64,000 nt of DNA from positions 274 to 64,273 of the forward strand of contig NZ_ATZE01000010.1 in assembly GCF_000428045.1 (NCBI RefSeq), in the 5' to 3' direction. Numbering within the stretch: the stretch's first letter is position 1; every line of letters begins with the position of its first letter. This DNA is from Sedimenticola selenatireducens DSM 17993 (GTDB lineage: Bacteria > Pseudomonadota > Gammaproteobacteria > Chromatiales > Chromatiaceae). The notes under the pieces were generated by a model, which saw only the letters and a program-made list of their open reading frames with translations, did not search any database and was not told the DNA's origin. The translations under genes and the position numbers were made by a program. Below are positions 1-64,000 of this stretch, piece after piece.

Positions 1-558
1 TATCTGCCGGTGGTGGATGACAAGAACCACCTGGTGGGCCTGTTCAGCCAGAAGGAGCTGGACCGGGCCGAGCCCTCGGCCATCACCACCCTGTCGGTGG
101 GCGAGGTGAACTATCTCACCTCCAAGATCACCGTCGGCGAACTGATGGTGCGCGAGGTGATCACCTGCGCCCCCGACACCCTGGTGGAGGAGGCCGGCCA
201 GCTGATCCGCGACAAGCGCATCGGCAACCTGCCGGTGATCGACAACGGCGAACTGGTCGGCGTGGTCAGCGAGACCGATATCCTCGACTTCTTCCTCGAT
301 ATCATGGGCTGCGGCCTGGATAACACCACCCGCATCGCCGTCAGCCTGCCCAACAAGGCCCGCGCCCTCGGCGGTCTGCTGCACCAGATCAACGACGCCG
401 GCGGCTACATCGCCACCGTCGTCTCACCCGTCTCCCAGATGGGCAGCCCTCAGCGCGTCGCTATCGTGCGCTATGCTGCAGACAATCCCCAGGATGTGGA
501 TGAGAAACTGCGTCAGGACGGTTACACACTGCTGTCGGAAACACTGGCACGGCCGTGA
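1..558 (+). CDS. CBS-domain protein with C-terminal ACT-like domain (5' end cut by window)
   Basis: The reading frame is open from base 1, so the true start lies upstream and only the last 185 residues are seen. A CBS motif is complete in the middle (VGELMVREVITCAPDTL ... LVGVVSETDIL, roughly residues 41-97), preceded by the end of another CBS motif (YLPVVDDKNHLVGLFSQ). The last 80 residues look like an ACT-type ligand-binding fold (TTRIAVSLPNKARALGGLL). CBS pairs bind adenine nucleotides and ACT domains bind amino acids, so this is probably a small cytoplasmic sensor or regulator; its target is not known. It lies 94 bp upstream of the thioesterase and on the same strand as the PaaK/Ior genes, so it may sense products of aromatic amino acid metabolism. 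That link is inference. Confidence 0.85.
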   Translation, partial: YLPVVDDKNHLVGLFSQKELDRAEPSAITTLSVGEVNYLTSKITVGELMVREVITCAPDTLVEEAGQLIRDKRIGNLPVIDNGELVGVVSETDILDFFLDIMGCGLDNTTRIAVSLPNKARALGGLLHQINDAGGYIATVVSPVSQMGSPQRVAIVRYAADNPQDVDEKLRQDGYTLLSETLARP

Positions 559-652
559 CTTTCCGGGCACACTCCGTCCCCACTGAAACGGTATCCCTTG
601 CAACAGAAAGGACTTGGTCATCCCTGGTCCCGCGTTTAGAATAAGGTTTTTT

Positions 653-1111
653 ATGTCGACAGAAACAGCACAACAGGCCGAGGCGATCGGCCATTGGATG
701 GAGCAGCAGGACAAGTTTGCCCGACTGCTGGATATCAAACTGGATTCGGTCAAACCCGGATACGCCCGCGCATCCCTGACCGTGCGGCCGGACATGTTGA
801 ACGCGGTCAAGGTCACCCAGGGCGGCGTCACCTTTACCCTGGCGGATTTCGCCTTTGCGGTCGCCTCCAACTCCCACGGCACCACATCGCTGGCCCTGTC
901 GACACAACTCAGTTTTCCCGGATCGAGCCGCGAAGGCGACCGTCTGATCGCCGAAGCCCGGGAGGAGAGCTCAACCAGACGCACCGGCCTCTATACTGTG
1001 GAGGTGAAGACCGGCGAGGGCCAGTTGGTGGGCCTGTTCAGCGGCACGGTATTCCGTCGATCTGACAAGATCGCGGAGTGGATGGAGAAAAATTCTTATC
1101 CCGGAGGATAA
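653..1111 (+). CDS. paaI: PaaI-type hotdog thioesterase
   Basis: This 152-residue protein has the hotdog-fold thioesterase pattern (LNAVKVTQGGVTFTLADFAF ... STQLSFPGSSREGDRLIAEA), matching the phenylacetate-pathway PaaI group, which hydrolyses aryl-acetyl-CoA thioesters and relieves CoA sequestration. A longer frame opens at a TTG at 614, but the ATG at 653 is preceded by an AAGG and gives the usual family length, so I start there. It ends 3 bp before the PaaK start, so the two are very likely cotranscribed. The fold is clear; the exact acyl-CoA substrate is inferred from the neighbours. Confidence 0.85.
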   Translation: MSTETAQQAEAIGHWMEQQDKFARLLDIKLDSVKPGYARASLTVRPDMLNAVKVTQGGVTFTLADFAFAVASNSHGTTSLALSTQLSFPGSSREGDRLIAEAREESSTRRTGLYTVEVKTGEGQLVGLFSGTVFRRSDKIAEWMEKNSYPGG

Positions 1112-1114
1112 ACA

Positions 1115-2416
1115 ATGATACTGCATTCCGATTTCGAGACCATGCCAAGGGAAGAGCTGGAGGCGCTTCAGCTCAGACGCCTGAAAGCCACGGTGGAGCG
1201 CTGCTACCACACGGTTAAGTTTTATCGGAATGCGATGGACGAGCTGGGGGTGAAACCCGAGCACATCCAGCAACTGGGTGACATCCGTCACCTGCCCTTC
1301 ACCAAGAAAGAACATCTGCGGGAGAACTATCCGTTCGGACTGTTTGCCGTACCCACCGAACAGGTGGTGCGGGTGCATGCCTCCTCCGGCACCACCGGCA
1401 AGCCCACCGTGGTGGGTTACACCAAGCGGGACATCCGCACCTGGGGACAACTGGTGGCACGCTGCCTCTCCGCCGCCGGCCTGCATCCGGGTGACCGATT
1501 GCACAACGCCTACGGCTACGGGCTGTTTACCGGCGGCCTGGGACTGCACTACGGCGGTGAGGAGCTGGGCGTCATGGTCACCCCGATGTCCGGCGGACAG
1601 ACCCAGAAGCAGCTCATGCTGCTGCAGGATTTTGCCCCCACCGCCATCAGCTGCACCCCCTCCTACGCTCTGAACCTCGCCGAAGCCGCCGAGGAGATGG
1701 GGATCAATATCCGCAAGCTGCCGCTGCGGGTGGGTGTCCACGGTGCCGAGCCCTGGACCGAGGAGATGCGCTACGAACTGGAGTCCCGCCTGGGCATCGA
1801 CTGTGTCGACATCTATGGCCTCTCCGAGGTGATGGGCCCCGGCGTCGGCAACGAATGTATCGAGGCGAAGAACGGCCTGCACATCTGGGAAGATCACTTC
1901 CTGGTGGAATGCGTGGACGTGAATACCGGCAAGGCAGTGCCTTATGGCGAAGAGGGCGAGATCGTCTTCACCTCCCTGACCAAGGAGGCGTTTCCGATCA
2001 TCCGTTACCGCACGCGGGACATCTCGGTACTGGACAAGGCCCCCTGCAAGTGCGGCCGCACCCATGTGCGCATGCAACGCATCACCGGACGCAGCGACGA
2101 CATGCTGATCATCCGCGGTGTCAACGTCTACCCGACCCAGGTCGAGGCGGTGTTGATGCAGAGCGAAACCCTCTCGCCCTTCTATCAGATCGAGCTGTTC
2201 CGCGAGGGCAGCATGGATACCATGGTGGTCAACGTGGAGGGCAGTCCGCCGCTGATGGAGCAGCCGCAGGAGGCCAGGGACCGCACCGCGGCGAAGGTAG
2301 TGCGTGACATCAAGGACTTTATCGGCGTCTCCTGTAAGGTGGTGATCAAGGACGTGGGCGAGGTACCCCGCTCCGAGGGCAAGGCGGTGCGGGTGATCGA
2401 CCACCGAAAAAAGTGA
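1115..2416 (+). CDS. paaK: Phenylacetate-CoA ligase
   Basis: This 433-residue AMP-forming ligase activates phenylacetate (or a related aryl acid) with ATP and CoA in the cytoplasm. The adenylation P-loop SSGTTGKPTVVGYT (about residues 91-104), the YGLSEVMGPGVGNEC segment and the C-terminal hinge with RITGRSDDMLIIRGVNVYPTQ are all present, and the length is normal for PaaK. A strong GGAGG lies 7 bp before the ATG. It sits between a PaaI-like thioesterase and indolepyruvate oxidoreductase. With that enzyme it could either take up phenylacetate for conversion to phenylpyruvate or recapture acid released from phenylacetyl-CoA. The ring-epoxidising paaABCDE genes are not in this window. Confidence 0.95.
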   Translation: MILHSDFETMPREELEALQLRRLKATVERCYHTVKFYRNAMDELGVKPEHIQQLGDIRHLPFTKKEHLRENYPFGLFAVPTEQVVRVHASSGTTGKPTVVGYTKRDIRTWGQLVARCLSAAGLHPGDRLHNAYGYGLFTGGLGLHYGGEELGVMVTPMSGGQTQKQLMLLQDFAPTAISCTPSYALNLAEAAEEMGINIRKLPLRVGVHGAEPWTEEMRYELESRLGIDCVDIYGLSEVMGPGVGNECIEAKNGLHIWEDHFLVECVDVNTGKAVPYGEEGEIVFTSLTKEAFPIIRYRTRDISVLDKAPCKCGRTHVRMQRITGRSDDMLIIRGVNVYPTQVEAVLMQSETLSPFYQIELFREGSMDTMVVNVEGSPPLMEQPQEARDRTAAKVVRDIKDFIGVSCKVVIKDVGEVPRSEGKAVRVIDHRKK

Positions 2417-2452
2417 ATTCATCCTGCTTTGTAGTAGGATAGAGCGATTTCT

Positions 2453-2485
2453 GGGGGCTGGCTGATATGGCAGCCCCTATTGTTT
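2453..2485 (+). terminator. Hairpin between paaK and iorA, weak terminator or attenuator
   Basis: A 7-bp GC-rich stem (GGGGCTG/CAGCCCC, 2454-2460 and 2471-2477) is followed by a short uneven T-rich stretch (TATTGTTT). It lies between paaK and the iorA ribosome-binding site and could reduce rather than stop transcription into iorAB. Confidence 0.4.
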
Positions 2486-2506
2486 CAAGCGTTAGAGGTG
2501 AACATT

Positions 2507-4405
2507 GTGAGTGCTGTCCCCCCATTGGCCGGTTCCAACCGGCGTTTCATGTCGGGAAACGAAGCCGTGGCACGCGGCGCCTGGGAGGCCGGCTGTAATC
2601 TCGCGGCCGCCTATCCCGGTACCCCGTCAACCGAAATCCTGGAGTTTGCCGCCCACTACCCGGAGATGTACACCGAGTGGTCGGTGAACGAAAAGGTCTC
2701 CCTGGAGGTCGCCATCGGCGCCTCTTTGGCCGGCAGCCGGGCGTTCTGCGCCATGAAGCATGTGGGCCTGAATGTCGCCTCCGATGCCCTGATGAGCCAG
2801 ACCCTGGCAGGAGTCGGTGCCGGCCTGGTGATCGCCGTGGCCGATGACGTCGGCCTCTCCTCCTCTCAGAATGAGCAGGACTCCCGCTTCTGGGGCCGCT
2901 TTGCCCATGTGCCTTTGCTGGAGCCGGCCGACGCCCAGGAGGCCTACGAGTATACCCAGCGGGCATTCGAGCTCTCCGAACAGTTCAATACCCCGGTGAT
3001 CCTGCGCCTGACCACCCGGATCTGCCACGTCAAGGGCGTGGTCAACTTCGGGGAACGCCGTGAGCATGAAAATGCCCAGGGCTTCGTCAAGGACCCCGGC
3101 CGCCTGATCATGACCCCCGGCGTGGCAAGACAGCGCCTGCCGATGATGTTTGAACGCGAGGCCGAAATTCAGCGCCACAGCGAATCCAGCAACCTGAATA
3201 TCATCATGGACGGCAGTGACAAGCGCGTCGGTTTTATCACTTCGGGCCCCACCTACATGCATGTCAAGGAAGCCTTCCCGCATGCACCGCTGGTCAAGCT
3301 GGGACTCAGCTATCCGGTCCCCTTCGACAAGATCCGTGCACTGGCCAGCCAGGTGGACCAGTTGGTGGTGGTGGAAGAGGTGGAGCCGATCCTGGAGACC
3401 GAATTGAAGGCCGCCGGGATTGCCTTACTGGGCAAGGAGATCCTGCCCCGCATCGGCGAGCTGTCACCCAATGTGCTGCGTCCGGCCATTGCCGAACTGC
3501 TGGGCGAGGCGGTGCCGGAGACCGTGCCGGTCAAGGCGCCCATCGAGATCAAGCCACCGGCGCCGCGTATCGATCCGGCAACCGGCATCAACGTCTTTCC
3601 ACGCCCGCCCACCATGTGCGTGGCCTGCCCCCACCTGGGCATCTACTACTGCCTGTCAAAAATCCGTAACACCACCATCTCGGGCGATATCGGCTGTTAC
3701 ACCCTGGGTGCCGGACACCCCTGGAATGCCCTGGACACCACCGTCTGCATGGGTGCCTCCATGGGTATTGCCCACGGTCTGGACAAGGGCCGGGTCGAGG
3801 CGGACAAGGATAAAAAGATTATCGCGGTGATCGGTGACTCCACCTTCATGCACATGGGCATGCAGGGACTGCTCGACATCACCTACAACAACGGCAACGT
3901 CACCATCCTGCTGCTGGACAACCGCGCGGTCGGCATGACCGGCGGCCAGGACAACCCCGCCAGTGGCCGCGACATCCACGGCAAGGAGTCGACGAAAGTC
4001 GATTTCCGCAAGCTGTGCGAGGCCCTGGGGGTAAAACCGGAGCGGATTCATGAGGTGAATCCCTATGAACTGCCGACCCTGTTTACCGCACTGCGCGACG
4101 AAGTGAAGATTGCCGAACCCTCGGTCATTATCACCAACCAGCCCTGCGTACTGATCGACTACTACGGCGCCCAACCGGCCCTGACGGTGGATGACGACAA
4201 GTGCACCGGCTGCGGCAACTGCCTGGATATCGGCTGCCCGGCGATCCTGGTCACCCGGCGCGAAACCGTGGTCAAACCGAACGGCAGCGAGAAGGAGCTG
4301 GCCTTTGTCAAGATCGAGAGCGGCGCCTGCACCGGCTGCAATCTCTGTCCCAAGACCTGTGGTCCGGACGCCATCCTGCCACTGGCCGACTACATTCGCC
4401 AGTGA
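2507..4405 (+). CDS. iorA: Indolepyruvate:ferredoxin oxidoreductase, alpha subunit
   Basis: IorA is the thiamine diphosphate subunit of an oxygen-sensitive enzyme that converts aryl pyruvates (indolepyruvate, phenylpyruvate) and CoA to aryl-acetyl-CoA, CO2 and reduced ferredoxin. The 632-residue protein has an N-terminal pyrimidine-binding domain, a CVACPHLG motif, a TPP motif (GDSTFMHMGMQGLLD ... NRAVGMTGG) and two C-terminal [4Fe-4S] motifs (CTGCGNC..GC and CTGCNLC..TC). The GTG at 2507 is chosen because AGAGGTG lies just upstream; a TTG at 2480 would add nine residues of no family character. iorB follows 46 bp later. The reaction is reversible in anaerobes, so direction must be judged from context. 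Confidence 0.95.
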   Translation: MSAVPPLAGSNRRFMSGNEAVARGAWEAGCNLAAAYPGTPSTEILEFAAHYPEMYTEWSVNEKVSLEVAIGASLAGSRAFCAMKHVGLNVASDALMSQTLAGVGAGLVIAVADDVGLSSSQNEQDSRFWGRFAHVPLLEPADAQEAYEYTQRAFELSEQFNTPVILRLTTRICHVKGVVNFGERREHENAQGFVKDPGRLIMTPGVARQRLPMMFEREAEIQRHSESSNLNIIMDGSDKRVGFITSGPTYMHVKEAFPHAPLVKLGLSYPVPFDKIRALASQVDQLVVVEEVEPILETELKAAGIALLGKEILPRIGELSPNVLRPAIAELLGEAVPETVPVKAPIEIKPPAPRIDPATGINVFPRPPTMCVACPHLGIYYCLSKIRNTTISGDIGCYTLGAGHPWNALDTTVCMGASMGIAHGLDKGRVEADKDKKIIAVIGDSTFMHMGMQGLLDITYNNGNVTILLLDNRAVGMTGGQDNPASGRDIHGKESTKVDFRKLCEALGVKPERIHEVNPYELPTLFTALRDEVKIAEPSVIITNQPCVLIDYYGAQPALTVDDDKCTGCGNCLDIGCPAILVTRRETVVKPNGSEKELAFVKIESGACTGCNLCPKTCGPDAILPLADYIRQ

Positions 4406-4451
4406 CCCGGAATCGATCAAAGAATTAACGAATCAGAATCGAGAACCTATT

Positions 4452-5054
4452 GTGAGCGAAAATACTATCACCAATATCCTGGTGGCCGGCATTGGCGGCC
4501 AGGGCGTCATGACCGCCGCGGAAGTCCTCTCCCAGACCGCCCTGTCACAAGGCTTCGATGTGAAGAAGACCGAGGTGGCGGGCATGGCCCAGCGTGGCGG
4601 CGTGGTCACCTCTCATGTGCGCTTCGGCACCCAGGTGCTGTCCCCGGCCATTCCGCCCGGTGAGGCGGACATCCTGGTGGGATTCGAGCCGGCCGAGGCG
4701 CTGCGCTGGTGCAGCCACCTGCGTCCCAGCGGCGTCGCCATGATCAACACCACGCGCCAGGAGCCACCGGTGGTGAGTCTCGGACTGTACGACTATCCGG
4801 AAGATCCGATCGGCGAGATCGCCAAAACCGGTATCGAATATCACGCCTTTGATGCCGGTGCCATCGCCAGGGAACTGGGCAATTTCAAGCTGGTCAACAC
4901 GGTGATGCTCGGCGCCATCTCGGAGCTGCTGCCGTTTCCGGCCGAGGCACTGAAGAACGAGATCCTCGATCGCTTTCGCGGCCGCAAGCCGGAGCTGGTG
5001 GAGATTAATGAAAAGGCCTTCGAACTGGGCCGTCTGGCCAGCGCGGCGCATTAG
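4452..5054 (+). CDS. iorB: Indolepyruvate:ferredoxin oxidoreductase, beta subunit
   Basis: The 200-residue protein is the gamma-type (POR_N/KOR gamma) subunit that pairs with IorA. It begins with the characteristic glycine-rich NILVAGIGGQGVMTAAEVLS and continues with TEVAGMAQRGGVVTSHVRFG, both diagnostic of this family. The GTG at 4452 is the best start; an in-frame extension upstream would overlap the end of iorA by over 200 bases and has no family similarity. It closes the paaI-paaK-iorA-iorB group. The next 334 bases hold repeats, so aroA (class II DAHP synthase) is probably a separate transcription unit. Confidence 0.95.
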   Translation: MSENTITNILVAGIGGQGVMTAAEVLSQTALSQGFDVKKTEVAGMAQRGGVVTSHVRFGTQVLSPAIPPGEADILVGFEPAEALRWCSHLRPSGVAMINTTRQEPPVVSLGLYDYPEDPIGEIAKTGIEYHAFDAGAIARELGNFKLVNTVMLGAISELLPFPAEALKNEILDRFRGRKPELVEINEKAFELGRLASAAH

Positions 5055-5086
5055 GAGATGTCTGATCAATCTCCATCATTGTGAAT

Positions 5087-5200
5087 AACCGCAAAGGACG
5101 CCAAGCAACGCGAAGCTGGTTGCGTTGGATCGGATTGATAATTCAGTCCATAAGCCAGTTGTCTGCATTTCCTTGGCGCTCCTTCGCGATCTTCGCGGTT
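5087..5200. repeat. Repeat family C, copy 1 (imperfect inverted repeat)
   Basis: The left arm (5087-5115, AACCGCAAAGGACGCCAAGC...) and right arm (5172-5200, reverse complement AACCGCGAAGATCGCGAAGG...) are related imperfect inverted copies of an 'AACCGC-AAG-GCG' pattern around a 56-base centre. A second copy lies at 23097-23225. Sequences of this style are common between genes in environmental proteobacteria; no coding capacity is visible. Confidence 0.7.
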
Positions 5201-5231
5201 CAGGCTTTTCTTCCGAATACCCAGGTGGCGC

Positions 5232-5263
5232 GTAGGTTGGGATGCGCGGAGCGAATCCCAACG
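5232..5263. repeat. Repeat family A, short copy
   Basis: GTAGGTTGGGATGCGCGGAG followed by CGAATCCCAAC forms a short palindromic unit (TTGGGAT...ATCCCAA). It is one half of the longer family A elements at 6761-6845 and 18159-18245. Confidence 0.7.
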
Positions 5264-5388
5264 CATACCGGCTCGTACAGACCGCCCCACTCCCCAAGCT
5301 GCTCGATTTCCGCTATGCTGGCCGGTGAAATGAACCGGTCGCGCAGCATCCGCACCCATCCGCTCCACCTGAACCCCGAGTCACATAG

Positions 5389-6726
5389 ATGAATCATTGG
5401 CACCCCAAATCCTGGCAGGAGAAACCGGCCAAACAGCAGGCCAACTATCCCTCGGCGGACGCGCTCGATGCCACCCTGGAACAGCTCTCGCTGCTGCCGC
5501 CCCTGGTCACCTCCTGGGAGGTCGAGGCGTTGAAGAGTCAACTCGCGGCGGCGGCCCGGGGCGAGGCGTTCCTGCTGCAGGGTGGCGACTGCGCGGAAAA
5601 CTTCAGTGACTGCAACGCCCAGATTGTTACCAACAAACTGAAAATCCTGCTGCAGATGAGCCTGCTGCTGATCCACGGACTGAACAAACCGGTCATCCGG
5701 GTCGGACGAATTGCCGGTCAGTTCGCCAAGCCCCGCTCCGCAGATACCGAGACCATCGACGGTATTACCCTGCCCAGTTATCGGGGCGATCTGATCAACG
5801 GCCCGGAGTTTACCCCGGAAGCCAGGATTCCTGACCCGGTTCGACTGCTGCGCGGATATGGACGGGCCGCCATGACCCTGAATTTTATCCGCGCCCTGTC
5901 AGACTGCGGCTTTGCCGACCTGCACCACCCGGAGAATTGGGACCTGGATTTCATGAGTCACTCCCCGCTGGCCGAGGAGTACCACCAGGTGGTGGCCGAA
6001 CTGTCCCACTCGCTCAAATTCATGGAGACCCTGGGTGGCGCCAGAAACAGCGAACTCAACCGGGTGCAGTTTTTCACCAGCCACGAGGGCCTGCATCTGC
6101 ACTATGAGCAGTCCCTGACCCGTCAGGTTCCCAACCGTAGCGGTTATTACAACCTGACCACCCACCTGCCCTGGATCGGTTTTCGTACCGCCGCCACCAC
6201 CGACGCCCATATCGAGTACTTCAGCGGCATCCAGAATCCGGTCGGCGTCAAGGTAGGACCCGGTATGTCGGCGCAATGGATCGAGGAACTGGTGGAACGG
6301 CTGAACCCAGAAAACCAGGAGGGCAAGCTGCTGTTTATCCATCGCTTCGGTGTGGACAAAATCGCCGACGGCCTGCCGCAGCTGATCCAGGCAGTCAAAC
6401 GGACCGGGCGGCATGTGCTCTGGGTCAGCGACCCGATGCACGGTAACACCGAATCGACCCAGAGCGGTTACAAGACCCGCCGTTTTGACAATATCCTCGG
6501 CGAACTGGAGCAGGCGATTGCGATCCATCAGAGCGAGGGCAGTATCCTCGGCGGCGTCCACTTTGAACTGACCGGGGATGATGTGACCGAGTGTATCGGT
6601 GGCGCCCGCGGCCTGGATGAGGCGGGGCTGAAACGGGCCTACAAAACCCAGGTAGACCCGCGCCTCAATTATGAACAGGCGCTGGAGATGGCCCTGGCAA
6701 TTACCCGCAAACTGGGGCGCACATAA
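5389..6726 (+). CDS. 3-deoxy-7-phosphoheptulonate synthase, class II (plant type)
   Basis: Joins phosphoenolpyruvate and erythrose 4-phosphate, the first step of the shikimate pathway. The 445-residue length and motifs place it in class II: LLQGGDCAENF (residues 63-73, Cys68 is the metal ligand of the family), RVGRIAGQFAKPRS (about 104-117), NRVQFFTSHEGLHL and WVSDPMHGNT. The ATG at 5389 has no strong ribosome-binding site but gives the family N terminus. A class I isozyme unrelated in sequence lies convergently at 7351-8427. Class II enzymes can serve ordinary aromatic synthesis or secondary metabolism; here no secondary-metabolite genes are nearby. Confidence 0.95.
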   Translation: MNHWHPKSWQEKPAKQQANYPSADALDATLEQLSLLPPLVTSWEVEALKSQLAAAARGEAFLLQGGDCAENFSDCNAQIVTNKLKILLQMSLLLIHGLNKPVIRVGRIAGQFAKPRSADTETIDGITLPSYRGDLINGPEFTPEARIPDPVRLLRGYGRAAMTLNFIRALSDCGFADLHHPENWDLDFMSHSPLAEEYHQVVAELSHSLKFMETLGGARNSELNRVQFFTSHEGLHLHYEQSLTRQVPNRSGYYNLTTHLPWIGFRTAATTDAHIEYFSGIQNPVGVKVGPGMSAQWIEELVERLNPENQEGKLLFIHRFGVDKIADGLPQLIQAVKRTGRHVLWVSDPMHGNTESTQSGYKTRRFDNILGELEQAIAIHQSEGSILGGVHFELTGDDVTECIGGARGLDEAGLKRAYKTQVDPRLNYEQALEMALAITRKLGRT

Positions 6727-6760
6727 AGGCGGGCCTTCGAGTCTGTCCGACTCATGATCT

Positions 6761-6845
6761 GTAGGTTGGGGCGAGCCCGCGAACCCCAACATTTGGCATC
6801 GGGTGAAACCGGCTGTTGGGATTCGCTCCGCTCATCCCAACCTAC
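6761..6845. repeat. Repeat family A, full copy
   Basis: The element begins GTAGGTTGGGGCGAGCCCGC and ends with CATCCCAACCTAC, its inverted counterpart, around a centre with AACCCCAAC and GTTGGGATTCGC. It matches the copy at 18159-18245 closely at both ends and partly in the centre. This REP/MITE-like palindrome is of a style common in gammaproteobacteria. Confidence 0.8.
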
Positions 6846-6976
6846 ACTCTGACCATTCCCGCAAACAACGGCCCCCGCAGGGGCAGGCCCCCGTGCCTCT
6901 CCGCGGCATAAGTCCATCCCTTCCCAAAGCCGCTCCCGGCTATCCATGGCCTCCACGGCATAAGTCCATCCCTGGA

Positions 6977-7018
6977 CAAAAAAACAGGCCGCGTTGCGAA
7001 TTCGCAATGCGGCCTGTT
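6977..7018 (-). terminator. Long hairpin with T-tract on the minus strand
   Basis: Two 18-base arms (6983-7000 and 7001-7018) pair with a single mismatch around GAATTC. On the minus strand the stem is followed by a run of Ts (the AAAAAAA at 6978-6984), so it can end leftward transcripts, presumably that of the class I DAHP synthase gene. The loopless stem could also be extruded as a cruciform. Confidence 0.6.
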
Positions 7019-7115
7019 GCTGTTCCGTGGTCAAATCTGTCCATGGTCAGGGTGATGGGCCAAAGGCAGTATCGAAGTAGCGCGATCGCCCTGATCAACT
7101 CCTCCTTTTGGATTA

Positions 7116-7145
7116 AGGCCGCAACCTCCTTGCGGCCTCTTTTTT
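7116..7145 (+). terminator. Rho-independent terminator, + strand
   Basis: A 9-bp stem AGGCCGCAA/TTGCGGCCT with a 5-base loop is followed by CTTTTTT. It lies about 390 bases after the class II DAHP synthase and is the first strong terminator for that transcript. Confidence 0.75.
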
Positions 7146-7185
7146 GTCATGACAATCCGATGTCTGGATCGCCAGTGCAAGCTGC

Positions 7186-7355
7186 CCTAGGAGTCTGTCG
7201 GACTTGACCGATCGTAGCGAGGGAAGGCCGATTTGAGACAGATTTTTTGATCTTTCGAGGCAAATAGTGGACCTATTTAACGAGGAAGATCGGAAAATAT
7301 GGCCAAACCCGGCTTTTCCGCAGTAGATCAGTGTTAAGTCCGGCAGGCTCCTAGG
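7186..7355. repeat. Repeat family B, copy 1 (MITE-like), overlaps aroG stop codon
   Basis: The element has 20-bp terminal inverted repeats (7186-7205 and 7336-7355) that pair with two mismatches, starting CCTAGGAG and running into CGGACTT. It carries no transposase. Its right end contains the TAG stop codon of the class I DAHP synthase gene (7351-7353). A shorter copy at 30015-30122 sits the same way at the end of ridA. Confidence 0.8.
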
Positions 7356-8427
7356 ATTCGAGCCGGGCAGGCAACGCATCCTTCAGCTTCGCCGCCATAC
7401 TCCGCAGCAGCTTCTCGTTGGTTTCCCAATCGATACAGGCATCGGTCACCGAGACACCGTATTTGAGCTCACTGAGATCGGCCGGGATGGACTGGTTGCC
7501 GAACTCCAGGTTGCTCTCCAGCATCAGGCCGGTGATCGACCTGTTACCCTCGACGACCTGGTTAACCACGTTTTCCGCCACCAGTGGCTGCAACTCGGGT
7601 TTCTTGCTGGAATTTCCGTGACTGCAGTCGATCATGATGTTTTCGGGCAGTCCGGCCTTGCGCAACGCCTCTTCACAGAGTGCCACGTTCACTGAATCAT
7701 AATTGGGCCCGCTATTGCCGCCACGCAGGATCACATGTCCACAGACATTGCCCTTGGTCTGGATCACCGTCACCTGCCCTTTCTGGTTAATACCGAGAAA
7801 ACTGTGGGGGTTGGCGACCGACTCCAGGGCGTTGATCGCCACCGCCAGTCCACCATCGGTGCCGTTTTTAAAGCCGACCGGCATGGAGAGTCCGGAGGCC
7901 ATCTCACGATGGGTCTGGGATTCGGTGGTGCGCGCGCCAATCGCCGCCCAGGAGAAGAGATCGCCCAGGTACTGGGGATTGAATGGATCCAGCGCCTCGG
8001 TCGCTACCGGCAGATCCAGTTCAGCCAGCCAGACCAGCAGCTCGCGTGCCTTGTGCAGCCCCTCCTCGATATGAAAACTGTCGTCCATGCGCGGATCGTT
8101 GATCAGTCCCTTCCAGCCGACGGTGGTTCTGGGCTTCTCAAAATAGATGCGCATCACGATATAGAGGGTATCCGCCAACTCATCATGCAGTTTTTTCAGC
8201 CGCAGGGCGTAATCTTTGGCCGCTTCCACATCATGGATGGAGCAGGGACCGGTCACCACCAGCAGGCGGTGGTCCTCCTTGTTGAGGATCCGCTTGATGG
8301 TCTGCCGCGCTTCGATGACGTGGCGTTCCCCTTCGGCTGACAGGGGCAGGTGGCGTTTCAGGTCAACGGGCGAGATCAGTACCCGCTCGGCCAGCAGATT
8401 GGTATTTGTCAGGCTGTCTTTGAACAT
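7351..8427 (-). CDS. aroG: 3-deoxy-7-phosphoheptulonate synthase, class I
   Basis: Same reaction as the class II enzyme upstream, but a member of the AroFGH family. The 358-residue protein carries LLVVTGPCSIHDVEAAKDYA, YFEKPRTTVGWKGLINDP, SWAAIGARTTESQ, GFKNGTDG, VCGHVILRGG and IDCSHGNSSK. The ATG at 8427 (MFKDSLTNTN) gives the E. coli-like N terminus; an upstream in-frame extension of 66 codons has no family character. In E. coli such isozymes are feedback inhibited by aromatic amino acids; which one applies here cannot be read. The TAG stop lies inside repeat B. Having both DAHP synthase classes side by side, convergent, is unusual. Confidence 0.95.
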   Translation of the reverse strand: MFKDSLTNTNLLAERVLISPVDLKRHLPLSAEGERHVIEARQTIKRILNKEDHRLLVVTGPCSIHDVEAAKDYALRLKKLHDELADTLYIVMRIYFEKPRTTVGWKGLINDPRMDDSFHIEEGLHKARELLVWLAELDLPVATEALDPFNPQYLGDLFSWAAIGARTTESQTHREMASGLSMPVGFKNGTDGGLAVAINALESVANPHSFLGINQKGQVTVIQTKGNVCGHVILRGGNSGPNYDSVNVALCEEALRKAGLPENIMIDCSHGNSSKKPELQPLVAENVVNQVVEGNRSITGLMLESNLEFGNQSIPADLSELKYGVSVTDACIDWETNEKLLRSMAAKLKDALPARLES

Positions 8428-8645
8428 TTTCGAGCTCGATTGTACAAAAAAGGTTCTGAAGAATAGGAGATTCGCCGGCCTTTTGCCACCTCTGGCCGGC
8501 AGAATCTGCTGCAGTCGCAGCAAAAAACCCTGGAAAGGCATTATAGTGTCGCGTCTGGCCTGTTGTGGAGCGACATGATTGCAGTATAAATTCACCCCAC
8601 CGCCTCTCTCGCATGGGAAGCGCACAGCGGGTCTAATCGGCGAAT

Positions 8646-9104
8646 TCAGCGCTCCATCACATCCACCACCCGGCCACCGGTGACCTGTTGCAGCTGTTCA
8701 AAGGTGAGCGGGACACCGGAGGCGTCGTTTCCCGCCGCCGGATAAACCAGTGGATAGTCGGCCAGACCGATATCCAGCAGCGTCTCCACCCCTTCGACCC
8801 CGAACGGACAGACGCCACCGGGACGAAAGCCGGTCACCGCCTCGGTCTCATCCCCCCTGGCCATGCGCACCTTGGTGCCGGTCTCGCTCTTCATTTTTTT
8901 GCTGCAGACCCGCCGGTCACCCGGGCAGACCGCCAGGTAGAACATGCCGTTCTTGCCCTTGAACAGCATCGATTTGGCTATCTGGCCCACCGCCACGCCA
9001 ATACGCTGTGCCGCCAGCTCGGAGGTGGGCGTGCTGCCCGGTTCGAACTCCAGTGCCTTGAGGCCGTGGGTTTTCAAGATGTCACTGACTCTGTCCGGTA
9101 TCAC
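8646..9104 (-). CDS. ybaK: YbaK/EbsC-type aminoacyl-tRNA deacylase
   Basis: A 152-residue member of the YbaK/ProX editing family, which hydrolyses mischarged Cys- or Ala-tRNA(Pro). Family features are AQRIGVAVGQIAKSMLFKG with the conserved lysine, the VRMARGDE helix and GFRPGGVCPFG, and PLVYPAAGNDASGVPLTFEQL near the end. Its GTG start overlaps the stop of the upstream AcpH-like gene by 4 bases (GTGA), so the two are translationally coupled. Specificity within the family (YbaK versus YeaK/PrdX) cannot be set from sequence alone. Confidence 0.9.
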   Translation of the reverse strand: MIPDRVSDILKTHGLKALEFEPGSTPTSELAAQRIGVAVGQIAKSMLFKGKNGMFYLAVCPGDRRVCSKKMKSETGTKVRMARGDETEAVTGFRPGGVCPFGVEGVETLLDIGLADYPLVYPAAGNDASGVPLTFEQLQQVTGGRVVDVMER

Positions 9105-9700
9105 GGTCGATTCATCCGCTCCTGTTGTTGTACAAACACTATCAGTTCCGGAAAGAACTGCCTGAAATCCTGCGCCAGTTCAGGATAGTGCCGGCGCACC
9201 TCTTCCATTGCCCCGGCCAGCCGGTTTGGTTGCCGCATGCGCTGAGACATGCGCTGGTAAACCTGCCCGATCACCTCAAACTCCGCATAGGAACCGAGCC
9301 AGTCCTCCCGCTGCATGCGCGGCGCCAGAGCACGCAGTCGTGCCGGCAGGTCATTCCGTCGCCGGTCCAGGAGCCGGTAAATCTCCTGGATGAAACTTTG
9401 CCGGTCCTGCCCGCTGAACTCAGACCAGTAACTGCTGAGGAAATGGTCGTACAGTATATCGAGAATGATGCCGCTGTAGCGCCGGTAGGGGGCTGCTATA
9501 CGCCGTCGGCTCTGTACGACCCAGGGGTTGTCATCGGTAAAGCGGTCCACCTGACGGTGCAGGGCGATCCCCCACATCACCCCTGGAGAATAGTCCTTGG
9601 CCAGGGTCTGCAGGCGTCCGCGGGTGAAGTCGGCGATCAGACTGCCGAGTCGTTCGTCCGGATCCTCGGATGCCAGAAACAGGTGCGCAAGATAGTTCAC
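9101..9700 (-). CDS. Acyl carrier protein phosphodiesterase-like (AcpH/DUF479)
   Basis: The 199-residue protein starts VNYLAHLFLA, has GSLIADFTRGR and GIALHRQVDRFTD, and then LDILYDHFLSSYW, the conserved His/Asp pattern of the AcpH HD-like family. AcpH removes the phosphopantetheine arm from acyl carrier protein. I use the GTG at 9700 because the family always begins (M)NYLAHL; an open frame extending to 9910 overlaps the TetR gene and has no family sequence. The neighbouring TetR gene ends 17 bp upstream on the same strand, so readthrough is possible. Confidence 0.88.
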   Translation of the reverse strand: MNYLAHLFLASEDPDERLGSLIADFTRGRLQTLAKDYSPGVMWGIALHRQVDRFTDDNPWVVQSRRRIAAPYRRYSGIILDILYDHFLSSYWSEFSGQDRQSFIQEIYRLLDRRRNDLPARLRALAPRMQREDWLGSYAEFEVIGQVYQRMSQRMRQPNRLAGAMEEVRRHYPELAQDFRQFFPELIVFVQQQERMNRP

Positions 9701-9716
9701 CGCCCAACCCGGCCGA

Positions 9717-10307
9717 TCAACGGTAAAGTACAGAGAGCAGCTGTTCCACCACGCTCTCAAGCTCCGTTCTAGGCGGTCGGGTCTGGCCATAGAGGCGCAA
9801 TCCCCGCACACCCACCAACAGAAAACGCGCCAGCGCGGCCGGATCTTTCTCCTTCGCCAGCTCACCGCTGGCCTGGGCAGCGACCAACGCATGCTGAAAC
9901 TGCCGCTCATGACTGCGGAACATCTCGTCCAGGCGCCTGGTCAGCGCCTCGTCCTCCGCCTCTTCCGCCAGTTCGGTGGCGGTATTGATCATCAGGCAGC
10001 CCTTGATGGAGCTCTCATCCCCGATCTGATCCAGTAGCTGGCCAAAGAAACAGCGGATGCCCTGTAGCGGGCTGTCTCCACTCTCCAGGGCTTGCCGAAT
10101 CGACTGGCTGCTGCGCTCGAAATAGAGCTCCAGGGCCGCCATGAACAGCTGACGTTTATTTTTGAAGGCGCCGTACAGACTGCCCGGGTGCAGGGCCAGC
10201 TGGTCGCTGAGACGCTGAATGGAGGTACTCGCATAGCCGTAGCGCCAGAAAATTCGCATCGATTTCTCCAGCGCCGCTTCACGATCAAATTCTATTGGAC
10301 GAGCCAT
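9717..10307 (-). CDS. TetR-family transcriptional regulator
   Basis: A 196-residue repressor with an N-terminal helix-turn-helix (FWRYGYASTSIQRLSDQLAL followed by HPGSLYGAFKNKRQLF, residues 20-55) and a C-terminal ligand-binding domain typical of the group near AcnR/NemR-like proteins (IKGCLMINTATELA). It diverges from the peroxiredoxin gene at 10405, and two palindromes in the 97 bp between them are likely its operators. The inducer is unknown; regulators of this subgroup often respond to electrophiles or oxidants, which would fit a peroxiredoxin target (inference). Confidence 0.9.
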   Translation of the reverse strand: MARPIEFDREAALEKSMRIFWRYGYASTSIQRLSDQLALHPGSLYGAFKNKRQLFMAALELYFERSSQSIRQALESGDSPLQGIRCFFGQLLDQIGDESSIKGCLMINTATELAEEAEDEALTRRLDEMFRSHERQFQHALVAAQASGELAKEKDPAALARFLLVGVRGLRLYGQTRPPRTELESVVEQLLSVLYR

Positions 10308-10327
10308 GACTTTACTTTAACAAGATA

Positions 10328-10343
10328 TTGAGCGATCATTCAA
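10328..10343. promoter_or_regulatory. Palindrome 1, likely TetR-family operator
   Basis: TTGAGCGATCATTCAA is an interrupted palindrome (TTGA-NN-GATC-NN-TCAA) in the divergent region between the TetR gene and the peroxiredoxin gene, 20 bases upstream of the TetR start codon. Confidence 0.6.
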
Positions 10344-10350
10344 CTAACAA

Positions 10351-10372
10351 TTATTGAACGATTGATCAATAA
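10351..10372. promoter_or_regulatory. Palindrome 2, likely TetR-family operator
   Basis: TTATTGA and TCAATAA form 7-base arms around ACGATTGA (10351-10372). The half-sites resemble those of palindrome 1 (TTGA..CGAT), 7 bases away, so one repressor probably binds both and controls both directions. Confidence 0.65.
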
Positions 10373-10404
10373 CTGATCTGCCACCATCCAACCAGGAACA
10401 CATC

Positions 10405-11049
10405 ATGGGACTACAGCAGCAACTTGAAGAACAGAAAAAGAGCACCATCAACAAGGCCTCGCCGGAGATTCTTCAGACCATGGCCCAGGCAACCGCCGAC
10501 CTGAAGGCATCGGGGATAGAAAACCAGGCCCTGGGAGCGGGTGATCGGGCGCCGGAATTCACCCTGCCCAACGCCCGTGGCGAGGAGATCCGCCTGACCG
10601 ATCTGCTCAGTCGCGGCCCGGTGGTAGTCAATATCTATCGTGGCGGCTGGTGCCCCTACTGCAATCTGGAGTTGCGCGCACTGAAGGAGAAATTGCCAAA
10701 GATTGAAGCATTGGGCGCTTCACTGGTCGCCATTGCACCGGAAAAGCCGGACAAGGCGGCAGAGACCTCGACCCGTCATGATCTTGAATTCGAGGTATTG
10801 AGCGATCAGGGCAACCAGGTATCACGGCAGTTTGGACTGGTCTTCACGCTACCGGAATCGATACGCGCCATCTACGCCAGCTTTGGCACCGATCTGCCGG
10901 CCTACAATGGCGATGAGCGCTTTGAATTGCCCCTGCCGGCTACCTACGTGATCCGGCCGGACGGACAGATAGCCTATGCCTTTGTCGATGCCGACTACAC
11001 CCGGCGCATGGAACCGGCGGAGATTATCGAGGTGCTGCGCGCACTGTAA
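10405..11049 (+). CDS. Peroxiredoxin-like AhpC/TSA thioredoxin-fold protein
   Basis: A 214-residue protein of the AhpC/TSA superfamily with the active-site motif GGWCPYCN (Cys83 and Cys86), preceded by DRAPEFTLPNARGEEIRLTD. The CxxC spacing resembles thiol reductases as much as classic peroxiredoxins, so the activity is probably reduction of peroxides or disulfides with thioredoxin as donor. No signal peptide is seen, so it should be cytoplasmic. It is transcribed away from the TetR gene and is the most likely target of that regulator. Confidence 0.88.
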   Translation: MGLQQQLEEQKKSTINKASPEILQTMAQATADLKASGIENQALGAGDRAPEFTLPNARGEEIRLTDLLSRGPVVVNIYRGGWCPYCNLELRALKEKLPKIEALGASLVAIAPEKPDKAAETSTRHDLEFEVLSDQGNQVSRQFGLVFTLPESIRAIYASFGTDLPAYNGDERFELPLPATYVIRPDGQIAYAFVDADYTRRMEPAEIIEVLRAL

Positions 11050-11079
11050 CAGCGGATACGAACAACGCTACCGGGTCGA

Positions 11080-11757
11080 TCAAAAGTCCGCCGGCAGTTG
11101 CAGGCAGTCGCTGACCGCTTGCGGGGTCAGTGGCACCTGCCAGGGCACCAGCCCCAGGCACGGGATGTCGAGTCGCTGTTTCAGGGTTTCGATATTGGCG
11201 TCCCGTTCTTGCATAGCCGGATCCACCTGGTTGCCGATCCAGCCGGCCAGACGGGCCCCGGACGCCCGGATCGACTCCGCACTCAGCAGGGCATGATTGA
11301 TACAGCCCAGTCGCAACCCCACCACCAGGATAACCGGCAATCCGAGTAACACGGCCAGATCCGAGATGCTCTGCGCCGGGCCCAGCGGCACCCGCCAGCC
11401 GCCGGCCCCCTCCACCAGCACCCGATCCGCGCCAATCGCCAGTTGATTGAAACAGCGTCCTATCTCAAGAAAGTCTATTGTCTGTCCCGCCCGCTCCGCC
11501 GCCAGGTGGGGTGCGATCGGGGGTTCAAAGCAGTAGGGATTGATCTGCCCGTAGGCAATGGCGCGTGAGGCCTGCGCCTGCAGTTGCAGGGCATCACTGT
11601 TTCTCAGGCCCGCATCGGTCTGCTCGGCACCCGCAGCCACCGGCTTCATCCCCAGCACCTGCAGCCCGCGGGATTGCAGCTGGGCCATCAACCCCAGGGT
11701 CACAACCGTCTTGCCGCTGTCGGTGTCGGTACCGGTGATGAAATAACCGCTGGCCAT
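11080..11757 (-). CDS. bioD: Dethiobiotin synthetase
   Basis: BioD closes the ureido ring of dethiobiotin from 7,8-diaminopelargonate, CO2 and ATP. The 225-residue protein starts with GYFITGTDTDSGKTVVTLGL, a P-loop of the right form, and contains MKPVAAGAE, VEGAGGWRVPLG and LPVILVVGLRLGCINHALL, all BioD signatures. It is the last gene of the bioB-F-H-C-D operon, 6 bp after bioC. bioA is not in this window. Confidence 0.96.
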   Translation of the reverse strand: MASGYFITGTDTDSGKTVVTLGLMAQLQSRGLQVLGMKPVAAGAEQTDAGLRNSDALQLQAQASRAIAYGQINPYCFEPPIAPHLAAERAGQTIDFLEIGRCFNQLAIGADRVLVEGAGGWRVPLGPAQSISDLAVLLGLPVILVVGLRLGCINHALLSAESIRASGARLAGWIGNQVDPAMQERDANIETLKQRLDIPCLGLVPWQVPLTPQAVSDCLQLPADF

Positions 11758-11763
11758 AGCGGT

Positions 11764-12666
11764 TCAGCCGCTCCGGCCGGCCCGATTCAGATCACGGCCG
11801 ATACTGTCCAGGGCAATGGACGGGGCGTTGGAGCGGTGGCCCGCTTCGGGCGCCCAGGCGTGGCCGTAGACCACCTCATAGCTGGCCGGCAGCAGGCCGT
11901 CCTGATCACGGCGAAACGCCTCGTACGCGGACTGCATCGCCTGCAAGCGTCCCTTGCCGGTGAGCCCCCTTGGCCGATCATGGTTGACATTGTGGGCACC
12001 CAGGATCTTCAGATCTTTCATCAGCCCGCTGACCCGTTCGTAGGTGAGGGTCATGCGATCCACGTCCATCACCGGGTCCGCCAGCCCGGCACTCAGCAGG
12101 GCGTCCCCCACATCGTGCATGTCCATGAAGGTACTGACATGGGCGCCGCTGTCCACGGCCGCCCAGGCCGCCCGCAGCTCTTTCAGGGTGTCCGGCCCGA
12201 AGGTGGTGAACATCAGCAGCCCACCCGGCCGCAATACCCGACGGAATTCGGCAAAAGTGGTATCCAGGTCATTGCTCCACTGGATGGCGGCATTGGAGTA
12301 GATCAGATCAACACTCTGTTCCGCCACTGGCAACTGCTCCAGGTCGCCACAGATACAGCGCGGCTTACGCAGCCAGCCACCACGCTTGCGCGTCTGCAGC
12401 AGCATGGGGAAGGCAAAATCGAGTGCCAGTACCCGGGATTTGCGATAGCGCGCCGCCAGGGCGGCGGTGGCCACCCCGGTACCGGCACCGATATCCAGGA
12501 TCACCTGCGGTTGCAGCCGCACCAGTTCCAGCCGCTCCAGCATGCGTTGACCGATCTCCCGCTGCAGCACCGCCACCTGGTCGTAGCGTTCGGCGGCACG
12601 GGAGAAGGCGCGACGCGCCTGCCCCTTGTCTATACGGTTGTCGATGCGGTGTTGTCGGTCAGGCAT
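11764..12666 (-). CDS. bioC: Malonyl-ACP O-methyltransferase
   Basis: BioC uses S-adenosylmethionine to methylate malonyl-ACP, disguising it so that fatty acid synthesis can build the pimeloyl chain. The 300-residue protein starts with the BioC N terminus (DKGQARRAFSRAAERYDQVA), followed by the SAM-binding motif VILDIGAGTGVATAAL and LIYSNAAIQWSNDL and GGLLMFTTFGPDTLKEL. Its start overlaps the end of bioH by 8 bases. Confidence 0.95.
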   Translation of the reverse strand: MPDRQHRIDNRIDKGQARRAFSRAAERYDQVAVLQREIGQRMLERLELVRLQPQVILDIGAGTGVATAALAARYRKSRVLALDFAFPMLLQTRKRGGWLRKPRCICGDLEQLPVAEQSVDLIYSNAAIQWSNDLDTTFAEFRRVLRPGGLLMFTTFGPDTLKELRAAWAAVDSGAHVSTFMDMHDVGDALLSAGLADPVMDVDRMTLTYERVSGLMKDLKILGAHNVNHDRPRGLTGKGRLQAMQSAYEAFRRDQDGLLPASYEVVYGHAWAPEAGHRSNAPSIALDSIGRDLNRAGRSG

Positions 12667-13435
12667 GGTCCGGTTCCAGGAAGTGATTCAGCGCTCGCAG
12701 GCACTGTCGCGGGTGGGAGAGAAACGGGGCGTGGGCGCAGCCCTGCAGGATCAGAATCTCGGCCGCCGGCATCAGCCGCTCCAGTTCGTCACAGAGATCG
12801 GCCGGCACCAGGGTGTCACGCTCGCCGAACAGCCACAGCGTAGGGCAACGGATATCCCCCAGCCCGGCCCGCAGGTCCACCGTGCGCAGCAGCTCCAGGC
12901 CATGCTCCAGCGCCAGCGGATCGGCCTCGGGGCGCAGGGCTATGTCCTGACGCAGCAGGCGCAGGGTCTCGCGGGCCGCCTCATCCCCCTGCACCTGCAG
13001 GTAGAGAAAACGCTCCAGGGTCTGATGGTGATCCCGCCTTAACGCCCGGGCAAACTGAGTCAGGGTAGCCAGCGCCATGGCGTGAGGCCAGCCGTCTCCC
13101 ACCACAAAGCGGGGGCTGGCGGTCACCATCACCAGGCCACTGATCCGTTGCGGATCCCGCAAGGCCGCCCGCTGGGCCAGCTGACCGCCCAGCGACCAGC
13201 CGATCCACACCGCCCGTTCCGGTGCTGCGGCCAGGCAGGCAGTGACCCAGTCATCCAGGGTCGAAGCAGCCGGGTCGTAAGCACTCGCCCCGTGTCCCGG
13301 CAGCTCGATGACGGTGACCCGAAACGCCTGGGACAGCTCGGCAACCACCGGCGACCAGACCGCCGCATTCATGCCCCAGCCGTGCAGCAGCACCAGTTCC
13401 GACCCGTCTCCGGTTGTCTCGACGAACAGCCTCAA
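12659..13435 (-). CDS. bioH: Pimeloyl-ACP methyl ester esterase
   Basis: BioH removes the methyl group from pimeloyl-ACP methyl ester to end chain elongation in biotin synthesis. The 258-residue alpha/beta hydrolase has [15 protein letters not shown] for the oxyanion loop, the nucleophile elbow GWSLGGQ, and GERDTLVP and [10 protein letters not shown] providing the Asp and His. It overlaps bioF by 4 bases at its start and bioC by 8 at its end, so it is embedded in the operon. Confidence 0.95.
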
Positions 13436-14595
13436 ACACCCATCTCCCGATTGAGTTTTCCGAGCGCCTCCAGCAGCCGGTCCAACTGATCGACCGTGTG
13501 GCTGGCCGAGAGGGTCACCCGCAGGCGGGCGCTCCCTTCCGGCACGGTGGGTGGGCGGATCGCAGTCACCAACAGGCCCTGATCCTCCAGCCCCTGGCTC
13601 CAGGCAACGGCCTGTTCGGCACTGCCGGCCAGGATCGGCTGGATGGCCGTCTCCGACGCCATTAACTCGAGGCCCAGCTGAGCCGCCCCCTCCCGAAAGC
13701 GGGAGATCAGCTGCTGCAGCCGCTCACGCCGCCACCCCTCCGCCTGCACCAGGCGCAGGCTGGCGCGGGTCGCCTCCGCCACGGCGGGTGGTAGCGCGGT
13801 GGTATAGATATAGCTGCGGGATTGCTGAATCAGGGTCTCGATCAAGGCCTCGGAACCGGCCACAAAGGCGCCAAAGGTGCCGAACGCCTTGCCCAGAGTA
13901 CCCATGAGAATCGGCACCGCCTGATCATCCAGACCAAAGTGATCCACGCTGCCCCGACCATCTCGCCCCAGCACGCCGATGCCGTGGGCATCATCGACCA
14001 TCAGCCAGGCCTGCTGCTCCTGGCAAATTCGCGCCAGTTCCGGCAACGGGGCCAGGTCGCCATCCATGCTGAACACACCATCCACCGCCACCAGGGCGTC
14101 ACCGCCGCTCTGGCAGGCCATGCGGGCAGCCAGGGCGGCCAGGTCATTGTGGGGATAGCGCTTCAGCTCGGCCCGGCTGAGCAGCCCGCCATCGATCAGC
14201 GAGGCGTGATTCAGCCGGTCCTGGTAGAGGGTATCCCCACGCCCCAGCAGGGCGGTGATGACCCCCTGGTTGGCCATGTAGCCGGTGGAGTAGAGCAGCG
14301 CGCGCGGCCGCCCGGCGAAGGCCGCCAGCTCCTCCTCCAGGGCGTGATGGGCGGCGCTGTGACCCGACACCAGATGGGCCGAGCCGCTACCGGCGCCGTA
14401 CTGACCGGCGCCGCGCTGCAGGGCGGCAATCACATCGGGATGATTGGCCAGTCCCAGGTAGTCATTGCTGCAGAAGCTGAGCAGGCTCTTGCCGTCCATC
14501 TGCAGCAGTGGCCCCTGGGCACTGTCCAGCACCCGGCGTCTGCGGTAGAGATGCTCGGCCCTGCGCCGCTCCAGTTCCGGTTCCAGTGGTCGCAT
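13432..14595 (-). CDS. bioF: 8-amino-7-oxononanoate synthase
   Basis: BioF condenses pimeloyl-ACP with alanine in a pyridoxal phosphate reaction. The 387-residue protein shows [49 protein letters not shown] and [14 protein letters not shown] with the PLP-binding lysine. It lies 32 bp after bioB and overlaps bioH. Confidence 0.96.
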
Positions 14596-14627
14596 GGGGA
14601 TTGCGTTGTCTTGTGACAGGGCTGCGA

Positions 14628-15653
14628 TCAGGAGAACTCGGCCGCCAGGCGCACCTTACGCTTGCTGTCACACTCCTTTTCGGTGGCCTGCAACTCCCGG
14701 GTCTCCTCGAAATGGAGCCCAAGGCGTTCAAACAGCTTGCGATCGGCGTCGGCTTCCGGGTTATCCGTGGTCAACAACCGTTCGCCGTAGAACATGGAGT
14801 TAGCCCCGGCCATGAAGCAGAGCGCCTGCATCTCATCACTCATCTCGGTACGTCCGGCCGACAGGCGCACATAGGACTGCGGCATCAGGATGCGGGTTAC
14901 CGCAATGGTGCGGATGAATTCGAACGGATCCAACGCGGCCGTGCCATACAGGGGCGTCCCCTCCACCTGCACCAGCATGTTGATCGGCACCGATTCCGGG
15001 TGCTTCGGCAGATTTGCCAGCTCCCGCAGCATGGAGGCACGGTCACGGCGCGACTCGCCCATGCCGAGGATACCGCCGCTGCAGACGTTGATCCCCAGAT
15101 CGCGCACCCGCGCCAGGGTGTCCAGCCGGTCCTGGTAGGTACGGGTCGTTACCACGTTACCGTAGAACTCCGGCGAGGTATCCAGATTGTGATTGTAGTA
15201 GTCGAGACCCGCTTCCTTGAGGCTTTGCGCCTGCTGTTCGGTCAGCATGCCCAGGGTGACGCAGGTCTCCATGCCCATATCGTGCACGGTGCGTATCATC
15301 TCCACCACACGCTGCAGATTCTTGTCGGTGGGATTGCGCCAGGCCGCCCCCATACAGAAGCGGGTTGCCCCCTTATCCTTCGCCTCCTGGGCCGCACGTT
15401 TCACTTCATCCAGCGGCAGCAGTTTCTCCTTCTCCAGGTCGGTGGCATGCTTGGCGCTCTGGGAGCAGTAGCCACAATCCTCGGAGCAGGCGCCGGTCTT
15501 GACACTCAGCAGGGTACTCACCTGCACCCGGTTGGGGTCGAAGCGCTGACGATGAACACCCTGCGCCTGAAACATCAGGTCATTAAACGGCAAATTGAGC
15601 AGAGACTCGATCTCTTCCAGGCTCCAGTCGTGTCGTGTCGTCATATCGTTCAT
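14628..15653 (-). CDS. bioB: Biotin synthase
   Basis: BioB is the radical SAM enzyme that inserts sulfur into dethiobiotin. The [14 protein letters not shown] motif carries the three radical-SAM cysteines, and [20 protein letters not shown] and the final [15 protein letters not shown] segment are standard. I use the ATG at 15653 ([10 protein letters not shown]); a GTG at 15695 would add 14 atypical residues, and the ATG at 15644 is also possible. It is the first gene of bioBFHCD, transcribed from a promoter at 15726-15753 covered by a BirA-type operator. Confidence 0.96.
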
Positions 15654-15725
15654 CTCGGACTCTGTCGGTAGTAACGGGGATAGTGGATAATGCACCGCTG
15701 GCAGGAGACACCCGGCCAGCCCGCT

Positions 15726-15753
15726 ATGATACCGGAGCAGGAGTGCTCGTCAA
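15726..15753 (-). promoter_or_regulatory. bioB promoter
   Basis: On the minus strand TTGACG (15753-15748) and TATCAT (15731-15726) are spaced by 16 bases, a good sigma-70 promoter about 70 bases upstream of the bioB start codon. The -35 element lies within one half of the BirA-type operator. Confidence 0.65.
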
Positions 15754-15779
15754 CCAAAACGGATTTGCATGGTTTACAA
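15747..15779. promoter_or_regulatory. BirA-type biotin operator
   Basis: The minus strand reads TTGTAAACC, 15 bases, then GGTTGACGA: one half-site is a perfect match to the enterobacterial BirA operator (TTGTAAACC-N14-16-GGTTTACAA) and the other matches 7 of 9. It overlaps the -35 box of the bioB promoter and also covers the start codon of comF (15769), so biotin-bound BirA would repress bioBFHCD and could affect comF. Confidence 0.8.
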
Positions 15780-16461
15780 CTGTATTAATAATATACTATC
15801 CCTGATCTATCCGGATTACTGTCAGCTCTGTAACGCCCCCGCGACGGACGGTATCTGCGCAGGCTGCTGGCAGGAGCTGCCACACAATAGCCACGGATGC
15901 CGGCAGTGCGGATTACCGCTGACGACAAACCGGGAAGCGGTGTGCGGCCACTGCCTGAGGCACCCACCGGCCGTTGATCGCAGCCTGATTCCATTTCTCT
16001 ACACCACACCGATTGACCGGCTGATCGGACAGTTTAAATTCTCCGCAAAACTGCCCCATGGCCGCATGTTGAGCCGACTGCTGCGAGTGCATCTGGAGCA
16101 GTACGCCACAATGCCCGACCTGCTGATACCGGTTCCCCTGCATCCCAGCCGCTTGCGCCATCGCGGTTACAACCAGGCACTGGAGCTGGCTAGGCCCCTA
16201 AGCCGCCACTTTGGCATACCGCTCGATTTTCGGAGCTGTCGCAGGATTCTGCATACCCAACCTCAGAGCGAGCTGAAAAAACGCCAACGCAAACGGAATA
16301 TTCATGGCGCCTTCCAGGTCACCGGCCCGCTGCCGGCAACCCATGTCGCGCTGGTGGACGATGTGGTCACCACCGGCAGTACCGTCAACGAACTGGCCAG
16401 ACACCTGAAGCGGGCGGGGATAGCACGGGTGGATGTCTGGGCCGTGGCGCGCACCCCTTGA
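15769..16461 (+). CDS. comF: ComF-family phosphoribosyltransferase-like protein
   Basis: A 230-residue ComF/GntX protein with four N-terminal CxxC pairs (CQLC, CAGC, CRQC, CGHC) that form a zinc-binding region, and a C-terminal phosphoribosyltransferase domain with the PRPP-loop VALVDDVVTTGSTVNELA. Members act in DNA uptake or in use of DNA as a nutrient; the biochemical role is not settled. Adjacency to the bio operon, divergent, is a frequent arrangement in gammaproteobacteria. The BirA-type operator overlaps its start codon. Confidence 0.92.
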   Translation: MVYNCINNILSLIYPDYCQLCNAPATDGICAGCWQELPHNSHGCRQCGLPLTTNREAVCGHCLRHPPAVDRSLIPFLYTTPIDRLIGQFKFSAKLPHGRMLSRLLRVHLEQYATMPDLLIPVPLHPSRLRHRGYNQALELARPLSRHFGIPLDFRSCRRILHTQPQSELKKRQRKRNIHGAFQVTGPLPATHVALVDDVVTTGSTVNELARHLKRAGIARVDVWAVARTP

Positions 16462-16606
16462 ACCGATGGACTGACCGGGGGAGCGGTAACGTCAATCAGT
16501 TGCCGTGCATCATGTTATGACCGGCGTCGCCCCCTATAATCATAAGTGGTGTAACCAGACACCGAACCCACAACGACATCTCAATACCTGACACAAGGAG
16601 ATAGCC

Positions 16607-16849
16607 ATGCTCGGAGAAACACACGACATCCTCCACGAATTTCCCAACCTGGAGGAGACCATCAGAAATCTTCGCCATAACGACGTCCAATTTGCCGGAC
16701 TGGTGGAGAAACACGACAACCTGGACAACGAGATCCGCAACCTGGAAGAGCTCAATCAGCCGATTGATGATTTTGAAATGGAAGAGATGAAGAAGACCCG
16801 GGCGCTATTGAAAGACCAGATCTACCAGTACCTGCGCGACAACAGATAA
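16607..16849 (+). CDS. YdcH-family (DUF465) small protein
   Basis: An 80-residue, all-helical, highly charged protein beginning MLGETHDILHEFPNLEETI, with the DUF465 pattern FAGLVEKHDNLDNEIRNLE. A strong AAGGAG lies 8 bases before the ATG. Coiled-coil formation is likely. No function is established for the family. It stands alone: comF ends 145 bases upstream and hisG starts 247 bases downstream. Confidence 0.88.
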   Translation: MLGETHDILHEFPNLEETIRNLRHNDVQFAGLVEKHDNLDNEIRNLEELNQPIDDFEMEEMKKTRALLKDQIYQYLRDNR

Positions 16850-17096
16850 CTTGGCGTACAAAAAATAATATCCATTTCCCCGGCTGCCCCGGAACCGGGG
16901 AAAAGCCGGTGGATACGTGGCACTTTTCGCCCCACCAGGGCAGCCATGTTGGCGCGCGGAATGGTGCTGGGTGGATAAACGTGAGCGTTTCCACCCCGGC
17001 ACTGTTGTCAGTGCCGGTCAGCCGAATGGATATTCATCCCGATAACCGGGTAAAATCACCCCCGCATTTTTCATCACTGACCAAATAAAGAGCCCT

Positions 17097-17975
17097 ATGT
17101 CACAACTGAAACTCGGTATCCCCAAGGGTAGCCTGGAGAGCGCCACTCTCTCCCTGTTCAAACAGGCCGGCTGGAATATCACGCCCCGATCACGCAACTA
17201 CTTCCCGTCCATCAACGACGCTGATATCAGTTGTGCCCTGGTGCGCTCCCAGGAGATGGCACCCTATGTCGCCAACGGCACGCTCGATCTGGGACTCACC
17301 GGACACGACTGGATTCTCGAGACCGAGTCGGAAAATGAGCTGCAGGAGATCTGTGAACTGGTCTACTCCAAGAGTTCCGACCAGCCCTGCCGCTGGGTGC
17401 TGGTGGTGCCCAAGGAGTCACCGATTCAATCCATCGAGGACCTGCAGGGCAAGAAGATCTCTACCGAACTGGTCTCCTTTACCAAGCGCTATCTGGCAGA
17501 GCGGGGAGTTCAAGCCCAGGTGGAGTTTTCCTGGGGTGCAACCGAGGCCAAGGTGGTGGAGGGACTGGTCGATGCGGTGGTGGAGATCACCGAAACCGGC
17601 AGCACCATCAAGGCCCACGGCCTGCGCATCGTCTGTGACATACTGCACACCGAGACCCGCCTGATCGCCAACAAACAGGCGATGCAGGACCCGTGGAAGC
17701 GGGAGAAGATCGAACAGATCGCCACCCTGCTGCAGGCCGCGCTGACCGCCCGCCAGAAGGTGGCCCTGAAAATGAACGTGCCGGCGGACCAGCTGGAGCT
17801 GGTGGTTGGCATGCTGCCCAGCCTGCACGCCCCGACCGTCAGTCATCTATACGACCAGGAGTGGCTGGCAATAGAGACCGTGGTTAACAGCGGTGAGGTT
17901 CGTGATCTGATCCCGCGCCTGAAGGCGGCCGGTGCCGAGGGAATCCTGGAGTACGAACTGCGCAAGATGATTTGA
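17097..17975 (+). CDS. hisG: ATP phosphoribosyltransferase, long form
   Basis: HisG starts histidine synthesis by joining ATP and PRPP. At 292 residues it is the long form, with the catalytic domain (LKLGIPKGSLESATLSLFKQ, GTLDLGLTGHDWI, VVEGLVDAVVEITETGSTI) and a C-terminal regulatory domain of about 70 residues (MNVPADQLELVVGMLPSL ... APTVSHL), so it should be a histidine-inhibited hexamer that does not need HisZ. No other his genes are in the window. Confidence 0.96.
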   Translation: MSQLKLGIPKGSLESATLSLFKQAGWNITPRSRNYFPSINDADISCALVRSQEMAPYVANGTLDLGLTGHDWILETESENELQEICELVYSKSSDQPCRWVLVVPKESPIQSIEDLQGKKISTELVSFTKRYLAERGVQAQVEFSWGATEAKVVEGLVDAVVEITETGSTIKAHGLRIVCDILHTETRLIANKQAMQDPWKREKIEQIATLLQAALTARQKVALKMNVPADQLELVVGMLPSLHAPTVSHLYDQEWLAIETVVNSGEVRDLIPRLKAAGAEGILEYELRKMI

Positions 17976-18096
17976 TTGCCGCGCTTGCCTCAGCCGGATT
18001 ACCCACAAAGCTCAGCCAAGGTCGGAAACCGTTTATACTGATCCTGTCCCAATTGTGTGCGGGTGTTGTTTTAGCTTCGGCATTCACCCCGGATAG

Positions 18097-18140
18097 GGTG
18101 GCGCCTCGCCGCGAATTCAGCCCGGAGCGGGCCTCCTACA
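18097..18140. repeat. Repeat family E, copy 1
   Basis: Read on the minus strand it is TGTAGGAGGCCCGCTCCGGG then CTGAATTCGCGGCGAGGCGC. The copy at 53957-54005 on the + strand differs at only a few positions. It has the form of the gammaproteobacterial REP units built around GTAGGAG and a GC-rich palindrome. Confidence 0.65.
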
Positions 18141-18158
18141 GCTCCACTCCTTAACCAA

Positions 18159-18245
18159 TAGGTTAGGGTGAGCCTGCGAACCCCAACATGTGGCATTAAC
18201 ATGGAGCCGCCGTCCGTTGGGGTTCGCTCCGCTCATCCCAACCTA
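18159..18245. repeat. Repeat family A, full copy
   Basis: Begins TAGGTTAGGGTGAGCCTGCG, has the same AACCCCAACATGTGGCAT core as the copy at 6761-6845, and ends with TTCGCTCCGCTCATCCCAAC plus CTA. Ends are inverted repeats of each other. Confidence 0.8.
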
Positions 18246-18311
18246 CCCTTGCTGCTTTATCGATATTTGCGCGTATTCGTTCATTCGCGGCTTGATTTCC
18301 CGCTTTCCAGA

Positions 18312-19382
18312 TCAGCGCGCATCCAGCCACTGGCCGATGTTGGAAGGAATCAGCGCCTGGGCCTTGCCGCTGACATAGATGCCGATATGGCCGCCGGGAA
18401 ACGCCAGTTCGCTGTAGTCCTTGCTCGCGGTCAGCCCCTTCAGGGCCCGGGAAGCGGCCGGGGGCACCAGATGATCCTGCTCGCCGTAGATATTCAGTAC
18501 CGGGCAGGTGATATTCTTCAGCTTTACGGTCTTTTCACCCAGGGTAATCTCGCCCCTGACCAGTCCGTTCTGCTGATAGAACTGTTTGATAAACTGGCGG
18601 AAGGTCTCACCGGCCTGGTCCGGGCTATCGAATATCCACTGCTCCATGCGCAAAAAAGTCTCCACCTGAGCATCATCCTCCAGGATATCCACCAGGTGCA
18701 CGTACTTCTGGCCGGCCAGTGTAAACGGCCTCAGTGCCAGGAAGGTCCAGTTGAGGAAATCACCCGGGATATTGCCCTGCACATCCACCAGCAAGTCCAC
18801 ATCCAGATGCTGGACCCAGGCGCTCAACATATTGTCCGGGGTATGGAAATCGACCGGCGTCACCATGGTCACCAGATTGCGGATCTTCGGCTGGTGCAGC
18901 GCGGTATAACAGAGACTCATCGCCCCGCCCTGACAGATGCCGAGCAGATTGATTTGATCGACTTCATGCCGCTCCCGCAGATGGTCGACACAACGGTCGA
19001 TATAGCCATTGATATAGTCATCCAGGGTCAGGTACCGGTCGACACTGTCCGGATAGCCCCAGTCGATCAGATAGACCGGCTGCCCCGACTCCAGCAGGTT
19101 CCTGATGGTTGAACGGTCCGCCTGCAGATCTGCCATGTAGGGACGATTGACCAGGGCGTAGACAATCAGCAGCGGCACCGGATTGGGCGTGTCAGGGGCA
19201 GTCGTGACGGGCAGATAGCGGTACAGGGTGAGCTTGTCCTCGCGGTAGACCACTTCGCGGGGAGAACTCCCGGTCCCACCACCACCGGTCGCGCACAGAC
19301 GCTCGGCACCCGCCTGCAGCTTGCGACTGTAATCCACCACCTCTTCAATCAGTTTTTCCGGATTTAACTCGATGGGCGCCAT
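18312..19382 (-). CDS. phaC: Class III polyhydroxyalkanoate synthase, PhaC subunit
   Basis: Polymerises 3-hydroxyacyl-CoA to polyhydroxyalkanoate at the granule surface, as a complex with PhaE. The 356-residue size is that of class III PhaC, much shorter than class I. The lipase-like box is GICQGG with Cys150 as nucleophile; Asp303 (in YGEQDHLVP) and His332 (in FPGGHIG) complete the triad, in positions matching the Allochromatium vinosum enzyme. phaE ends 1 bp upstream, so the two are one operon. Confidence 0.97.
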   Translation of the reverse strand: MAPIELNPEKLIEEVVDYSRKLQAGAERLCATGGGGTGSSPREVVYREDKLTLYRYLPVTTAPDTPNPVPLLIVYALVNRPYMADLQADRSTIRNLLESGQPVYLIDWGYPDSVDRYLTLDDYINGYIDRCVDHLRERHEVDQINLLGICQGGAMSLCYTALHQPKIRNLVTMVTPVDFHTPDNMLSAWVQHLDVDLLVDVQGNIPGDFLNWTFLALRPFTLAGQKYVHLVDILEDDAQVETFLRMEQWIFDSPDQAGETFRQFIKQFYQQNGLVRGEITLGEKTVKLKNITCPVLNIYGEQDHLVPPAASRALKGLTASKDYSELAFPGGHIGIYVSGKAQALIPSNIGQWLDAR

Positions 19383-19383
19383 A

Positions 19384-20316
19384 CTATTTTTCCACCGGGG
19401 CCGCTTTTTTCCGGGTACCGGGTCGTTTTTTTATCGGCACCATGGCCTGCCGCATGGCAGCAACTTCGGCCCGCAGTGACTTGATGGCCTGCCGATCCTG
19501 ATGCGCCCGCTGTTCCAGTGCACGTACCGCCCGGGTGGTGGGCATACCCAGGGCCGTAAAGGTCTCATCCAGCATGTCACGCATCTGCTGCTTGACCGCC
19601 ATCTGGCTGTTGATCAGCTCCCCGTAGAGCTTGACGTATTCCGCTGTCATGGCCTGTTCGGCATACACGCCGTCACAAGCTGACACCCAGATATCGTAGA
19701 GCGTACGAGCAGAATCGATCCGTGCTCCCTGCCCGTCAAGACTCGCTATCTCATCCTGCAATCGACTGATAGAGCGATTACCCAGATCAGTCAAAAACAG
19801 CTCATAGGCCTGACGCGCCTTCTGATAACGCAGCAGACGGGAGATCATCTCCCGCTGCTGGGTCTGACCATGGTGTCCCAGGCCCAATCCAGGCAAGGCA
19901 AACAGCCGTTCCATATAGTCACGGGAACTGTCTATCGTCGCCTCGGACAGCAGCTCTTCCGGCAGCGGATTCATGGTGCCGGTAATAGCGGCGATAATCC
20001 CGCGCAGATCGCCGAACGTCTGCTGAACCGCCGACTGCCAGCCCGAGCCAGCCTCCGGCCCTTTCTGAGCCTCGACAAACTTTTCAGCCAGCTGGAACAG
20101 TTGACGACCCTGGGCCAGCGTCTTCTCCAACAGCTCCTGGATCTGCAGTGGTGCGGTGGGTGCCAGGGTCTGCCACCACTGATTGAGCGCCTGCTCCCAG
20201 GGATTTGCGGAGGATTCTCCTGCGGTACCTTCCTTTCCGACACGCGCCGACCACTCAGCCCAGTAGTTACGCTGAGCCTCGAGCCAGTCATCGTTCAAGA
20301 AGCCACCGTCTCCCAT
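19384..20316 (-). CDS. phaE: Class III polyhydroxyalkanoate synthase, PhaE subunit
   Basis: PhaE is the non-catalytic partner needed for class III PhaC activity. The 310-residue protein is mostly helical, begins with DDWLEAQRNYWAEWSARVG, has the conserved ALGMPTTRAVRALEQRAHQ near residue 270 and ends in a basic tail (KKRPGTRKKAAPVEK). It starts the phaE-phaC operon and diverges from phaA, with 201 bases between them; the two promoters must lie there. Confidence 0.93.
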   Translation of the reverse strand: MGDGGFLNDDWLEAQRNYWAEWSARVGKEGTAGESSANPWEQALNQWWQTLAPTAPLQIQELLEKTLAQGRQLFQLAEKFVEAQKGPEAGSGWQSAVQQTFGDLRGIIAAITGTMNPLPEELLSEATIDSSRDYMERLFALPGLGLGHHGQTQQREMISRLLRYQKARQAYELFLTDLGNRSISRLQDEIASLDGQGARIDSARTLYDIWVSACDGVYAEQAMTAEYVKLYGELINSQMAVKQQMRDMLDETFTALGMPTTRAVRALEQRAHQDRQAIKSLRAEVAAMRQAMVPIKKRPGTRKKAAPVEK

Positions 20317-20517
20317 TAACCATTAACCCTACTATCATTACAACGCTGCATACTAGCACGCAAACCGGTGTAGTGCGGTGCAGCAATTTGCATTACACTG
20401 GAGCGTATGTAGTAGAACTGAATACTCCGGGCGCCATCCGGCGCAACCATCCAAGGGGTGTCGGCTGCACCAGGATTTCGCGGCCCCCCCTGCCCATGAC
20501 AGCAAAAGGTAATGCGT

Positions 20518-21702
20518 ATGAGTGATAACATCGTAATCGTCGCGGCAGGCAGAACCGCTATCGGCAGCTTCTCCGGAACCCTGTCCGGCATCCCTGCCAG
20601 TGAGCTGGGCGCCAAAGTGATCGCCGGCCTCCTGGAACGCACCAAACTCTCACCTGAGCAGATCGATGAAGTGATCCTGGGTCAGGTGCTGACTGCCGGC
20701 TGCGGACAGAATCCTGCACGCCAGGCCACCCTGGGCGCCGGCCTGCCGCAAGAGGTTCCCGCCATGACCATCAACAAGGTGTGCGGCAGCGGCCTGAAAG
20801 CCGTGCATCTGGCCATGCAGGCGGTCGCTTGTGGCGACTCGGAAATCGTCATCGCTGGCGGCCAGGAGAACATGAGCCTGGCCCCCCACGTGGTACCCGG
20901 CTCCCGCAAGGGCCAGATGATGGGCGACTGGAAACTGAAAGACAGCATGATAGTCGACGGCCTGTGGGACGCCTTTAACCAGTACCACATGGGCGTTACC
21001 GCCGAGAATGTTGCGAATAAGTTCAAGTTCAGCCGCGAGGCCCAGGACCAGTTCGCCGCCGCCTCACAGCAGAAAGCCGAAGCCGCACAGAAGGCCAATC
21101 GCTTCCAGGACGAGATCATCCCGCTGGAGATCCCGCAACGAAAGGGCGATCCGGTCATTTTCAGCAGTGACGAATTTCCACGCCACGGCACCACCGCCGA
21201 GACCCTGGGCAAACTGCGTCCCGCCTTCGATCGTGACGGCACGGTCACCGCCGGTAACGCCTCAGGCCTTAATGACGGTGCTGCTGCGGTGATCGTCATG
21301 AAGGAGAGCAAGGCCCTGGAGTTGGGACTGACCCCGATGGCGCGCATCAAGGCGTTTGCCGCCAGCGGCGTCGATCCCGCCATTATGGGTACCGGGCCGA
21401 TCACCGCTACCACCAAATGCCTGGAAAAAGCCGGCTGGTCGGTCAGCGACCTGGATCTGGTCGAAGCCAATGAGGCGTTTGCCGCCCAGGCCATGTCGGT
21501 CAACAAGGAGCTGGGCTGGGATGCGGAGAAGATCAACGTGAATGGTGGCGCCATCGCGCTGGGCCATCCGATCGGTGCATCCGGCGCCAGAATCCTGGTC
21601 TCCCTGCTGCACGAAATGGCTAAACGTGACGCCAAGAAGGGGCTGGCAACCCTGTGTATCGGCGGCGGTATGGGTGTAGCCCTGGCCGTTGAACGCGCCT
21701 AG
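20518..21702 (+). CDS. phaA: Acetyl-CoA acetyltransferase (beta-ketothiolase)
   Basis: Condenses two acetyl-CoA to acetoacetyl-CoA, the entry to PHB synthesis. The 394-residue protein shows the nucleophile region [18 protein letters not shown], and [18 protein letters not shown] and [15 protein letters not shown] with the catalytic His and Cys. Two ATGs lie 6 bases apart; the second (20518, MSDNIVIV) has the better distance from AAAAGG at 20504-20509. It heads the + strand part of the PHA locus. phaB (acetoacetyl-CoA reductase) is not in the window. Confidence 0.95.
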
Positions 21703-21717
21703 TAAATCGCTGGAACC

Positions 21718-21759
21718 GCGGGGCTGACCTGGGATCTCTCCAGATCAGCTCCGCTTTTT
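21718..21759 (+). terminator. Rho-independent terminator after phaA
   Basis: A 15-bp stem with two G-U pairs (21718-21732 with 21740-21754) and a short loop is followed by TTTTT. It separates phaA from phaR. Confidence 0.85.
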
Positions 21760-21913
21760 CCCCTTCCCTGCCCACCGAGAATGATTTAAACGGCCGTGAC
21801 GGGCATCCCCTCAGCTATTTTTCAAACCACACAGACCAAAGAGTTTTCCCTTTGCCAATATTCCCGGGTAAACTGTAACTGCAGATGTGATTTCATGTTG
21901 AGGATCCCGCTTG

Positions 21914-22378
21914 ATGTCTAGTACCAGAATTATAAAAAAGTACCCTAATCGTCGCCTCTACGATACGGAATTGAGTCGCTATATCACCCTGAGCGACATC
22001 CGGGAACTGGTTATGAAGGGAACGGATTTTCAGGTGGTTGACACCAATACCAACGAAGACCTTACCCGCTCAATCCTGCTGCAGATCATGCTGGACGAAG
22101 AGTCCGGCGGCGAGCCGCTGTTCAGCGCCAAGATGCTGTCCCAGATCATCCGTTTCTATGGCGGCACGGTACAGGGCATCCTGGCCCGCTACCTGGAAGA
22201 GAGCCTCTCCATGTTCGTGCAGCAGCAGGATCAGCTTAACAACACCGTCGGCACCGATCCGGTGAAGGCGATCACCAACATGGCTGAACAGAACATGCGC
22301 ATGTGGGCCGACATGCAGAAGAATTTTTTCAAAGCAGCCGGTCTTGCCGGTGCCGGCAACAGAAAAAAAGAAGAATAA
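21914..22378 (+). CDS. phaR: Polyhydroxyalkanoate synthesis repressor
   Basis: PhaR binds both PHB granules and DNA, and represses phasin genes until polymer is present. The 154-residue protein starts with the PhaR DNA-binding domain (IIKKYPNRRLYDTELSRYITLSDIRELV) and continues with the PHB accumulation domain (LFSAKMLSQIIRFYGGTVQ, ARYLEESLSMFVQQQ). A TTG lies one codon upstream of the chosen ATG. A terminator follows, then the phasin gene with a palindrome at its promoter that is a likely PhaR site. Confidence 0.95.
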   Translation: MSSTRIIKKYPNRRLYDTELSRYITLSDIRELVMKGTDFQVVDTNTNEDLTRSILLQIMLDEESGGEPLFSAKMLSQIIRFYGGTVQGILARYLEESLSMFVQQQDQLNNTVGTDPVKAITNMAEQNMRMWADMQKNFFKAAGLAGAGNRKKEE

Positions 22379-22464
22379 TCCTCAAGCCATCCCACATTAA
22401 CCATCTAGTAAGAGCTTCTCCGCCGTCGGTCCGGCCTGCCACGGCGCTGATCCAAGCGATACGG

Positions 22465-22487
22465 ATTGTGCGTCGCACAATTTTTTT
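22465..22487 (+). terminator. Rho-independent terminator after phaR
   Basis: ATTGTGC/GCACAAT stem with a 3-base loop followed directly by TTTTTT. It separates phaR from the phasin transcription unit. Confidence 0.8.
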
Positions 22488-22498
22488 CGGACCCCCTA

Positions 22499-22527
22499 TT
22501 GACACGACCCCCTCCACCTTTTATGCT
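22499..22527 (+). promoter_or_regulatory. Phasin gene promoter
   Basis: TTGACA (22499-22504), 17 bases, then TATGCT (22522-22527): a near-consensus sigma-70 promoter ending 44 bases before the phasin start codon. Confidence 0.75.
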
Positions 22528-22531
22528 GCAA

Positions 22532-22546
22532 TGCAATATTATTGCA
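22532..22546. promoter_or_regulatory. Likely PhaR operator at the phasin promoter
   Basis: TGCAATA-T-TATTGCA is a perfect palindrome lying at the expected transcription start of the phasin gene. PhaR proteins recognise TGC/GCA-rich sites, and autoregulated phasin repression is known for this family, so PhaR from the gene just upstream is the best candidate. Confidence 0.65.
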
Positions 22547-22571
22547 ACGCACAATTCCTGGAGAGCGCGCA

Positions 22572-22949
22572 ATGAAAGATCCAAAGGCAAATCTTGAACT
22601 GATCAAAGAGTTCGGTATCAACGGCTACGAAAATATCCGGACCCTGGCGGAAATCAACCTGCGCACCTGGGAAAAATTGATCGAAAAACAGATGGATACT
22701 TTCGGCCTGTTGGTGGATACCGGTATCGAGCAACTCTCGGTCAACAGCAAATCCAGTGACCCAAAGGAGCTGTTCAACAGCCAGGTCGCCTTGAGCAAGA
22801 GCCTCAGCGAAAACCTCGCCGGCAAGGGTCGTGACGCAGTCAACCTGGCAACTCAGGCCGGAAATGAGTATCGCAGCTGGCTGGAAAACGGCATCAATAC
22901 CTTCAACAGCAAAGTAACTGCCGCGGCTGAAGAGGCGTTGAAACAGTAA
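22572..22949 (+). CDS. phaP: Phasin-family granule protein
   Basis: A 125-residue helical, amphipathic protein with the phasin pattern (ANLELIKEFGINGYENIRTL, then LSKSLSENLAGKGRDAVNLA). Phasins coat PHA granules and control their size. The ATG at 22572 follows GGAGAG; an in-frame start 30 bases upstream would lie within the promoter region. It has its own strong promoter, likely repressed by PhaR. Confidence 0.88.
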   Translation: MKDPKANLELIKEFGINGYENIRTLAEINLRTWEKLIEKQMDTFGLLVDTGIEQLSVNSKSSDPKELFNSQVALSKSLSENLAGKGRDAVNLATQAGNEYRSWLENGINTFNSKVTAAAEEALKQ

Positions 22950-23054
22950 CTATTGTCCGCATCCGCCGTTGCGGATGCGATGAAATCCCGAAGGCCTCTG
23001 GCGGCCTTCAGGCAGAAATCCTCCTCTCTCTGAACAGTGCATAGAGAGATTTTC

Positions 23055-23082
23055 GCCCGGCTCCCCGCCGGGCATTTTTTTT
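23055..23082 (+). terminator. Rho-independent terminator after phaP
   Basis: GCCCGGC/GCCGGGC stem (23055-23061 and 23067-23073) followed by ATTTTTTTT. Confidence 0.85.
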
Positions 23083-23096
23083 AAAACCTCATTAAT

Positions 23097-23225
23097 TACC
23101 GCCAAGCACGCAAAGAACACAAAGGAAAACAGTAGCTTGTATTCGTGACATCCTTCCTCTACCAGGCGGGACAAAAGGAATACACGCCATTGCATCGCTT
23201 GGCGTACTCTGCGTTCTTCGCGGTT
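23097..23225. repeat. Repeat family C, copy 2
   Basis: Left arm TACCGCCAAGCACGCAAAGA and right arm (reverse complement AACCGCGAAGAACGCAGAGT) are imperfect inverted copies, as in the element at 5087-5200. It lies between the phasin terminator and the dsrA leader. Confidence 0.7.
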
Positions 23226-23427
23226 GAATCAAAAAACCAAGGGTCGCGGACAGTTCACATCCAGCCACCGCTCGCATACCCCAATTACCCAGTGGTTTAC
23301 TTGGTATTGGTTTGATCTATCATCATCGTCAAGCCCCCATAGATAGGCGGGCCACACTCTAAAGGCAGTCCCGGAGCGACATCTCGACTCAATATTCCGG
23401 GTGACTGGTAATTTTGGGAGGAGCAGT

Positions 23428-24675
23428 ATGACAAAACCAATGCATGATACCCCGATGCTGGATCAGCTGGAGGGAGGTCCTTGGCCGAGCTTTGTTACCG
23501 GCCTGAAGCGTCTGGCAAAAAACAGCGACATGATGGTCGACCTGCTGGGTCAACTCGAAACCTCGTACGAAACCCGAAAAGGCTACTGGAAAGGCGGCAC
23601 CGTCGGTGTCATGGGCTACGGCGGTGGTATTATCCCCCGCTTTACCGAATTGAAGGACGCCAACAACAAGCCGCTGTTTCCCGCGGCTGCCGAGTTCCAC
23701 ACCCTGCGCGTCATACCGCCACCCGGCATGCACTATGACACCAAGACCATCCGTCATCTTTGCGACATCTGGGAGAAATACGGATCCGGCCTGATCGCCT
23801 TCCACGGCCAGTCCGGCGATATCATGTTCCAGGGCTGTACCACGGAAAATGTGCAAAAGGCGTTTGATGAGATCAACAAGGCGGGCTTCGACCTGGGTGG
23901 CGCCGGCCCGGCCGTGCGTACCGGCATGTCCTGTGTCGGCGCGGCGCGTTGCGAGCAGTCCTGTTATGACGAGGCGCGGGCCATGCGCACCTGCGTGAAT
24001 GCCAATCTGGACGACATGCACCGTCCGGCTCTGCCTTACAAGCTCAAGTTCAAGGCATCCGGTTGCGCCAACGACTGCATGAACTCGATCCAGCGGGCCG
24101 ACGTGGCGATGATCGGTACCTGGCGTGATGACATGAAGGTGGATCAGGCGGAAGTCCAGGCATTCGTGGCAAAGAAGGGTCGCAAGTACACCATCGATAA
24201 CGTGATCACCCGCTGCCCGACCCAGGCACTCTCCCTCAACGATGACGACACGCTGGTGGTGGACAACCACAACTGTGTGCGCTGCATGCACTGTATTAAT
24301 GTCATGACCAAGGCGCTCTCACCCGGTGACGACAAGGGTGTGACCATCCTGGTGGGCGGCAAGCGCACGCTGAAAATTGGCGATCTGATGGGCACGGTAG
24401 TCGTGCCGTTTCATAAGCTGGAGACCGACGAGGATTTCGAGTGGCTGGAAGAACTGAGCACCAACATCCTCGACTTCTTTGCCGAAAATGCCCTGGAGCA
24501 CGAGCGTACCGGTGAGATGATCGAGCGTATCGGCCTGATCAACTTCCTGGAAGGCCTCGGTCTGGAGATCGAGCCGGAGATGATCTCCCAACCACGCACC
24601 AACCCCTATGTCCGCACCGACGACTGGGATGAGCAAGCGGCGAAATGGAACGAGCGTAAATCAGGGGCTATCTGA
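23428..24675 (+). CDS. dsrA: Dissimilatory sulfite reductase, alpha subunit, without adjacent dsrB
   Basis: DsrA with DsrB forms the siroheme enzyme of sulfur oxidation (reverse direction) or sulfate reduction. The 415-residue protein is full length. The coupled siroheme/[4Fe-4S] ligands are Cys169-x5-Cys175 and Cys213-x3-Cys217, and a ferredoxin insert follows with Cys263, Cys283, Cys286 and Cys289. KGGTVGVMGYGGGIIPRF is a DsrA hallmark. GGAGGAG precedes the ATG. In known dsr loci dsrB follows directly; here a hairpin and a convergent unrelated gene follow. So this is probably a second dsrA copy, or its partner is elsewhere. It looks intact and I see no sign of decay. Confidence 0.93.
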   Translation: MTKPMHDTPMLDQLEGGPWPSFVTGLKRLAKNSDMMVDLLGQLETSYETRKGYWKGGTVGVMGYGGGIIPRFTELKDANNKPLFPAAAEFHTLRVIPPPGMHYDTKTIRHLCDIWEKYGSGLIAFHGQSGDIMFQGCTTENVQKAFDEINKAGFDLGGAGPAVRTGMSCVGAARCEQSCYDEARAMRTCVNANLDDMHRPALPYKLKFKASGCANDCMNSIQRADVAMIGTWRDDMKVDQAEVQAFVAKKGRKYTIDNVITRCPTQALSLNDDDTLVVDNHNCVRCMHCINVMTKALSPGDDKGVTILVGGKRTLKIGDLMGTVVVPFHKLETDEDFEWLEELSTNILDFFAENALEHERTGEMIERIGLINFLEGLGLEIEPEMISQPRTNPYVRTDDWDEQAAKWNERKSGAI

Positions 24676-24698
24676 CCCTATCCCATCTCATGGAACGG

Positions 24699-24722
24699 AT
24701 ACCCGACCTTCATGTCGGGTAT
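24699..24722 (+). terminator. Hairpin after dsrA
   Basis: ATACCCGAC/GTCGGGTAT 9-bp stem with a 6-base loop, followed by TCTTACTT. It ends the dsrA transcript 47 bases after the stop codon and supports dsrA being monocistronic. Confidence 0.65.
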
Positions 24723-24724
24723 TC

Positions 24725-25183
24725 TTACTTTGGCGTTATGTGCAGTTCCGTATTGTCGATATGGGCGATCAGCACCATCAGAAACTTGAACAGGTATTGC
24801 AGCCGGGCACGTACGTCGATGGCGGCGGAATTGAGGTTGAGCTTCTTAAGCACCGCCACCCGTTCATAGGCTTTATGGATCAGCTGTCCGGTTGACCACC
24901 CATGATATTTCTCAAACTCTTTCACGCCACCATAGGTACGTCGTGCAAGGCACTTCTTCTGGATCGAATCGAGAGGGGTGCCCTTTTCATTGGCTCGCCT
25001 GTACTGCCCCTCTTCCAGACCGGCAATAATCGTTGAATCATCCAGTCGCTCCGCCAGCCCGGCACGCAGAAAGGCAAGATTCTGCCTCAGCTCCATCACC
25101 AGCAGGTTTTTTGAGGAGCGCCGGTCCAGGTGTCTGGCGTATTCATTATCGAAAATATGGTACAGGTCCTGAATAATAGTCAC
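24725..25183 (-). CDS. Unrecognised 152-residue helical protein
   Basis: I do not recognise this gene. The protein is basic, predicted mostly helical, with no signal peptide, no membrane segment and one pair of isolated cysteines at most. Features include HLDRRSSKNLLVMELRQNLA, RRTYGGVKEFEKYHGWSTGQ and a hydrophobic LQYLFKFLMVLIAHID near the C terminus. The start is a GTG at 25183; an ATG 29 codons in is possible. Codon use resembles that of neighbours. It is convergent with dsrA (49 bases between) and lies upstream of ubiA on a separate strand context, so it may be a single-gene unit. Confidence 0.65.
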   Translation of the reverse strand: MTIIQDLYHIFDNEYARHLDRRSSKNLLVMELRQNLAFLRAGLAERLDDSTIIAGLEEGQYRRANEKGTPLDSIQKKCLARRTYGGVKEFEKYHGWSTGQLIHKAYERVAVLKKLNLNSAAIDVRARLQYLFKFLMVLIAHIDNTELHITPK

Positions 25184-25212
25184 GATCTTTCGTTATTCCG
25201 CCCCTGGCTCCG

Positions 25213-26118
25213 TCACGCCAGCAGATAATCCAGCAACAGCCCAAAGAAAATCACCATGCCGACACAGTTGTTGTTCAGGAAGGCGGTGAAACAGGCGGCA
25301 GGCTCGCGATTCCGGATCAAGGCCTGCTGCCGCACAAACAGCAGGCCCGCCACGACCAGGCCCAGGTAGTAAGCCAGACCCAGCCCCACCTCTACGCCGA
25401 CCAGAACCAGCAGTACCAGCATGGTCAGCTGCAACAGACCGATAATCAGACGATCCTGCCGGCCAAACAGGATGGCGGTGGATTTGACCCCGATACGCAG
25501 ATCATCTTCCCGATCTACCATGGCGTATTCGGTGTCATAGACCAGCGCCCAGATGATAGCCGCCAGATAAAGCAGCCAGGCAATGGCCGGGATGTTACCC
25601 AACAGGGCCATGTAGGCCATCGGTACCGCCCAGCCGAACGCCATGCCCAGAACCAACTGCGGCAGATGGGTATAGCGCTTCATAAACGGGTAGAGTGCCG
25701 CGAGCAGCACGGCCACGACCGACATCAGCACAGTCTGCCGGTTGAGCAGCAGCACCAGACCGAAGGCGACCAGACAGAGCGCGCCAAAGACCCAGAGCGC
25801 CGCTTTTGGCGACACTGCGCCGGTGGCAATTGGCCGACCACAGGTCCGTTTTACCTGGCCGTCGATATGCCGGTCGGCATAGTCATTGATGGCACAACCG
25901 GCGGAACGCATTAGCGCCACACCCAGAATGAAGACCAGCACCACCCCCCAGCGCGGCTCACCGGCGCCGGCCAGCCACAGGGCCCAGAGTGCCGGCCACA
26001 GCAACAGCAGGATACCGATCGGCTTGTCCAGCCGCACCAGACGAATGTAACCATCCAGTTGTTGGCGCAGGGTACGGGGCGCCGTGACTGCCTTGATATC
26101 AAATTCCGAATGACTCAT
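25213..26118 (-). CDS. ubiA: 4-hydroxybenzoate polyprenyltransferase
   Basis: UbiA attaches the polyprenyl chain to 4-hydroxybenzoate in ubiquinone synthesis, in the inner membrane. The 301-residue protein has about eight to nine membrane segments and both Asp-rich prenyl-diphosphate sites, [15 protein letters not shown] and [13 protein letters not shown]. It overlaps ubiC by 4 bases, so the two are coupled. Confidence 0.96.
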
Positions 26119-26678
26119 GAACTACTCGTTGGGATATCGGGTAAAAACAGTTCATTCACCAGCAGTGGCTTGCCTGCCAGGTGAAACAGGGTCCGCCGCC
26201 CCCAGATCGCCTCCGCGGTTTGCAGATTCACCATTGCAGATGAAAACAGGGCGTGTCCAGGCAGCAGGCGCGCGATTTGGGTGACCCCACGCCGCATGGA
26301 GGGATCGGTAAACAGCACCTCACCCAACGGCCGTTCCCCCAGCACGGCCAATCGCCGGGCCGGCCCCTTCAGGCTGCGGACCGGAATCAGGGTGCGGGCG
26401 AATACCCACGGCACCCCGCCACAGAGCAACTCCACCTCGCGCAGCATGGCAATCCCGCCCCGGCGCATGCCCAGCAACCGACGTTCGCTATCCAGCGGCC
26501 TGGCCCAGCCCTGACGCAGCAGATTGACCCGAAAATCACCCTGCGCGGTTCGCTTCAGGCGCGCCGTCAACGATCCGCCATCCCGCAGCCACTGCTCGAT
26601 TTCCGCAGGCACCTGATGGTGCCGAAACCGGCACCAGGGGGTCCAGTTGGGTTCACCACGGCTGTAATAACGCTTCAA
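26115..26678 (-). CDS. ubiC: Chorismate lyase
   Basis: UbiC converts chorismate to 4-hydroxybenzoate and pyruvate, feeding UbiA. The 187-residue protein has the family pattern [36 protein letters not shown], and [20 protein letters not shown] with the conserved Glu. It stands first in a ubiC-ubiA operon. Confidence 0.92.
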
Positions 26679-26846
26679 TGGCCACTTCCGGTGACGGCAA
26701 AGCTGCCATTATCACCGATTTTTAGCCCGGTTTCCCCTCTAAATGCATTTCGCCGCACTCATGGACTGTGCCCGCCGACGGCGCCCACGGGGCGCCCTAT
26801 GACGTTTTTTCGGGGTAGGATCAGGGGCGTTTATGGCACTGTCACC

Positions 26847-28961
26847 TCAGGCATTGATATAGTGTTGCCGATCACCGATCCAGCGCCGCACCAGCGGCGT
26901 GACCCGTTCCGGATACTGTTCCAGCAGCAGTTGGGCAGCCTGCTGCACCTCTTCCAGCAGGGGCTGATCACGCAGCAGATCGGCAATGCGAAACTGCATC
27001 TCGCCGGTCTGGCGAGTACCCAGCACTTCGCCGGGACCCCGCAGTTCCAGATCCTTGCGGGCAATCAGAAAGCCGTCATTGGTCTCTCGCATGACACCCA
27101 ACCGCTGCTGCGCGTGCTGGGACAGCGGCGGGTGGTACATCAGGACACAGTGACTCTCCACCGCCCCACGGCCAACCCGTCCACGCAGCTGATGCAGCTG
27201 GGCCAGCCCCAGGCGTTCCGGGTTTTCAATAATCATCAGGCTGGCGTTGGGCACGTCAACCCCGACCTCGATCACCGTGGTGGCCACCAGCAGATCCAGT
27301 TCAGCCTGCTTGAAAGCAGCCATCACAGTCTCTTTTTCCAAGGGTTTCAAACGTCCGTGCACCAGCCCGATACGCAGCTCCGGCAGTACTTCCTGGAGCA
27401 TACGCACCGTATCCTCGGCCGCCTGGCACTGCAGCGCCTCGGACTCCTCGATCAGGGTGCAGACCCAGTAAGTCTGACGTCCGGCCACACAGGCGCTGCG
27501 CACCCGCTCCACCACTTCAGCACGCCGGCTGTCCGGTATCACCACGGTCGCGACGGGGGTGCGTCCGGGCGGCAGCTCATCAATGATCGACAGGTCCAGA
27601 TCAGCGTAGGCGGTCATCGCCAGGGTGCGGGGAATAGGCGTGGCGGTCATGATCAACTGATGGGGTAAGGCGCTGCCACTCCCCTTCTCCCGCAACGCCA
27701 TACGCTGGTGCACACCGAAACGGTGCTGCTCATCAATAATAACAAGACCCAGCGCATGGAAAGTGACATCAGCCTGGAACAGGGCGTGCGTGCCCACCAC
27801 AATGCGGACCCGCCCGGCTCGCAGATCATCCAGCAGCTGTTCCCGCACCTTGCCCTTATGCCGTCCCGTCAGCCAGGCCACCTCCAGACCCAGTGGCTCC
27901 AACCACTCCTGGAATACCCGCAGATGCTGTTCCGCCAGCAGTTCGGTAGGCGCCATCAGGGCGACCTGATGGCCCGCCTCCAGTGCCTGCAGGGCCGCCA
28001 GCGCCGCCACCACGGTCTTGCCCGATCCCACATCGCCCTGCACCAGACGCATCATGGGATGGGGCTGCTGCAGATCCCGGGCGATCTCCTGCAACACCCG
28101 CCGTTGCGCGTCGGTCAGGCTGAAACCCAGACGCTTGAGAAACGGCCGCGTCCACTCTGCCGTGGCCGACAGAATCGGTGCGTCCAGGTGTTTTTGTCGC
28201 AGACGGGTCTCTCGCAGGCTGAGCTGGTGCGCCATCAACTCTTCAAAGGCGAGGCGCTGTTGGGCCGGGTGACTGCCGGCCAACAGCTGCTGCTGCGGGG
28301 CATCCGGCGGCGGCCGGTGCAGATAACCGAGGGCGTCCGTCAGATCGGGCAGTCGGAAACGCCGCAGCAGCTCATCCGGCAGCCACTCCGGCAGGGCGGC
28401 CGGATCGGCCTGCAGCAGTGCCAGAGCCCTGCCTGCCATGGCGCGCCAACTGAGCTGGTGCATCCCCTCGGTGGTGGGGTAGACCGGGGTCAGGCTCTCC
28501 TCCACCTGCGGACTCTCCCCTTCAGTTATGCGCAGATATTCCGGATGAACCATCTCATAGCCGGCGGGGCCGGGACGCACCTCGCCATAACAACGCAGAC
28601 AGCTGCCACGGCTCAGCGCCGATTTCTGGGCCGCCGAGAAATGGAAAAAGCGCAGGGTCAGGGCGCCGCTGCCATCGGCCAGTCTGACCAACAGCGAGCG
28701 GCGCCGTCCAAAGCGGATATCCGCCAGCTCTATCTCGCCCTCGACCACCACGCTGTCACCGGGACGCAGCGAGCCAATCGGCACCACCCGGGTACGATCC
28801 TGATAGCGAAACGGCAGGTGGAAGAGAATATCCTGAACGGTCCGGATACCGATCTTGGCCAGTTTTTCGCTGTTGCGCGAGCCGACACCCTTGAGGGCGG
28901 TTACCGGCATCTGGTCCAATCCTGTAGTCCGGCCGTTTTTATTCAAGGGCACCTCTGACAT
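26847..28961 (-). CDS. recG: ATP-dependent DNA helicase RecG
   Basis: RecG remodels stalled replication forks and Holliday junctions. The protein is about 700 residues, with the wedge/OB domain at the N terminus (LKGVGSRNSEKLAKIGIRTV), the Walker A VQGDVGSGKTVVAAL, DEQH box (VIIDEQHRFGVHQR) and the C-terminal helicase motifs (VGVDVPNASLMIIENPERLG, QLRGRVGRGA). The start is uncertain between ATGs at 28970, 28961 and one 20 codons in (MPVTALKGVG), the last best matching E. coli RecG length. Confidence 0.96.
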   Translation of the reverse strand: MSEVPLNKNGRTTGLDQMPVTALKGVGSRNSEKLAKIGIRTVQDILFHLPFRYQDRTRVVPIGSLRPGDSVVVEGEIELADIRFGRRRSLLVRLADGSGALTLRFFHFSAAQKSALSRGSCLRCYGEVRPGPAGYEMVHPEYLRITEGESPQVEESLTPVYPTTEGMHQLSWRAMAGRALALLQADPAALPEWLPDELLRRFRLPDLTDALGYLHRPPPDAPQQQLLAGSHPAQQRLAFEELMAHQLSLRETRLRQKHLDAPILSATAEWTRPFLKRLGFSLTDAQRRVLQEIARDLQQPHPMMRLVQGDVGSGKTVVAALAALQALEAGHQVALMAPTELLAEQHLRVFQEWLEPLGLEVAWLTGRHKGKVREQLLDDLRAGRVRIVVGTHALFQADVTFHALGLVIIDEQHRFGVHQRMALREKGSGSALPHQLIMTATPIPRTLAMTAYADLDLSIIDELPPGRTPVATVVIPDSRRAEVVERVRSACVAGRQTYWVCTLIEESEALQCQAAEDTVRMLQEVLPELRIGLVHGRLKPLEKETVMAAFKQAELDLLVATTVIEVGVDVPNASLMIIENPERLGLAQLHQLRGRVGRGAVESHCVLMYHPPLSQHAQQRLGVMRETNDGFLIARKDLELRGPGEVLGTRQTGEMQFRIADLLRDQPLLEEVQQAAQLLLEQYPERVTPLVRRWIGDRQHYINA

Positions 28962-29245
28962 CCTCCGCATCCCTCTGTGAGTGATCTGCTCTATCGGACC
29001 CCGGCGTGACCGAGGCCGGAGTCAGCCCCCCCGGCCAACTCCCTGGTTCATCCGACCCAAGCGCAGCCAGACACCGTCCACTGATTTAATGTGGTAATCA
29101 TGGCCGGCGGCGCATCCCTGTGCCACGCTTAACCTGACAAATATACTTGGCAGATTTATCCGGCCGACGGCCAATTAAGGCGTGATAATATTACCAGATA
29201 ATTTCGTATGGAAAACCTATAGAGAACAAATAGAGGAGACCGTCC

Positions 29246-29560
29246 ATGTCCGTATTGCTGGAGTTTGCCATGTTTCCGACCGACAAGGGGGAGAGTGTGA
29301 GCGCCTATGTCAGCCAGGTGATCCAGATGATCCGCGACAGCGGCAGCGACTATCAACTGACCCCCATGGGGACCATTATAGAGACCGACAGCCTGGCACA
29401 GGCCCTGGCGTTGGTGGAGGCGGCCTATGGAATACTGGATCAGGCCGGCTGCGAGCGGGTCTACTCCTCGCTGAAACTGGATATTCGCAAGGGCAAGAAG
29501 AACAGGATGCAAGGCAAGGTGGCGTCGATACGGGAGAAGATCGGCGACGTGCGCAGCTGA
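29246..29560 (+). CDS. Thiamine-binding (MTH1187/YkoF-like) protein
   Basis: A 104-residue DUF77 protein (LLEFAMFPTDKGESVSAYVS, SDYQLTPMGTIIETDSLAQA). Members of this ferredoxin-fold family bind thiamine or its pyrimidine precursor. GAGGAG precedes the ATG. It lies 22 bases upstream of the YjbQ gene, whose family has weak thiamine-phosphate synthase activity, so the pair may serve thiamine salvage. No TPP riboswitch is visible upstream. Confidence 0.85.
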   Translation: MSVLLEFAMFPTDKGESVSAYVSQVIQMIRDSGSDYQLTPMGTIIETDSLAQALALVEAAYGILDQAGCERVYSSLKLDIRKGKKNRMQGKVASIREKIGDVRS

Positions 29561-29582
29561 ATCCCTTTTCGGAGATCGGATC

Positions 29583-29999
29583 ATGATCCATCAGGTAATA
29601 CTACAGATTCAGTGCAACGGCAGGGGCACCTACAACATCACCCGGGAAGTGGAGCGGGTAGTCAGTGATTCCGATATTAATACCGGTTTATGTCATGTGT
29701 TCAGTCACCATACCAGCGCCTCCCTCACCCTGTGCGAGAACGCCGACCCGGCAGTGCGACGGGATCTGGAACAGTTCATGGAAAGGCTGGTACCGGATGG
29801 CGACCCAGCCTATGAACACAGCCTGGAGGGACCCGATGACATGCCAGCCCATATCCGTTCGATCCTGACCAATATGGACCTGACTCTGCCGGTCACCGCC
29901 GGGCGCTGTGCCCGTGGCACCTGGCAGGGGATCTATCTGTGGGAACACCGCACCACTCCGCTACGCCGTCAGATCACCGTCACCCTGCAGGGCGAGTAA
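29583..29999 (+). CDS. yjbQ: YjbQ/UPF0047 family protein (secondary thiamine-phosphate synthase)
   Basis: A 138-residue UPF0047 protein with the conserved HHTSASLTLCENADPAVRRD and RGTWQGIYLWEHR motifs. Some members complement thiE mutants, although the native role may differ. It follows the thiamine-binding gene closely. Repeat B starts 16 bases after its stop. Confidence 0.88.
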   Translation: MIHQVILQIQCNGRGTYNITREVERVVSDSDINTGLCHVFSHHTSASLTLCENADPAVRRDLEQFMERLVPDGDPAYEHSLEGPDDMPAHIRSILTNMDLTLPVTAGRCARGTWQGIYLWEHRTTPLRRQITVTLQGE

Positions 30000-30014
30000 A
30001 CGCGCTGCTGATGT

Positions 30015-30122
30015 AAGGAAGCGCCTGTCGGGCTTAACCGATCGTAGCGAGGAAGAGCTGAGGGGAGACAGGTTTTTTGATCTTTCCCCACGAGGTCAGT
30101 GTTAAACCCTGCAGGCTCCTAA
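30015..30122. repeat. Repeat family B, copy 2 (internally deleted), overlaps ridA stop codon
   Basis: Shares with copy 1 the left end (GCCTGTCGGGCTTAACCGATC, then CGTAGCGAGG), the centre GACAGGTTTTTTGATCTTTC and the right end GTCAGTGTTAA..CAGGCTCCTA, but lacks about 60 bases of the centre. The right end supplies the TAG stop of ridA (30119-30121). Confidence 0.75.
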
Positions 30123-30499
30123 AGCACCATCACCGCATCCATCTCCACGGCCGCCCCTTTGGGCAACTGGGCCACACCGATCGCGGCCCGGGCCGGATAG
30201 GGCTGGGAGAAGTATTCCGCCATCACGCTGTTTACCAGCGGAAAGTGCGTCAGGTCCGTGAGAAAAGCATTCAGCTTCACCACATCGCTGAGCTCACCGC
30301 CGGCCGCCCTGGCCACCGCCTGCAGGTTATCGAATACGCGCCGGATCTGGGCCTCCATATCCCCCTCCACCATCTCCATGGTCTCCGGCACCAGCGGAAT
30401 CTGCCCGGACAGATAGACGGTGTTTCCCACCTTGACCGCCTGTGAATAGGTCCCGATCGCCTGGGGCGCCAGGTCTGTTCGAATAATCTCTTTTTCCAT
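30119..30499 (-). CDS. ridA: RidA-family enamine/imine deaminase
   Basis: RidA hydrolyses reactive 2-aminoacrylate and other imines that PLP enzymes release. The 126-residue protein has [22 protein letters not shown] and [21 protein letters not shown]-like C-terminal sequence with the conserved Arg (PARAAIGV) and Glu. It ends the yicC-gmk-rpoZ-spoT-ridA run, 20 bp after spoT. Its stop codon lies in repeat B. Confidence 0.94.
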
Positions 30500-30518
30500 A
30501 TCTGTTCTCTACCTCTAC

Positions 30519-32684
30519 TTATCCGACCCGATGTATCCGCAACACCGAACTCAACTGCCGCAGGCGGCGCATGATGTTGGCCAGATGGACACGGCTATCC
30601 ACCGCCACCACAAAATGCAGCGTGGAGGTGAGTCCGTCCCGCTCCTCCATGATGACGTTCTTGATATTGGAGCCCATCTCCGAGATGGCCGATGCGACCG
30701 AGGCCAGGGCACCCCGCTTGTTCCCGACATCCACCTTGATCTCGGTGGTAAAATCACCCACCGGCTCCTTCTCCCACTTTACATCCAGCCAGCTGTCGCT
30801 CTTACGGAAGTCACCGAGATTGCGGCATTCATGCCGATGCACCACGATGCCCCTGCCCGGATTAAAAATCGCCACGATCTCATCGCCTGGTAACGGCCGA
30901 CAGCATTTGGCAAACCGTACCACCATGCCTTCGGTGCCGGTAATGGCCAACGGAGCCGATCCCGCCTGCTGCGGTAAATCCTCTCTGGGCAGGTCGGTAT
31001 CCGAATCGGTCAGCCGCCGGGCCACCAGCAGCGGCATACGGTTACCCAGGCCGATCTCCTCCAGCAACGCCTCCTTGCTGGTCAGGTGAAAGTCCTCCAG
31101 CAACCTGCCGAGCTGGCTATCCGGTATCTGGTCGATAGTCAGATCATGTTGCGCCAGATCCTTGTTCAACAGCCGCCGCCCCAGCGTCACGGCTTCCTGG
31201 TGGCGCAGATTCTTCAGATAACCACGGATGTTGGCCCGCGCCTTGCCCGTTACCACAAAATTGAGCCAGGCGGCACTGGGGTTGGCGGTATCGGAGGTGA
31301 TGATCTCCACCGTCTGGCCGCTATACAACCGGGTACGTAACGGCACCATGTGCCGGTCTACCCGAGCCGCCACCGTATGGTTTCCCACATCGGAATGTAC
31401 CGCATAGGCAAAATCAATCACCGTGGCCCCCTTGGCCAGCACCATGATCTTTCCCCGGGGAGTGAATACGTAGACCTCATCCGGGAACAGATCCACCTTG
31501 ACATGTTCCAGGAACTCCATGGAGTCGCCCGCATCTTTCTGCAACTCCAGCAGATTCTTCAGCCAGTTGGAGGCGTCGGCGTGCGCCTCGCCACTCTGGT
31601 TCTCGCTGGATTTATACAACCAGTGTGCCGCAATGCCCGATTCCGCCATGCGGTCCATCTCCACGGTGCGGATCTGTATCTCGATCGGCAGACCATGAGG
31701 ACCGAACAGCAGGGTATGCAGTGACTGGTAACCGTTCGCCTTGGGTATGGCAATATAGTCCTTGAAGCGCCCGGGTACCGGTTTATAAAGATTGTGCACC
31801 ACCCCCAGTGCCCGGTAACAGGTATCCAGGCGGTCGACAATGATACGGAAGGCATAGACATCCACCACCTCGGAGAACGAGAGTTTCTTGTCCCGCATCT
31901 TGGTGTAGATACTGTAGAGGTGTTTTTCCCGTCCCCTTACCACGCCGACAATGCCTTCCTGTTCCAATCGCCCGACCAGAGCGGCATCGATATTCCCCAT
32001 CACCTCCTTGCGGTTGCCTCTGGCAGCCCGCACCGCTTCCTTCAGGGCACGGTAACGCATCGGCCAATAGGCGGCGAAACAGAGCTCTTCCAGCTCGGTG
32101 CGCAGCCGGTAGATGCCCAGTCGATGGGCTATGGGGGCATAGATCTCCAGGGTCTCGCGGGCAATCCGCCGACACTTCTCCGGCCGCATCACCTCCAGGG
32201 TGCGCATGTTGTGCAAGCGGTCCGCAAGTTTGATCAGGATAATGCGGATATCCTGCGTCATGGCCAACAGCATTTTGCGGAAACTGGCAGCCTGCGCTTC
32301 AGCCTTGGAGGGGAAATTGATCTGATTCAGTTTGCTGACGCCATCCACCAGGGTGGCCACCTCTTCACCGAACTCCTCTTCCAGCTGGGCCTTGGTGACC
32401 GGCGTATCCTCCAGCACGTCGTGCATAATCGCGGCCATGAGGCAGCGGGAGTCAAGCCGGATATCGGCCAGAATCCGGGCCACGGCCAGGGGATGGTAGA
32501 TGTAGGGCTCGCCACTGAGACGCTTCTGTCCTTCGTGCGCCTCGGCACTGAAAACGTAAGCGCGATAGACTTCGCGAATCTGTTCAACACTCAGATAGGA
32601 TTCGAGGTAGACGCAGAGATCGCTGATCAGGAAGCGGGGTTTACTGCTAGGTTCGGAAGGCTGGATGCTGGCCGGACTGTTCAT
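30519..32684 (-). CDS. spoT: Bifunctional (p)ppGpp synthetase/hydrolase
   Basis: Makes and degrades the alarmone (p)ppGpp. The 721-residue protein has, in order, the HD hydrolase (MAAIMHDVLEDTPVTKAQLE), synthetase domain (RFKDYIAIPKANGYQSLHT, IEIQIRTVEMD), TGS domain (DEVYVFTPRGKIMVL) and ACT domain at the C terminus. Presence of an intact HDVLEDT and of the rpoZ neighbour identifies it as SpoT rather than RelA. Confidence 0.96.
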   Translation of the reverse strand: MNSPASIQPSEPSSKPRFLISDLCVYLESYLSVEQIREVYRAYVFSAEAHEGQKRLSGEPYIYHPLAVARILADIRLDSRCLMAAIMHDVLEDTPVTKAQLEEEFGEEVATLVDGVSKLNQINFPSKAEAQAASFRKMLLAMTQDIRIILIKLADRLHNMRTLEVMRPEKCRRIARETLEIYAPIAHRLGIYRLRTELEELCFAAYWPMRYRALKEAVRAARGNRKEVMGNIDAALVGRLEQEGIVGVVRGREKHLYSIYTKMRDKKLSFSEVVDVYAFRIIVDRLDTCYRALGVVHNLYKPVPGRFKDYIAIPKANGYQSLHTLLFGPHGLPIEIQIRTVEMDRMAESGIAAHWLYKSSENQSGEAHADASNWLKNLLELQKDAGDSMEFLEHVKVDLFPDEVYVFTPRGKIMVLAKGATVIDFAYAVHSDVGNHTVAARVDRHMVPLRTRLYSGQTVEIITSDTANPSAAWLNFVVTGKARANIRGYLKNLRHQEAVTLGRRLLNKDLAQHDLTIDQIPDSQLGRLLEDFHLTSKEALLEEIGLGNRMPLLVARRLTDSDTDLPREDLPQQAGSAPLAITGTEGMVVRFAKCCRPLPGDEIVAIFNPGRGIVVHRHECRNLGDFRKSDSWLDVKWEKEPVGDFTTEIKVDVGNKRGALASVASAISEMGSNIKNVIMEERDGLTSTLHFVVAVDSRVHLANIMRRLRQLSSVLRIHRVG

Positions 32685-32779
32685 ACAACGGTCCGGTCAG
32701 GGGCCGCGCCATAGACCGGCGCAGCCTCTCTAAACTGTGGGCTGAAAATTTTTCTTGAAAGGCCTCTGGTGCACATTCC

Positions 32780-33061
32780 CTATTTGGCAAATGCCTGTTC
32801 ATCCACCAGCTCATCCGAGCCGAAATTCTCTTCCAAAGCACTCATATCGACCTCGGTGTCGGACTTTGGCGCCACTACATGATCATCGACCAGTCCGGCA
32901 GCAATTTCCCGCAGGGCTACCACCGTCGCCTTGTCATTCTCCCAGGCCAGCATTGGCGCCACGCCATGGCTCAGCTGACGCGCACGCTTGGTTGCCAGCA
33001 AAACCAGGTCAAAACGGTTATCCACATGTTCAAGGCAATCTTCAACTGTAACGCGGGCCAT
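32780..33061 (-). CDS. rpoZ: RNA polymerase omega subunit
   Basis: A 93-residue protein starting [20 protein letters not shown], nearly the E. coli omega N terminus. Omega helps assemble RNA polymerase and forms part of the ppGpp site. The ATG at 33061 is chosen over a TTG two codons earlier. Unlike in E. coli, where gmk is immediately upstream, 415 gene-free bases separate it from gmk. Confidence 0.95.
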
Positions 33062-33476
33062 GTTCAATATACTCCGAAGGTCTAATCCCCGGATACACTT
33101 TCAGCGGGGAAGAAAATAATGCGGTTATGTCAGCCGTTACGGCCGGAACATTAAATAGTATAACAATACAAGCCCACACACCAGATGCGTAGCCAGCTAT
33201 ATCAAGACTCCCTGCCAATTATGTGTTGGTATTATTTTGACTTAACGAATCATACCGGTGGAAGGGGCCACTCTCTGCGAACCCGCCCCCTCGGAGCCGG
33301 TATCCTGCGTTGAGGGTAGATGCGAGAATCTGCCGGTACTTCCTCTTGGGAGCGAAGCGGTTCCAGCATCCATGCCGATCTTTCAATGTGACACCCTCAA
33401 AGACGCCAAGATCGCACAGATAAAGATGCACCTTGTGCTTAAGGGGTCCAACTACCCTTTTCGTTGAAGCAACCGT
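33062..33476. other. Gene-free stretch between gmk and rpoZ
   Basis: An unusual 415-base gap within a normally tight operon. A 70-codon frame on the minus strand (33219-33431, beginning MHLYLCDLGVFEGVTLKDRH) is open, but it has no family character that I recognise. The 33100-33250 part is AT-rich and may carry the rpoZ promoter. Confidence 0.5.
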
Positions 33477-34145
<669 letters not shown>

Positions 34146-35012
34146 CTACTCGATATTCTGGATCTGCTCGCGCATCTGCTCGATCAACACCTTCAGTTCC
34201 ACCGACACCCGGGTCATTTCCACATCATTGGACTTTGAGCCCAAGGTATTGGCCTCCCGGTTGAGTTCCTGCATGAGAAAATCCAGACGGCGTCCCACCG
34301 GCTCATCCCTGGCGAGCACCGCCTCGACTTCATCCAGATGGGTCTGCAGCCGGTCCATCTCCTCATCCACATCGAGCCGCTGGGTCAGCAATACCATCTC
34401 CTGTTCAATGCGCCCCTCGTCCAATTCGGCGGTCAGTTCGGCCAGCCGGGCACGCAGCCGGTCACGCAGTGACACCAGCAGCTGCGGCATCAGCTGCTTC
34501 ACCTTGGCCACCTCTTCGCGCATTGCCCCGCAGCGCTGGATGATCAGTTCGGCCAGCCGACCACCCTCTCGATGGCGGGATTCCACCAGGCCATCCAGGG
34601 TCTCATCCAGCAAGGCCGCCGCCCGCTTATGCACCGGCGTCAAATCCAGCTCTTCGGTCTCCAGCACACCAGGCCAGCGCAGGATATCTATCGCGCGGGG
34701 CGGCACGGACTCATGGAGCAGAAGACCCACCTCCCCGGCCGCATCAATGATCTGTTGGGCGAAACGTTCATTCACCGCCACCCCGGCGGTAGCACTTTTG
34801 GACGGCACGAAGCGAAACAGGCAATCCACCTTGCCACGTCCCAGCCGGGCGGCAACCCGCTCCCTGACCAGCGGCTCCAGGGCACGCAACTCCTCGGGTA
34901 ACCGGACAAACAGCTCCAGGTAACGGTGATTCACCGAGCGTAGCTCGCATACCAGCTCACCCAGTTCGTCCCGGCTCTCTCTTCTCGAAAATGAGGTCAT
35001 ACTGCTTATCAT
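34146..35012 (-). CDS. yicC: YicC-family endoribonuclease
   Basis: A 288-residue YicC protein. The N terminus (MISSMTSFSRRESRDELGEL, VNHRYLELFVRLPEELRALE) and the C-terminal DUF1732 (FLMQELNREANTLGSKSNDV) are conserved. YicC is an endoribonuclease reported to act on small RNAs. The ATG at 35012 matches the E. coli MIRSMTAYARRE start. It is divergent from the kinase gene at 35159, the usual arrangement with rph further along. Confidence 0.93.
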   Translation of the reverse strand: MISSMTSFSRRESRDELGELVCELRSVNHRYLELFVRLPEELRALEPLVRERVAARLGRGKVDCLFRFVPSKSATAGVAVNERFAQQIIDAAGEVGLLLHESVPPRAIDILRWPGVLETEELDLTPVHKRAAALLDETLDGLVESRHREGGRLAELIIQRCGAMREEVAKVKQLMPQLLVSLRDRLRARLAELTAELDEGRIEQEMVLLTQRLDVDEEMDRLQTHLDEVEAVLARDEPVGRRLDFLMQELNREANTLGSKSNDVEMTRVSVELKVLIEQMREQIQNIE

Positions 35013-35158
35013 GTGCGCACCTGTTATTTATCCTTGGAGGCATACTGCGTATCATCGGTTAAACGCAGACGTTGAGTATCCGCCAGTTCACCGGGCCGTC
35101 CATCTCCTGTCGACACCCCTGACGTGGTAACCTGTATCATAATGCGCATTCAGACAGA

Positions 35159-36136
35159 GTGCATCTGGAGCCGACTATTTCTTCACCCACGGAACAGAAC
35201 AGGGACAGCCTACCATCCGGTACCGTCATCGACTGTTACTCGATCATCAAGCTGATCGGGAGTGGCGGTTTCAGCCTGATTTACCTGGCGGAGGACGAGG
35301 ATAGCCAGGATCACGTGGTGATCAAGGAGTACCTGCCGAAGAAGCTGGCGGTACGGGACCGCGCCGGCATGGTGCAGGTCAGCGGCGACAAGCAGAGCGA
35401 TGCCTTCCATAACGGACGCAAACTCTTCTACCAGGAAGCGAAGGCGCTGGCCACCCTGCGCCACCCCAATATCGTCAATGTCCGCACCTTCTTCCTGGCC
35501 AACAACACCGCCTATCTGGTGATGGACTATGAGCACGGGAAGAACCTCGGCAGCTATGTAAAAAAGCGCAACGGCGGGCTCAGCACCACCTTTCTGCTGA
35601 CGGTGTTTCCGGCGGTGCTCGACGCCCTCAACCTGATCCACTCAGAGGGACAGCTGCACCTGGATATCAAGCCCAGCAATATCCACCTGCGCCCGGGGGG
35701 CAATCCGCTGCTGCTGGATTTTGGCGCCGTACATCAGTTCGCGACCACACGCAGCCGGCAATCCTCCCAGGTGGTGACTCCCGGATTTGCCCCGGTCGAG
35801 CAGTATTACTCCTCCGGTTACGTGGGTCCCTGGAGCGATGTCTACGCCATCGGCGCCACCATGCGCTCCTGCATCGAGGGCAAGCCACCACCCTCTGCCA
35901 TTGAACGGCATGCTAAAGATTCCATGAAACCGATCGCAAGCCTGTACAAGAAGCAGTATCCGGCCTATCTGTTGGAGGTGATCGACTGGGCGATGGAGGT
36001 GGACCCGCTGCTCCGGCCTCAGAATGCCGGCATTATGCTGGAGGCACTGACCCAGCAACGGGGGCGTCCGGCCAACAACCGCCAGCCACAGCTGGAGTCG
36101 GCTGACGAGCTGTTCAAGGAGAAACACCCTGAATGA
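35159..36136 (+). CDS. Serine/threonine protein kinase
   Basis: A 325-residue Hanks-type kinase with Gly-rich loop GSGGFS (34-39), Lys56 in VVIKEYLPKK, Glu93, catalytic loop HLDIKPSN (167-174, with the HRD arginine replaced by Leu) and DFG Asp187. No membrane segment or sensor domain is seen after the kinase fold, so it is cytosolic. It starts with a GTG and has a weak ribosome-binding site. Its end overlaps the PP2C phosphatase by 4 bases (ATGA), giving a kinase-phosphatase pair in a coupled operon with RNase PH. Confidence 0.92.
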   Translation: MHLEPTISSPTEQNRDSLPSGTVIDCYSIIKLIGSGGFSLIYLAEDEDSQDHVVIKEYLPKKLAVRDRAGMVQVSGDKQSDAFHNGRKLFYQEAKALATLRHPNIVNVRTFFLANNTAYLVMDYEHGKNLGSYVKKRNGGLSTTFLLTVFPAVLDALNLIHSEGQLHLDIKPSNIHLRPGGNPLLLDFGAVHQFATTRSRQSSQVVTPGFAPVEQYYSSGYVGPWSDVYAIGATMRSCIEGKPPPSAIERHAKDSMKPIASLYKKQYPAYLLEVIDWAMEVDPLLRPQNAGIMLEALTQQRGRPANNRQPQLESADELFKEKHPE

Positions 36137-37014
36137 GTATACAACCCGGTGAATTCGCCTCCAGCAGCCTGATAGGCGACCGCAAGATCAACCAGGACCG
36201 CTGCATCCGGGTGGATGACGGTAATGTAGTCCTGCTGGGATTGGGCGACGGTATGGGCGGCCATCCACGCGGTGAGACGGCGGCACAGGTGTTGATCGAC
36301 ACCTGCCAGAATTATTTCAATCGCACCCCCCATCCAATCCTCAACCCAAGCAGCTTTCTCACTCGCCTGCTGCATAAAGCGCATGAGAACATCGTCGCCT
36401 TCGGTTATGAGCAGCGGCCGGCTATCGACCCCAGAACCACGGCGGTAGCCTGCCTGATCCAGAAGAATGTCGCCCACTGGGCACATGCCGGCGACAGCCG
36501 GCTCTATCTGTTGCGGGAACAACGGATACTCGCCAAGACCATAGACCACTCCTATGTAGAGCGGCTGAAACAGCAGGGCGTGATCACCGCCCGGCAGCAG
36601 AAGAATCACCCGCAGCGAAACTATGTCACCCGCTGCCTCGGGGGTGCACTGGTTTCCCCGGACATCACCCTGGGAAAACACAAGCTGGCGGCCGGGGATA
36701 TCCTGCTGCTCTGCAGCGACGGACTCTGGGGAAGCATCAGCGAATCCGAGATGCTGACCACCCTGTTCAGTCGGCTGCCGCTATCGGAAGCGGTGCGGAC
36801 ACTGTCCGAACAGGCGGCACACAAAGCCTTTCCAGACAGTGACAACATCACCCTTATTGCCCTCAGGATGCAGCCGCTGGACGAGGAGACTGACGGCGAA
36901 CCACGGAACAACAAACAGGAGCGCGCCGAAGAGGGCAACCTGGCCCAGGCCATTGCCGACCTTCAGAACGCCATCAGCAATTTTGAAACAGAAACCAGGC
37001 AGGATAAAGAATGA
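36133..37014 (+). CDS. PP2C-type serine/threonine phosphatase
   Basis: A 293-residue PPM phosphatase with metal-binding motifs ([58 protein letters not shown]). The last 40 residues are an acidic, helical tail. It should reverse the action of the kinase encoded just upstream, with which it overlaps by 4 bases. Its 3' end overlaps the rph start by 4 bases. Confidence 0.93.
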
Positions 37015-37727
37015 GACCCAGTGGCCGTACACCCGAGCAAATGCGCAATGTCCGCATTACCCGACATTTCACCAAACATGCAGAGGGCTCGGTACTGGTC
37101 GCCTTCGGCGACACCCAGGTTATCTGCACCGCCTCGATTGAGGAGCGCGTCCCCCCCTTCCTCAAGGGTACCGGTCAGGGCTGGGTCACTGCAGAGTACG
37201 GCATGCTGCCCCGTTCCACCAACAGCCGCATGGCACGGGAAGCGAGCAGAGGCAAACAGGGCGGCCGCACCCTGGAAATCCAACGACTGATTGGGCGCAG
37301 CCTGCGGGCAGTGACCGATCTTCAGGCCCTGGGGGAACGCACCATCACCCTGGATTGTGACGTGATCCAGGCTGATGGCGGAACCCGCACGGCGTCCATC
37401 TCGGGCGCTTACGTCGCACTGTGCGACGCCATCAGCAATCTGCAGACATCAGGCAAACTCGCCACCGACCCGATTCATGGCCAGCTCGCCTCCGTTTCGG
37501 TGGGTATCTATCAGGGCACACCGGTACTGGATCTGGATTATGCCGAGGACTCCCAGGCCGAGACCGACATGAACGTGGTGATGAACAATGCCGGAGCCTT
37601 TATCGAGGTTCAGGGCACAGCAGAGGGCCACGCCTTTCATCTGCAGGAGCTCAATGCCATGCTGGCATTGGCGGATAGCGGAATACGGGAGATCATGACG
37701 GTACAGCAGGAAGCATTGGTCAGCTAG
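37011..37727 (+). CDS. rph: Ribonuclease PH
   Basis: RNase PH trims tRNA 3' ends phosphorolytically. The 238-residue protein is standard: [73 protein letters not shown]. Its start overlaps the PP2C gene stop (ATGA). The usual partner rdgB is not next to it but lies at 51506. Confidence 0.97.
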
Positions 37728-37791
37728 GTTTTAACGGCAGAAAACGCTCCCGCGACAAGGTGTCCGGGAGCGGCTTCAGCCGCGCTGCCCC

Positions 37792-39996
37792 CTACACCAA
37801 CATCAGCTCGGGCACAGGTTGGGTACAGACCCGGTTTCGCCCCTGCTCCTTGGCCTGATAGAGCGCCCTGTCGGCCCTCACCATGGCCGGCTCAATAGAC
37901 ACATCACCCGCAGCGAACCCGCTGATACCGATGCTGATGGTCACCATAATCTCCGTTTCACCAACCTGGATGCGCAGATTTTCGATCGCAGACCGGACGC
38001 GCTCTGCGGTTGCTCCGGCGGACGGCTCATCGGTCGACGGCAACAGAACGGCAAACTCCTCGCCGCCAATCCGACCCAAAATATCCTCTTCACGCAGCGC
38101 CGAAACAATGGCCTGTGCGACGAATTTCAGCACCCGGTCACCGGCCGGGTGACCGTGGTTGTCATTCACCTGCTTGAAATAATCCACATCCAGCAACATC
38201 ACCGACAACTCGCCCTGATGGCGCAGCCGCCGCGCCACCTCCATTTTCGCCCGCTTCATGAACTCGCGGCGGTTGATCACTCCGGTCAGGGAATCAATAC
38301 TGGCAAGCCGCTTGTACTCCTCGCCCTCCGCCGTGCTGCGCTTCAATGCCAGGACATGCCGACTCACAGCCAGCGGCCCCAGTTGCTCGCCCATCGTCAG
38401 CATATCGGTGCGTATCAGTTTACGGCGGAAAGTCTCGTAGGCCTGCACCATATCCCCCAACTCATCCTTGCGCTTGGCAAACGGAATACGGTAAGACTTA
38501 TCATCCGCGGTCAGCGCCCGCATACCATCGGTCAGGCTGAGGATGGGAAGCCGGATTGACCTGGCCAGCTGCAGTGCCACAAAACCGATCAACAGCACCA
38601 TGGCTCCCCCGCCAAAGACCGTCGCCATGAACGTGATGGTGGAGAGACTGCGCTGACGCCCCATCTCATCCAGCAACTGATTGATCAACTGCTGTTGAAA
38701 TTCGCTGATAAGATTGATGCGCTGCGTGGCGACCTTGAACCAGGTGAAGCTGTCTATCGAGACCACCCCGTCTCCACTGCCGTGTTCCAGAGCGTAGTCA
38801 CTGAGACGCTGGTAGGCGATCACATCATTCACCGCATAGTGCGACCGCCAACGAACCCTCTGTTCTTCGGAAAGAAACGAGTGAAACTGTCTCTCCAATG
38901 TCGCCTGTTCCGAGACCAGAGAGACCAGCTGCCGATACTCCTGCCGGGTGAAGGAGCCCCTGCCGAACGCCGAGGAAACGACCGCTCGCTCACGCCCGCC
39001 CATCTCGGCAAACTGAATCAAAATAGCATTGGCCTGAAACAACTCGGAGGCGCCCTGGCGTCGTGAAATAATGGCGATCTGATTGGTTAGTCCGATCAAC
39101 TCCGCGATCAGTCCGGTAAAGCCCTCAAAGCTCTCCTGGGACGAGAGTGATCGCTGATCAACCTGGTTACGGTAGCGCTCCAATGCCTCCATGCGAACCG
39201 CCACCTTTGTCGCCAGATTACCGATCTGTGCCAACCGGCCCTCCAGTTTCCGGGCTTCCTGGCTCACCCTGAATATCTCCAGTTCACGATCACTGCGGCT
39301 GCGCTGCAGCTTCAGTGCAGTTTTGAAAGCAGGGTCATCGCTGGTCAGGAAACCGGCACTGAGTCCGCGTTCTTTCTGCAGTTCATGGGCGAGATTGCCC
39401 ACCTCCTGACTGAATGAGGCAAGCTGAGCAACGTCACCCGCACCCACTGCCTCCTGCCAGGACTGATACATAATCATTCCGGCAAAAATCAACATCGGCA
39501 ACAGGGAGATGACCACCAGCATCTCGAGGCCCCGGACGAAGGATAGCTTCTGGAATTTGAGCACCAGAAATTCCGCCAGGGAATGGTTCTTTACCTCTCG
39601 TTCAGCCAGCAGGGGCGCCAGATCCAGATCCTGATCAATAATGTGGTTGATCAGCAGTTTGACCAGCGATTCGGTCACATCGATCAGGGACCCCCCCAGA
39701 TCGTCAGATCGTAACTGGCTTCTCGCTTCGATTATGGCCGACAGGAAATCGCTGTGCTCGCGCCGCTGCTCCTCTTTAAAATCCTCACCGGCGGTGGCGC
39801 TGAGCATCTCCTCATGGCGACTGTGCGCCGTAGCCAGCTGCTCCAGCTCATCCAGAATCCGATGCACCTGCTCCGCATCGGGCGCTTCGTCGATCAGATC
39901 AATGAGTCGGTTCAGGAGTGAGATAAGCTGCCGGTGCTCACCATCCAGCCCAGGATCACCAATACTAAGCCCTTCATCCCAGTGGATTTTCTTCAT
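37792..39996 (-). CDS. Hemerythrin-NIT-HAMP-GGDEF diguanylate cyclase
   Basis: A 734-residue sensor that should make cyclic di-GMP. Order: hemerythrin-like domain (1-130), membrane segment (about 157-177), periplasmic NIT-type domain with ELQKERGLSAGFL (205-217), second membrane segment (455-477), HAMP (478-530) and GGDEF (565-725) with active GGEEF at 644-648 and an I-site REED at 635-638. NIT domains sense nitrate/nitrite; hemerythrins bind O2 or NO through a di-iron site. By alignment with bacterial hemerythrins the ligands are His21, His58, Glu62, position 77, His81, His118 and Asp123, but position 77 is Gln rather than His. It is a single-gene unit, convergent with rph. Confidence 0.9.
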   Translation of the reverse strand: MKKIHWDEGLSIGDPGLDGEHRQLISLLNRLIDLIDEAPDAEQVHRILDELEQLATAHSRHEEMLSATAGEDFKEEQRREHSDFLSAIIEARSQLRSDDLGGSLIDVTESLVKLLINHIIDQDLDLAPLLAEREVKNHSLAEFLVLKFQKLSFVRGLEMLVVISLLPMLIFAGMIMYQSWQEAVGAGDVAQLASFSQEVGNLAHELQKERGLSAGFLTSDDPAFKTALKLQRSRSDRELEIFRVSQEARKLEGRLAQIGNLATKVAVRMEALERYRNQVDQRSLSSQESFEGFTGLIAELIGLTNQIAIISRRQGASELFQANAILIQFAEMGGRERAVVSSAFGRGSFTRQEYRQLVSLVSEQATLERQFHSFLSEEQRVRWRSHYAVNDVIAYQRLSDYALEHGSGDGVVSIDSFTWFKVATQRINLISEFQQQLINQLLDEMGRQRSLSTITFMATVFGGGAMVLLIGFVALQLARSIRLPILSLTDGMRALTADDKSYRIPFAKRKDELGDMVQAYETFRRKLIRTDMLTMGEQLGPLAVSRHVLALKRSTAEGEEYKRLASIDSLTGVINRREFMKRAKMEVARRLRHQGELSVMLLDVDYFKQVNDNHGHPAGDRVLKFVAQAIVSALREEDILGRIGGEEFAVLLPSTDEPSAGATAERVRSAIENLRIQVGETEIMVTISIGISGFAAGDVSIEPAMVRADRALYQAKEQGRNRVCTQPVPELMLV

Positions 39997-40191
39997 AACA
40001 GGTCATTCAGGCGCCAATCTGGTCACCTGCTGGATTAATCTCATGCACTTGCGGATTGCGCCATTCAGCCGCGCCCGCGCCCAACGTACACCCGGCTTGT
40101 AACCGGAGTACCCACTGATAGCGGCCCCGTCACCGATTTCTGAAGTAGATACGACACATGGATGATGTTTTTTATTTCCAATCTGTAACGT

Positions 40192-41685
40192 TTACAGGGT
40201 GGGAAAGGCGTAGCTGCTCCCTTCGCGCACGGATGCAGAGGGCCAGCGCTGGGTGATGGTCTTGCGCCGCGTATAGAAACGCACCGCGTCAGGACCATAG
40301 GCATGGAGATCGCCGAACAGCGAGCGTTTCCAGCCCCCAAAGCTGTGGTAGGCGACAGGTACAGGCAGAGGGATATTCACTCCCACCATGCCGACCCGGA
40401 TATGGTCACTGAAGAAGCGGGCCGCCTCACCATCCCGGGTAAAGATGCATGTGCCGTTGCCGTACTCGTGGTTATCGATCAGGGTCATCGCCTGCTGCAG
40501 GTTTTCCACCCGCACTACACAGAGCACCGGCCCGAATATCTCATCACGGTAGATCGACATCTCCGGCGTGACCCGGTCAAACAGACAGCCACCCAGAAAG
40601 AACCCTTCCGCATGGCCTTCGACCCGCTGACCCCGGCCATCCACCACCAGCTCAGCCCCTTCATCCAGACCCCGATCCACATAGCCCCGCACCTTCCGCA
40701 GATGCTGTGCAGTCACCAGCGGACCCATTTCGCTTCCCGACTCACGACCCGGTCCCACTTTCAGGTGCGCCAGCTTTTCCGCCAGCCCGCCAACCACGGC
40801 ATCCGCCACCGTATCGCCGACACAGACCACCACCGAAATGGCCATGCAGCGCTCACCGCAGGAGCCATAGGCCGCCCCCATCAGGGCATTGACCGCATTG
40901 TCCAGATCAGCGTCCGGCATCACCACCGCATGATTCTTAGCGCCACCCAGCGCCTGCACCCGCTTGCCGGCCGCAGTACCGGTGTGATAGATGTACTCCG
41001 CCACCATGGTGGAACCGACAAAGCTGGCCGCCTGCACCCGGGGATCATTCAGTAACGTGTCCACCGCCTCTTTGTCGCCGTTAACCAGATTGAACACACC
41101 GTCCGGCAGCCCAGCCTGCTGCAACAATTCGGCTATGCGCAGAGCCGCCGAGGGATCCCGTTCGGAGGGCTTAAGAATAAAGGTATTGCCGCAGATAATT
41201 GCCATTGGGAACATCCACATCGGCACCATCACGGGGAAATTGAATGGCGTGATCCCCACCACCACCCCCAGTGGTTGAAACTCGGACCAGGAGTCGATAG
41301 CCGGGCCGACACTCTTGGAGTATTCCCCCTTCAGCAGTTCCGGCGCGCCACAGGCGTACTCCACCACCTCAATGCCGCGCATCAGTTCGCCCATGGCATC
41401 ATCCAGCACCTTGCCGTGTTCATCGGTGATCAGTCCACAGATCTCCTCGGCATGCTGTTCAAGCAGCTGTTTGTAGCGGAACATCACCTGGGCCCGCTTC
41501 AGGGGTGGGGTTTCCCGCCAGGCCGGGAAGGCCGCCTCGGCGGCGGCAATCGCCCGCTCAACCGTGGCCCGGGAGGCCAGCGCCACCTGCCGCGATGTCT
41601 CACCGGTGGCCGGATTGTAGATCGGCTGGGTCCGCTGATCGTCGTTGACAATCTCGCCGTTAATGAAATGACCAATGGTATTCAT
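40192..41685 (-). CDS. mmsA: CoA-acylating methylmalonate/malonate-semialdehyde dehydrogenase
   Basis: Oxidises malonate or methylmalonate semialdehyde to acetyl- or propionyl-CoA with NAD+. The 497-residue protein has MNTIGHFINGEIVND, ITPFNFPVMVPMWMFPMAI and GSCGERCMAISVVVC (nucleophile Cys). AGGAG precedes the ATG at 41685; a longer frame to 41799 is not family-like. It follows an omega-amino acid aminotransferase by 124 bases, so the pair probably turns beta-alanine into acetyl-CoA. Confidence 0.95.
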   Translation of the reverse strand: MNTIGHFINGEIVNDDQRTQPIYNPATGETSRQVALASRATVERAIAAAEAAFPAWRETPPLKRAQVMFRYKQLLEQHAEEICGLITDEHGKVLDDAMGELMRGIEVVEYACGAPELLKGEYSKSVGPAIDSWSEFQPLGVVVGITPFNFPVMVPMWMFPMAIICGNTFILKPSERDPSAALRIAELLQQAGLPDGVFNLVNGDKEAVDTLLNDPRVQAASFVGSTMVAEYIYHTGTAAGKRVQALGGAKNHAVVMPDADLDNAVNALMGAAYGSCGERCMAISVVVCVGDTVADAVVGGLAEKLAHLKVGPGRESGSEMGPLVTAQHLRKVRGYVDRGLDEGAELVVDGRGQRVEGHAEGFFLGGCLFDRVTPEMSIYRDEIFGPVLCVVRVENLQQAMTLIDNHEYGNGTCIFTRDGEAARFFSDHIRVGMVGVNIPLPVPVAYHSFGGWKRSLFGDLHAYGPDAVRFYTRRKTITQRWPSASVREGSSYAFPTL

Positions 41686-41808
41686 AAGCTGCTCCTGGCA
41701 GAACGAGCCGCGACGGGCTCTCTGGTTATCATCCTGAAGCCCCCTGTTGCGATACAAATACGCCAAAACAGGCGTGAGCTGTTTCAGGCTGGATCGCAAA
41801 TCAGGGGA

Positions 41809-43149
41809 TCAAATCGCCTTGAGGCTGTCCCCCACGACGTTGATCAGCCGATCAATCTCTTCCTTCTCGATAGTCATGGCCGGTCCGAACTGAATGGTGT
41901 CGCCGCCATAGCGTACATAGACACCCCGCTCCCAGCAGCGCATGGCGATCTCCCAGGGGCGGCGTGCCGGTTCATCCGGGTAGGGGGCAATCTGCAACGC
42001 ACCCGCCAGGCCGAAGTTGCGGATATCGGTAATGTGCGGACCACCCCGAAGACTGTGCAGGCCCGACTCAAAATAGGGCGCCATATCGCGAGCCCGTTCC
42101 GCCAGCCGATCCTGTTCAAACAGCGTCAGCGCGGCCAGTCCCGCTGCACAAGCCAGGGGGTGGGCCGAGTAGGTATAGCCATGGGGGAACTCCACCATAT
42201 ATTCCGGACCGCCGTGTGTCATGAAGGTCTGGTAGATATCTTCCCGCACGACCGTTGCCCCCATCGGCACTGCCCCGTTGGTCAATCCCTTCGCCAGGGT
42301 CATGATGTCCGGCACAACACCGAAGGCATCCGCGCCGAAGGCATGTCCAGTACGGCCGAAACCGGTAATCACTTCATCAAAAATGAGCAGAATTGCGTGC
42401 TTGTCGCAGATCTCCCGCAGTCGTCGCAGATAACCCTCGGGCGGCACGATCACACCCGCTGACCCGGCAACGGGCTCAACAATCACGGCGGCAATATTGG
42501 AGGCGTCATGCAGCGCCACCAACTCCTCCAGCTGATCCGCCAGAGCGACGCCATGCTCCGGTATGCCACGACTGAAGGCATTCTCCGGCAACAGGGTGTG
42601 GGGCAGGTGATCTGCATCCAGCAGGGTGCCGAACAGTTTGCGGTTCGGCCCGATGCCACCCACACTGATACCGCCAAGATTGACCCCGTGATAACCCTTG
42701 GCCCGCCCAATCAACTTGGTCTTGCCCGGCATGCCCTTCAGACGCCAGTAGCCGCGCGCCATTTTCAGTGCAGTCTCTACCGCCTCGGAACCGGAATTGG
42801 AGAAAAACAGATAATCCAGGCCTGGCGGCGTCAGCTGCCTGAGACGATTGGCCAGTTCAAACGCGAGCGGATGACCGAACTGGAATCCCGGGGCATAATC
42901 CATGCGGCCCAGTTGGGCAGTGATCGCCTCACTGATCTCCTGTCGGTTGTGTCCGGCCCCGCAGCACCAAAGGCCGGACACCCCATCCAGAATCCGCCGG
43001 CCATCGGCACTCCGGTAATAATTGCCCTCGGCGGCCACCACCATGCGGGGATTCTGTTTAAAATCCCGGTTGCCGGTGAACGGCATCCAGAGGGCTTCCA
43101 GTGCCTCACGGCCCAGGCCGGCACTGAGCCGGGAATCGAAATCTGACAT
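41809..43149 (-). CDS. Omega-amino acid:pyruvate aminotransferase
   Basis: A 446-residue class III PLP aminotransferase. LLIFDEVITGFGRTGHAFGA and TLAKGLTNGAVPMGATVV carry the conserved Asp and the PLP lysine. ALWMPFTGNRDFKQNPRMVV near the N terminus is typical of beta-alanine:pyruvate aminotransferases. It would deaminate beta-alanine to malonate semialdehyde for the following mmsA gene. Confidence 0.93.
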   Translation of the reverse strand: MSDFDSRLSAGLGREALEALWMPFTGNRDFKQNPRMVVAAEGNYYRSADGRRILDGVSGLWCCGAGHNRQEISEAITAQLGRMDYAPGFQFGHPLAFELANRLRQLTPPGLDYLFFSNSGSEAVETALKMARGYWRLKGMPGKTKLIGRAKGYHGVNLGGISVGGIGPNRKLFGTLLDADHLPHTLLPENAFSRGIPEHGVALADQLEELVALHDASNIAAVIVEPVAGSAGVIVPPEGYLRRLREICDKHAILLIFDEVITGFGRTGHAFGADAFGVVPDIMTLAKGLTNGAVPMGATVVREDIYQTFMTHGGPEYMVEFPHGYTYSAHPLACAAGLAALTLFEQDRLAERARDMAPYFESGLHSLRGGPHITDIRNFGLAGALQIAPYPDEPARRPWEIAMRCWERGVYVRYGGDTIQFGPAMTIEKEEIDRLINVVGDSLKAI

Positions 43150-43574
43150 GGGGATATCCTTGATCCATCAGTGAATATAAGCCTAGTCCGGCTATAGAAA
43201 TAAGTTAAATAAATTTGAATTTTTCAGCATCCGTAGCCACTTAAACATAGATATCGAATGAGGCCGGGGGTTTAGTCACCTCAGCCCTTTCGGTGGCCAG
43301 ATAAGTAATATCGATATCCACCAGCTTTGCATCTTTCGGGCAGTGGTGGCACGCTGGCCGAGCTTGAGCGCCCGATCCCGGAATTCCTCACGAAACAGCC
43401 GTTGGAAAAACTCCGCTTATTTATGCTATCGTTCCGAATCAAGTTTGATAAAATATTACACTATTGTCATAAGTAATACTGATCGACATTGTCGTATCAG
43501 GCTCTCTACCAGAGTCGACACAACACCTTTCCTTAACAGCGCCCTGAGCCGGGCAACAGAACCAGGAAAACACC
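43150..43574. other. Gene-free stretch with a likely gene remnant
   Basis: About 425 bases upstream of both the aminotransferase and the pentapeptide gene. Minus strand sequence in 43240-43420 reads like coding sequence in two frames (first AEFFQRLFREEFRDRALKLG, then, after a shift, CPKDAKLVDIDITYLATERA), suggesting the broken end of an old gene. The 43420-43560 part is AT-rich; TTGATA at 43445 may be part of the pentapeptide gene promoter. Confidence 0.4.
43240..43420 (-). pseudogene. Possible frameshifted 3' fragment of an unidentified gene
   Basis: Two overlapping minus strand frames with gene-like composition join at about 43345. The upstream frame is closed by a stop before 43420 and the downstream one ends TAA near 43244 after ...PPASFDIYV. 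I cannot name the parent family, and chance coding-like sequence is possible. Confidence 0.3.
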
Positions 43575-44105
43575 ATGATTTCACCGAACCTACGAGCGAC
43601 TGTCATCGGAGTCACCGCGACACTCCTCTCCACTTATGCCATCGAATCCAACGCCTGGCGCAAGGATATCGAGACCTCTGGTCGTATCAAAAACACCACC
43701 TGCAAGTATGAACCGGAGGCGCAATGCTCCTGGGCGGTACGGATCGGCGCCCAGATCCCCGGCGTCGATATGCATGAGGCCTCCATGGCCTCCATGCGGC
43801 TGGACAACGCCAATCTGCAGGGCGCCAATCTCTCTCGCGCCACTCTGCACCTGGCAAATCTGCAGGGCGCCAACCTGATGCTAAGCAACCTGGAATATGC
43901 GGCACTGCATGCTGTGAACCTGCAGGGCGCCAACCTGATGCTGGCAAATCTGAAAGGCGCCAACTTCCTGGATGCGGACCTCAGCGGCGCCAATCTTCGG
44001 GGCGCCAATCTCGAGGGTACCATTCTGATTGCGGCCAAGCTGGATAACGCCACCTGGACCGATGGGCGTGTCTGCGCTGTCGGCTCCAAAGGTGAGTGCC
44101 TGTAG
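43575..44105 (+). CDS. Exported pentapeptide-repeat protein
   Basis: A 176-residue protein with a signal peptide (residues 1-27, ending ESNA) and about eighteen tandem A(N/D)LXX pentapeptides between residues 69 and 160, predicted to fold as a right-handed quadrilateral beta-helix. Four cysteines (Cys43, 51, 167, 175) flank the helix and could form disulfides in the periplasm. The DNA repeats CTGCAGGGCGCCAA at 43814, 43859 and 43919 show recent internal duplication. Function is unknown. Single-gene unit, ended by the terminator at 44143. Confidence 0.85.
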   Translation: MISPNLRATVIGVTATLLSTYAIESNAWRKDIETSGRIKNTTCKYEPEAQCSWAVRIGAQIPGVDMHEASMASMRLDNANLQGANLSRATLHLANLQGANLMLSNLEYAALHAVNLQGANLMLANLKGANFLDADLSGANLRGANLEGTILIAAKLDNATWTDGRVCAVGSKGECL

Positions 44106-44142
44106 TCAGAATATGACCTGACTCTGCTCCCGACCATTCCTG

Positions 44143-44180
44143 AAAAAAAAGGCCTTACCCGCGAGGGGAAGGCCTTTTTT
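44143..44180. terminator. Bidirectional terminator
   Basis: Two 16-base arms (44145-44160 and 44165-44180) pair with one mismatch around GCGA, with an A-run on the left and a T-run on the right, so the hairpin ends transcription from both the pentapeptide gene (+) and the ccm operon (-). Confidence 0.9.
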
Positions 44181-44202
44181 CTCTTCCGAATGTGGAGTGA
44201 AG

Positions 44203-45444
44203 TTAAGGAATTACCGAGTCAATCACCAACTCCACCACCGCCTGATCACTGACAGTCACCGGAGACACTTCTCCCAACAGATCGCCACTGGCGGCAATGG
44301 CATTACCGGATCGTGAGATCCGGGCTCCTACCACCACCTGCGGAAACTTCGACAGATTCATCCCCGGCACCATCGCCTGGGCATCACTTAATTCAACCGT
44401 GGTCGGCAGATCACCCGCTTTCAGACGCACCGCGGCCAGGGGCATTTTCGGGCCCGTCAGGGCACGAGCATAAATAAACAGGCTCTCTTCCGGCTTTACC
44501 TGGGCCGCCAGCTCGGCAGAAAGGGAAATGCGGGCAGTGATAGCCGTACCTGACGGGATGGCCGCCGCCGGTTTTTCCGGCACGCTGTCCGAACCCGACG
44601 CGGTCAGCTGGCGTTCGGCCACCGCAATCAGCCTATCGACCTGTTGGGTTGCATCCGGGTCATCCGCCAGCATCGGCTTGAGATGACGCCAGTGTTCCAG
44701 GGCGCGGGCATAATTGCCCGATTGATTTTCCGCCATACCCGCCAGCCAGAGCGCTGTCTGATCTTCAGGCGCCAGGGTAACCGCCTTGCGGATCAGTTCG
44801 GCAGGGCGCCCCTGCATATCCCCACCCGCCGACATCGCCAGGGCATCGGCCAGCGCCAACATGATAGAGGGCTGCTCACCGGCAAGCTGGTTCAGCTTGT
44901 CAAAGGCAAAGGCTGCGCTCTGATAATCCTTCATCGCCATGTGAGTACGCCCCAGCAGATACCACCCTTCTGCATCCTCGGGATTCTCTTTCAGACGCTC
45001 CACCAGGGTGGTCATCATCTCCTCAATTGAGGGCAGTTTCTTGTCTGACGACTGTTGCGCCACCACAACCTGCGGATCAACCAGTTGCGGCGTCCCCAGA
45101 TAGAGATAGACCGAGATCGTAGCGGCCACCACAAACAGGGCCGAGAACAGCAGGACCAGGAGGCCGCCCTTACCGGCCCCCGCAGCGCCACCCGAATCAC
45201 CACTGGATTCCAGGTCTATCAACAGCGCCTGCTCCAACTCAAGCTTGGTCTGTTCGTACTCTTCGTCCGACAGGGAACCGGCGGCATGCTCCTTGTTCAG
45301 TTCGGCCAGCCGCTCGCGGGCAATCACCACATTCTGTTTATCGCGATCCGATTCCTGCAGCTCCGACGCGCGCAGCAGGGACGGGGCAATAAACGCTAGC
45401 GCGACCAGTATCATGGCCGCCGAAATTATCCAGAAAATTGTCAT
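44203..45444 (-). CDS. ccmI: Cytochrome c maturation protein CcmI
   Basis: CcmI presents apocytochrome c to the CcmFH haem ligation complex. The 413-residue protein has two N-terminal membrane segments (IFWIISAAMILVALAFIAPS and around residue 100), a cytoplasmic helical loop between them and periplasmic TPR repeats (WYLLGRTHMAMKDYQSA), followed by a C-terminal extension typical of fused CcmI. It overlaps ccmH by 4 bases and closes the ccm operon. Confidence 0.92.
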   Translation of the reverse strand: MTIFWIISAAMILVALAFIAPSLLRASELQESDRDKQNVVIARERLAELNKEHAAGSLSDEEYEQTKLELEQALLIDLESSGDSGGAAGAGKGGLLVLLFSALFVVAATISVYLYLGTPQLVDPQVVVAQQSSDKKLPSIEEMMTTLVERLKENPEDAEGWYLLGRTHMAMKDYQSAAFAFDKLNQLAGEQPSIMLALADALAMSAGGDMQGRPAELIRKAVTLAPEDQTALWLAGMAENQSGNYARALEHWRHLKPMLADDPDATQQVDRLIAVAERQLTASGSDSVPEKPAAAIPSGTAITARISLSAELAAQVKPEESLFIYARALTGPKMPLAAVRLKAGDLPTTVELSDAQAMVPGMNLSKFPQVVVGARISRSGNAIAASGDLLGEVSPVTVSDQAVVELVIDSVIP

Positions 45445-45902
45445 GTATTATTATCTTCTTCGCCAAGCAATGTCTTGGCTCTCTGCAAGTCGTTATCACT
45501 GATCTGGTTATCAGCCAGTTTGCCTTTTCCCCGAATGAATATAAACAGGATGGCGACACCACCCGCCAGGATGCCAAACGGCCCCAGCCAGAGCAGCAGG
45601 GTCGACAACTGGAACGGTGGGCGATAGAGCACGAAATCCCCATAGCGCTTGACCATGTAGGCGACCACATCGTCGCTACTGGCGCCACTCTGCACCAACT
45701 CGTAAGTCTTGCGGCGCATATCCTGGGCCAGCTCGGCATTGGAGTCGGCCAGGTTCTGATTCTGGCAAACCAGACAGCGTAACTCCGCGACCAGCTGTTT
45801 GTAGCGGGCCTCCTTCTCCGGGTCATCGAACTGAGTTGCCTCAATGGCTGCCTGGGAGAACAGCGGTATCAACAGCAACACAAACAGCCAGGCCCGGATC
45901 AT
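45441..45902 (-). CDS. ccmH: Cytochrome c maturation protein CcmH
   Basis: A 153-residue thiol-oxidoreductase subunit that handles apocytochrome disulfides. It has a signal peptide, the LRCLVCQNQNLADSNAELAQ motif with the active cysteine pair, and a C-terminal membrane anchor (LLLWLGPFGILAGGVAILFI). It overlaps ccmG and ccmI by 4 bases each. Confidence 0.96.
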   Translation of the reverse strand: MIRAWLFVLLLIPLFSQAAIEATQFDDPEKEARYKQLVAELRCLVCQNQNLADSNAELAQDMRRKTYELVQSGASSDDVVAYMVKRYGDFVLYRPPFQLSTLLLWLGPFGILAGGVAILFIFIRGKGKLADNQISDNDLQRAKTLLGEEDNNT

Positions 45903-46432
45903 GACTCACCCTCCAGCTGTTGCAGCAGAGGCTTGAACTCATCCTCCCACACCTGCTGGTAAAGGGGGCCGGTGTGTTTCTTGCGTATCATTCCCTGCTT
46001 GTCGATCACAAAGGTCTCCGGTGCGCCATAGACGCCCCAGTCCATGATCGCCTCGCTTTCGGGATCGAATCCAACCGCGGCAAACGGGTTGCCTTTCTTG
46101 GCCAGGAAGGCCTGTGCCTCAGCCCGATCATCGCGCCAGTCGATACCGATAATGGTGACGCCCTCGGTTTTTGCCAGACGATTGAGAAACTCATGTTCAC
46201 GCCAGCACTCCGGACACCAGGTTCCCCAGACATTCAGCAACCATACCTTGCCCTTCAAGGCATCGGAACTGACCGTTTTCTCCGGATCAAACAGATCCGG
46301 AAGATTAAATGTCGGTGCCCGCTCATTGATCAGCACCGACGGTACATCACGCGGATTCAGTGTCAGGCCGATACCAAGCAGCAGCGCCAGGACCAGAAAG
46401 ATGCCCAGCGGTATCAAAAAACGCGCTTTCAT
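45899..46432 (-). CDS. ccmG: Thiol:disulfide interchange protein CcmG (DsbE)
   Basis: A 177-residue membrane-anchored thioredoxin-fold protein that keeps apocytochrome c reduced. Active site GTWCPECWRE, and the family acid-loop segment GVYGAPETFVIDKQGMIR with the cis-proline. It overlaps ccmF and ccmH by 4 bases. Confidence 0.96.
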   Translation of the reverse strand: MKARFLIPLGIFLVLALLLGIGLTLNPRDVPSVLINERAPTFNLPDLFDPEKTVSSDALKGKVWLLNVWGTWCPECWREHEFLNRLAKTEGVTIIGIDWRDDRAEAQAFLAKKGNPFAAVGFDPESEAIMDWGVYGAPETFVIDKQGMIRKKHTGPLYQQVWEDEFKPLLQQLEGES

Positions 46433-48402
46433 GCTGTACCCACCGTGACCCCGTCAACGCCCACACTGGCCTTGCGTTTCAATCGATAATAGCGACGATC
46501 GGTGGCCGCCAGCAGGCCACCCAACGCCATGAACAGGCCGCCCAGCCAGACCCAGCGAACAAACGGTTTGTGGTAGAGACGCACACTCCAGGCACCTTCA
46601 TTACCCAGAGGCTCGCCCAGAGCGACAAACAGATCACGGAACAACCCTGCGTCGATACCCGCTTCGGTCATCGGCATACCACTCTTGTAGTTGCGTTTCT
46701 CCGGGCTGAGGTGCGTAATCTTGGTGTCGCTCAGGTAGATGTCCACCTCACCCCTAAATGCCAGGTAGTTGGGTCCCTGGGTTTTTTTCACCCCCTGGAA
46801 CTGAAAATCATATCCGCCCAGCGAATAAGTCTCGCCCGGCGCAAGCCGCACGTCCTTCTCCTCGCTGTAGACGCTGGTCAGGATGATACCGACCACAAAC
46901 ACGGCCAACCCGGTATGAGCCAGCATCATGCCCCAACCGGAGCGGGGAGTATTGGCCAGGGTCTGGGTAAAGGCGCGCCCGGCGGTGTGCCGGTCAAACA
47001 GCCACTGCAGGGTGCTGAGGACCACCCAGACGGCCAGCACCAGAGCCAAGTTTGCACCCCACGAGTAGTAGGGGGCCAGCAGCATCAGGCCGGATCCGGC
47101 AATCAGACTGAACAACAATGACAGCCGCAGCTTTGTAAACAACCGCTGACCGCTGTCGTGCCGCCACCTCGCCAGTGCGCCAACACCCACTAACGCAGCC
47201 AGCGGAGCGGTCAGGGGAATAAACACCGAATTGAAATAGGGAGGTCCAACCGAGATCTTGCCCAGACCCAGGGCATCGATCGCCAACGGATAGAGCGTTC
47301 CCAGCAATACACTGCAGGCAGCCACCACCAGGATCACATTATTCAGCAGCAACGCCGTCTCCTTGGAGATCAATTTGAAGCTGACGCTGCTGCGGATCTG
47401 CGAGGCACGCCAGGAGTACAGCAGCAGGGAGCCGCCAATGACCACCACCAGGAAGGCGAGGATAAAGATACCCCGTCCCGGATCGGTGGCGAAGGCATGT
47501 ACCGAGGTGAGTACACCGGAACGCACCAGGAAGGTACCCAGGAGGCTCAGCGAGAAGGCAAAGATGGCCAGCAGTACGGTCCAGGCCTTGAATGCGCCTC
47601 GCTTCTCGGTCACCGCCAAGGAGTGAATCAGCGCCGTGCCCACCAGCCAGGGCATGAAGGAGGCGTTCTCCACCGGGTCCCAGAACCACCAGCCGCCCCA
47701 GCCCAACTCATAGTAGGCCCACCAGCTGCCCAGCACGATACCCAGGGTGAGGAACATCCAGGCGATATTGGTCCAGGGACGTGACCAGCGCGCCCAGGCC
47801 GCATCCAACTGACCGCCCAGCATGGCGGCAATGGCAAAGGCGAACGCTACCGAGAACCCGACATAGCCCATATAGAGCATCGGCGGGTGAATCGCCAGAC
47901 CGGGGTCTTGCAGCAAGGGGTTCAGGTCCCGACCCTCAATGGGTGGATTTACCAGCCGGTCAAACGGATTCGAGGTGAACAACATAAACAGCAGGAAGCC
48001 GACACTGATCATGCCCATCACGCCGACCACCCGGGCCAGCATGATCTCCGGCATGCTGCGGCTGAACAACACCACCGCACCGGTCCAGACGGAGAGAATC
48101 ACCGCCCAAAGCAGCAGAGAACCCTCATGGGCACCCCAGACCCCGGAGATCAGGTAGAGCGTCGGAAGGTGGGTGTTGGAGTTTGACGCCACATAGGTGA
48201 CCGAAAAATCGTGCACCAGGAAGGCATAGGTCAGACAGCCGTAGGAGATCAGCATGAACAGCAGCTGTCCCAGCGCCGCAGGCTTGGCCACTGCCACCCA
48301 GCTGGCAATACGGCGATGGGCGCCGATAATCGGCAGAGTGGCCTGAATCAGCGCCAGCGACAGCGCCAGGATCAGCGCCACATGTCCGAGTTCGGGAATC
48401 AT
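46429..48402 (-). CDS. ccmF: Cytochrome c haem lyase subunit CcmF
   Basis: CcmF attaches haem to apocytochrome c. The 657-residue protein has about 15 membrane segments and the WWD motif region (ELGWGGWWFWDPVENASFMPWL), along with GVWGAHEGSLLLWA and a periplasmic C-terminal domain. It overlaps ccmE and ccmG by 4 bases. Confidence 0.97.
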   Translation of the reverse strand: MIPELGHVALILALSLALIQATLPIIGAHRRIASWVAVAKPAALGQLLFMLISYGCLTYAFLVHDFSVTYVASNSNTHLPTLYLISGVWGAHEGSLLLWAVILSVWTGAVVLFSRSMPEIMLARVVGVMGMISVGFLLFMLFTSNPFDRLVNPPIEGRDLNPLLQDPGLAIHPPMLYMGYVGFSVAFAFAIAAMLGGQLDAAWARWSRPWTNIAWMFLTLGIVLGSWWAYYELGWGGWWFWDPVENASFMPWLVGTALIHSLAVTEKRGAFKAWTVLLAIFAFSLSLLGTFLVRSGVLTSVHAFATDPGRGIFILAFLVVVIGGSLLLYSWRASQIRSSVSFKLISKETALLLNNVILVVAACSVLLGTLYPLAIDALGLGKISVGPPYFNSVFIPLTAPLAALVGVGALARWRHDSGQRLFTKLRLSLLFSLIAGSGLMLLAPYYSWGANLALVLAVWVVLSTLQWLFDRHTAGRAFTQTLANTPRSGWGMMLAHTGLAVFVVGIILTSVYSEEKDVRLAPGETYSLGGYDFQFQGVKKTQGPNYLAFRGEVDIYLSDTKITHLSPEKRNYKSGMPMTEAGIDAGLFRDLFVALGEPLGNEGAWSVRLYHKPFVRWVWLGGLFMALGGLLAATDRRYYRLKRKASVGVDGVTVGTA

Positions 48403-48848
48403 TTGTTGGCTACTCCGGTTGGTGCGCCCTTGTGCGCCTTGTCCAGGGCGTCCGCCACCTCGGGTGGCATGTAGTTCTCATCATGCTTGGCCAGCACCTC
48501 ATCGGCGACAAATACCCCATCCGGGCCCATGCGTCCCTGGGCGATCACACCCTGGCCCTCGGCAAACAGATCCGGCAGGATACCGGTATAGGCGACCTTC
48601 ACGGCATGGGCGGTATCGGTCACCAGAAAGCGCACCGTCAGCTCCTGGCCACGCTCAAGACTGCCTGTCTGTACCATGCCACCAAGACGATAGACGTGAT
48701 CGGCCGGCGCCTTGTTCTGTACCACATCGCTGGGCGAGAAGAAGTAGGAGAGATTACTGTCCAGCGCATTGAATACCAGCCAGGCGGCCAACCCGAGTCC
48801 CGCCAGTCCGGCGACCAGAAATCCGAATCGCTTGTGTCTTGCCTTCAT
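48399..48848 (-). CDS. ccmE: Haem chaperone CcmE
   Basis: CcmE carries haem covalently from CcmC to CcmF. The 149-residue protein has an N-terminal membrane anchor, the OB-fold (YRLGGMVQTGSLERGQ, VAYTGILPDLFAEGQGVIAQ) and the haem-binding VLAKHDENYMPPEV with the His and Tyr of the HxxxY motif. It overlaps ccmD by 4 bases. Confidence 0.97.
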   Translation of the reverse strand: MKARHKRFGFLVAGLAGLGLAAWLVFNALDSNLSYFFSPSDVVQNKAPADHVYRLGGMVQTGSLERGQELTVRFLVTDTAHAVKVAYTGILPDLFAEGQGVIAQGRMGPDGVFVADEVLAKHDENYMPPEVADALDKAHKGAPTGVANK

Positions 48849-49018
48849 ACCTTCTCTCCTGCCTTGATCCGGATGATCCTGGCAATGCGTTGCAATACGG
48901 CACGCCGATGATTTCGCAGCATAATCGGCTCAAGTATCATCAAGAGTGCGGATACGCCAAACGAGCCCCACACATAGAGGGCATAGCCGCCCATGTCCAA
49001 AAATTCCGCCACGCTCAT
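48845..49018 (-). CDS. ccmD: Haem exporter protein CcmD
   Basis: A 57-residue membrane protein in the expected place between ccmC and ccmE: MSVAEFLDMGGYALYVWGSF followed by a hydrophobic stretch and a basic tail (LRNHRRAVLQRIARIIRIKA). CcmD helps release holo-CcmE from the CcmABC complex. It overlaps ccmC (TGA/ATG) and ccmE by 4 bases. Confidence 0.93.
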   Translation of the reverse strand: MSVAEFLDMGGYALYVWGSFGVSALLMILEPIMLRNHRRAVLQRIARIIRIKAGEKV

Positions 49019-49764
49019 AGCCTCACCTCTGCCAATTCACTGACCCAGGTGGTGTCTGCCTCCCGCTCCAGGATGATCGAGCGAACCCGGGCCAACGCCA
49101 CGGCAATGGTGTAGGCCCAGAAACCCAGCGCCATGATCAGCATGGTCCAGAGCATGGTAACACCCATTTTTGACCCGTTATCCATGCTGATAGTGGCCCC
49201 TTGATGAAGAGTATTCCACCATTGCACCGAGTAATAGATGATCGGAATATTTACCACACCGACCAGCACCAACAGGGCGCCTGCCCGGTCTGCCCGCCGC
49301 GTGTCATCAATGGCCCCCTGCAGGGCCAGATAGCCGAGATAGAGAAACAGCAGAATCAGTTCCGACGTCAGCCGCGCATCCCATACCCACCAGGTGCCCC
49401 ACATCGGCTTGCCCCAGAAGGCGCCGGTCCAGAGCGCCAGAAAGGCGAAAATGGCGCCGGTCGGCGCCAGGGCCCGGGTCATCATGCCCGACAGGCGGGT
49501 GTTGAACACCAGGCCGAGCGCCGCCCAGAAAGCCATGATCAGATAGATAAACATGGACATCCAGGCAGCAGGCACATGAACGAAAATAATTCGATAACCT
49601 TCACCCTGCTTGTAATCCGTCGGCGCCACGAAGAAACTCATGTAGAGTCCAACGCCAATCAGAGCAAGTGCGAGTACGGCAAAAATCGGAACCAGACGAC
49701 CCGCCAAAGGATAGAAGGTGGCTGGTGATGAAAATTTAAACCAGTTAATTAATCTTGAATTCAT
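49015..49764 (-). CDS. ccmC: Haem handling protein CcmC
   Basis: CcmC loads haem onto CcmE. The 249-residue protein has six membrane segments and the WWD motif WGTWWVWDARLTSELILLFL, with the flanking His in FVHVPAAW and WWNTLHQ. The ATG at 49764 (MNSRLINWFK) fits the family; 30 extra codons upstream do not. It lies 165 bases after ccmB, the only sizeable gap in the operon. Confidence 0.97.
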   Translation of the reverse strand: MNSRLINWFKFSSPATFYPLAGRLVPIFAVLALALIGVGLYMSFFVAPTDYKQGEGYRIIFVHVPAAWMSMFIYLIMAFWAALGLVFNTRLSGMMTRALAPTGAIFAFLALWTGAFWGKPMWGTWWVWDARLTSELILLFLYLGYLALQGAIDDTRRADRAGALLVLVGVVNIPIIYYSVQWWNTLHQGATISMDNGSKMGVTMLWTMLIMALGFWAYTIAVALARVRSIILEREADTTWVSELAEVRL

Positions 49765-49929
49765 TGGATAGTGTAGGCCAGCTGTTCCGGGGGTTTGATA
49801 GTACAAATAGGGTTTGGTTCCCGTGACTTCATTAAATTTTGCAACGGGAGGCATTTATACCCAACTCGGTCACACACGGGCATTGACCGAAAGCAAAACC
49901 GCACCCAACAATAGCGCCATTCATTCCCA

Positions 49930-50598
49930 CTATTCTACGGAAATCCTCAGCGCCGCGGAGGCGGCCAGCGGAGCAAGCAGCAAGGATAATACCAGAATGG
50001 CGCCGAGCATGGAGATATGTCCCTGGCCACCGAGACCGGATGCGGTCGCCTCCACCGCCCCCGAACCGAAGATCAATACCGGGATATAGAGTGGCAGAAC
50101 CAGTAGTGAAACCAGCACACCGCCCCCGCGCAGACCCAGCGTAAGCGCCGCGCCGATTGCACCGATCAGGCTTAGCGCCGGCGTTCCCAGCAGCAACGAC
50201 AGCACCATCACGCCCAGGGCCTCGCTGGAGAGGTCATACTGCAGTCCCAGCAGGGGCGCCATCAGCACCAGCGGCAGACCGGTCACCAGCCAGTGGGCGG
50301 TCACCTTGGCCAGCACCAGAACAAACAGCGGCTGCGGGGCAAGCAGCATCTGTTCCAGGGCTCCATCCTCATAATCCACTGCAAACAGGCGCTCCAGTGC
50401 CAGCATCGAGGCGAGCAGTGCCGCTACCCAGAAGACACCCGGCGCGATAAGCCGGAGTGTATTCATCTCCGGTCCGATGCCAAGCGGAAACAGGCTCACC
50501 ACGATGACAAAAAAGAACAGGGTGGTGAACAGGTCCGAACGCCGGCGCATCGCCAGCAGCAGATCGCGTCCCATCAGTGTCCTGAAGGCGCTAAACAT
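49930..50598 (-). CDS. ccmB: Haem exporter protein CcmB
   Basis: A 222-residue six-span membrane subunit of the CcmAB ATPase that releases holo-CcmE. It shows MFSAFRTLMGRDLLLAMRRR, FPLGIGPEMNTLRLIAPGVF and PLYIPVLIFGSGAVEA. GGAGG precedes the ATG at 50598. It overlaps the end of ccmA by 8 bases. Confidence 0.95.
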   Translation of the reverse strand: MFSAFRTLMGRDLLLAMRRRSDLFTTLFFFVIVVSLFPLGIGPEMNTLRLIAPGVFWVAALLASMLALERLFAVDYEDGALEQMLLAPQPLFVLVLAKVTAHWLVTGLPLVLMAPLLGLQYDLSSEALGVMVLSLLLGTPALSLIGAIGAALTLGLRGGGVLVSLLVLPLYIPVLIFGSGAVEATASGLGGQGHISMLGAILVLSLLLAPLAASAALRISVE

Positions 50599-51226
50599 GC
50601 CCGACCTCCTTCCAGCCAAGCTGCAGTTCCTTGACCTGCTCGCGGGTGATCCTGACCTCCTGGTGGGTGGTCAGTATGACCATACCGCCACTGTTAATAT
50701 GGTCTCGGATGATGGACTGGAGAAAGTCAACCGCCGCCACATCCAGCGCGGTAAAGGGTTCATCCAGCACCCAGAGCCGCGACTTGTTCACCAGCAGCCG
50801 GGCCAATGCCACCCTTCGCTTCTGGCCCTGGGAGAGCACGCGGCTGGGCAGGTCCTCATGCCCCATCAGCCCCATCCGCTCCAGCGCATCCCAGGCCTGC
50901 CGCTCAGTGATCGGATTGCCATCGAGGGCACTGCAGACGCGCAGATTTTCCACTCCGGTCAGATCATCCTTAATACCGTTCTTATGCCCGATGTAGACCA
51001 CATCCCGGGTAAAATCCTCCCCCAGACGATGGATCGACTCGCCGTTCCAGCGGATCTCACCATCACTCTCCTTCATCAGGCCACACACTGTGCGCATCAG
51101 GGTGGTCTTGCCACTGCCGTTGTGGCCGTGCAGGTGCAACAGCTCTCCCGCCTCGAGCCTGAAACTGAGATCGGAAAACAGTTTGCGGTCACCCCGTATG
51201 CAGGCCAGCCCCGCCACCTCGAGCAT
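50591..51226 (-). CDS. ccmA: Cytochrome c biogenesis ATP-binding protein CcmA
   Basis: A 211-residue ABC ATPase with Walker A HGHNGSGKTTLMRT, signature LSQGQKRRVALARLL and Walker B LWVLDEPFTALD. The ATG at 51226 (MLEVAGLACIRGDRKLF) is the family start. It is the first gene of ccmABCDEFGHI; the operon promoter must lie in the 250 bases upstream, which also hold repeat D. Confidence 0.96.
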   Translation of the reverse strand: MLEVAGLACIRGDRKLFSDLSFRLEAGELLHLHGHNGSGKTTLMRTVCGLMKESDGEIRWNGESIHRLGEDFTRDVVYIGHKNGIKDDLTGVENLRVCSALDGNPITERQAWDALERMGLMGHEDLPSRVLSQGQKRRVALARLLVNKSRLWVLDEPFTALDVAAVDFLQSIIRDHINSGGMVILTTHQEVRITREQVKELQLGWKEVGHV

Positions 51227-51293
51227 CGAAAGCACCCTAATAACAGTCAAAAACCGCCCGATTGTACACAGCCTGACCCCGCTTTCCCATAAG

Positions 51294-51449
51294 AGCTCGC
51301 GAAAGAATAAGTTCCTGTATTCGCCCCCCTGGGCCCCGCTGCAGGCGTTACGCCTTTTGGTAAGGGAACAGCCATTGCCTGCAAGGCGTGCCTTGCCCGC
51401 ATGACCCAGGAACGCCCTCGGTACGACGGAATTATTCTTTCGCGAGCCC
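51294..51449. mobile_element. MITE-like element D with flanking TAAG direct repeats
   Basis: A 156-base non-coding element between ccmA and rdgB. Its terminal inverted repeats begin GCTCGCGAAAGAATAA (51295-51310) and end with the exact reverse complement (51432-51447), extending to about 22 bp with one indel. It is flanked by TAAG on both sides (51290-51293 and 51450-51453), which looks like a target duplication. Confidence 0.75.
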
Positions 51450-51505
51450 TAAGTCATGTTCCGGGGTAGAATCCCGGTATTCAATTCACAGCAGGAAACC
51501 GTGTC

Positions 51506-52111
51506 ATGACAGCGAGTCATCGTGGAGAAAAGGTGGTACTGGCGAGCAATAACGCCGGCAAGGTACGTGAAATCAATCAGTTGCTGGCACAACAGGAGAT
51601 TCAGGTAATCCCCCAAAGCCAGTTCGACACACCGGAAGCCGAGGAGACCGGCCTGACCTTCGTGGAAAATGCCATTCTCAAGGCACGCAACGCCGCCCGG
51701 CACAGCGGCCTGCCGGCCATCGCTGATGATTCAGGCATCGAAGTCGACGCACTCAACGGGGCGCCCGGCATCTACTCAGCACGCTTTGCCGGACCCGCCT
51801 GCGACGACCAGGCGAATAACGAAAAGCTGCTGGCCGACCTGCAAGGGGTGGCGGACGAAGATCGCACCGCCCGCTTCCAATGTGTGCTGGTCTATCTGCG
51901 TCACGCCGACGATCCGACTCCGATCATCTGCCAGGGGACCTGGGAGGGGCGCATTCTGCACGCAGCCCAGGGCGAGAACGGTTTTGGCTATGATCCGCTG
52001 TTTCTGGTGCCGCAGTTCGGCTGCAGCTCCGCCGAGCTCACCTCGGATCAGAAGAACTCCCTGAGTCACCGGGGGCAGGCGTTGCGCCAACTGGTAGCCG
52101 CCCTGGCCTGA
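51506..52111 (+). CDS. rdgB: Non-canonical purine NTP pyrophosphatase (RdgB/HAM1)
   Basis: Removes dITP, dXTP and ITP from nucleotide pools. The 201-residue protein has VVLASNNAGKVREINQLL, TFVENAILKARNAARHSGLP, ADDSGIEVDALNGAPGIYSA and GENGFGYDPLFLVPQ. It is divergent from the ccm operon. In many relatives it follows rph, but here it is 14 kb away. Confidence 0.97.
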   Translation: MTASHRGEKVVLASNNAGKVREINQLLAQQEIQVIPQSQFDTPEAEETGLTFVENAILKARNAARHSGLPAIADDSGIEVDALNGAPGIYSARFAGPACDDQANNEKLLADLQGVADEDRTARFQCVLVYLRHADDPTPIICQGTWEGRILHAAQGENGFGYDPLFLVPQFGCSSAELTSDQKNSLSHRGQALRQLVAALA

Positions 52112-52205
52112 GGCAATAAATCCTTAACCGCAGCGCAACTGAACTGAAACCAGACTTCGATAGCCTTCTGTTCTGAAACCAAGAACTAACAGAAAGGGAT
52201 CGAAC

Positions 52206-52556
52206 ATGAGCCATAACCACGCGTGCCCGAATAACCCTGTCAATCTGCTGCTGCCGGCCCAGATCGGCTACCACGGACGCACTTTTTCCGCCACACTGGG
52301 TAGCCTGACTGCAGAAGGCGCGCTGCTCGAGACCCATGCCTTGACCCTGCCCGTCGGCATGGAGGTGGAGTTGTCGGTGGCCCTGGGCCAGTCGACCTGG
52401 CAGATCAAGGCGGTCATTACCCATACCACTCCGCATGAGATCGGTATTCTGTTTAGAAAGACCCAGCACAAACTCCATGCAGCAGCCCGTAATGAATTCC
52501 AGCCCGGCTTCAGATCCATCCCCTGCACGATCATGGAACCCGCTGCAATAGGCTGA
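52206..52556 (+). CDS. PilZ-like domain protein (degenerate)
   Basis: A 116-residue protein beginning MSHNHACPNNPVNLLLPAQI with the beta-barrel pattern of PilZ (ATLGSLTAEGALLETHALTL, TWQIKAVITHTTPHEIGILF). The canonical RxxxR and (D/N)xSxxG c-di-GMP-binding residues are not seen; the second motif reads SLTAEG. It may therefore be a non-binding PilZ member. AAAGGGA precedes the ATG. Single-gene unit. Confidence 0.65.
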   Translation: MSHNHACPNNPVNLLLPAQIGYHGRTFSATLGSLTAEGALLETHALTLPVGMEVELSVALGQSTWQIKAVITHTTPHEIGILFRKTQHKLHAAARNEFQPGFRSIPCTIMEPAAIG

Positions 52557-52559
52557 CCG

Positions 52560-53738
52560 TCACTCCTCCAGCAGCCAGTTCAAGACTGTCTCGGTATCCG
52601 CACCAAGCAGTGGCGGCGCCCCCTGGTACTCCACCGGGGTGCGCGAAAACTTTACCGGATTGGCTACCTGGGGCACGTGGCCGGCGACAGGATGGGGCAG
52701 ATCCAGCCGCATACCCCGGGACAGCACCTGCGGATCACGGAACACCTGGTCAATGCTGTTGATCGGTCCGCAGGGCACCTGCTCCGCCGCCAGTAGTGCG
52801 CGCCATTCGGTGGTGGTTTTCTGCCTGAACAGCGGTTCCAGCAGCAAGATCAGCTGTTCACGATATTTCACCCGCTGCCGATTGGTGACGAAGCGCGGGT
52901 CCTGCGCCAGCTCCGGTTGACCCAACACCTTGCAGCAGGCGGCAAACTGCCGGTCATTACCGACCGCCAACATCAGGAAACCGTCGCCAGTCGGCAGTGC
53001 CTGGTAAGGCACGATATTGGGGTGTGCCGTACCCTGTCGGACCGGCGCCTCACCGCCGATCAGGTAATTCATGCCCTGGTTGGCCAGCCAGGCCACCTGG
53101 GTATCCAACAGGCCCAGATCGATCTGCTGCCCCTCCCCGCTCTTCTCGCGGTGATGCAGGGCCGCCAGTATGGCGCTGACCGCATACATCCCGGCCATCA
53201 GATCCGCCACCGCCACCCCGACTTTCTGCGGGCCGGCCCCGGGCAGGCCGTCACGTTCACCGGTGATGCTCATGAGGCCGCCCCGTGCCTGCACCATGGC
53301 GTCATAACCGGCCAACCCGGCATCCGGGCCGGTCTGGCCAAACCCGGTGATCGAGCAGTAGATCAAGCCGGGATGCTCTGCGGAGAGGGTGGCATAGTCC
53401 AGACCGTACTTTTCCAGCCCACCCACTTTGAAATTTTCCACCAGAATGTCGGCCCGGGCGACCAGCTTCCGGATAATGGCCTGGCCTGACTCTGTGGTGA
53501 TGTCCACCGCAATGGATTGTTTTCCCCGGTTGGTGGAGAGGTAGTAAGCGGATTCGGCCGTATCGATCCCCTGTGGGTCCTTGAGAAACGGGGGACCCCA
53601 GTGACGCGTGTCATCCCCCACTTCGGGCCGCTCGATTTTCCAGATGGTGGCCCCGTAATCGGCCAGCAGTTGCGTTGCCCAGGGCCCGGCCAGAATACGG
53701 CTCAGGTCCAGTACCCTTATCCCCTTCAGTGGTCCCAT
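52560..53738 (-). CDS. CaiB/BaiF family III CoA-transferase
   Basis: A 392-residue family III CoA-transferase. MGPLKGIRVLDLSRILAGPW at the N terminus, NRGKQSIAVDITTESGQ, GFGQTGPDAGLAGYDAMVQA with the catalytic Asp, and GLMSITGERDGLP are typical. These enzymes move CoA between organic acids (formyl, succinyl, carnitine and others); the substrate cannot be told and no ligase or hydratase partner is adjacent. It ends 4 bases after the PilZ-like gene on the opposite strand. Confidence 0.93.
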   Translation of the reverse strand: MGPLKGIRVLDLSRILAGPWATQLLADYGATIWKIERPEVGDDTRHWGPPFLKDPQGIDTAESAYYLSTNRGKQSIAVDITTESGQAIIRKLVARADILVENFKVGGLEKYGLDYATLSAEHPGLIYCSITGFGQTGPDAGLAGYDAMVQARGGLMSITGERDGLPGAGPQKVGVAVADLMAGMYAVSAILAALHHREKSGEGQQIDLGLLDTQVAWLANQGMNYLIGGEAPVRQGTAHPNIVPYQALPTGDGFLMLAVGNDRQFAACCKVLGQPELAQDPRFVTNRQRVKYREQLILLLEPLFRQKTTTEWRALLAAEQVPCGPINSIDQVFRDPQVLSRGMRLDLPHPVAGHVPQVANPVKFSRTPVEYQGAPPLLGADTETVLNWLLEE

Positions 53739-54128
53739 GGCGTGTCTGACTCCGAAAACAGGTTAACGAGGAGCTTATTGTGCCATCCCGCCGCCAATCT
53801 CGCCCCGACATCGCAAGTTGTTTCAATCACTCTCGTGGGGCGGGGTTCATCCAGGCTAAGGTGCTGCAGCTGATCCGAAATCATGGGGCGAGGCGAATTT
53901 CGCGACTGAAACCACTCCTGGCGCTACGCTTGGCCGCCGCAGAGGGCTTTGAACTGCAGGAGGCCCGCCCCGGGCCGAATTCGCGGCGGGGCGCCGCTCC
54001 TACAGGGCGAATCGCCAAGCCAAGCCAAAACAGGACCAACAACTAATTGGGGCAGAGCATAAAAAAGCATCGCAGACTTACTAACGGTACCCGACCATAG
54101 CCGAGCCGGGCAGGCATATGGAGTCGAG
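53739..54128. other. Gene-free stretch with repeat E
   Basis: Holds an E-family repeat (53957-54005). An 88-codon + strand frame across the region has no family character. The promoter of the CoA-transferase gene should be near 53740-53800. Confidence 0.55.
53957..54005. repeat. Repeat family E, copy 2
   Basis: AGGAGGCCCGCCCCGGGCCG continuing GAATTCGCGGCGGGGCGCC, matching the reverse complement of 18097-18140 at most positions. REP-like, GC-rich, palindromic in part. Confidence 0.65.
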
Positions 54129-54596
54129 TCAATAGATGGCACTCTCCAGCCGCCGGAAAAATTCACCCCGTTCGAAGGGTTTGGCCATGAACCCCGTGGC
54201 GCCGATTTTCCGCACCCAGGTCTGAATCGTGGCCTGCCGGTTGCCGCTGATGATGATCACCGGGATACCCTGGGTATCCACATCGGTCTGCAGTTTTCGT
54301 GTCGCCTGGAACCCATCCATACCCGGCATCATCACATCCATGAAGATCAGATTCGGTTTATGGTTGCGCGCCAGTTCGATTCCCCGCGCACCATCTTCCG
54401 CCTCCAGTGTCTGATAGCCGGACTGGTGTAACATGCTGCTCATTATCCGGCGTACCGTTTTGGAGTCATCCACGATCAGCACCGTGGTACCTTCCGCCGG
54501 CATCACTCGGCGATTGGTCCGACGATCTTTGTTAATGGCGGGACGATTGCGCTGGAATAGTCTGTAAAAACTTGAGAATCCCATCTCTATCTGCAC
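54129..54596 (-). CDS. Single-domain response regulator (CheY-like receiver)
   Basis: A 155-residue receiver protein. Acidic pair in VLIVDDSKTVRRIM (Asp43/44), phosphoacceptor Asp87 in LIFMDVMMPGMDG, and Lys139 in FMAKPFERGEF. The first 35 residues are a basic, low-complexity leader; an ATG four codons in is an alternative start. There is no output domain. It resembles the PilG/PilH type receivers of twitching motility, but no pil genes are adjacent. A partner kinase is not in the window. Confidence 0.9.
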   Translation of the reverse strand: MQIEMGFSSFYRLFQRNRPAINKDRRTNRRVMPAEGTTVLIVDDSKTVRRIMSSMLHQSGYQTLEAEDGARGIELARNHKPNLIFMDVMMPGMDGFQATRKLQTDVDTQGIPVIIISGNRQATIQTWVRKIGATGFMAKPFERGEFFRRLESAIY

Positions 54597-54693
54597 TCTG
54601 AAATACGCGGTTGAAAATTACGCTAATGTTAACCGAAACAGCCCGGATGACTATAGGCACAATCTGAAAATCAGGCTGTCTGCGAAACATTGG

Positions 54694-55629
54694 CTAAAAG
54701 ACCAACTCTCCACGCGCCCGGCGCTCCAGGGGCAGCAGTGCATCGGTAATCAGTTGATGCGTCGGCGTGGCTACCCCATAACGTCTTCCCAGGCGCACAA
54801 CAGCGCCATTCCAGGCATCGATTTCCGACGGCCTGCCGGCTGTGATATCCCGCTGCAGGGAACTGGTACCACTCGGCTCCAGCGCCTGGGTAAATTCCCA
54901 GGTCCGGGAGATGATATCTTGCGGAAAGACAATTCCTACCGCTGCAGCCACGGCCACTGTTTCATGCAGGCAGGCATCGATAATGGCGCGCGTGCCCGGC
55001 TCTTCACGCAGAATACCGATCGGGGCCCGGCTGATCGCACCCAGGCCACCCCAACCGGTGATAAACAGGAATTTTCTCCAGATCTCAAGAAGAATAGAAT
55101 CAGGCAGCTCTATGGTGATTCCGGCGTCGGTGAGCATGGTGGCCAGCGCGTCCAGGCGCCGACTGGGCGCCCCGTCAAGCTCACCCAGCATTAACGTCGG
55201 CTCATGGCCGATATGCCGGATCAACCCGGGGCGCTCGATAAAACTGAAAATTTTCGCCACCCCACCCAGCACCCGTTCTTTGCCGAGTATCTCACCGAGC
55301 AGATCAGGTGCCTCTACGCCGTTGAGCAGGGAGACGACACAGGTTTCCGGGCCGATCAGGGGCTTCATCGCCCGGGCCACCTCCGGTACCTGCCAGTTCT
55401 TGACACAAACCAGGACCGCATCAACTGGTCCGATCTCCGTCGGGTCGTCAGTTACGAACGGTGAGGTGATGGTGAAATCACCCTTGATACTTTCGACCGC
55501 CAGCCCCTGCTGTCGCATTGCCTGTAGATGCGCACCCCGGGCAATAAACGCCACCTCGTGACCGGCTCTGGCCACCCGGCCGCCAAAATAGCCACCCACA
55601 CCACCACTGCCATACACCGCTATTTTCAT
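54694..55629 (-). CDS. panE: 2-dehydropantoate 2-reductase family protein
   Basis: A 311-residue ApbA/PanE protein with the NADPH-binding MKIAVYGSGGVGGYFGGRVA and the conserved CVVSLLNGVEAPDLLGEIL. PanE reduces ketopantoate in coenzyme A synthesis. Several paralogues of uncertain substrate share this fold, so the symbol is a family assignment. Confidence 0.85.
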   Translation of the reverse strand: MKIAVYGSGGVGGYFGGRVARAGHEVAFIARGAHLQAMRQQGLAVESIKGDFTITSPFVTDDPTEIGPVDAVLVCVKNWQVPEVARAMKPLIGPETCVVSLLNGVEAPDLLGEILGKERVLGGVAKIFSFIERPGLIRHIGHEPTLMLGELDGAPSRRLDALATMLTDAGITIELPDSILLEIWRKFLFITGWGGLGAISRAPIGILREEPGTRAIIDACLHETVAVAAAVGIVFPQDIISRTWEFTQALEPSGTSSLQRDITAGRPSEIDAWNGAVVRLGRRYGVATPTHQLITDALLPLERRARGELVF

Positions 55630-55780
55630 CAGGATACCCTCGATCTCACATCAGTCCGAACCCTTGCGACACGGTAAGCATAGCGCATTGGACCGGACCC
55701 AAAAAACCAAGGCGGAAAAGGTCATCGACGGGAGGTGGGGCAACTGGGGAAACGCTCTATACGCTCCCGGTTTTCATCGG

Positions 55781-55811
55781 CGCCGCTCCTCACAGCGCGG
55801 AAGGAGCGGCG
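55781..55811. repeat. GC-rich hairpin
   Basis: CGCCGCTCCT and AGGAGCGGCG form a perfect 10-bp stem with an 11-base loop, between the PanE-like gene and the PilJ-domain gene. There is no T-run, so it is not a clear terminator. It resembles part of the E-type repeats. Confidence 0.5.
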
Positions 55812-55826
55812 ATGGATATCTGGAGA

Positions 55827-56627
55827 TTAGTTGGATTTGGACGCCCAATGGGCCTTGACGTACATGAGCGTAATGGCGTTCATCCGCTTCATGATGTCAT
55901 CGGTGGTCACAAAAATGGTCACCGGATAACCCACCTCACTGTTGTCAGTAAAATAGTGCCGGATGGTCTTCCACAGATTCTCCACTCCTTTCAGCTCCCG
56001 GTTGATCTTTTCCGAATTCAGGCTGTTACTCTCGAGGTTTGCATGAGCACTTTCGAACTCCTCTACCGCACGCGTCATCTGCGCCATCGTGGCGTCACTC
56101 TGAAACCCGGCCTGATGAGCCGCATAAAATTTGGAAATTCGCTGTGAAAGCATCCGCTGACGCCCGGCGATATTGACCGCGGAAACGGTCTTTTCGGCCT
56201 GTTTGCCCTCAAGCTCCATGACAACCGCCTGATTCAGTCCCAGTAGCGTCTCACTCAATTCGAGCATGGTTGCTCCACCGAACTTGACATAGGGCGCCTG
56301 GGAGATCTTGACCATCTTCTCCAGCAACGGGTCAATCTCATCCAGCAATTCCCGCACCCTGGCATCGGTAACCGATTTTTTCAGGACATCGTGATTGTTC
56401 ACCATCAGGGCAACGCTGCCCTTCATCTGTCGTGTTGCCTTGCCGGCGCGGATCTGTCCGCCCAGAAAGAGATAATCCTTGGCAATACGTTGCGAGAGCA
56501 TCCGCTGCATCCCTGCGGTATTCACCAGTGCCGCCATGTCGGCCGCAACGGCACCGGAGGCACTCATCGGCAGCCAGAGCAGCGCTGCAAACCAGAGTAT
56601 TATCAGCGCCTTATATTTTACTTTCAT
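55827..56627 (-). CDS. Periplasmic protein with two PilJ-type sensor domains
   Basis: A 266-residue exported protein: signal peptide to about residue 29, then two tandem PilJ_N/type IV pili chemoreceptor-sensor domains, each with the motif (N)xAGxQRMLSQRI(A/S)K at residues 38-50 and 154-166. The motif resembles the nitrate-binding P-box of NarX/NarQ (AGxxRMxSxR). There is no methyl-accepting or kinase domain and no C-terminal membrane anchor, so it must act through a partner. Close to a Crp/Fnr regulator and HD-GYP gene. A role in nitrate/nitrite sensing is inferred. Confidence 0.88.
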   Translation of the reverse strand: MKVKYKALIILWFAALLWLPMSASGAVAADMAALVNTAGMQRMLSQRIAKDYLFLGGQIRAGKATRQMKGSVALMVNNHDVLKKSVTDARVRELLDEIDPLLEKMVKISQAPYVKFGGATMLELSETLLGLNQAVVMELEGKQAEKTVSAVNIAGRQRMLSQRISKFYAAHQAGFQSDATMAQMTRAVEEFESAHANLESNSLNSEKINRELKGVENLWKTIRHYFTDNSEVGYPVTIFVTTDDIMKRMNAITLMYVKAHWASKSN

Positions 56628-56799
56628 GCTTATCCCCATCCCCTTATTCTGAAATCAAGCTCACAGCCCGGTTATAACAAAAATTTTGCCAGCACAAAAG
56701 AAAATTAATCCTGGCAGCCCTGGATCTCGAACCGGAATTGTCTGGGAGACTCGCTACTGAGCGGGGTGTTGATCTGCTGTTGACTGGATATCTTGGTGA

Positions 56800-57642
56800 C
56801 TAATTCGACACGAACTTGACTATCTCTTCGGTAATCCGCGCCGCGCCCGCACCATACAGCATGGTGATGTGGTTGCCCGGTACCTCGCTATAGCTGCCCT
56901 GGGGCAGGGCGGCAACAGTTGCTTCTGCCTGCTCACGGGGTAGTAACGGAGGCGCGCCGGGCAAGCCATAGCCTCCCGTGGCATTGAGCAACAGGGTCGG
57001 CTGACCGATGAGTGGCAGCTTCTCCCGCCACGCCTCGGCCAATACATGCTCCACCGCCTCGGTAATGGCCGCGGGAGATGAGCGGGACACCACCTGGCCA
57101 CTCGGCAGCGTCTCTATATCTGCGCGAAAATAGCTCTCGATAGCCGGGTCCCACCACTGATGGAAGAAGGGCATCACTTTAACCGCGGCCAGGTAGGTTT
57201 CCCATGACGGTACCGGCTTGCCCAGTCGATCAATGGCAGGCTGTATCAGGCGCCGGGTATCCGGATGCATCTCCGCCGCGGCATCGATTACCACAAGCTT
57301 CTCCACCCGTTCCGGGTTGTTTGCCGCCAGATAGAGGCCCAGCAGGCCACCGTAGGAGTGGCCGCCGAGTATCACGCTATCCAGCTCCAGCCGGTCCAGC
57401 AGGCCAATCACATCAGCCGCATGATCCGCCAGGGAATAGCCGGATTCGGGTTTGTCGCTCAAACCCCGTCCGCGCAGATCCAGCGCCAACAGCCGCACGG
57501 CGGGTACCAGTCCGGCACTCACCAGGCCATCAAACGAGTGAGCATTGGCGGTCAGCCCCGGCATCAGCAGCAGAGTCGGACCAGCCGACGCATGATCCAG
57601 ATAGTGCAGCCTGATACCGTTTGCCTGTAAAAACCGATCCAC
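56800..57642 (-). CDS. Alpha/beta hydrolase
   Basis: A 280-residue alpha/beta hydrolase with LLLMPGLTANAHSFDGLVSA, LDLRGRGLSDKPESGYSLAD, nucleophile elbow GGHSYGGLLG and a late His in VPGNHITMLYG. No signal peptide. Substrate unknown. The preceding Crp/Fnr regulator gene lies 225 bases upstream on the same strand. Confidence 0.9.
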   Translation of the reverse strand: MDRFLQANGIRLHYLDHASAGPTLLLMPGLTANAHSFDGLVSAGLVPAVRLLALDLRGRGLSDKPESGYSLADHAADVIGLLDRLELDSVILGGHSYGGLLGLYLAANNPERVEKLVVIDAAAEMHPDTRRLIQPAIDRLGKPVPSWETYLAAVKVMPFFHQWWDPAIESYFRADIETLPSGQVVSRSSPAAITEAVEHVLAEAWREKLPLIGQPTLLLNATGGYGLPGAPPLLPREQAEATVAALPQGSYSEVPGNHITMLYGAGAARITEEIVKFVSN

Positions 57643-57867
57643 TCAACACCCCTGAGTTACTGAATAACAATCACGATGGAGAGGGTTGCCTCCATCATGG
57701 ACAAGACACCACAAAGTCAGAGCCTGGGTCCGCTACATGCCAAGAGGCGGCGTCGCCCCGGCCAGTGCAATACCGGGTAGACGGACGCGGCAGGGTTATG
57801 CATTTCCTCCGGCTTAACGTCGAACACCCGCCTTCCTCGAATGCACCGGACCAGCCGGGTAACCTGC

Positions 57868-58581
57868 TTACTCCTTCGGGGTGATTCTGTCCGATGCATC
57901 CAGCTTGTTACTGAACCCGCAGAATCTCCGCAACTTGACGATGGACTCAATCCGTACCTGCTTGTGATCGATCGTCACACCCTGTTCCCGAAGCGCGGTA
58001 AAGGTACGGGACAAGCCCTCCTGGGACATCCCCAGAAGCGCCGCCAGCATCTTTTTAGTGTGGGGAAGGATGATGCAGTTTTCCCCCCGACCCTGGTCAT
58101 AGGCCAGATCCAATAGAAATGCCGCCACCCGCTGCGCGGTGGTGCGCAACCGCTGATTCTTCACCTGACGCACCATGCTGCGGTACTGGGTTGAAAGGGT
58201 CGCCATCATGTTGAGGCCGAAGTCACCACCATGCCGGATCAACCCTACCAATTCAGCACCCGGTATCTTGAGTACACGGGAACTTTTCACTACCTCGGCG
58301 GACATCAGAAAACGCTTGCCGGTGATCACTGCTGCCAGGATGAAGGAATCCCCCGGATAGAGAATCTCTATCACGGTCTGCTGCCCCTCCGGTCCCTTTG
58401 CCGTCATCTGCGCCAGCCCGCTTACCAGCACATAAAGGTACTCCGCCTTATCACCTTCACGGAAAAGGATATTGCCTTTCTCACAGACCAGCTCTTGGGT
58501 GTGTTGTGCCACCCGCGCCAGATCCTCGCTACTCATGTCGGAAAAGAGAGGTATCTGCTCCAGTAATTTTGCTGCATTCAT
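57868..58581 (-). CDS. Crp/Fnr-family regulator, Dnr-like
   Basis: A 237-residue regulator with an N-terminal cyclic-nucleotide-binding fold (FREGDKAEYLYVLVSGLAQM) and a C-terminal winged helix-turn-helix (about 176-200, MLAALLGMSQEGLSRTFTAL). It lacks the N-terminal Cys cluster of Fnr and the cAMP-binding residues of Crp. The overall layout is that of Dnr/Nnr proteins, which respond to NO via haem, though this assignment is inference. Proximity of the PilJ-domain and HD-GYP genes fits a redox or nitrogen-oxide theme. Confidence 0.88.
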   Translation of the reverse strand: MNAAKLLEQIPLFSDMSSEDLARVAQHTQELVCEKGNILFREGDKAEYLYVLVSGLAQMTAKGPEGQQTVIEILYPGDSFILAAVITGKRFLMSAEVVKSSRVLKIPGAELVGLIRHGGDFGLNMMATLSTQYRSMVRQVKNQRLRTTAQRVAAFLLDLAYDQGRGENCIILPHTKKMLAALLGMSQEGLSRTFTALREQGVTIDHKQVRIESIVKLRRFCGFSNKLDASDRITPKE

Positions 58582-58781
58582 AATTGGTAGGTTTATCTAG
58601 AGTTGGCATAACCGGCATCCAAGCACCCGACTGCGTCCTGCGGACTATAGAGGTTAACACATAAGCATGAAAAACAGTCTGAATTACAGCGCCAGCGACC
58701 GCTGGCGTTAAACGCGGAGGGCTTCTTAAGGGGAATAATGACACCTGATGGTCATGCGGCTAACGACAAAGCCTGGGGAAT

Positions 58782-59417
58782 TCAGTCAATACCTCCACCT
58801 CGCCAGGTCTCGACCAGCTGCTGCAGTTTATTCACCAGATAGGGATCCAGCTTGGTTCCGGCCTCTCCCGACATGATATCCAACGTCTCTGCGACCGGAC
58901 GCGCTTCATGATAAGGCCGGGTTTTGGTCATCGCATCATAGCTGTCAGCCACCGAAATAATGCGGGAGAGAATCGGTATTGTCTCGCCCTGCAGGCCATC
59001 CGGATAGCCCCCGCCATTGAAGTGTTCATGGTGATGCCGCACTACCCGGGCAATCAGATCGCCGGCCTTCAGCCCCAGCTCCCTGACGATTCCCTCCCCC
59101 TTGGTGGCATGGTCTTTCATCACCTCCATGTCTTCCACGGTGAAGCGTTCCGGTTTTAGCAGAATATGATCGGGAATACCGATTTTGCCGATATCGTGAA
59201 AAAAGGCGCCCAGCTCAAGCACCTCAAGATCGGCCCGATCCAGGCCACAAGCAAGGCCAATCAGCCGGGAGAAGCCGGCCACGCGTCGGGAGTGGCACTG
59301 GGTGTAGTGATCCCGCTCATTCAGCGCCGCCCCCAATGCCCGGGAGCCGGGATCAAGTTCGAAGTGATGGAGAAACTCATTCATGCCTTGCATTACCACC
59401 CAACGGTGCAGATTCAT
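58782..59417 (-). CDS. HD-GYP domain protein
   Basis: A 211-residue protein that is nearly all HD-GYP domain, with HD at residues 74-75 (FFHDIGKIGIPD), HHHEHFNGGGYPDGL at 128-142 (GYP motif) and SRIISVADSYDAM. HD-GYP proteins degrade cyclic di-GMP to GMP. No receiver domain or membrane segment, so regulation may come through the single-domain receiver at 54129 or through transcription. The ATG at 59417 is followed by two more (residues 9 and 12), all plausible. Confidence 0.92.
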   Translation of the reverse strand: MNLHRWVVMQGMNEFLHHFELDPGSRALGAALNERDHYTQCHSRRVAGFSRLIGLACGLDRADLEVLELGAFFHDIGKIGIPDHILLKPERFTVEDMEVMKDHATKGEGIVRELGLKAGDLIARVVRHHHEHFNGGGYPDGLQGETIPILSRIISVADSYDAMTKTRPYHEARPVAETLDIMSGEAGTKLDPYLVNKLQQLVETWRGGGID

Positions 59418-59859
59418 CCTGGATAATATCCGTCAACCTCAATACCGCACGACCACTGGCGATATTGCCACACTTACCCGCCGAAACAGTGACGGCCGTC
59501 ACACCGAGTATAGCCGATCAGTCATGAAATTCCGGCGTATAACGCCCCGTCCGCAGGCGTATATTGACCCTGTTTCTCCCCTCTAAGCCCGCCTGGGTTG
59601 TGGTGACAAACCCGGGGTAAACGACGCCCCGCTATCAAAAAAATGTGTTAATTGCCACATAAATTAAAGAAATAGGCCATATGCCCGAAAACCTAGTATG
59701 CCAGCAGGCAGTAACCCCGTCGGGCACGGGACGGCACAAAATGGAGGACCACAGGATCGAATAACACCAGCGGTCACTGACGCGGGAACTGTCACCACAA
59801 GCCTCACCAGGGATGAGAGAACCCTGGATAAAATATTATTACAAGTCAGAGACCGAACA
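59418..59859. other. Gene-free stretch upstream of the chemoreceptor gene
   Basis: Between the HD-GYP gene (-) and the chemoreceptor (+). AT-rich near 59630-59700, where a promoter is likely. A long frame extends the chemoreceptor upstream to 59698, but its sequence has no family character. I see no repeat here. Confidence 0.5.
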
Positions 59860-61653
59860 ATGAGCCTATATACTCAGATCGAAAAGAGTTTCTTCTATAC
59901 CCTCACCCGTAAAATCATCGGCAATGTGGGTTTTCTGCTTCTTTTTCAGCTCCTTACCTTCTGGCTGGCCTACAGCCATATCACAAACACACGTTCCATA
60001 CTGCAAGAAGGCACAACGGATGCCGCACTGGCCGACCAACTGACGACCCAGTTGGATAACCACCTGATGTTGATGCTCGGGGTCACCCTGCTGAGTGTCG
60101 TGGCAGCGATCGGCATCATGCTCTACATGCGGCACCTGTTTCTGCATCCCATACAGGGGATCACCGATATCCTGAGCGGTATCACCGAAAAGGACGGCGA
60201 TATCTCGGCCACACTGCCGATCACCACCCAGGATGAGATTGCTGAAATGGCACGCAGCTACAATCGATTTGCGGAAAACCTTCGCAATATCATCGACAAA
60301 ACCCGCCGCCGTACCGTCAGCGTCGCGCTGGGATCAACCCGGCTGGACAAGATCATTCACTCTGCCCACCTGCGGGTCGACCGGCAGGAGATGAACGCTA
60401 CACAAGTATTTCAATCCAGCAGCGAGGCAACCCGCGCCATTGATGAAATTGCCCGCCACACCAACGCCATCTCGGAACAGAACAGCGCCAATCTCGAGGT
60501 GGCCAACAGCTCATCAGAGCGCCTTGGTGCGGTAACGGAGCAGGTGGCGGCCGTCGGCAAACTGCTGGACGGGTTCAATGACACCGTCAACCTGTTGAGC
60601 AAGAACTCGGAAAATATCCGTACCATACTGACCATGGTGCAGGAGTTCTCGGACCAGACCAACCTGCTGGCGCTTAATGCCGCCATCGAGGCGGCACGGG
60701 CCGGCGAGAACGGCCGCGGCTTCGCCGTGGTGGCGGACGAGGTGCGCAGCCTCTCGCACAAGGTCAACAGCGCCACCGGCGAGATCAGTAAGAACATCAG
60801 CGAAATGTCCCTGTTGGTGGAAAACACCAAAAAGGGCACCCAGGAGATACAGAGTTATACAGAGAACACACAGACGGTGATCGGCGACACCGCCTCCCAG
60901 TTTCGCAAGATGGTGAGTGATTTTGATTCGGTCAATTCACAGCTGATTGAGATCAGCGCGGCTATCGAAGAGCTTTCGATCACCAATAAGGAATCTCACC
61001 GCAACGTCAGTGAGATCGCCGAACTGAGCAAAAACATCAAGGCCGACATGGATGATTCGGAGAAATATTCCGATGAACTGGAAGTGGCCACCGAACAGAC
61101 CCAAGAACTGCTCTCCCGTTTCATCATCGGCCGCGGCGGTTTTGAGAACATGATCCTGACTGCCCGGGAGTGGGCCGCCCAGGTACAGCAGATACTCAAT
61201 GAGCTGGCTTCCCGGGGCACCGATCTGTTTGATACCAATTACCAGCCCATCCCCAACACCAACCCGCAGAAATACAACCTTCCCTACGTATCCGCCTTTG
61301 AACCGCTGATCCAGCCGCTGATCGACAGCTTTATCAAGGCGCGCCCCGAGTTCATCTATGCGGTCGCCCTGGACAAGAACGGTTTCCTGCCGGCACACCA
61401 CAAACACCTGTCCAAACCCATGACCGGTGACTTCGAAACTGACAATCTCAACAGCCGGCATCTCAAAATCTACAACAACAGCCGGGCGGAAAAACGCCGG
61501 GCAGCCAATACCGAACCTTTCCTGCTGCAGACCTACACCCGGGACACCGGCGAAGTGCTCAATGACTTGTCACTGCCACTCTATATCGATGGCACGCACT
61601 GGGGCGCCCTGATCCTCGGCTTCACCCCGGACCGGCTGCTGGAGCACGACTAA
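59860..61653 (+). CDS. Methyl-accepting chemotaxis protein with C-terminal sensor-like domain
   Basis: A 597-residue chemoreceptor. Two membrane segments (21-39 and 68-90) with only a short periplasmic loop of about 28 residues, HAMP (90-145), and the signalling tip [20 protein letters not shown] at about residues 276-295. A C-terminal cytoplasmic domain (about 460-597) has the pattern [45 protein letters not shown], a Cache-like sensor region found in some receptors. The sensing domain is thus probably cytoplasmic or membrane-linked. The ATG at 59860 gives the family start; a longer frame upstream lacks support. Confidence 0.9.
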
Positions 61654-61784
61654 CAGGAGCGGGCAAGCATGGCCGCGCGTGGATAGCCGGAGGTGTTATC
61701 CACGCTCCCCGACAAACTTCGGTATACTGCCCCGCCAGGAAGTGTGTCAGGCAGGCTGACGCCGGCGGCGACAGGTAAACACCC

Positions 61785-62705
61785 ATGCAGATTCAGTGGT
61801 ACCCGGGCCACATGCACAAGGCCAGCAAGCAGATCAAAGAAAACCTGCCGAATGTCGATGTCATTATCGAGGTGCTGGATGCACGCATCCCCTACAGCAG
61901 CACCAATCCCATGCTCGCCACCCTGCGGGGCGACAAGCCCTGCATCAAGGTCCTGAACAAGAGTGATCTGGCTGACCCTGTAATGACGGAACGGTGGCAG
62001 CACTGCCTGGAGCAGGAACAGGGGGTAAAAAGCCTGGCCATCAGCTGCCAGCAACCGGCTACCCTGAAACAGCTTCTGCAACTCTGCCGCCAACTGTTTC
62101 CGGCAAAAGCCAAAAGCGTCAAGGGCATTCACGCCATGATTGTCGGGATTCCCAATGTCGGCAAGTCGACCCTGATCAACATCCTGGCCAACCGCACCAT
62201 TGCCAAGACCGGTAACGAACCCGCCATCACCAAGGCACAGCAGCGCATCAATCTGGGTGACGGCATTGTCCTTTCCGACACCCCCGGGGTACTCTGGCCC
62301 AATATTGAAAACCGTAACAGCGGCTATCGCCTGGCCACAACCGGTGCGATCAAGGAGACGGCCATGCAGAATGACGATGTGGCCCATTTTGCCGCCGAGT
62401 ATCTCCTGTCGGCCTATCCGGACAATCTCCAGCAACGTTATTCCCTGGCGCAGATCCCCGGGACCGAGCAGGAACTGCTGGAACTGATCGGCCGAAAGCG
62501 GGGTTGCCTGCGCAGTGGCGGCAGGGTGGACATGGAGAAGGCGAGCAAACTGCTGCTGACAGAACTGCGCGCCGGCAACCTGGGACGAATCACCCTGGAA
62601 ACGCCGCAGATGATGGAGCGGGAGCAGGAAGAGACCCGGCGCATCCAGGCGGAAAAGGTCGCCAAACGTGCAGCCAGGAAAGCGCGCCGGTCGCCAAAAG
62701 GGTGA
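61785..62705 (+). CDS. YlqF/RbgA-type ribosome biogenesis GTPase
   Basis: A 306-residue circularly permuted GTPase. WYPGHMHKASKQIKENLPNV at the N terminus, the G4 motif NKSD, then G1 MIVGIPNVGKSTLINIL and G3 LSDTPG appear in permuted order, as in YlqF/RbgA which helps assemble the large ribosomal subunit. The last 30 residues are basic and charged. AGGT precedes the ATG. Single gene, followed by nhaA. Confidence 0.92.
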   Translation: MQIQWYPGHMHKASKQIKENLPNVDVIIEVLDARIPYSSTNPMLATLRGDKPCIKVLNKSDLADPVMTERWQHCLEQEQGVKSLAISCQQPATLKQLLQLCRQLFPAKAKSVKGIHAMIVGIPNVGKSTLINILANRTIAKTGNEPAITKAQQRINLGDGIVLSDTPGVLWPNIENRNSGYRLATTGAIKETAMQNDDVAHFAAEYLLSAYPDNLQQRYSLAQIPGTEQELLELIGRKRGCLRSGGRVDMEKASKLLLTELRAGNLGRITLETPQMMEREQEETRRIQAEKVAKRAARKARRSPKG

Positions 62706-62919
62706 TTGAATCCGCTGCGACCCTGCGGGCCCCGCTATCGGTCTGCACGGCGCCAATCGCCTGCCACTGCATATTTTACGGGGTTGAGATAAGCGGCAAG
62801 AATCGGCAAACTGCAGACCCATAAGACAGCGTCGGATCAAGGTCCGTCAGCTTCACCAAACTGCTGGACCGCTGTGATGCGACCTGATCCCAGCCCCGGC
62901 CACAATTTCAGACTCGTTG

Positions 62920-64000
62920 ATGAATAACTCACAAGAATCATTCATAACCGGATTTTTCAAGCTCGAATCCGCCGGTGGCATTATCCTCATGGTCGCCGCG
63001 GTTTTCGCCATGATTTGCGCCAACACGCCGTTGCAGTCTTACTACTCCCTGATCCTGGATACCCCGGTGGAGATCCGTATCGGCGCATTCGGAATCGCCA
63101 AACCGCTGCTGCTGTGGATCAACGACGGCCTAATGGCGGTGTTTTTTTTCCTGGTCGGACTGGAGCTGAAAAGAGAGCTGATTGAAGGTGAGCTGGCCGA
63201 CCGACGCAACATCATCCTGCCGGGCATCGGCGCCATCGGCGGCATGGCGGTACCCGCAGCGATCTATATCTTTTTCAATCTGGACGACAGCACCGCCATG
63301 GCCGGCTGGGCCATCCCGGCCGCGACCGATATAGCCTTCGCGCTGGGGGTTCTGATGCTGTTGGGATCACGCGTTCCCACGGCCATTAAAATCTTCCTCA
63401 CTTCGCTGGCCATCTTTGATGATATCGGCGCCATTCTGATCATCGCGGTCTTCTACACCGCAAAAATATCCCTCAGCTCCCTGATCGTGGTCGCCTGCTG
63501 TATTCCGCTGTTGTTGCTGTTCAACCGGCGCCAGGTCGAGTCGAAGAGCCTGTATATGCTGGTGGGTATCATCATGTGGGCCGCCATGCTGAAATCCGGT
63601 GTGCACGCCACCCTGGCCGGGGTGATTCTGGCCATGTTTATTCCGATGAAATCGAAGAGCGACCCGCAACACTCTCCGCTCAAGGAGATGGAGCATGATC
63701 TGCACTCCGTTGTAGCCTTCTGGATACTGCCGATATTCGCTTTCGCCAATGCCGGCATCACGCTTACCGGCGTCGGCATGGAGCAACTGCTGCATGATGT
63801 ACCGGTGGGTATCGCCCTGGGTCTGTTCATCGGCAAGCAGCTGGGGGTGTTCGGTTTCTGCTGGCTGGCCATCAAGCTTAGCCTGACCCGCCTGCCCAGC
63901 GGCATCTCCTGGGGTTCACTGTACGGCACCGCCGCCCTGTGCGGCATTGGCTTTACCATGAGCCTGTTTATCGGTTCGCTGGCGTTTGAGGAGACCGATA
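62920..64000 (+). CDS. nhaA: Na+/H+ antiporter NhaA (3' end cut by window)
   Basis: Open frame from the ATG at 62920 to the window edge, 360 residues visible. Segments [58 protein letters not shown] and [20 protein letters not shown] match NhaA; the last has the Asp pair that binds Na+ or Li+. It exports sodium in exchange for protons across the inner membrane. About 30 residues are missing at the end. Confidence 0.95.

Follow-up and report, generated by a model that had tools for sequence, protein, structure and literature searches.

A lone, conserved dsrA gene in Sedimenticola that may encode an alternative alpha subunit of reverse dissimilatory sulfite reductase behind a proposed IscR2-type operator

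The stretch of Sedimenticola selenatireducens DSM 17993 DNA analysed here (64,000 nucleotides; the window) carries an intact lone dsrA gene, dsrA2. The gene occupies a fixed locus and is under purifying selection, a single dsrB is present in the genome, sequence exchange between the two dsrA copies is seen in some genomes, and the motif at the dsrA2 promoter is common to iscR2 and sodB. On balance we favour the reading that DsrA2 is an alternative alpha subunit which pairs with the DsrB of the main dsr cluster, and that its gene carries an IscR2-type operator. Sulfur-globule oxidation centres on the enzyme DsrAB, and dsrA is in standard use as a marker gene. If cells do have another alpha subunit with a switch of its own, numbers of dsrA genes and transcripts would not equal DsrAB, and the composition of DsrAB may change with the redox state.

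The features of the dsrA2 region, with what each assignment rests on, are as follows.
21911..22378, + strand: phaR-like PHA accumulation regulator, conserved left neighbour (Pfam PHB_acc_N and PHB_acc; synteny)
22542..22949, + strand: phasin gene, conserved left neighbour (Pfam Phasin_2; synteny)
23286..23306, + strand: 21-bp palindrome TACCCAGTGGTTTACTTGGTA, proposed IscR2-type operator (conserved; overlaps a -35-like hexamer)
23296..23323, + strand: sigma-70-like promoter TTTACT-16-TATCAT (matches the consensus at 9 of 12 positions; lies in a block that the genus conserves)
23416..23423, + strand: ribosome-binding site GGGAGGAG before ATG 23428 (sequence; GGGAGG conserved in the genus alignment)
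23428..24675, + strand: dsrA2, lone DsrA of the oxidative type, 415 residues (open reading frame, profile scores, structure alignment, tree)
24697..24724, + strand: terminator-like hairpin between convergent genes (22-49 bases after the dsrA2 stop)
24725..25183, - strand: convergent gene, family not assigned (no Pfam match)
25213..26118, - strand: ubiA, conserved right neighbour (Pfam UbiA; synteny)

The dsrA2 reading frame (23428-24675) contains no internal stop. Its product scores 543.3 bits against the dsrA profile TIGR02064 (cut-off 392.85), which places it in the DsrA family, and 131 bits against the dsrB profile TIGR02066, below the cut-off of 341.5. The full-length, intact dsrA without an adjoining dsrB that had been proposed from the DNA alone is thus borne out by the 415-residue frame and the TIGR02064 score. 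The solved structures that match DsrA2 best are alpha chains of dissimilatory sulfite reductase, with 3mm5_A on top. Eight cysteines, namely Cys169, Cys175, Cys213 and Cys217, which we take to be the siroheme/[4Fe-4S] motif, and Cys263, Cys283, Cys286 and Cys289, presumably those of the ferredoxin insert, are kept in 8/8 lone and 95/95 paired DsrA, in agreement with the earlier claim that every cluster ligand is present. The alignments of DsrA2 to 3mm5_A and 2xsj_A are consistent with these roles. The protein is 98% identical to its counterpart in S. hydrogenitrophicus SN1189. A further cysteine, Cys189 (window 23992-23994), was found in all eight lone and four of the six clustered Sedimenticola DsrA and in none of 95 other DsrA.

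No dsrB lies near dsrA2 at this locus, where adjacency to dsrB would be usual, though not strictly defining, for a dsrA. The next gene is convergent (24725..25183, - strand), as originally described. A search of the remaining genome (4.59 Mb in 37 contigs), which the original prediction had recommended, found one dsrAB cluster with a second dsrA, and one dsrB above the cut-off. This clustered gene, dsrA1 (contig C1, locus L005), is followed by dsrB and then, as read from translations, by dsrE, F, H, C and further dsr genes; DsrA1 is 87% identical to DsrA2 and has the same cofactor cysteines. A single dsrB above the cut-off, within the dsr cluster, was found in 6/9 Sedimenticola genomes including that of the source strain, and none in the remaining three, all of them drafts (completeness 65, 78 and 90%).

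Across the genus, DsrA1 and DsrA2 show 15 fixed differences over 415 positions. At positions 18, 111, 148, 227 and 411 it is DsrA2, and not the clustered copy, that has the commonest residue of 95 paired DsrA; at positions 2, 144, 382 and 384 the reverse holds. Of 160 positions at which at least 95% of the 95 paired DsrA agree, the lone copies deviate at three (in 1/8, 4/8 and 8/8 lone rows, respectively). As judged by these comparisons the lone dsrA2 is neither decayed nor simply derived. With one dsrAB cluster, one dsrB and nearly all conserved positions kept, the first of the originally proposed alternatives, a second dsrA that uses a remote dsrB, fits the data.

A lone dsrA was found between phasin and ubiA in 9/9 Sedimenticola genomes (G007 read via L037, G002 via L038; the G005 locus is split over two contigs). 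Beyond this set, the same spot holds a lone dsrA in G023, which we took as Ca. Sedimenticola endophacoides and read separately (L126), in the single-contig genome G066 and, with the locus spread over contig ends, in G093 and G017, and the phasin - dsrA2 - ubiA arrangement extends over Sedimenticola and three other genera. The convergent gene is matched only at L142 and L121 among the genus loci compared and is not present in all relatives. The dsrA search covered 146 genomes of the family, and the ubiA locus was read in 20 outside the genus. A dsrA adjoins ubiA in two of these 20 (G066 and G093), and in G080 and G115 the end of a dsrA lies on the ubiA contig, 10.4 and 4.9 kb away; the others have no dsrA near ubiA, or their contigs end close to it (as in G017). 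Since the single-contig relatives G109, G124 and G164 have no lone dsrA at the ubiA locus, dsrA2 is dispensable in them. The distribution indicates that dsrA2 is an old resident of the locus, absent in many relatives. Misassembly was rejected on the grounds that G003 has the same arrangement inside a contig of 3.93 Mb and G066 has it in a one-contig assembly; a contig error hiding a dsrB that follows, raised at the outset, is contradicted by the recurrence of the locus in relatives.

The region 5' of dsrA2 was examined for regulatory signals. The strong ribosome-binding site proposed in front of ATG 23428 was confirmed (GGGAGGAG). The hairpin 3' of the stop codon is also present, at 22-49 bases after the stop rather than at 24-47; three terminator-like hairpins were found in the region versus 2.4 expected, so that chance alone would yield nearly as many. 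The three sigma-70-like promoters found in the dsrA2 region, versus 1.0 expected, are weak evidence when taken alone. A block conserved throughout the genus alignment holds TACCNAGTGGTTTACTNGGTA, which overlaps the -35-like hexamer. The 480 bases upstream, originally described as repeats and a leader only, therefore contain a promoter-like site and a conserved palindrome (23286-23306), and no inverted repeat was detected there; the repeat finder, set to at least 10 bp, did not report the interrupted 8-5-8 palindrome. No RNA family reached its gathering score in 22900-25250. The element GCCAAGCACGCAAAGAACACAAAG at window 23101-23124, which we take to be a dispersed repeat from its looks, has one copy in the window.

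The palindrome occurs once in the window (chance expectation 0.02). At 0-1 mismatch there is one site per genome, before dsrA2, in 9/9 Sedimenticola genomes. At up to three mismatches the nine genomes give 16 matches versus 12 for a reversed control, so that only the 0-1 mismatch sites are telling; a looser word, shaped after the iscR2 hits had been seen, gave 30 matches versus 9 for its control. A matrix trained without the dsrA2 sites placed the dsrA2 site at the top of the window with 24.6 bits (next site 8.2; best of 15 shuffles 15.0). The site before dsrA2 of G023 scores 20.6 bits and the upstream region in G017 7.7 bits, and the operator was not among the best hits of the matrix scan before dsrA2 of G093 and G066.

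In the form of the looser word, the palindrome also lies 25-27 bases before iscR2, a second IscR-like gene, in 9/9 Sedimenticola genomes. At the level of sequence dsrA2 and the regulator's own promoter thus have the palindrome in common, as is expected of an IscR regulon. A site is also found about 50 bases before the Fe/Mn superoxide dismutase gene sodB (gene read in G000 and G002; word present in 5/9 genomes). A third recurrent site (L279 near 2605) lies by two genes, one whose product has an Xre/MbcA/ParS C-terminal domain and another with no Pfam match, and possibly marks a further IscR2 target. IscR2 belongs to the Rrf2 family by Pfam, scores 196.8 bits versus a TIGR02010 cut-off of 207.55, and has the C-X5-C-X5-C pattern, which we take to be that of IscR; the iscR2 gene of G008 is split between two reading frames. 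A canonical IscR is also encoded, beside what we read as a cysteine desulfurase-like gene. The nine canonical iscR loci of the genus reach 13.6 bits at best versus 32.6-33.9 bits at three iscR2 loci scanned alongside. Outside the genus, a matrix trained on the dsrA2 sites alone found sites before iscR2 in 13/20 genomes of other genera, versus 0/10 genomes before canonical iscR. The 13.7-bit limit used here was chosen after the scores had been seen and is reached by 0.27% of 4000 random pieces; the 99th percentile of the background (10.3) gives the same 13/20. Many genomes without a lone dsrA at the ubiA locus also have iscR2.

In E. coli, the type 2 operators of IscR are CC-N13-GG palindromes, one such site lies before the regulator's own gene, and superoxide dismutase is a target. 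The dsrA2 motif has the spacing, the own-gene site and the superoxide dismutase target in common with that regulon, but differs in the inner bases and in its regulator, a further IscR that falls short of the TIGR02010 cut-off. To our knowledge no sulfite reductase subunit is an IscR target. In Allochromatium grown on pyrite, according to PMC11267869, iscR goes up while dsrA and dsrB go down, a response that is at least consistent with iscR and dsr being linked.

The place of the motif before iscR2 suggests that IscR2 binds the dsrA2 palindrome, and because the operator is common to dsrA2 and a superoxide dismutase gene, dsrA2 is probably under iron-sulfur or redox control. In the mechanism that we propose, dsrA2 would provide reverse dissimilatory sulfite reductase with another functional alpha subunit, and DsrA2 would pair with the DsrB that the main cluster encodes, so that DsrA1-DsrB and DsrA2-DsrB enzymes would exist side by side. 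The dsrA2 promoter would carry an operator for IscR2 as a second IscR-like [2Fe-2S] regulator, so that the supply of DsrA2 would track the iron-sulfur or redox state (O2, nitrogen oxides, iron), and DsrA2 would perhaps replace alpha subunits with damaged clusters. We infer assembly with DsrB and binding by IscR2, and in the same spirit suggest a direction of control and the replacement role; the control may extend to the main cluster. In a fuller version, damage to the clusters or scarcity of iron would bring IscR2-controlled DsrA2 into the complex with DsrB, and gene conversion would leave both subunits exchangeable in some lineages; we put this forward tentatively, as less likely than not.

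The main cluster complicates the picture. The start regions of dsrA1 lack the dsrA2 palindrome in the genus alignment, and dsrA1 of the source genome (L005), which unlike dsrA2 is accompanied by dsrB and further dsr genes, has no operator of the dsrA2 type near its start but a related word at about -440. This word (TACCCAAGTAA) lies 428-441 bases upstream of dsrA1 in 6/6 genus clusters (L005 near 5703; L116-L120) and scores 5.3-11.1 bits in the 4/6 loci where it is among the two best hits. It may serve dsrA1 or the gene on its other side. The main cluster may therefore see the same regulator, and for this reason our confidence in separate control was brought down slightly, while staying on the favourable side, and that in subunit exchange, rather doubtful from the start, was lowered a little too.

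A tree of 121 DsrA (14 duplicate loci and five short rows, L141, L131 twice, L124 and L121, omitted) places the Sedimenticola lone copies (8 rows, support 99) as sister to the clustered copies (6 rows, support 93; together 98). DsrA2 groups with DsrA of sulfur oxidisers, among the proteobacterial rows of a tree with no reductive-type references; the tree that the original prediction had called for thus puts DsrA2 with the oxidative type and next to Sedimenticola DsrA1. The lone DsrA of G023 is placed next to the G017 clustered copy (support 92). In a tree of the 5' DNA the lone copy is joined to dsrA1 of its own genome in G066, G017 and G093. The 3' DNA tree, in which the bootstrap had not settled and which holds no lone copy of G017 or G093, again joins the G066 lone copy to its own dsrA1 and brings the Sedimenticola copies of both kinds together. 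The AU test, with the G005 pieces, G093_A2c and G094 omitted, rejected a single clade of all positional dsrA2 in both the 5' part (12 rows, p 2e-53) and the 3' part (10 rows, p 4e-43), and gene conversion was therefore considered.

The two copies of G017 are 95.1% identical over 588 nt, whereas identity between G017 and G093 orthologs is only 85.0-85.5%. In G066 the copies are 80-87% alike per 90-nt piece up to about nt 496 and 91-100% from there on; they differ by 0.162 in the 5' part versus 0.041 in the middle (p 9e-12; borders of this and the following comparisons picked after seeing the identity profile). G001 and G006 show the same unevenness (p 1e-6 and 5e-7) and G055 a mild one (p 0.007). 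The source genome (G000) shows no uneven exchange (0.192 versus 0.179, p 0.58) and no recent exchange was seen in it; the difference is not significant in G002, G003, G008 and G023. Seven control pairs between genomes comprised five even pairs, one uneven in the same direction (p 0.03) and one in the opposite direction (p 0.03). G017 is homogenised in its 5' part too. Such uneven identity is what gene conversion of the core leaves, as the sequence profiles have it, in some lineages. Near-identity at conserved sites, together with an exchange by which some lineages keep the core of both genes similar, points to a shared partner for DsrA1 and DsrA2.

Exchange of this kind also fits plain dosage, with dsrA2 as an extra source of the same alpha subunit that is kept similar by gene conversion and serves no special condition. 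The few fixed differences between DsrA1 and DsrA2, the homogenisation in G066, G017, G093, G001 and G006, and the related word upstream of the main cluster, which could mean shared control, all agree with it. DsrA and DsrB are, however, needed 1:1, yet no dsrB accompanies dsrA2; the conserved operator near the dsrA2 promoter is absent at that place in dsrA1; and in G066, G001 and G006, if not in G017, homogenisation is weaker over the first ~450 nt than further on. We consider plain dosage unlikely, if a serious competitor to the alternative subunit pairing with DsrB. Several independent duplications into the same spot, instead of one old copy with gene conversion, would explain why the lone copies do not form one clade, but would have to hit the same intergenic spot between the same neighbours in four genera, and the mosaic identity profiles within some genomes speak against them; we regard them as improbable.

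Pairwise dN/dS lies at 0.012-0.050 among the lone copies (27/28 pairs; one dS infinite) and at 0.011-0.055 among the paired copies (15 pairs), figures that are rough since many dS values are near or above 1. Purifying selection on dsrA2 is about as strong as on paired dsrA, contrary to the relaxed selection that had been envisaged as a counter-case. A pseudogene or decoy was ruled out by these values and by the conserved sites that are kept.

Selection close to that on the paired gene, and the homogenisation of both genes in some genomes, also run against the homodimer, regulatory decoy or different role first proposed as alternatives. DsrA is not expected to work without DsrB. A biochemical role of its own without DsrB, as a homodimer or with another partner, would suit the lack of a dsrB in the dsrA2 neighbourhood and the gene's own promoter motif; DsrA2 is nevertheless kept as DsrA1 is over nearly all conserved sites, and exchange with dsrA1 would spoil a separate interface, which makes such a role quite improbable. 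Capture from a phage of sulfur oxidisers is very improbable and phage origin is not supported by the tree, for although viral lone dsrA exist (PMC8190135), viral DsrA are 62-68% identical to DsrA2, those included in the tree are placed elsewhere, and the neighbours of dsrA2 are conserved in the genus, those scanned being PHA and ubiquinone genes.

A dsrA that lies apart from dsrB has precedents. The original prediction took dsrA and dsrB to be neighbours in every well-known dsr locus, to which the two extra, unlinked dsrA of Thiobacillus denitrificans are an exception (Beller et al. 2006, cited in Loy et al. 2009, PMC2702494). These genes, like dsrA2, are of the oxidative type, lie away from dsrAB and lack a dsrB, with 78-83% DsrA identity; unlike dsrA2 there are two copies and they are betaproteobacterial. 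One Thiobacillus row in our tree (L109) falls far from the Sedimenticola lone copies, on a long branch whose place is unsure. We know of no fixed locus or IscR-type operator for the extra dsrA of Thiobacillus denitrificans. Several dsrA pieces were noted in Thiobacillus sp. 65-1402 (L109; contigs C37, C178 and C179 of G056), and the L109 dsrA has no dsrB within 721 bases after it.

Phages also carry dsrA without dsrB, and these genes are thought to supplement the host enzyme (Kieft et al. 2021, PMC8190135). Phage dsrA, for example that of Lauvirus lau218, lack dsrB as dsrA2 does, but lie on phage genomes and belong to another DsrA clade. Since unlinked extra dsrA are already known from Thiobacillus denitrificans and phages, the kind is not new. 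If our reading is true, dsrA2 would be a cellular counterpart to phages with dsrA but without dsrB, a question left open in PMC8190135. In the open-licence literature searched we recognised no paper on a lone dsrA in Sedimenticola, on dsrA paralogues undergoing gene conversion or on dsrA being controlled by IscR. Named Sedimenticola strains exist, and the idea should be directly testable.

Some further dsrA loci came to light. Four of six IMG/VR dsrA contigs (L136-L141) have no dsrB in the 1.9-8 kb after dsrA, and L139 ends in dsrA; L141 may be bacterial because a dsrB adjoins its dsrA. Besides a paired copy (L242), a Thiohalomonas denitrificans MAG carries a lone dsrA (L045 10001-11236) in a setting different from that of dsrA2. 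Several family members (L238, L239, L240, L241 and L129, the last with its dsrA near a contig end) carry a second dsrAB of a deep, separate type that is ~50% identical to DsrA2.
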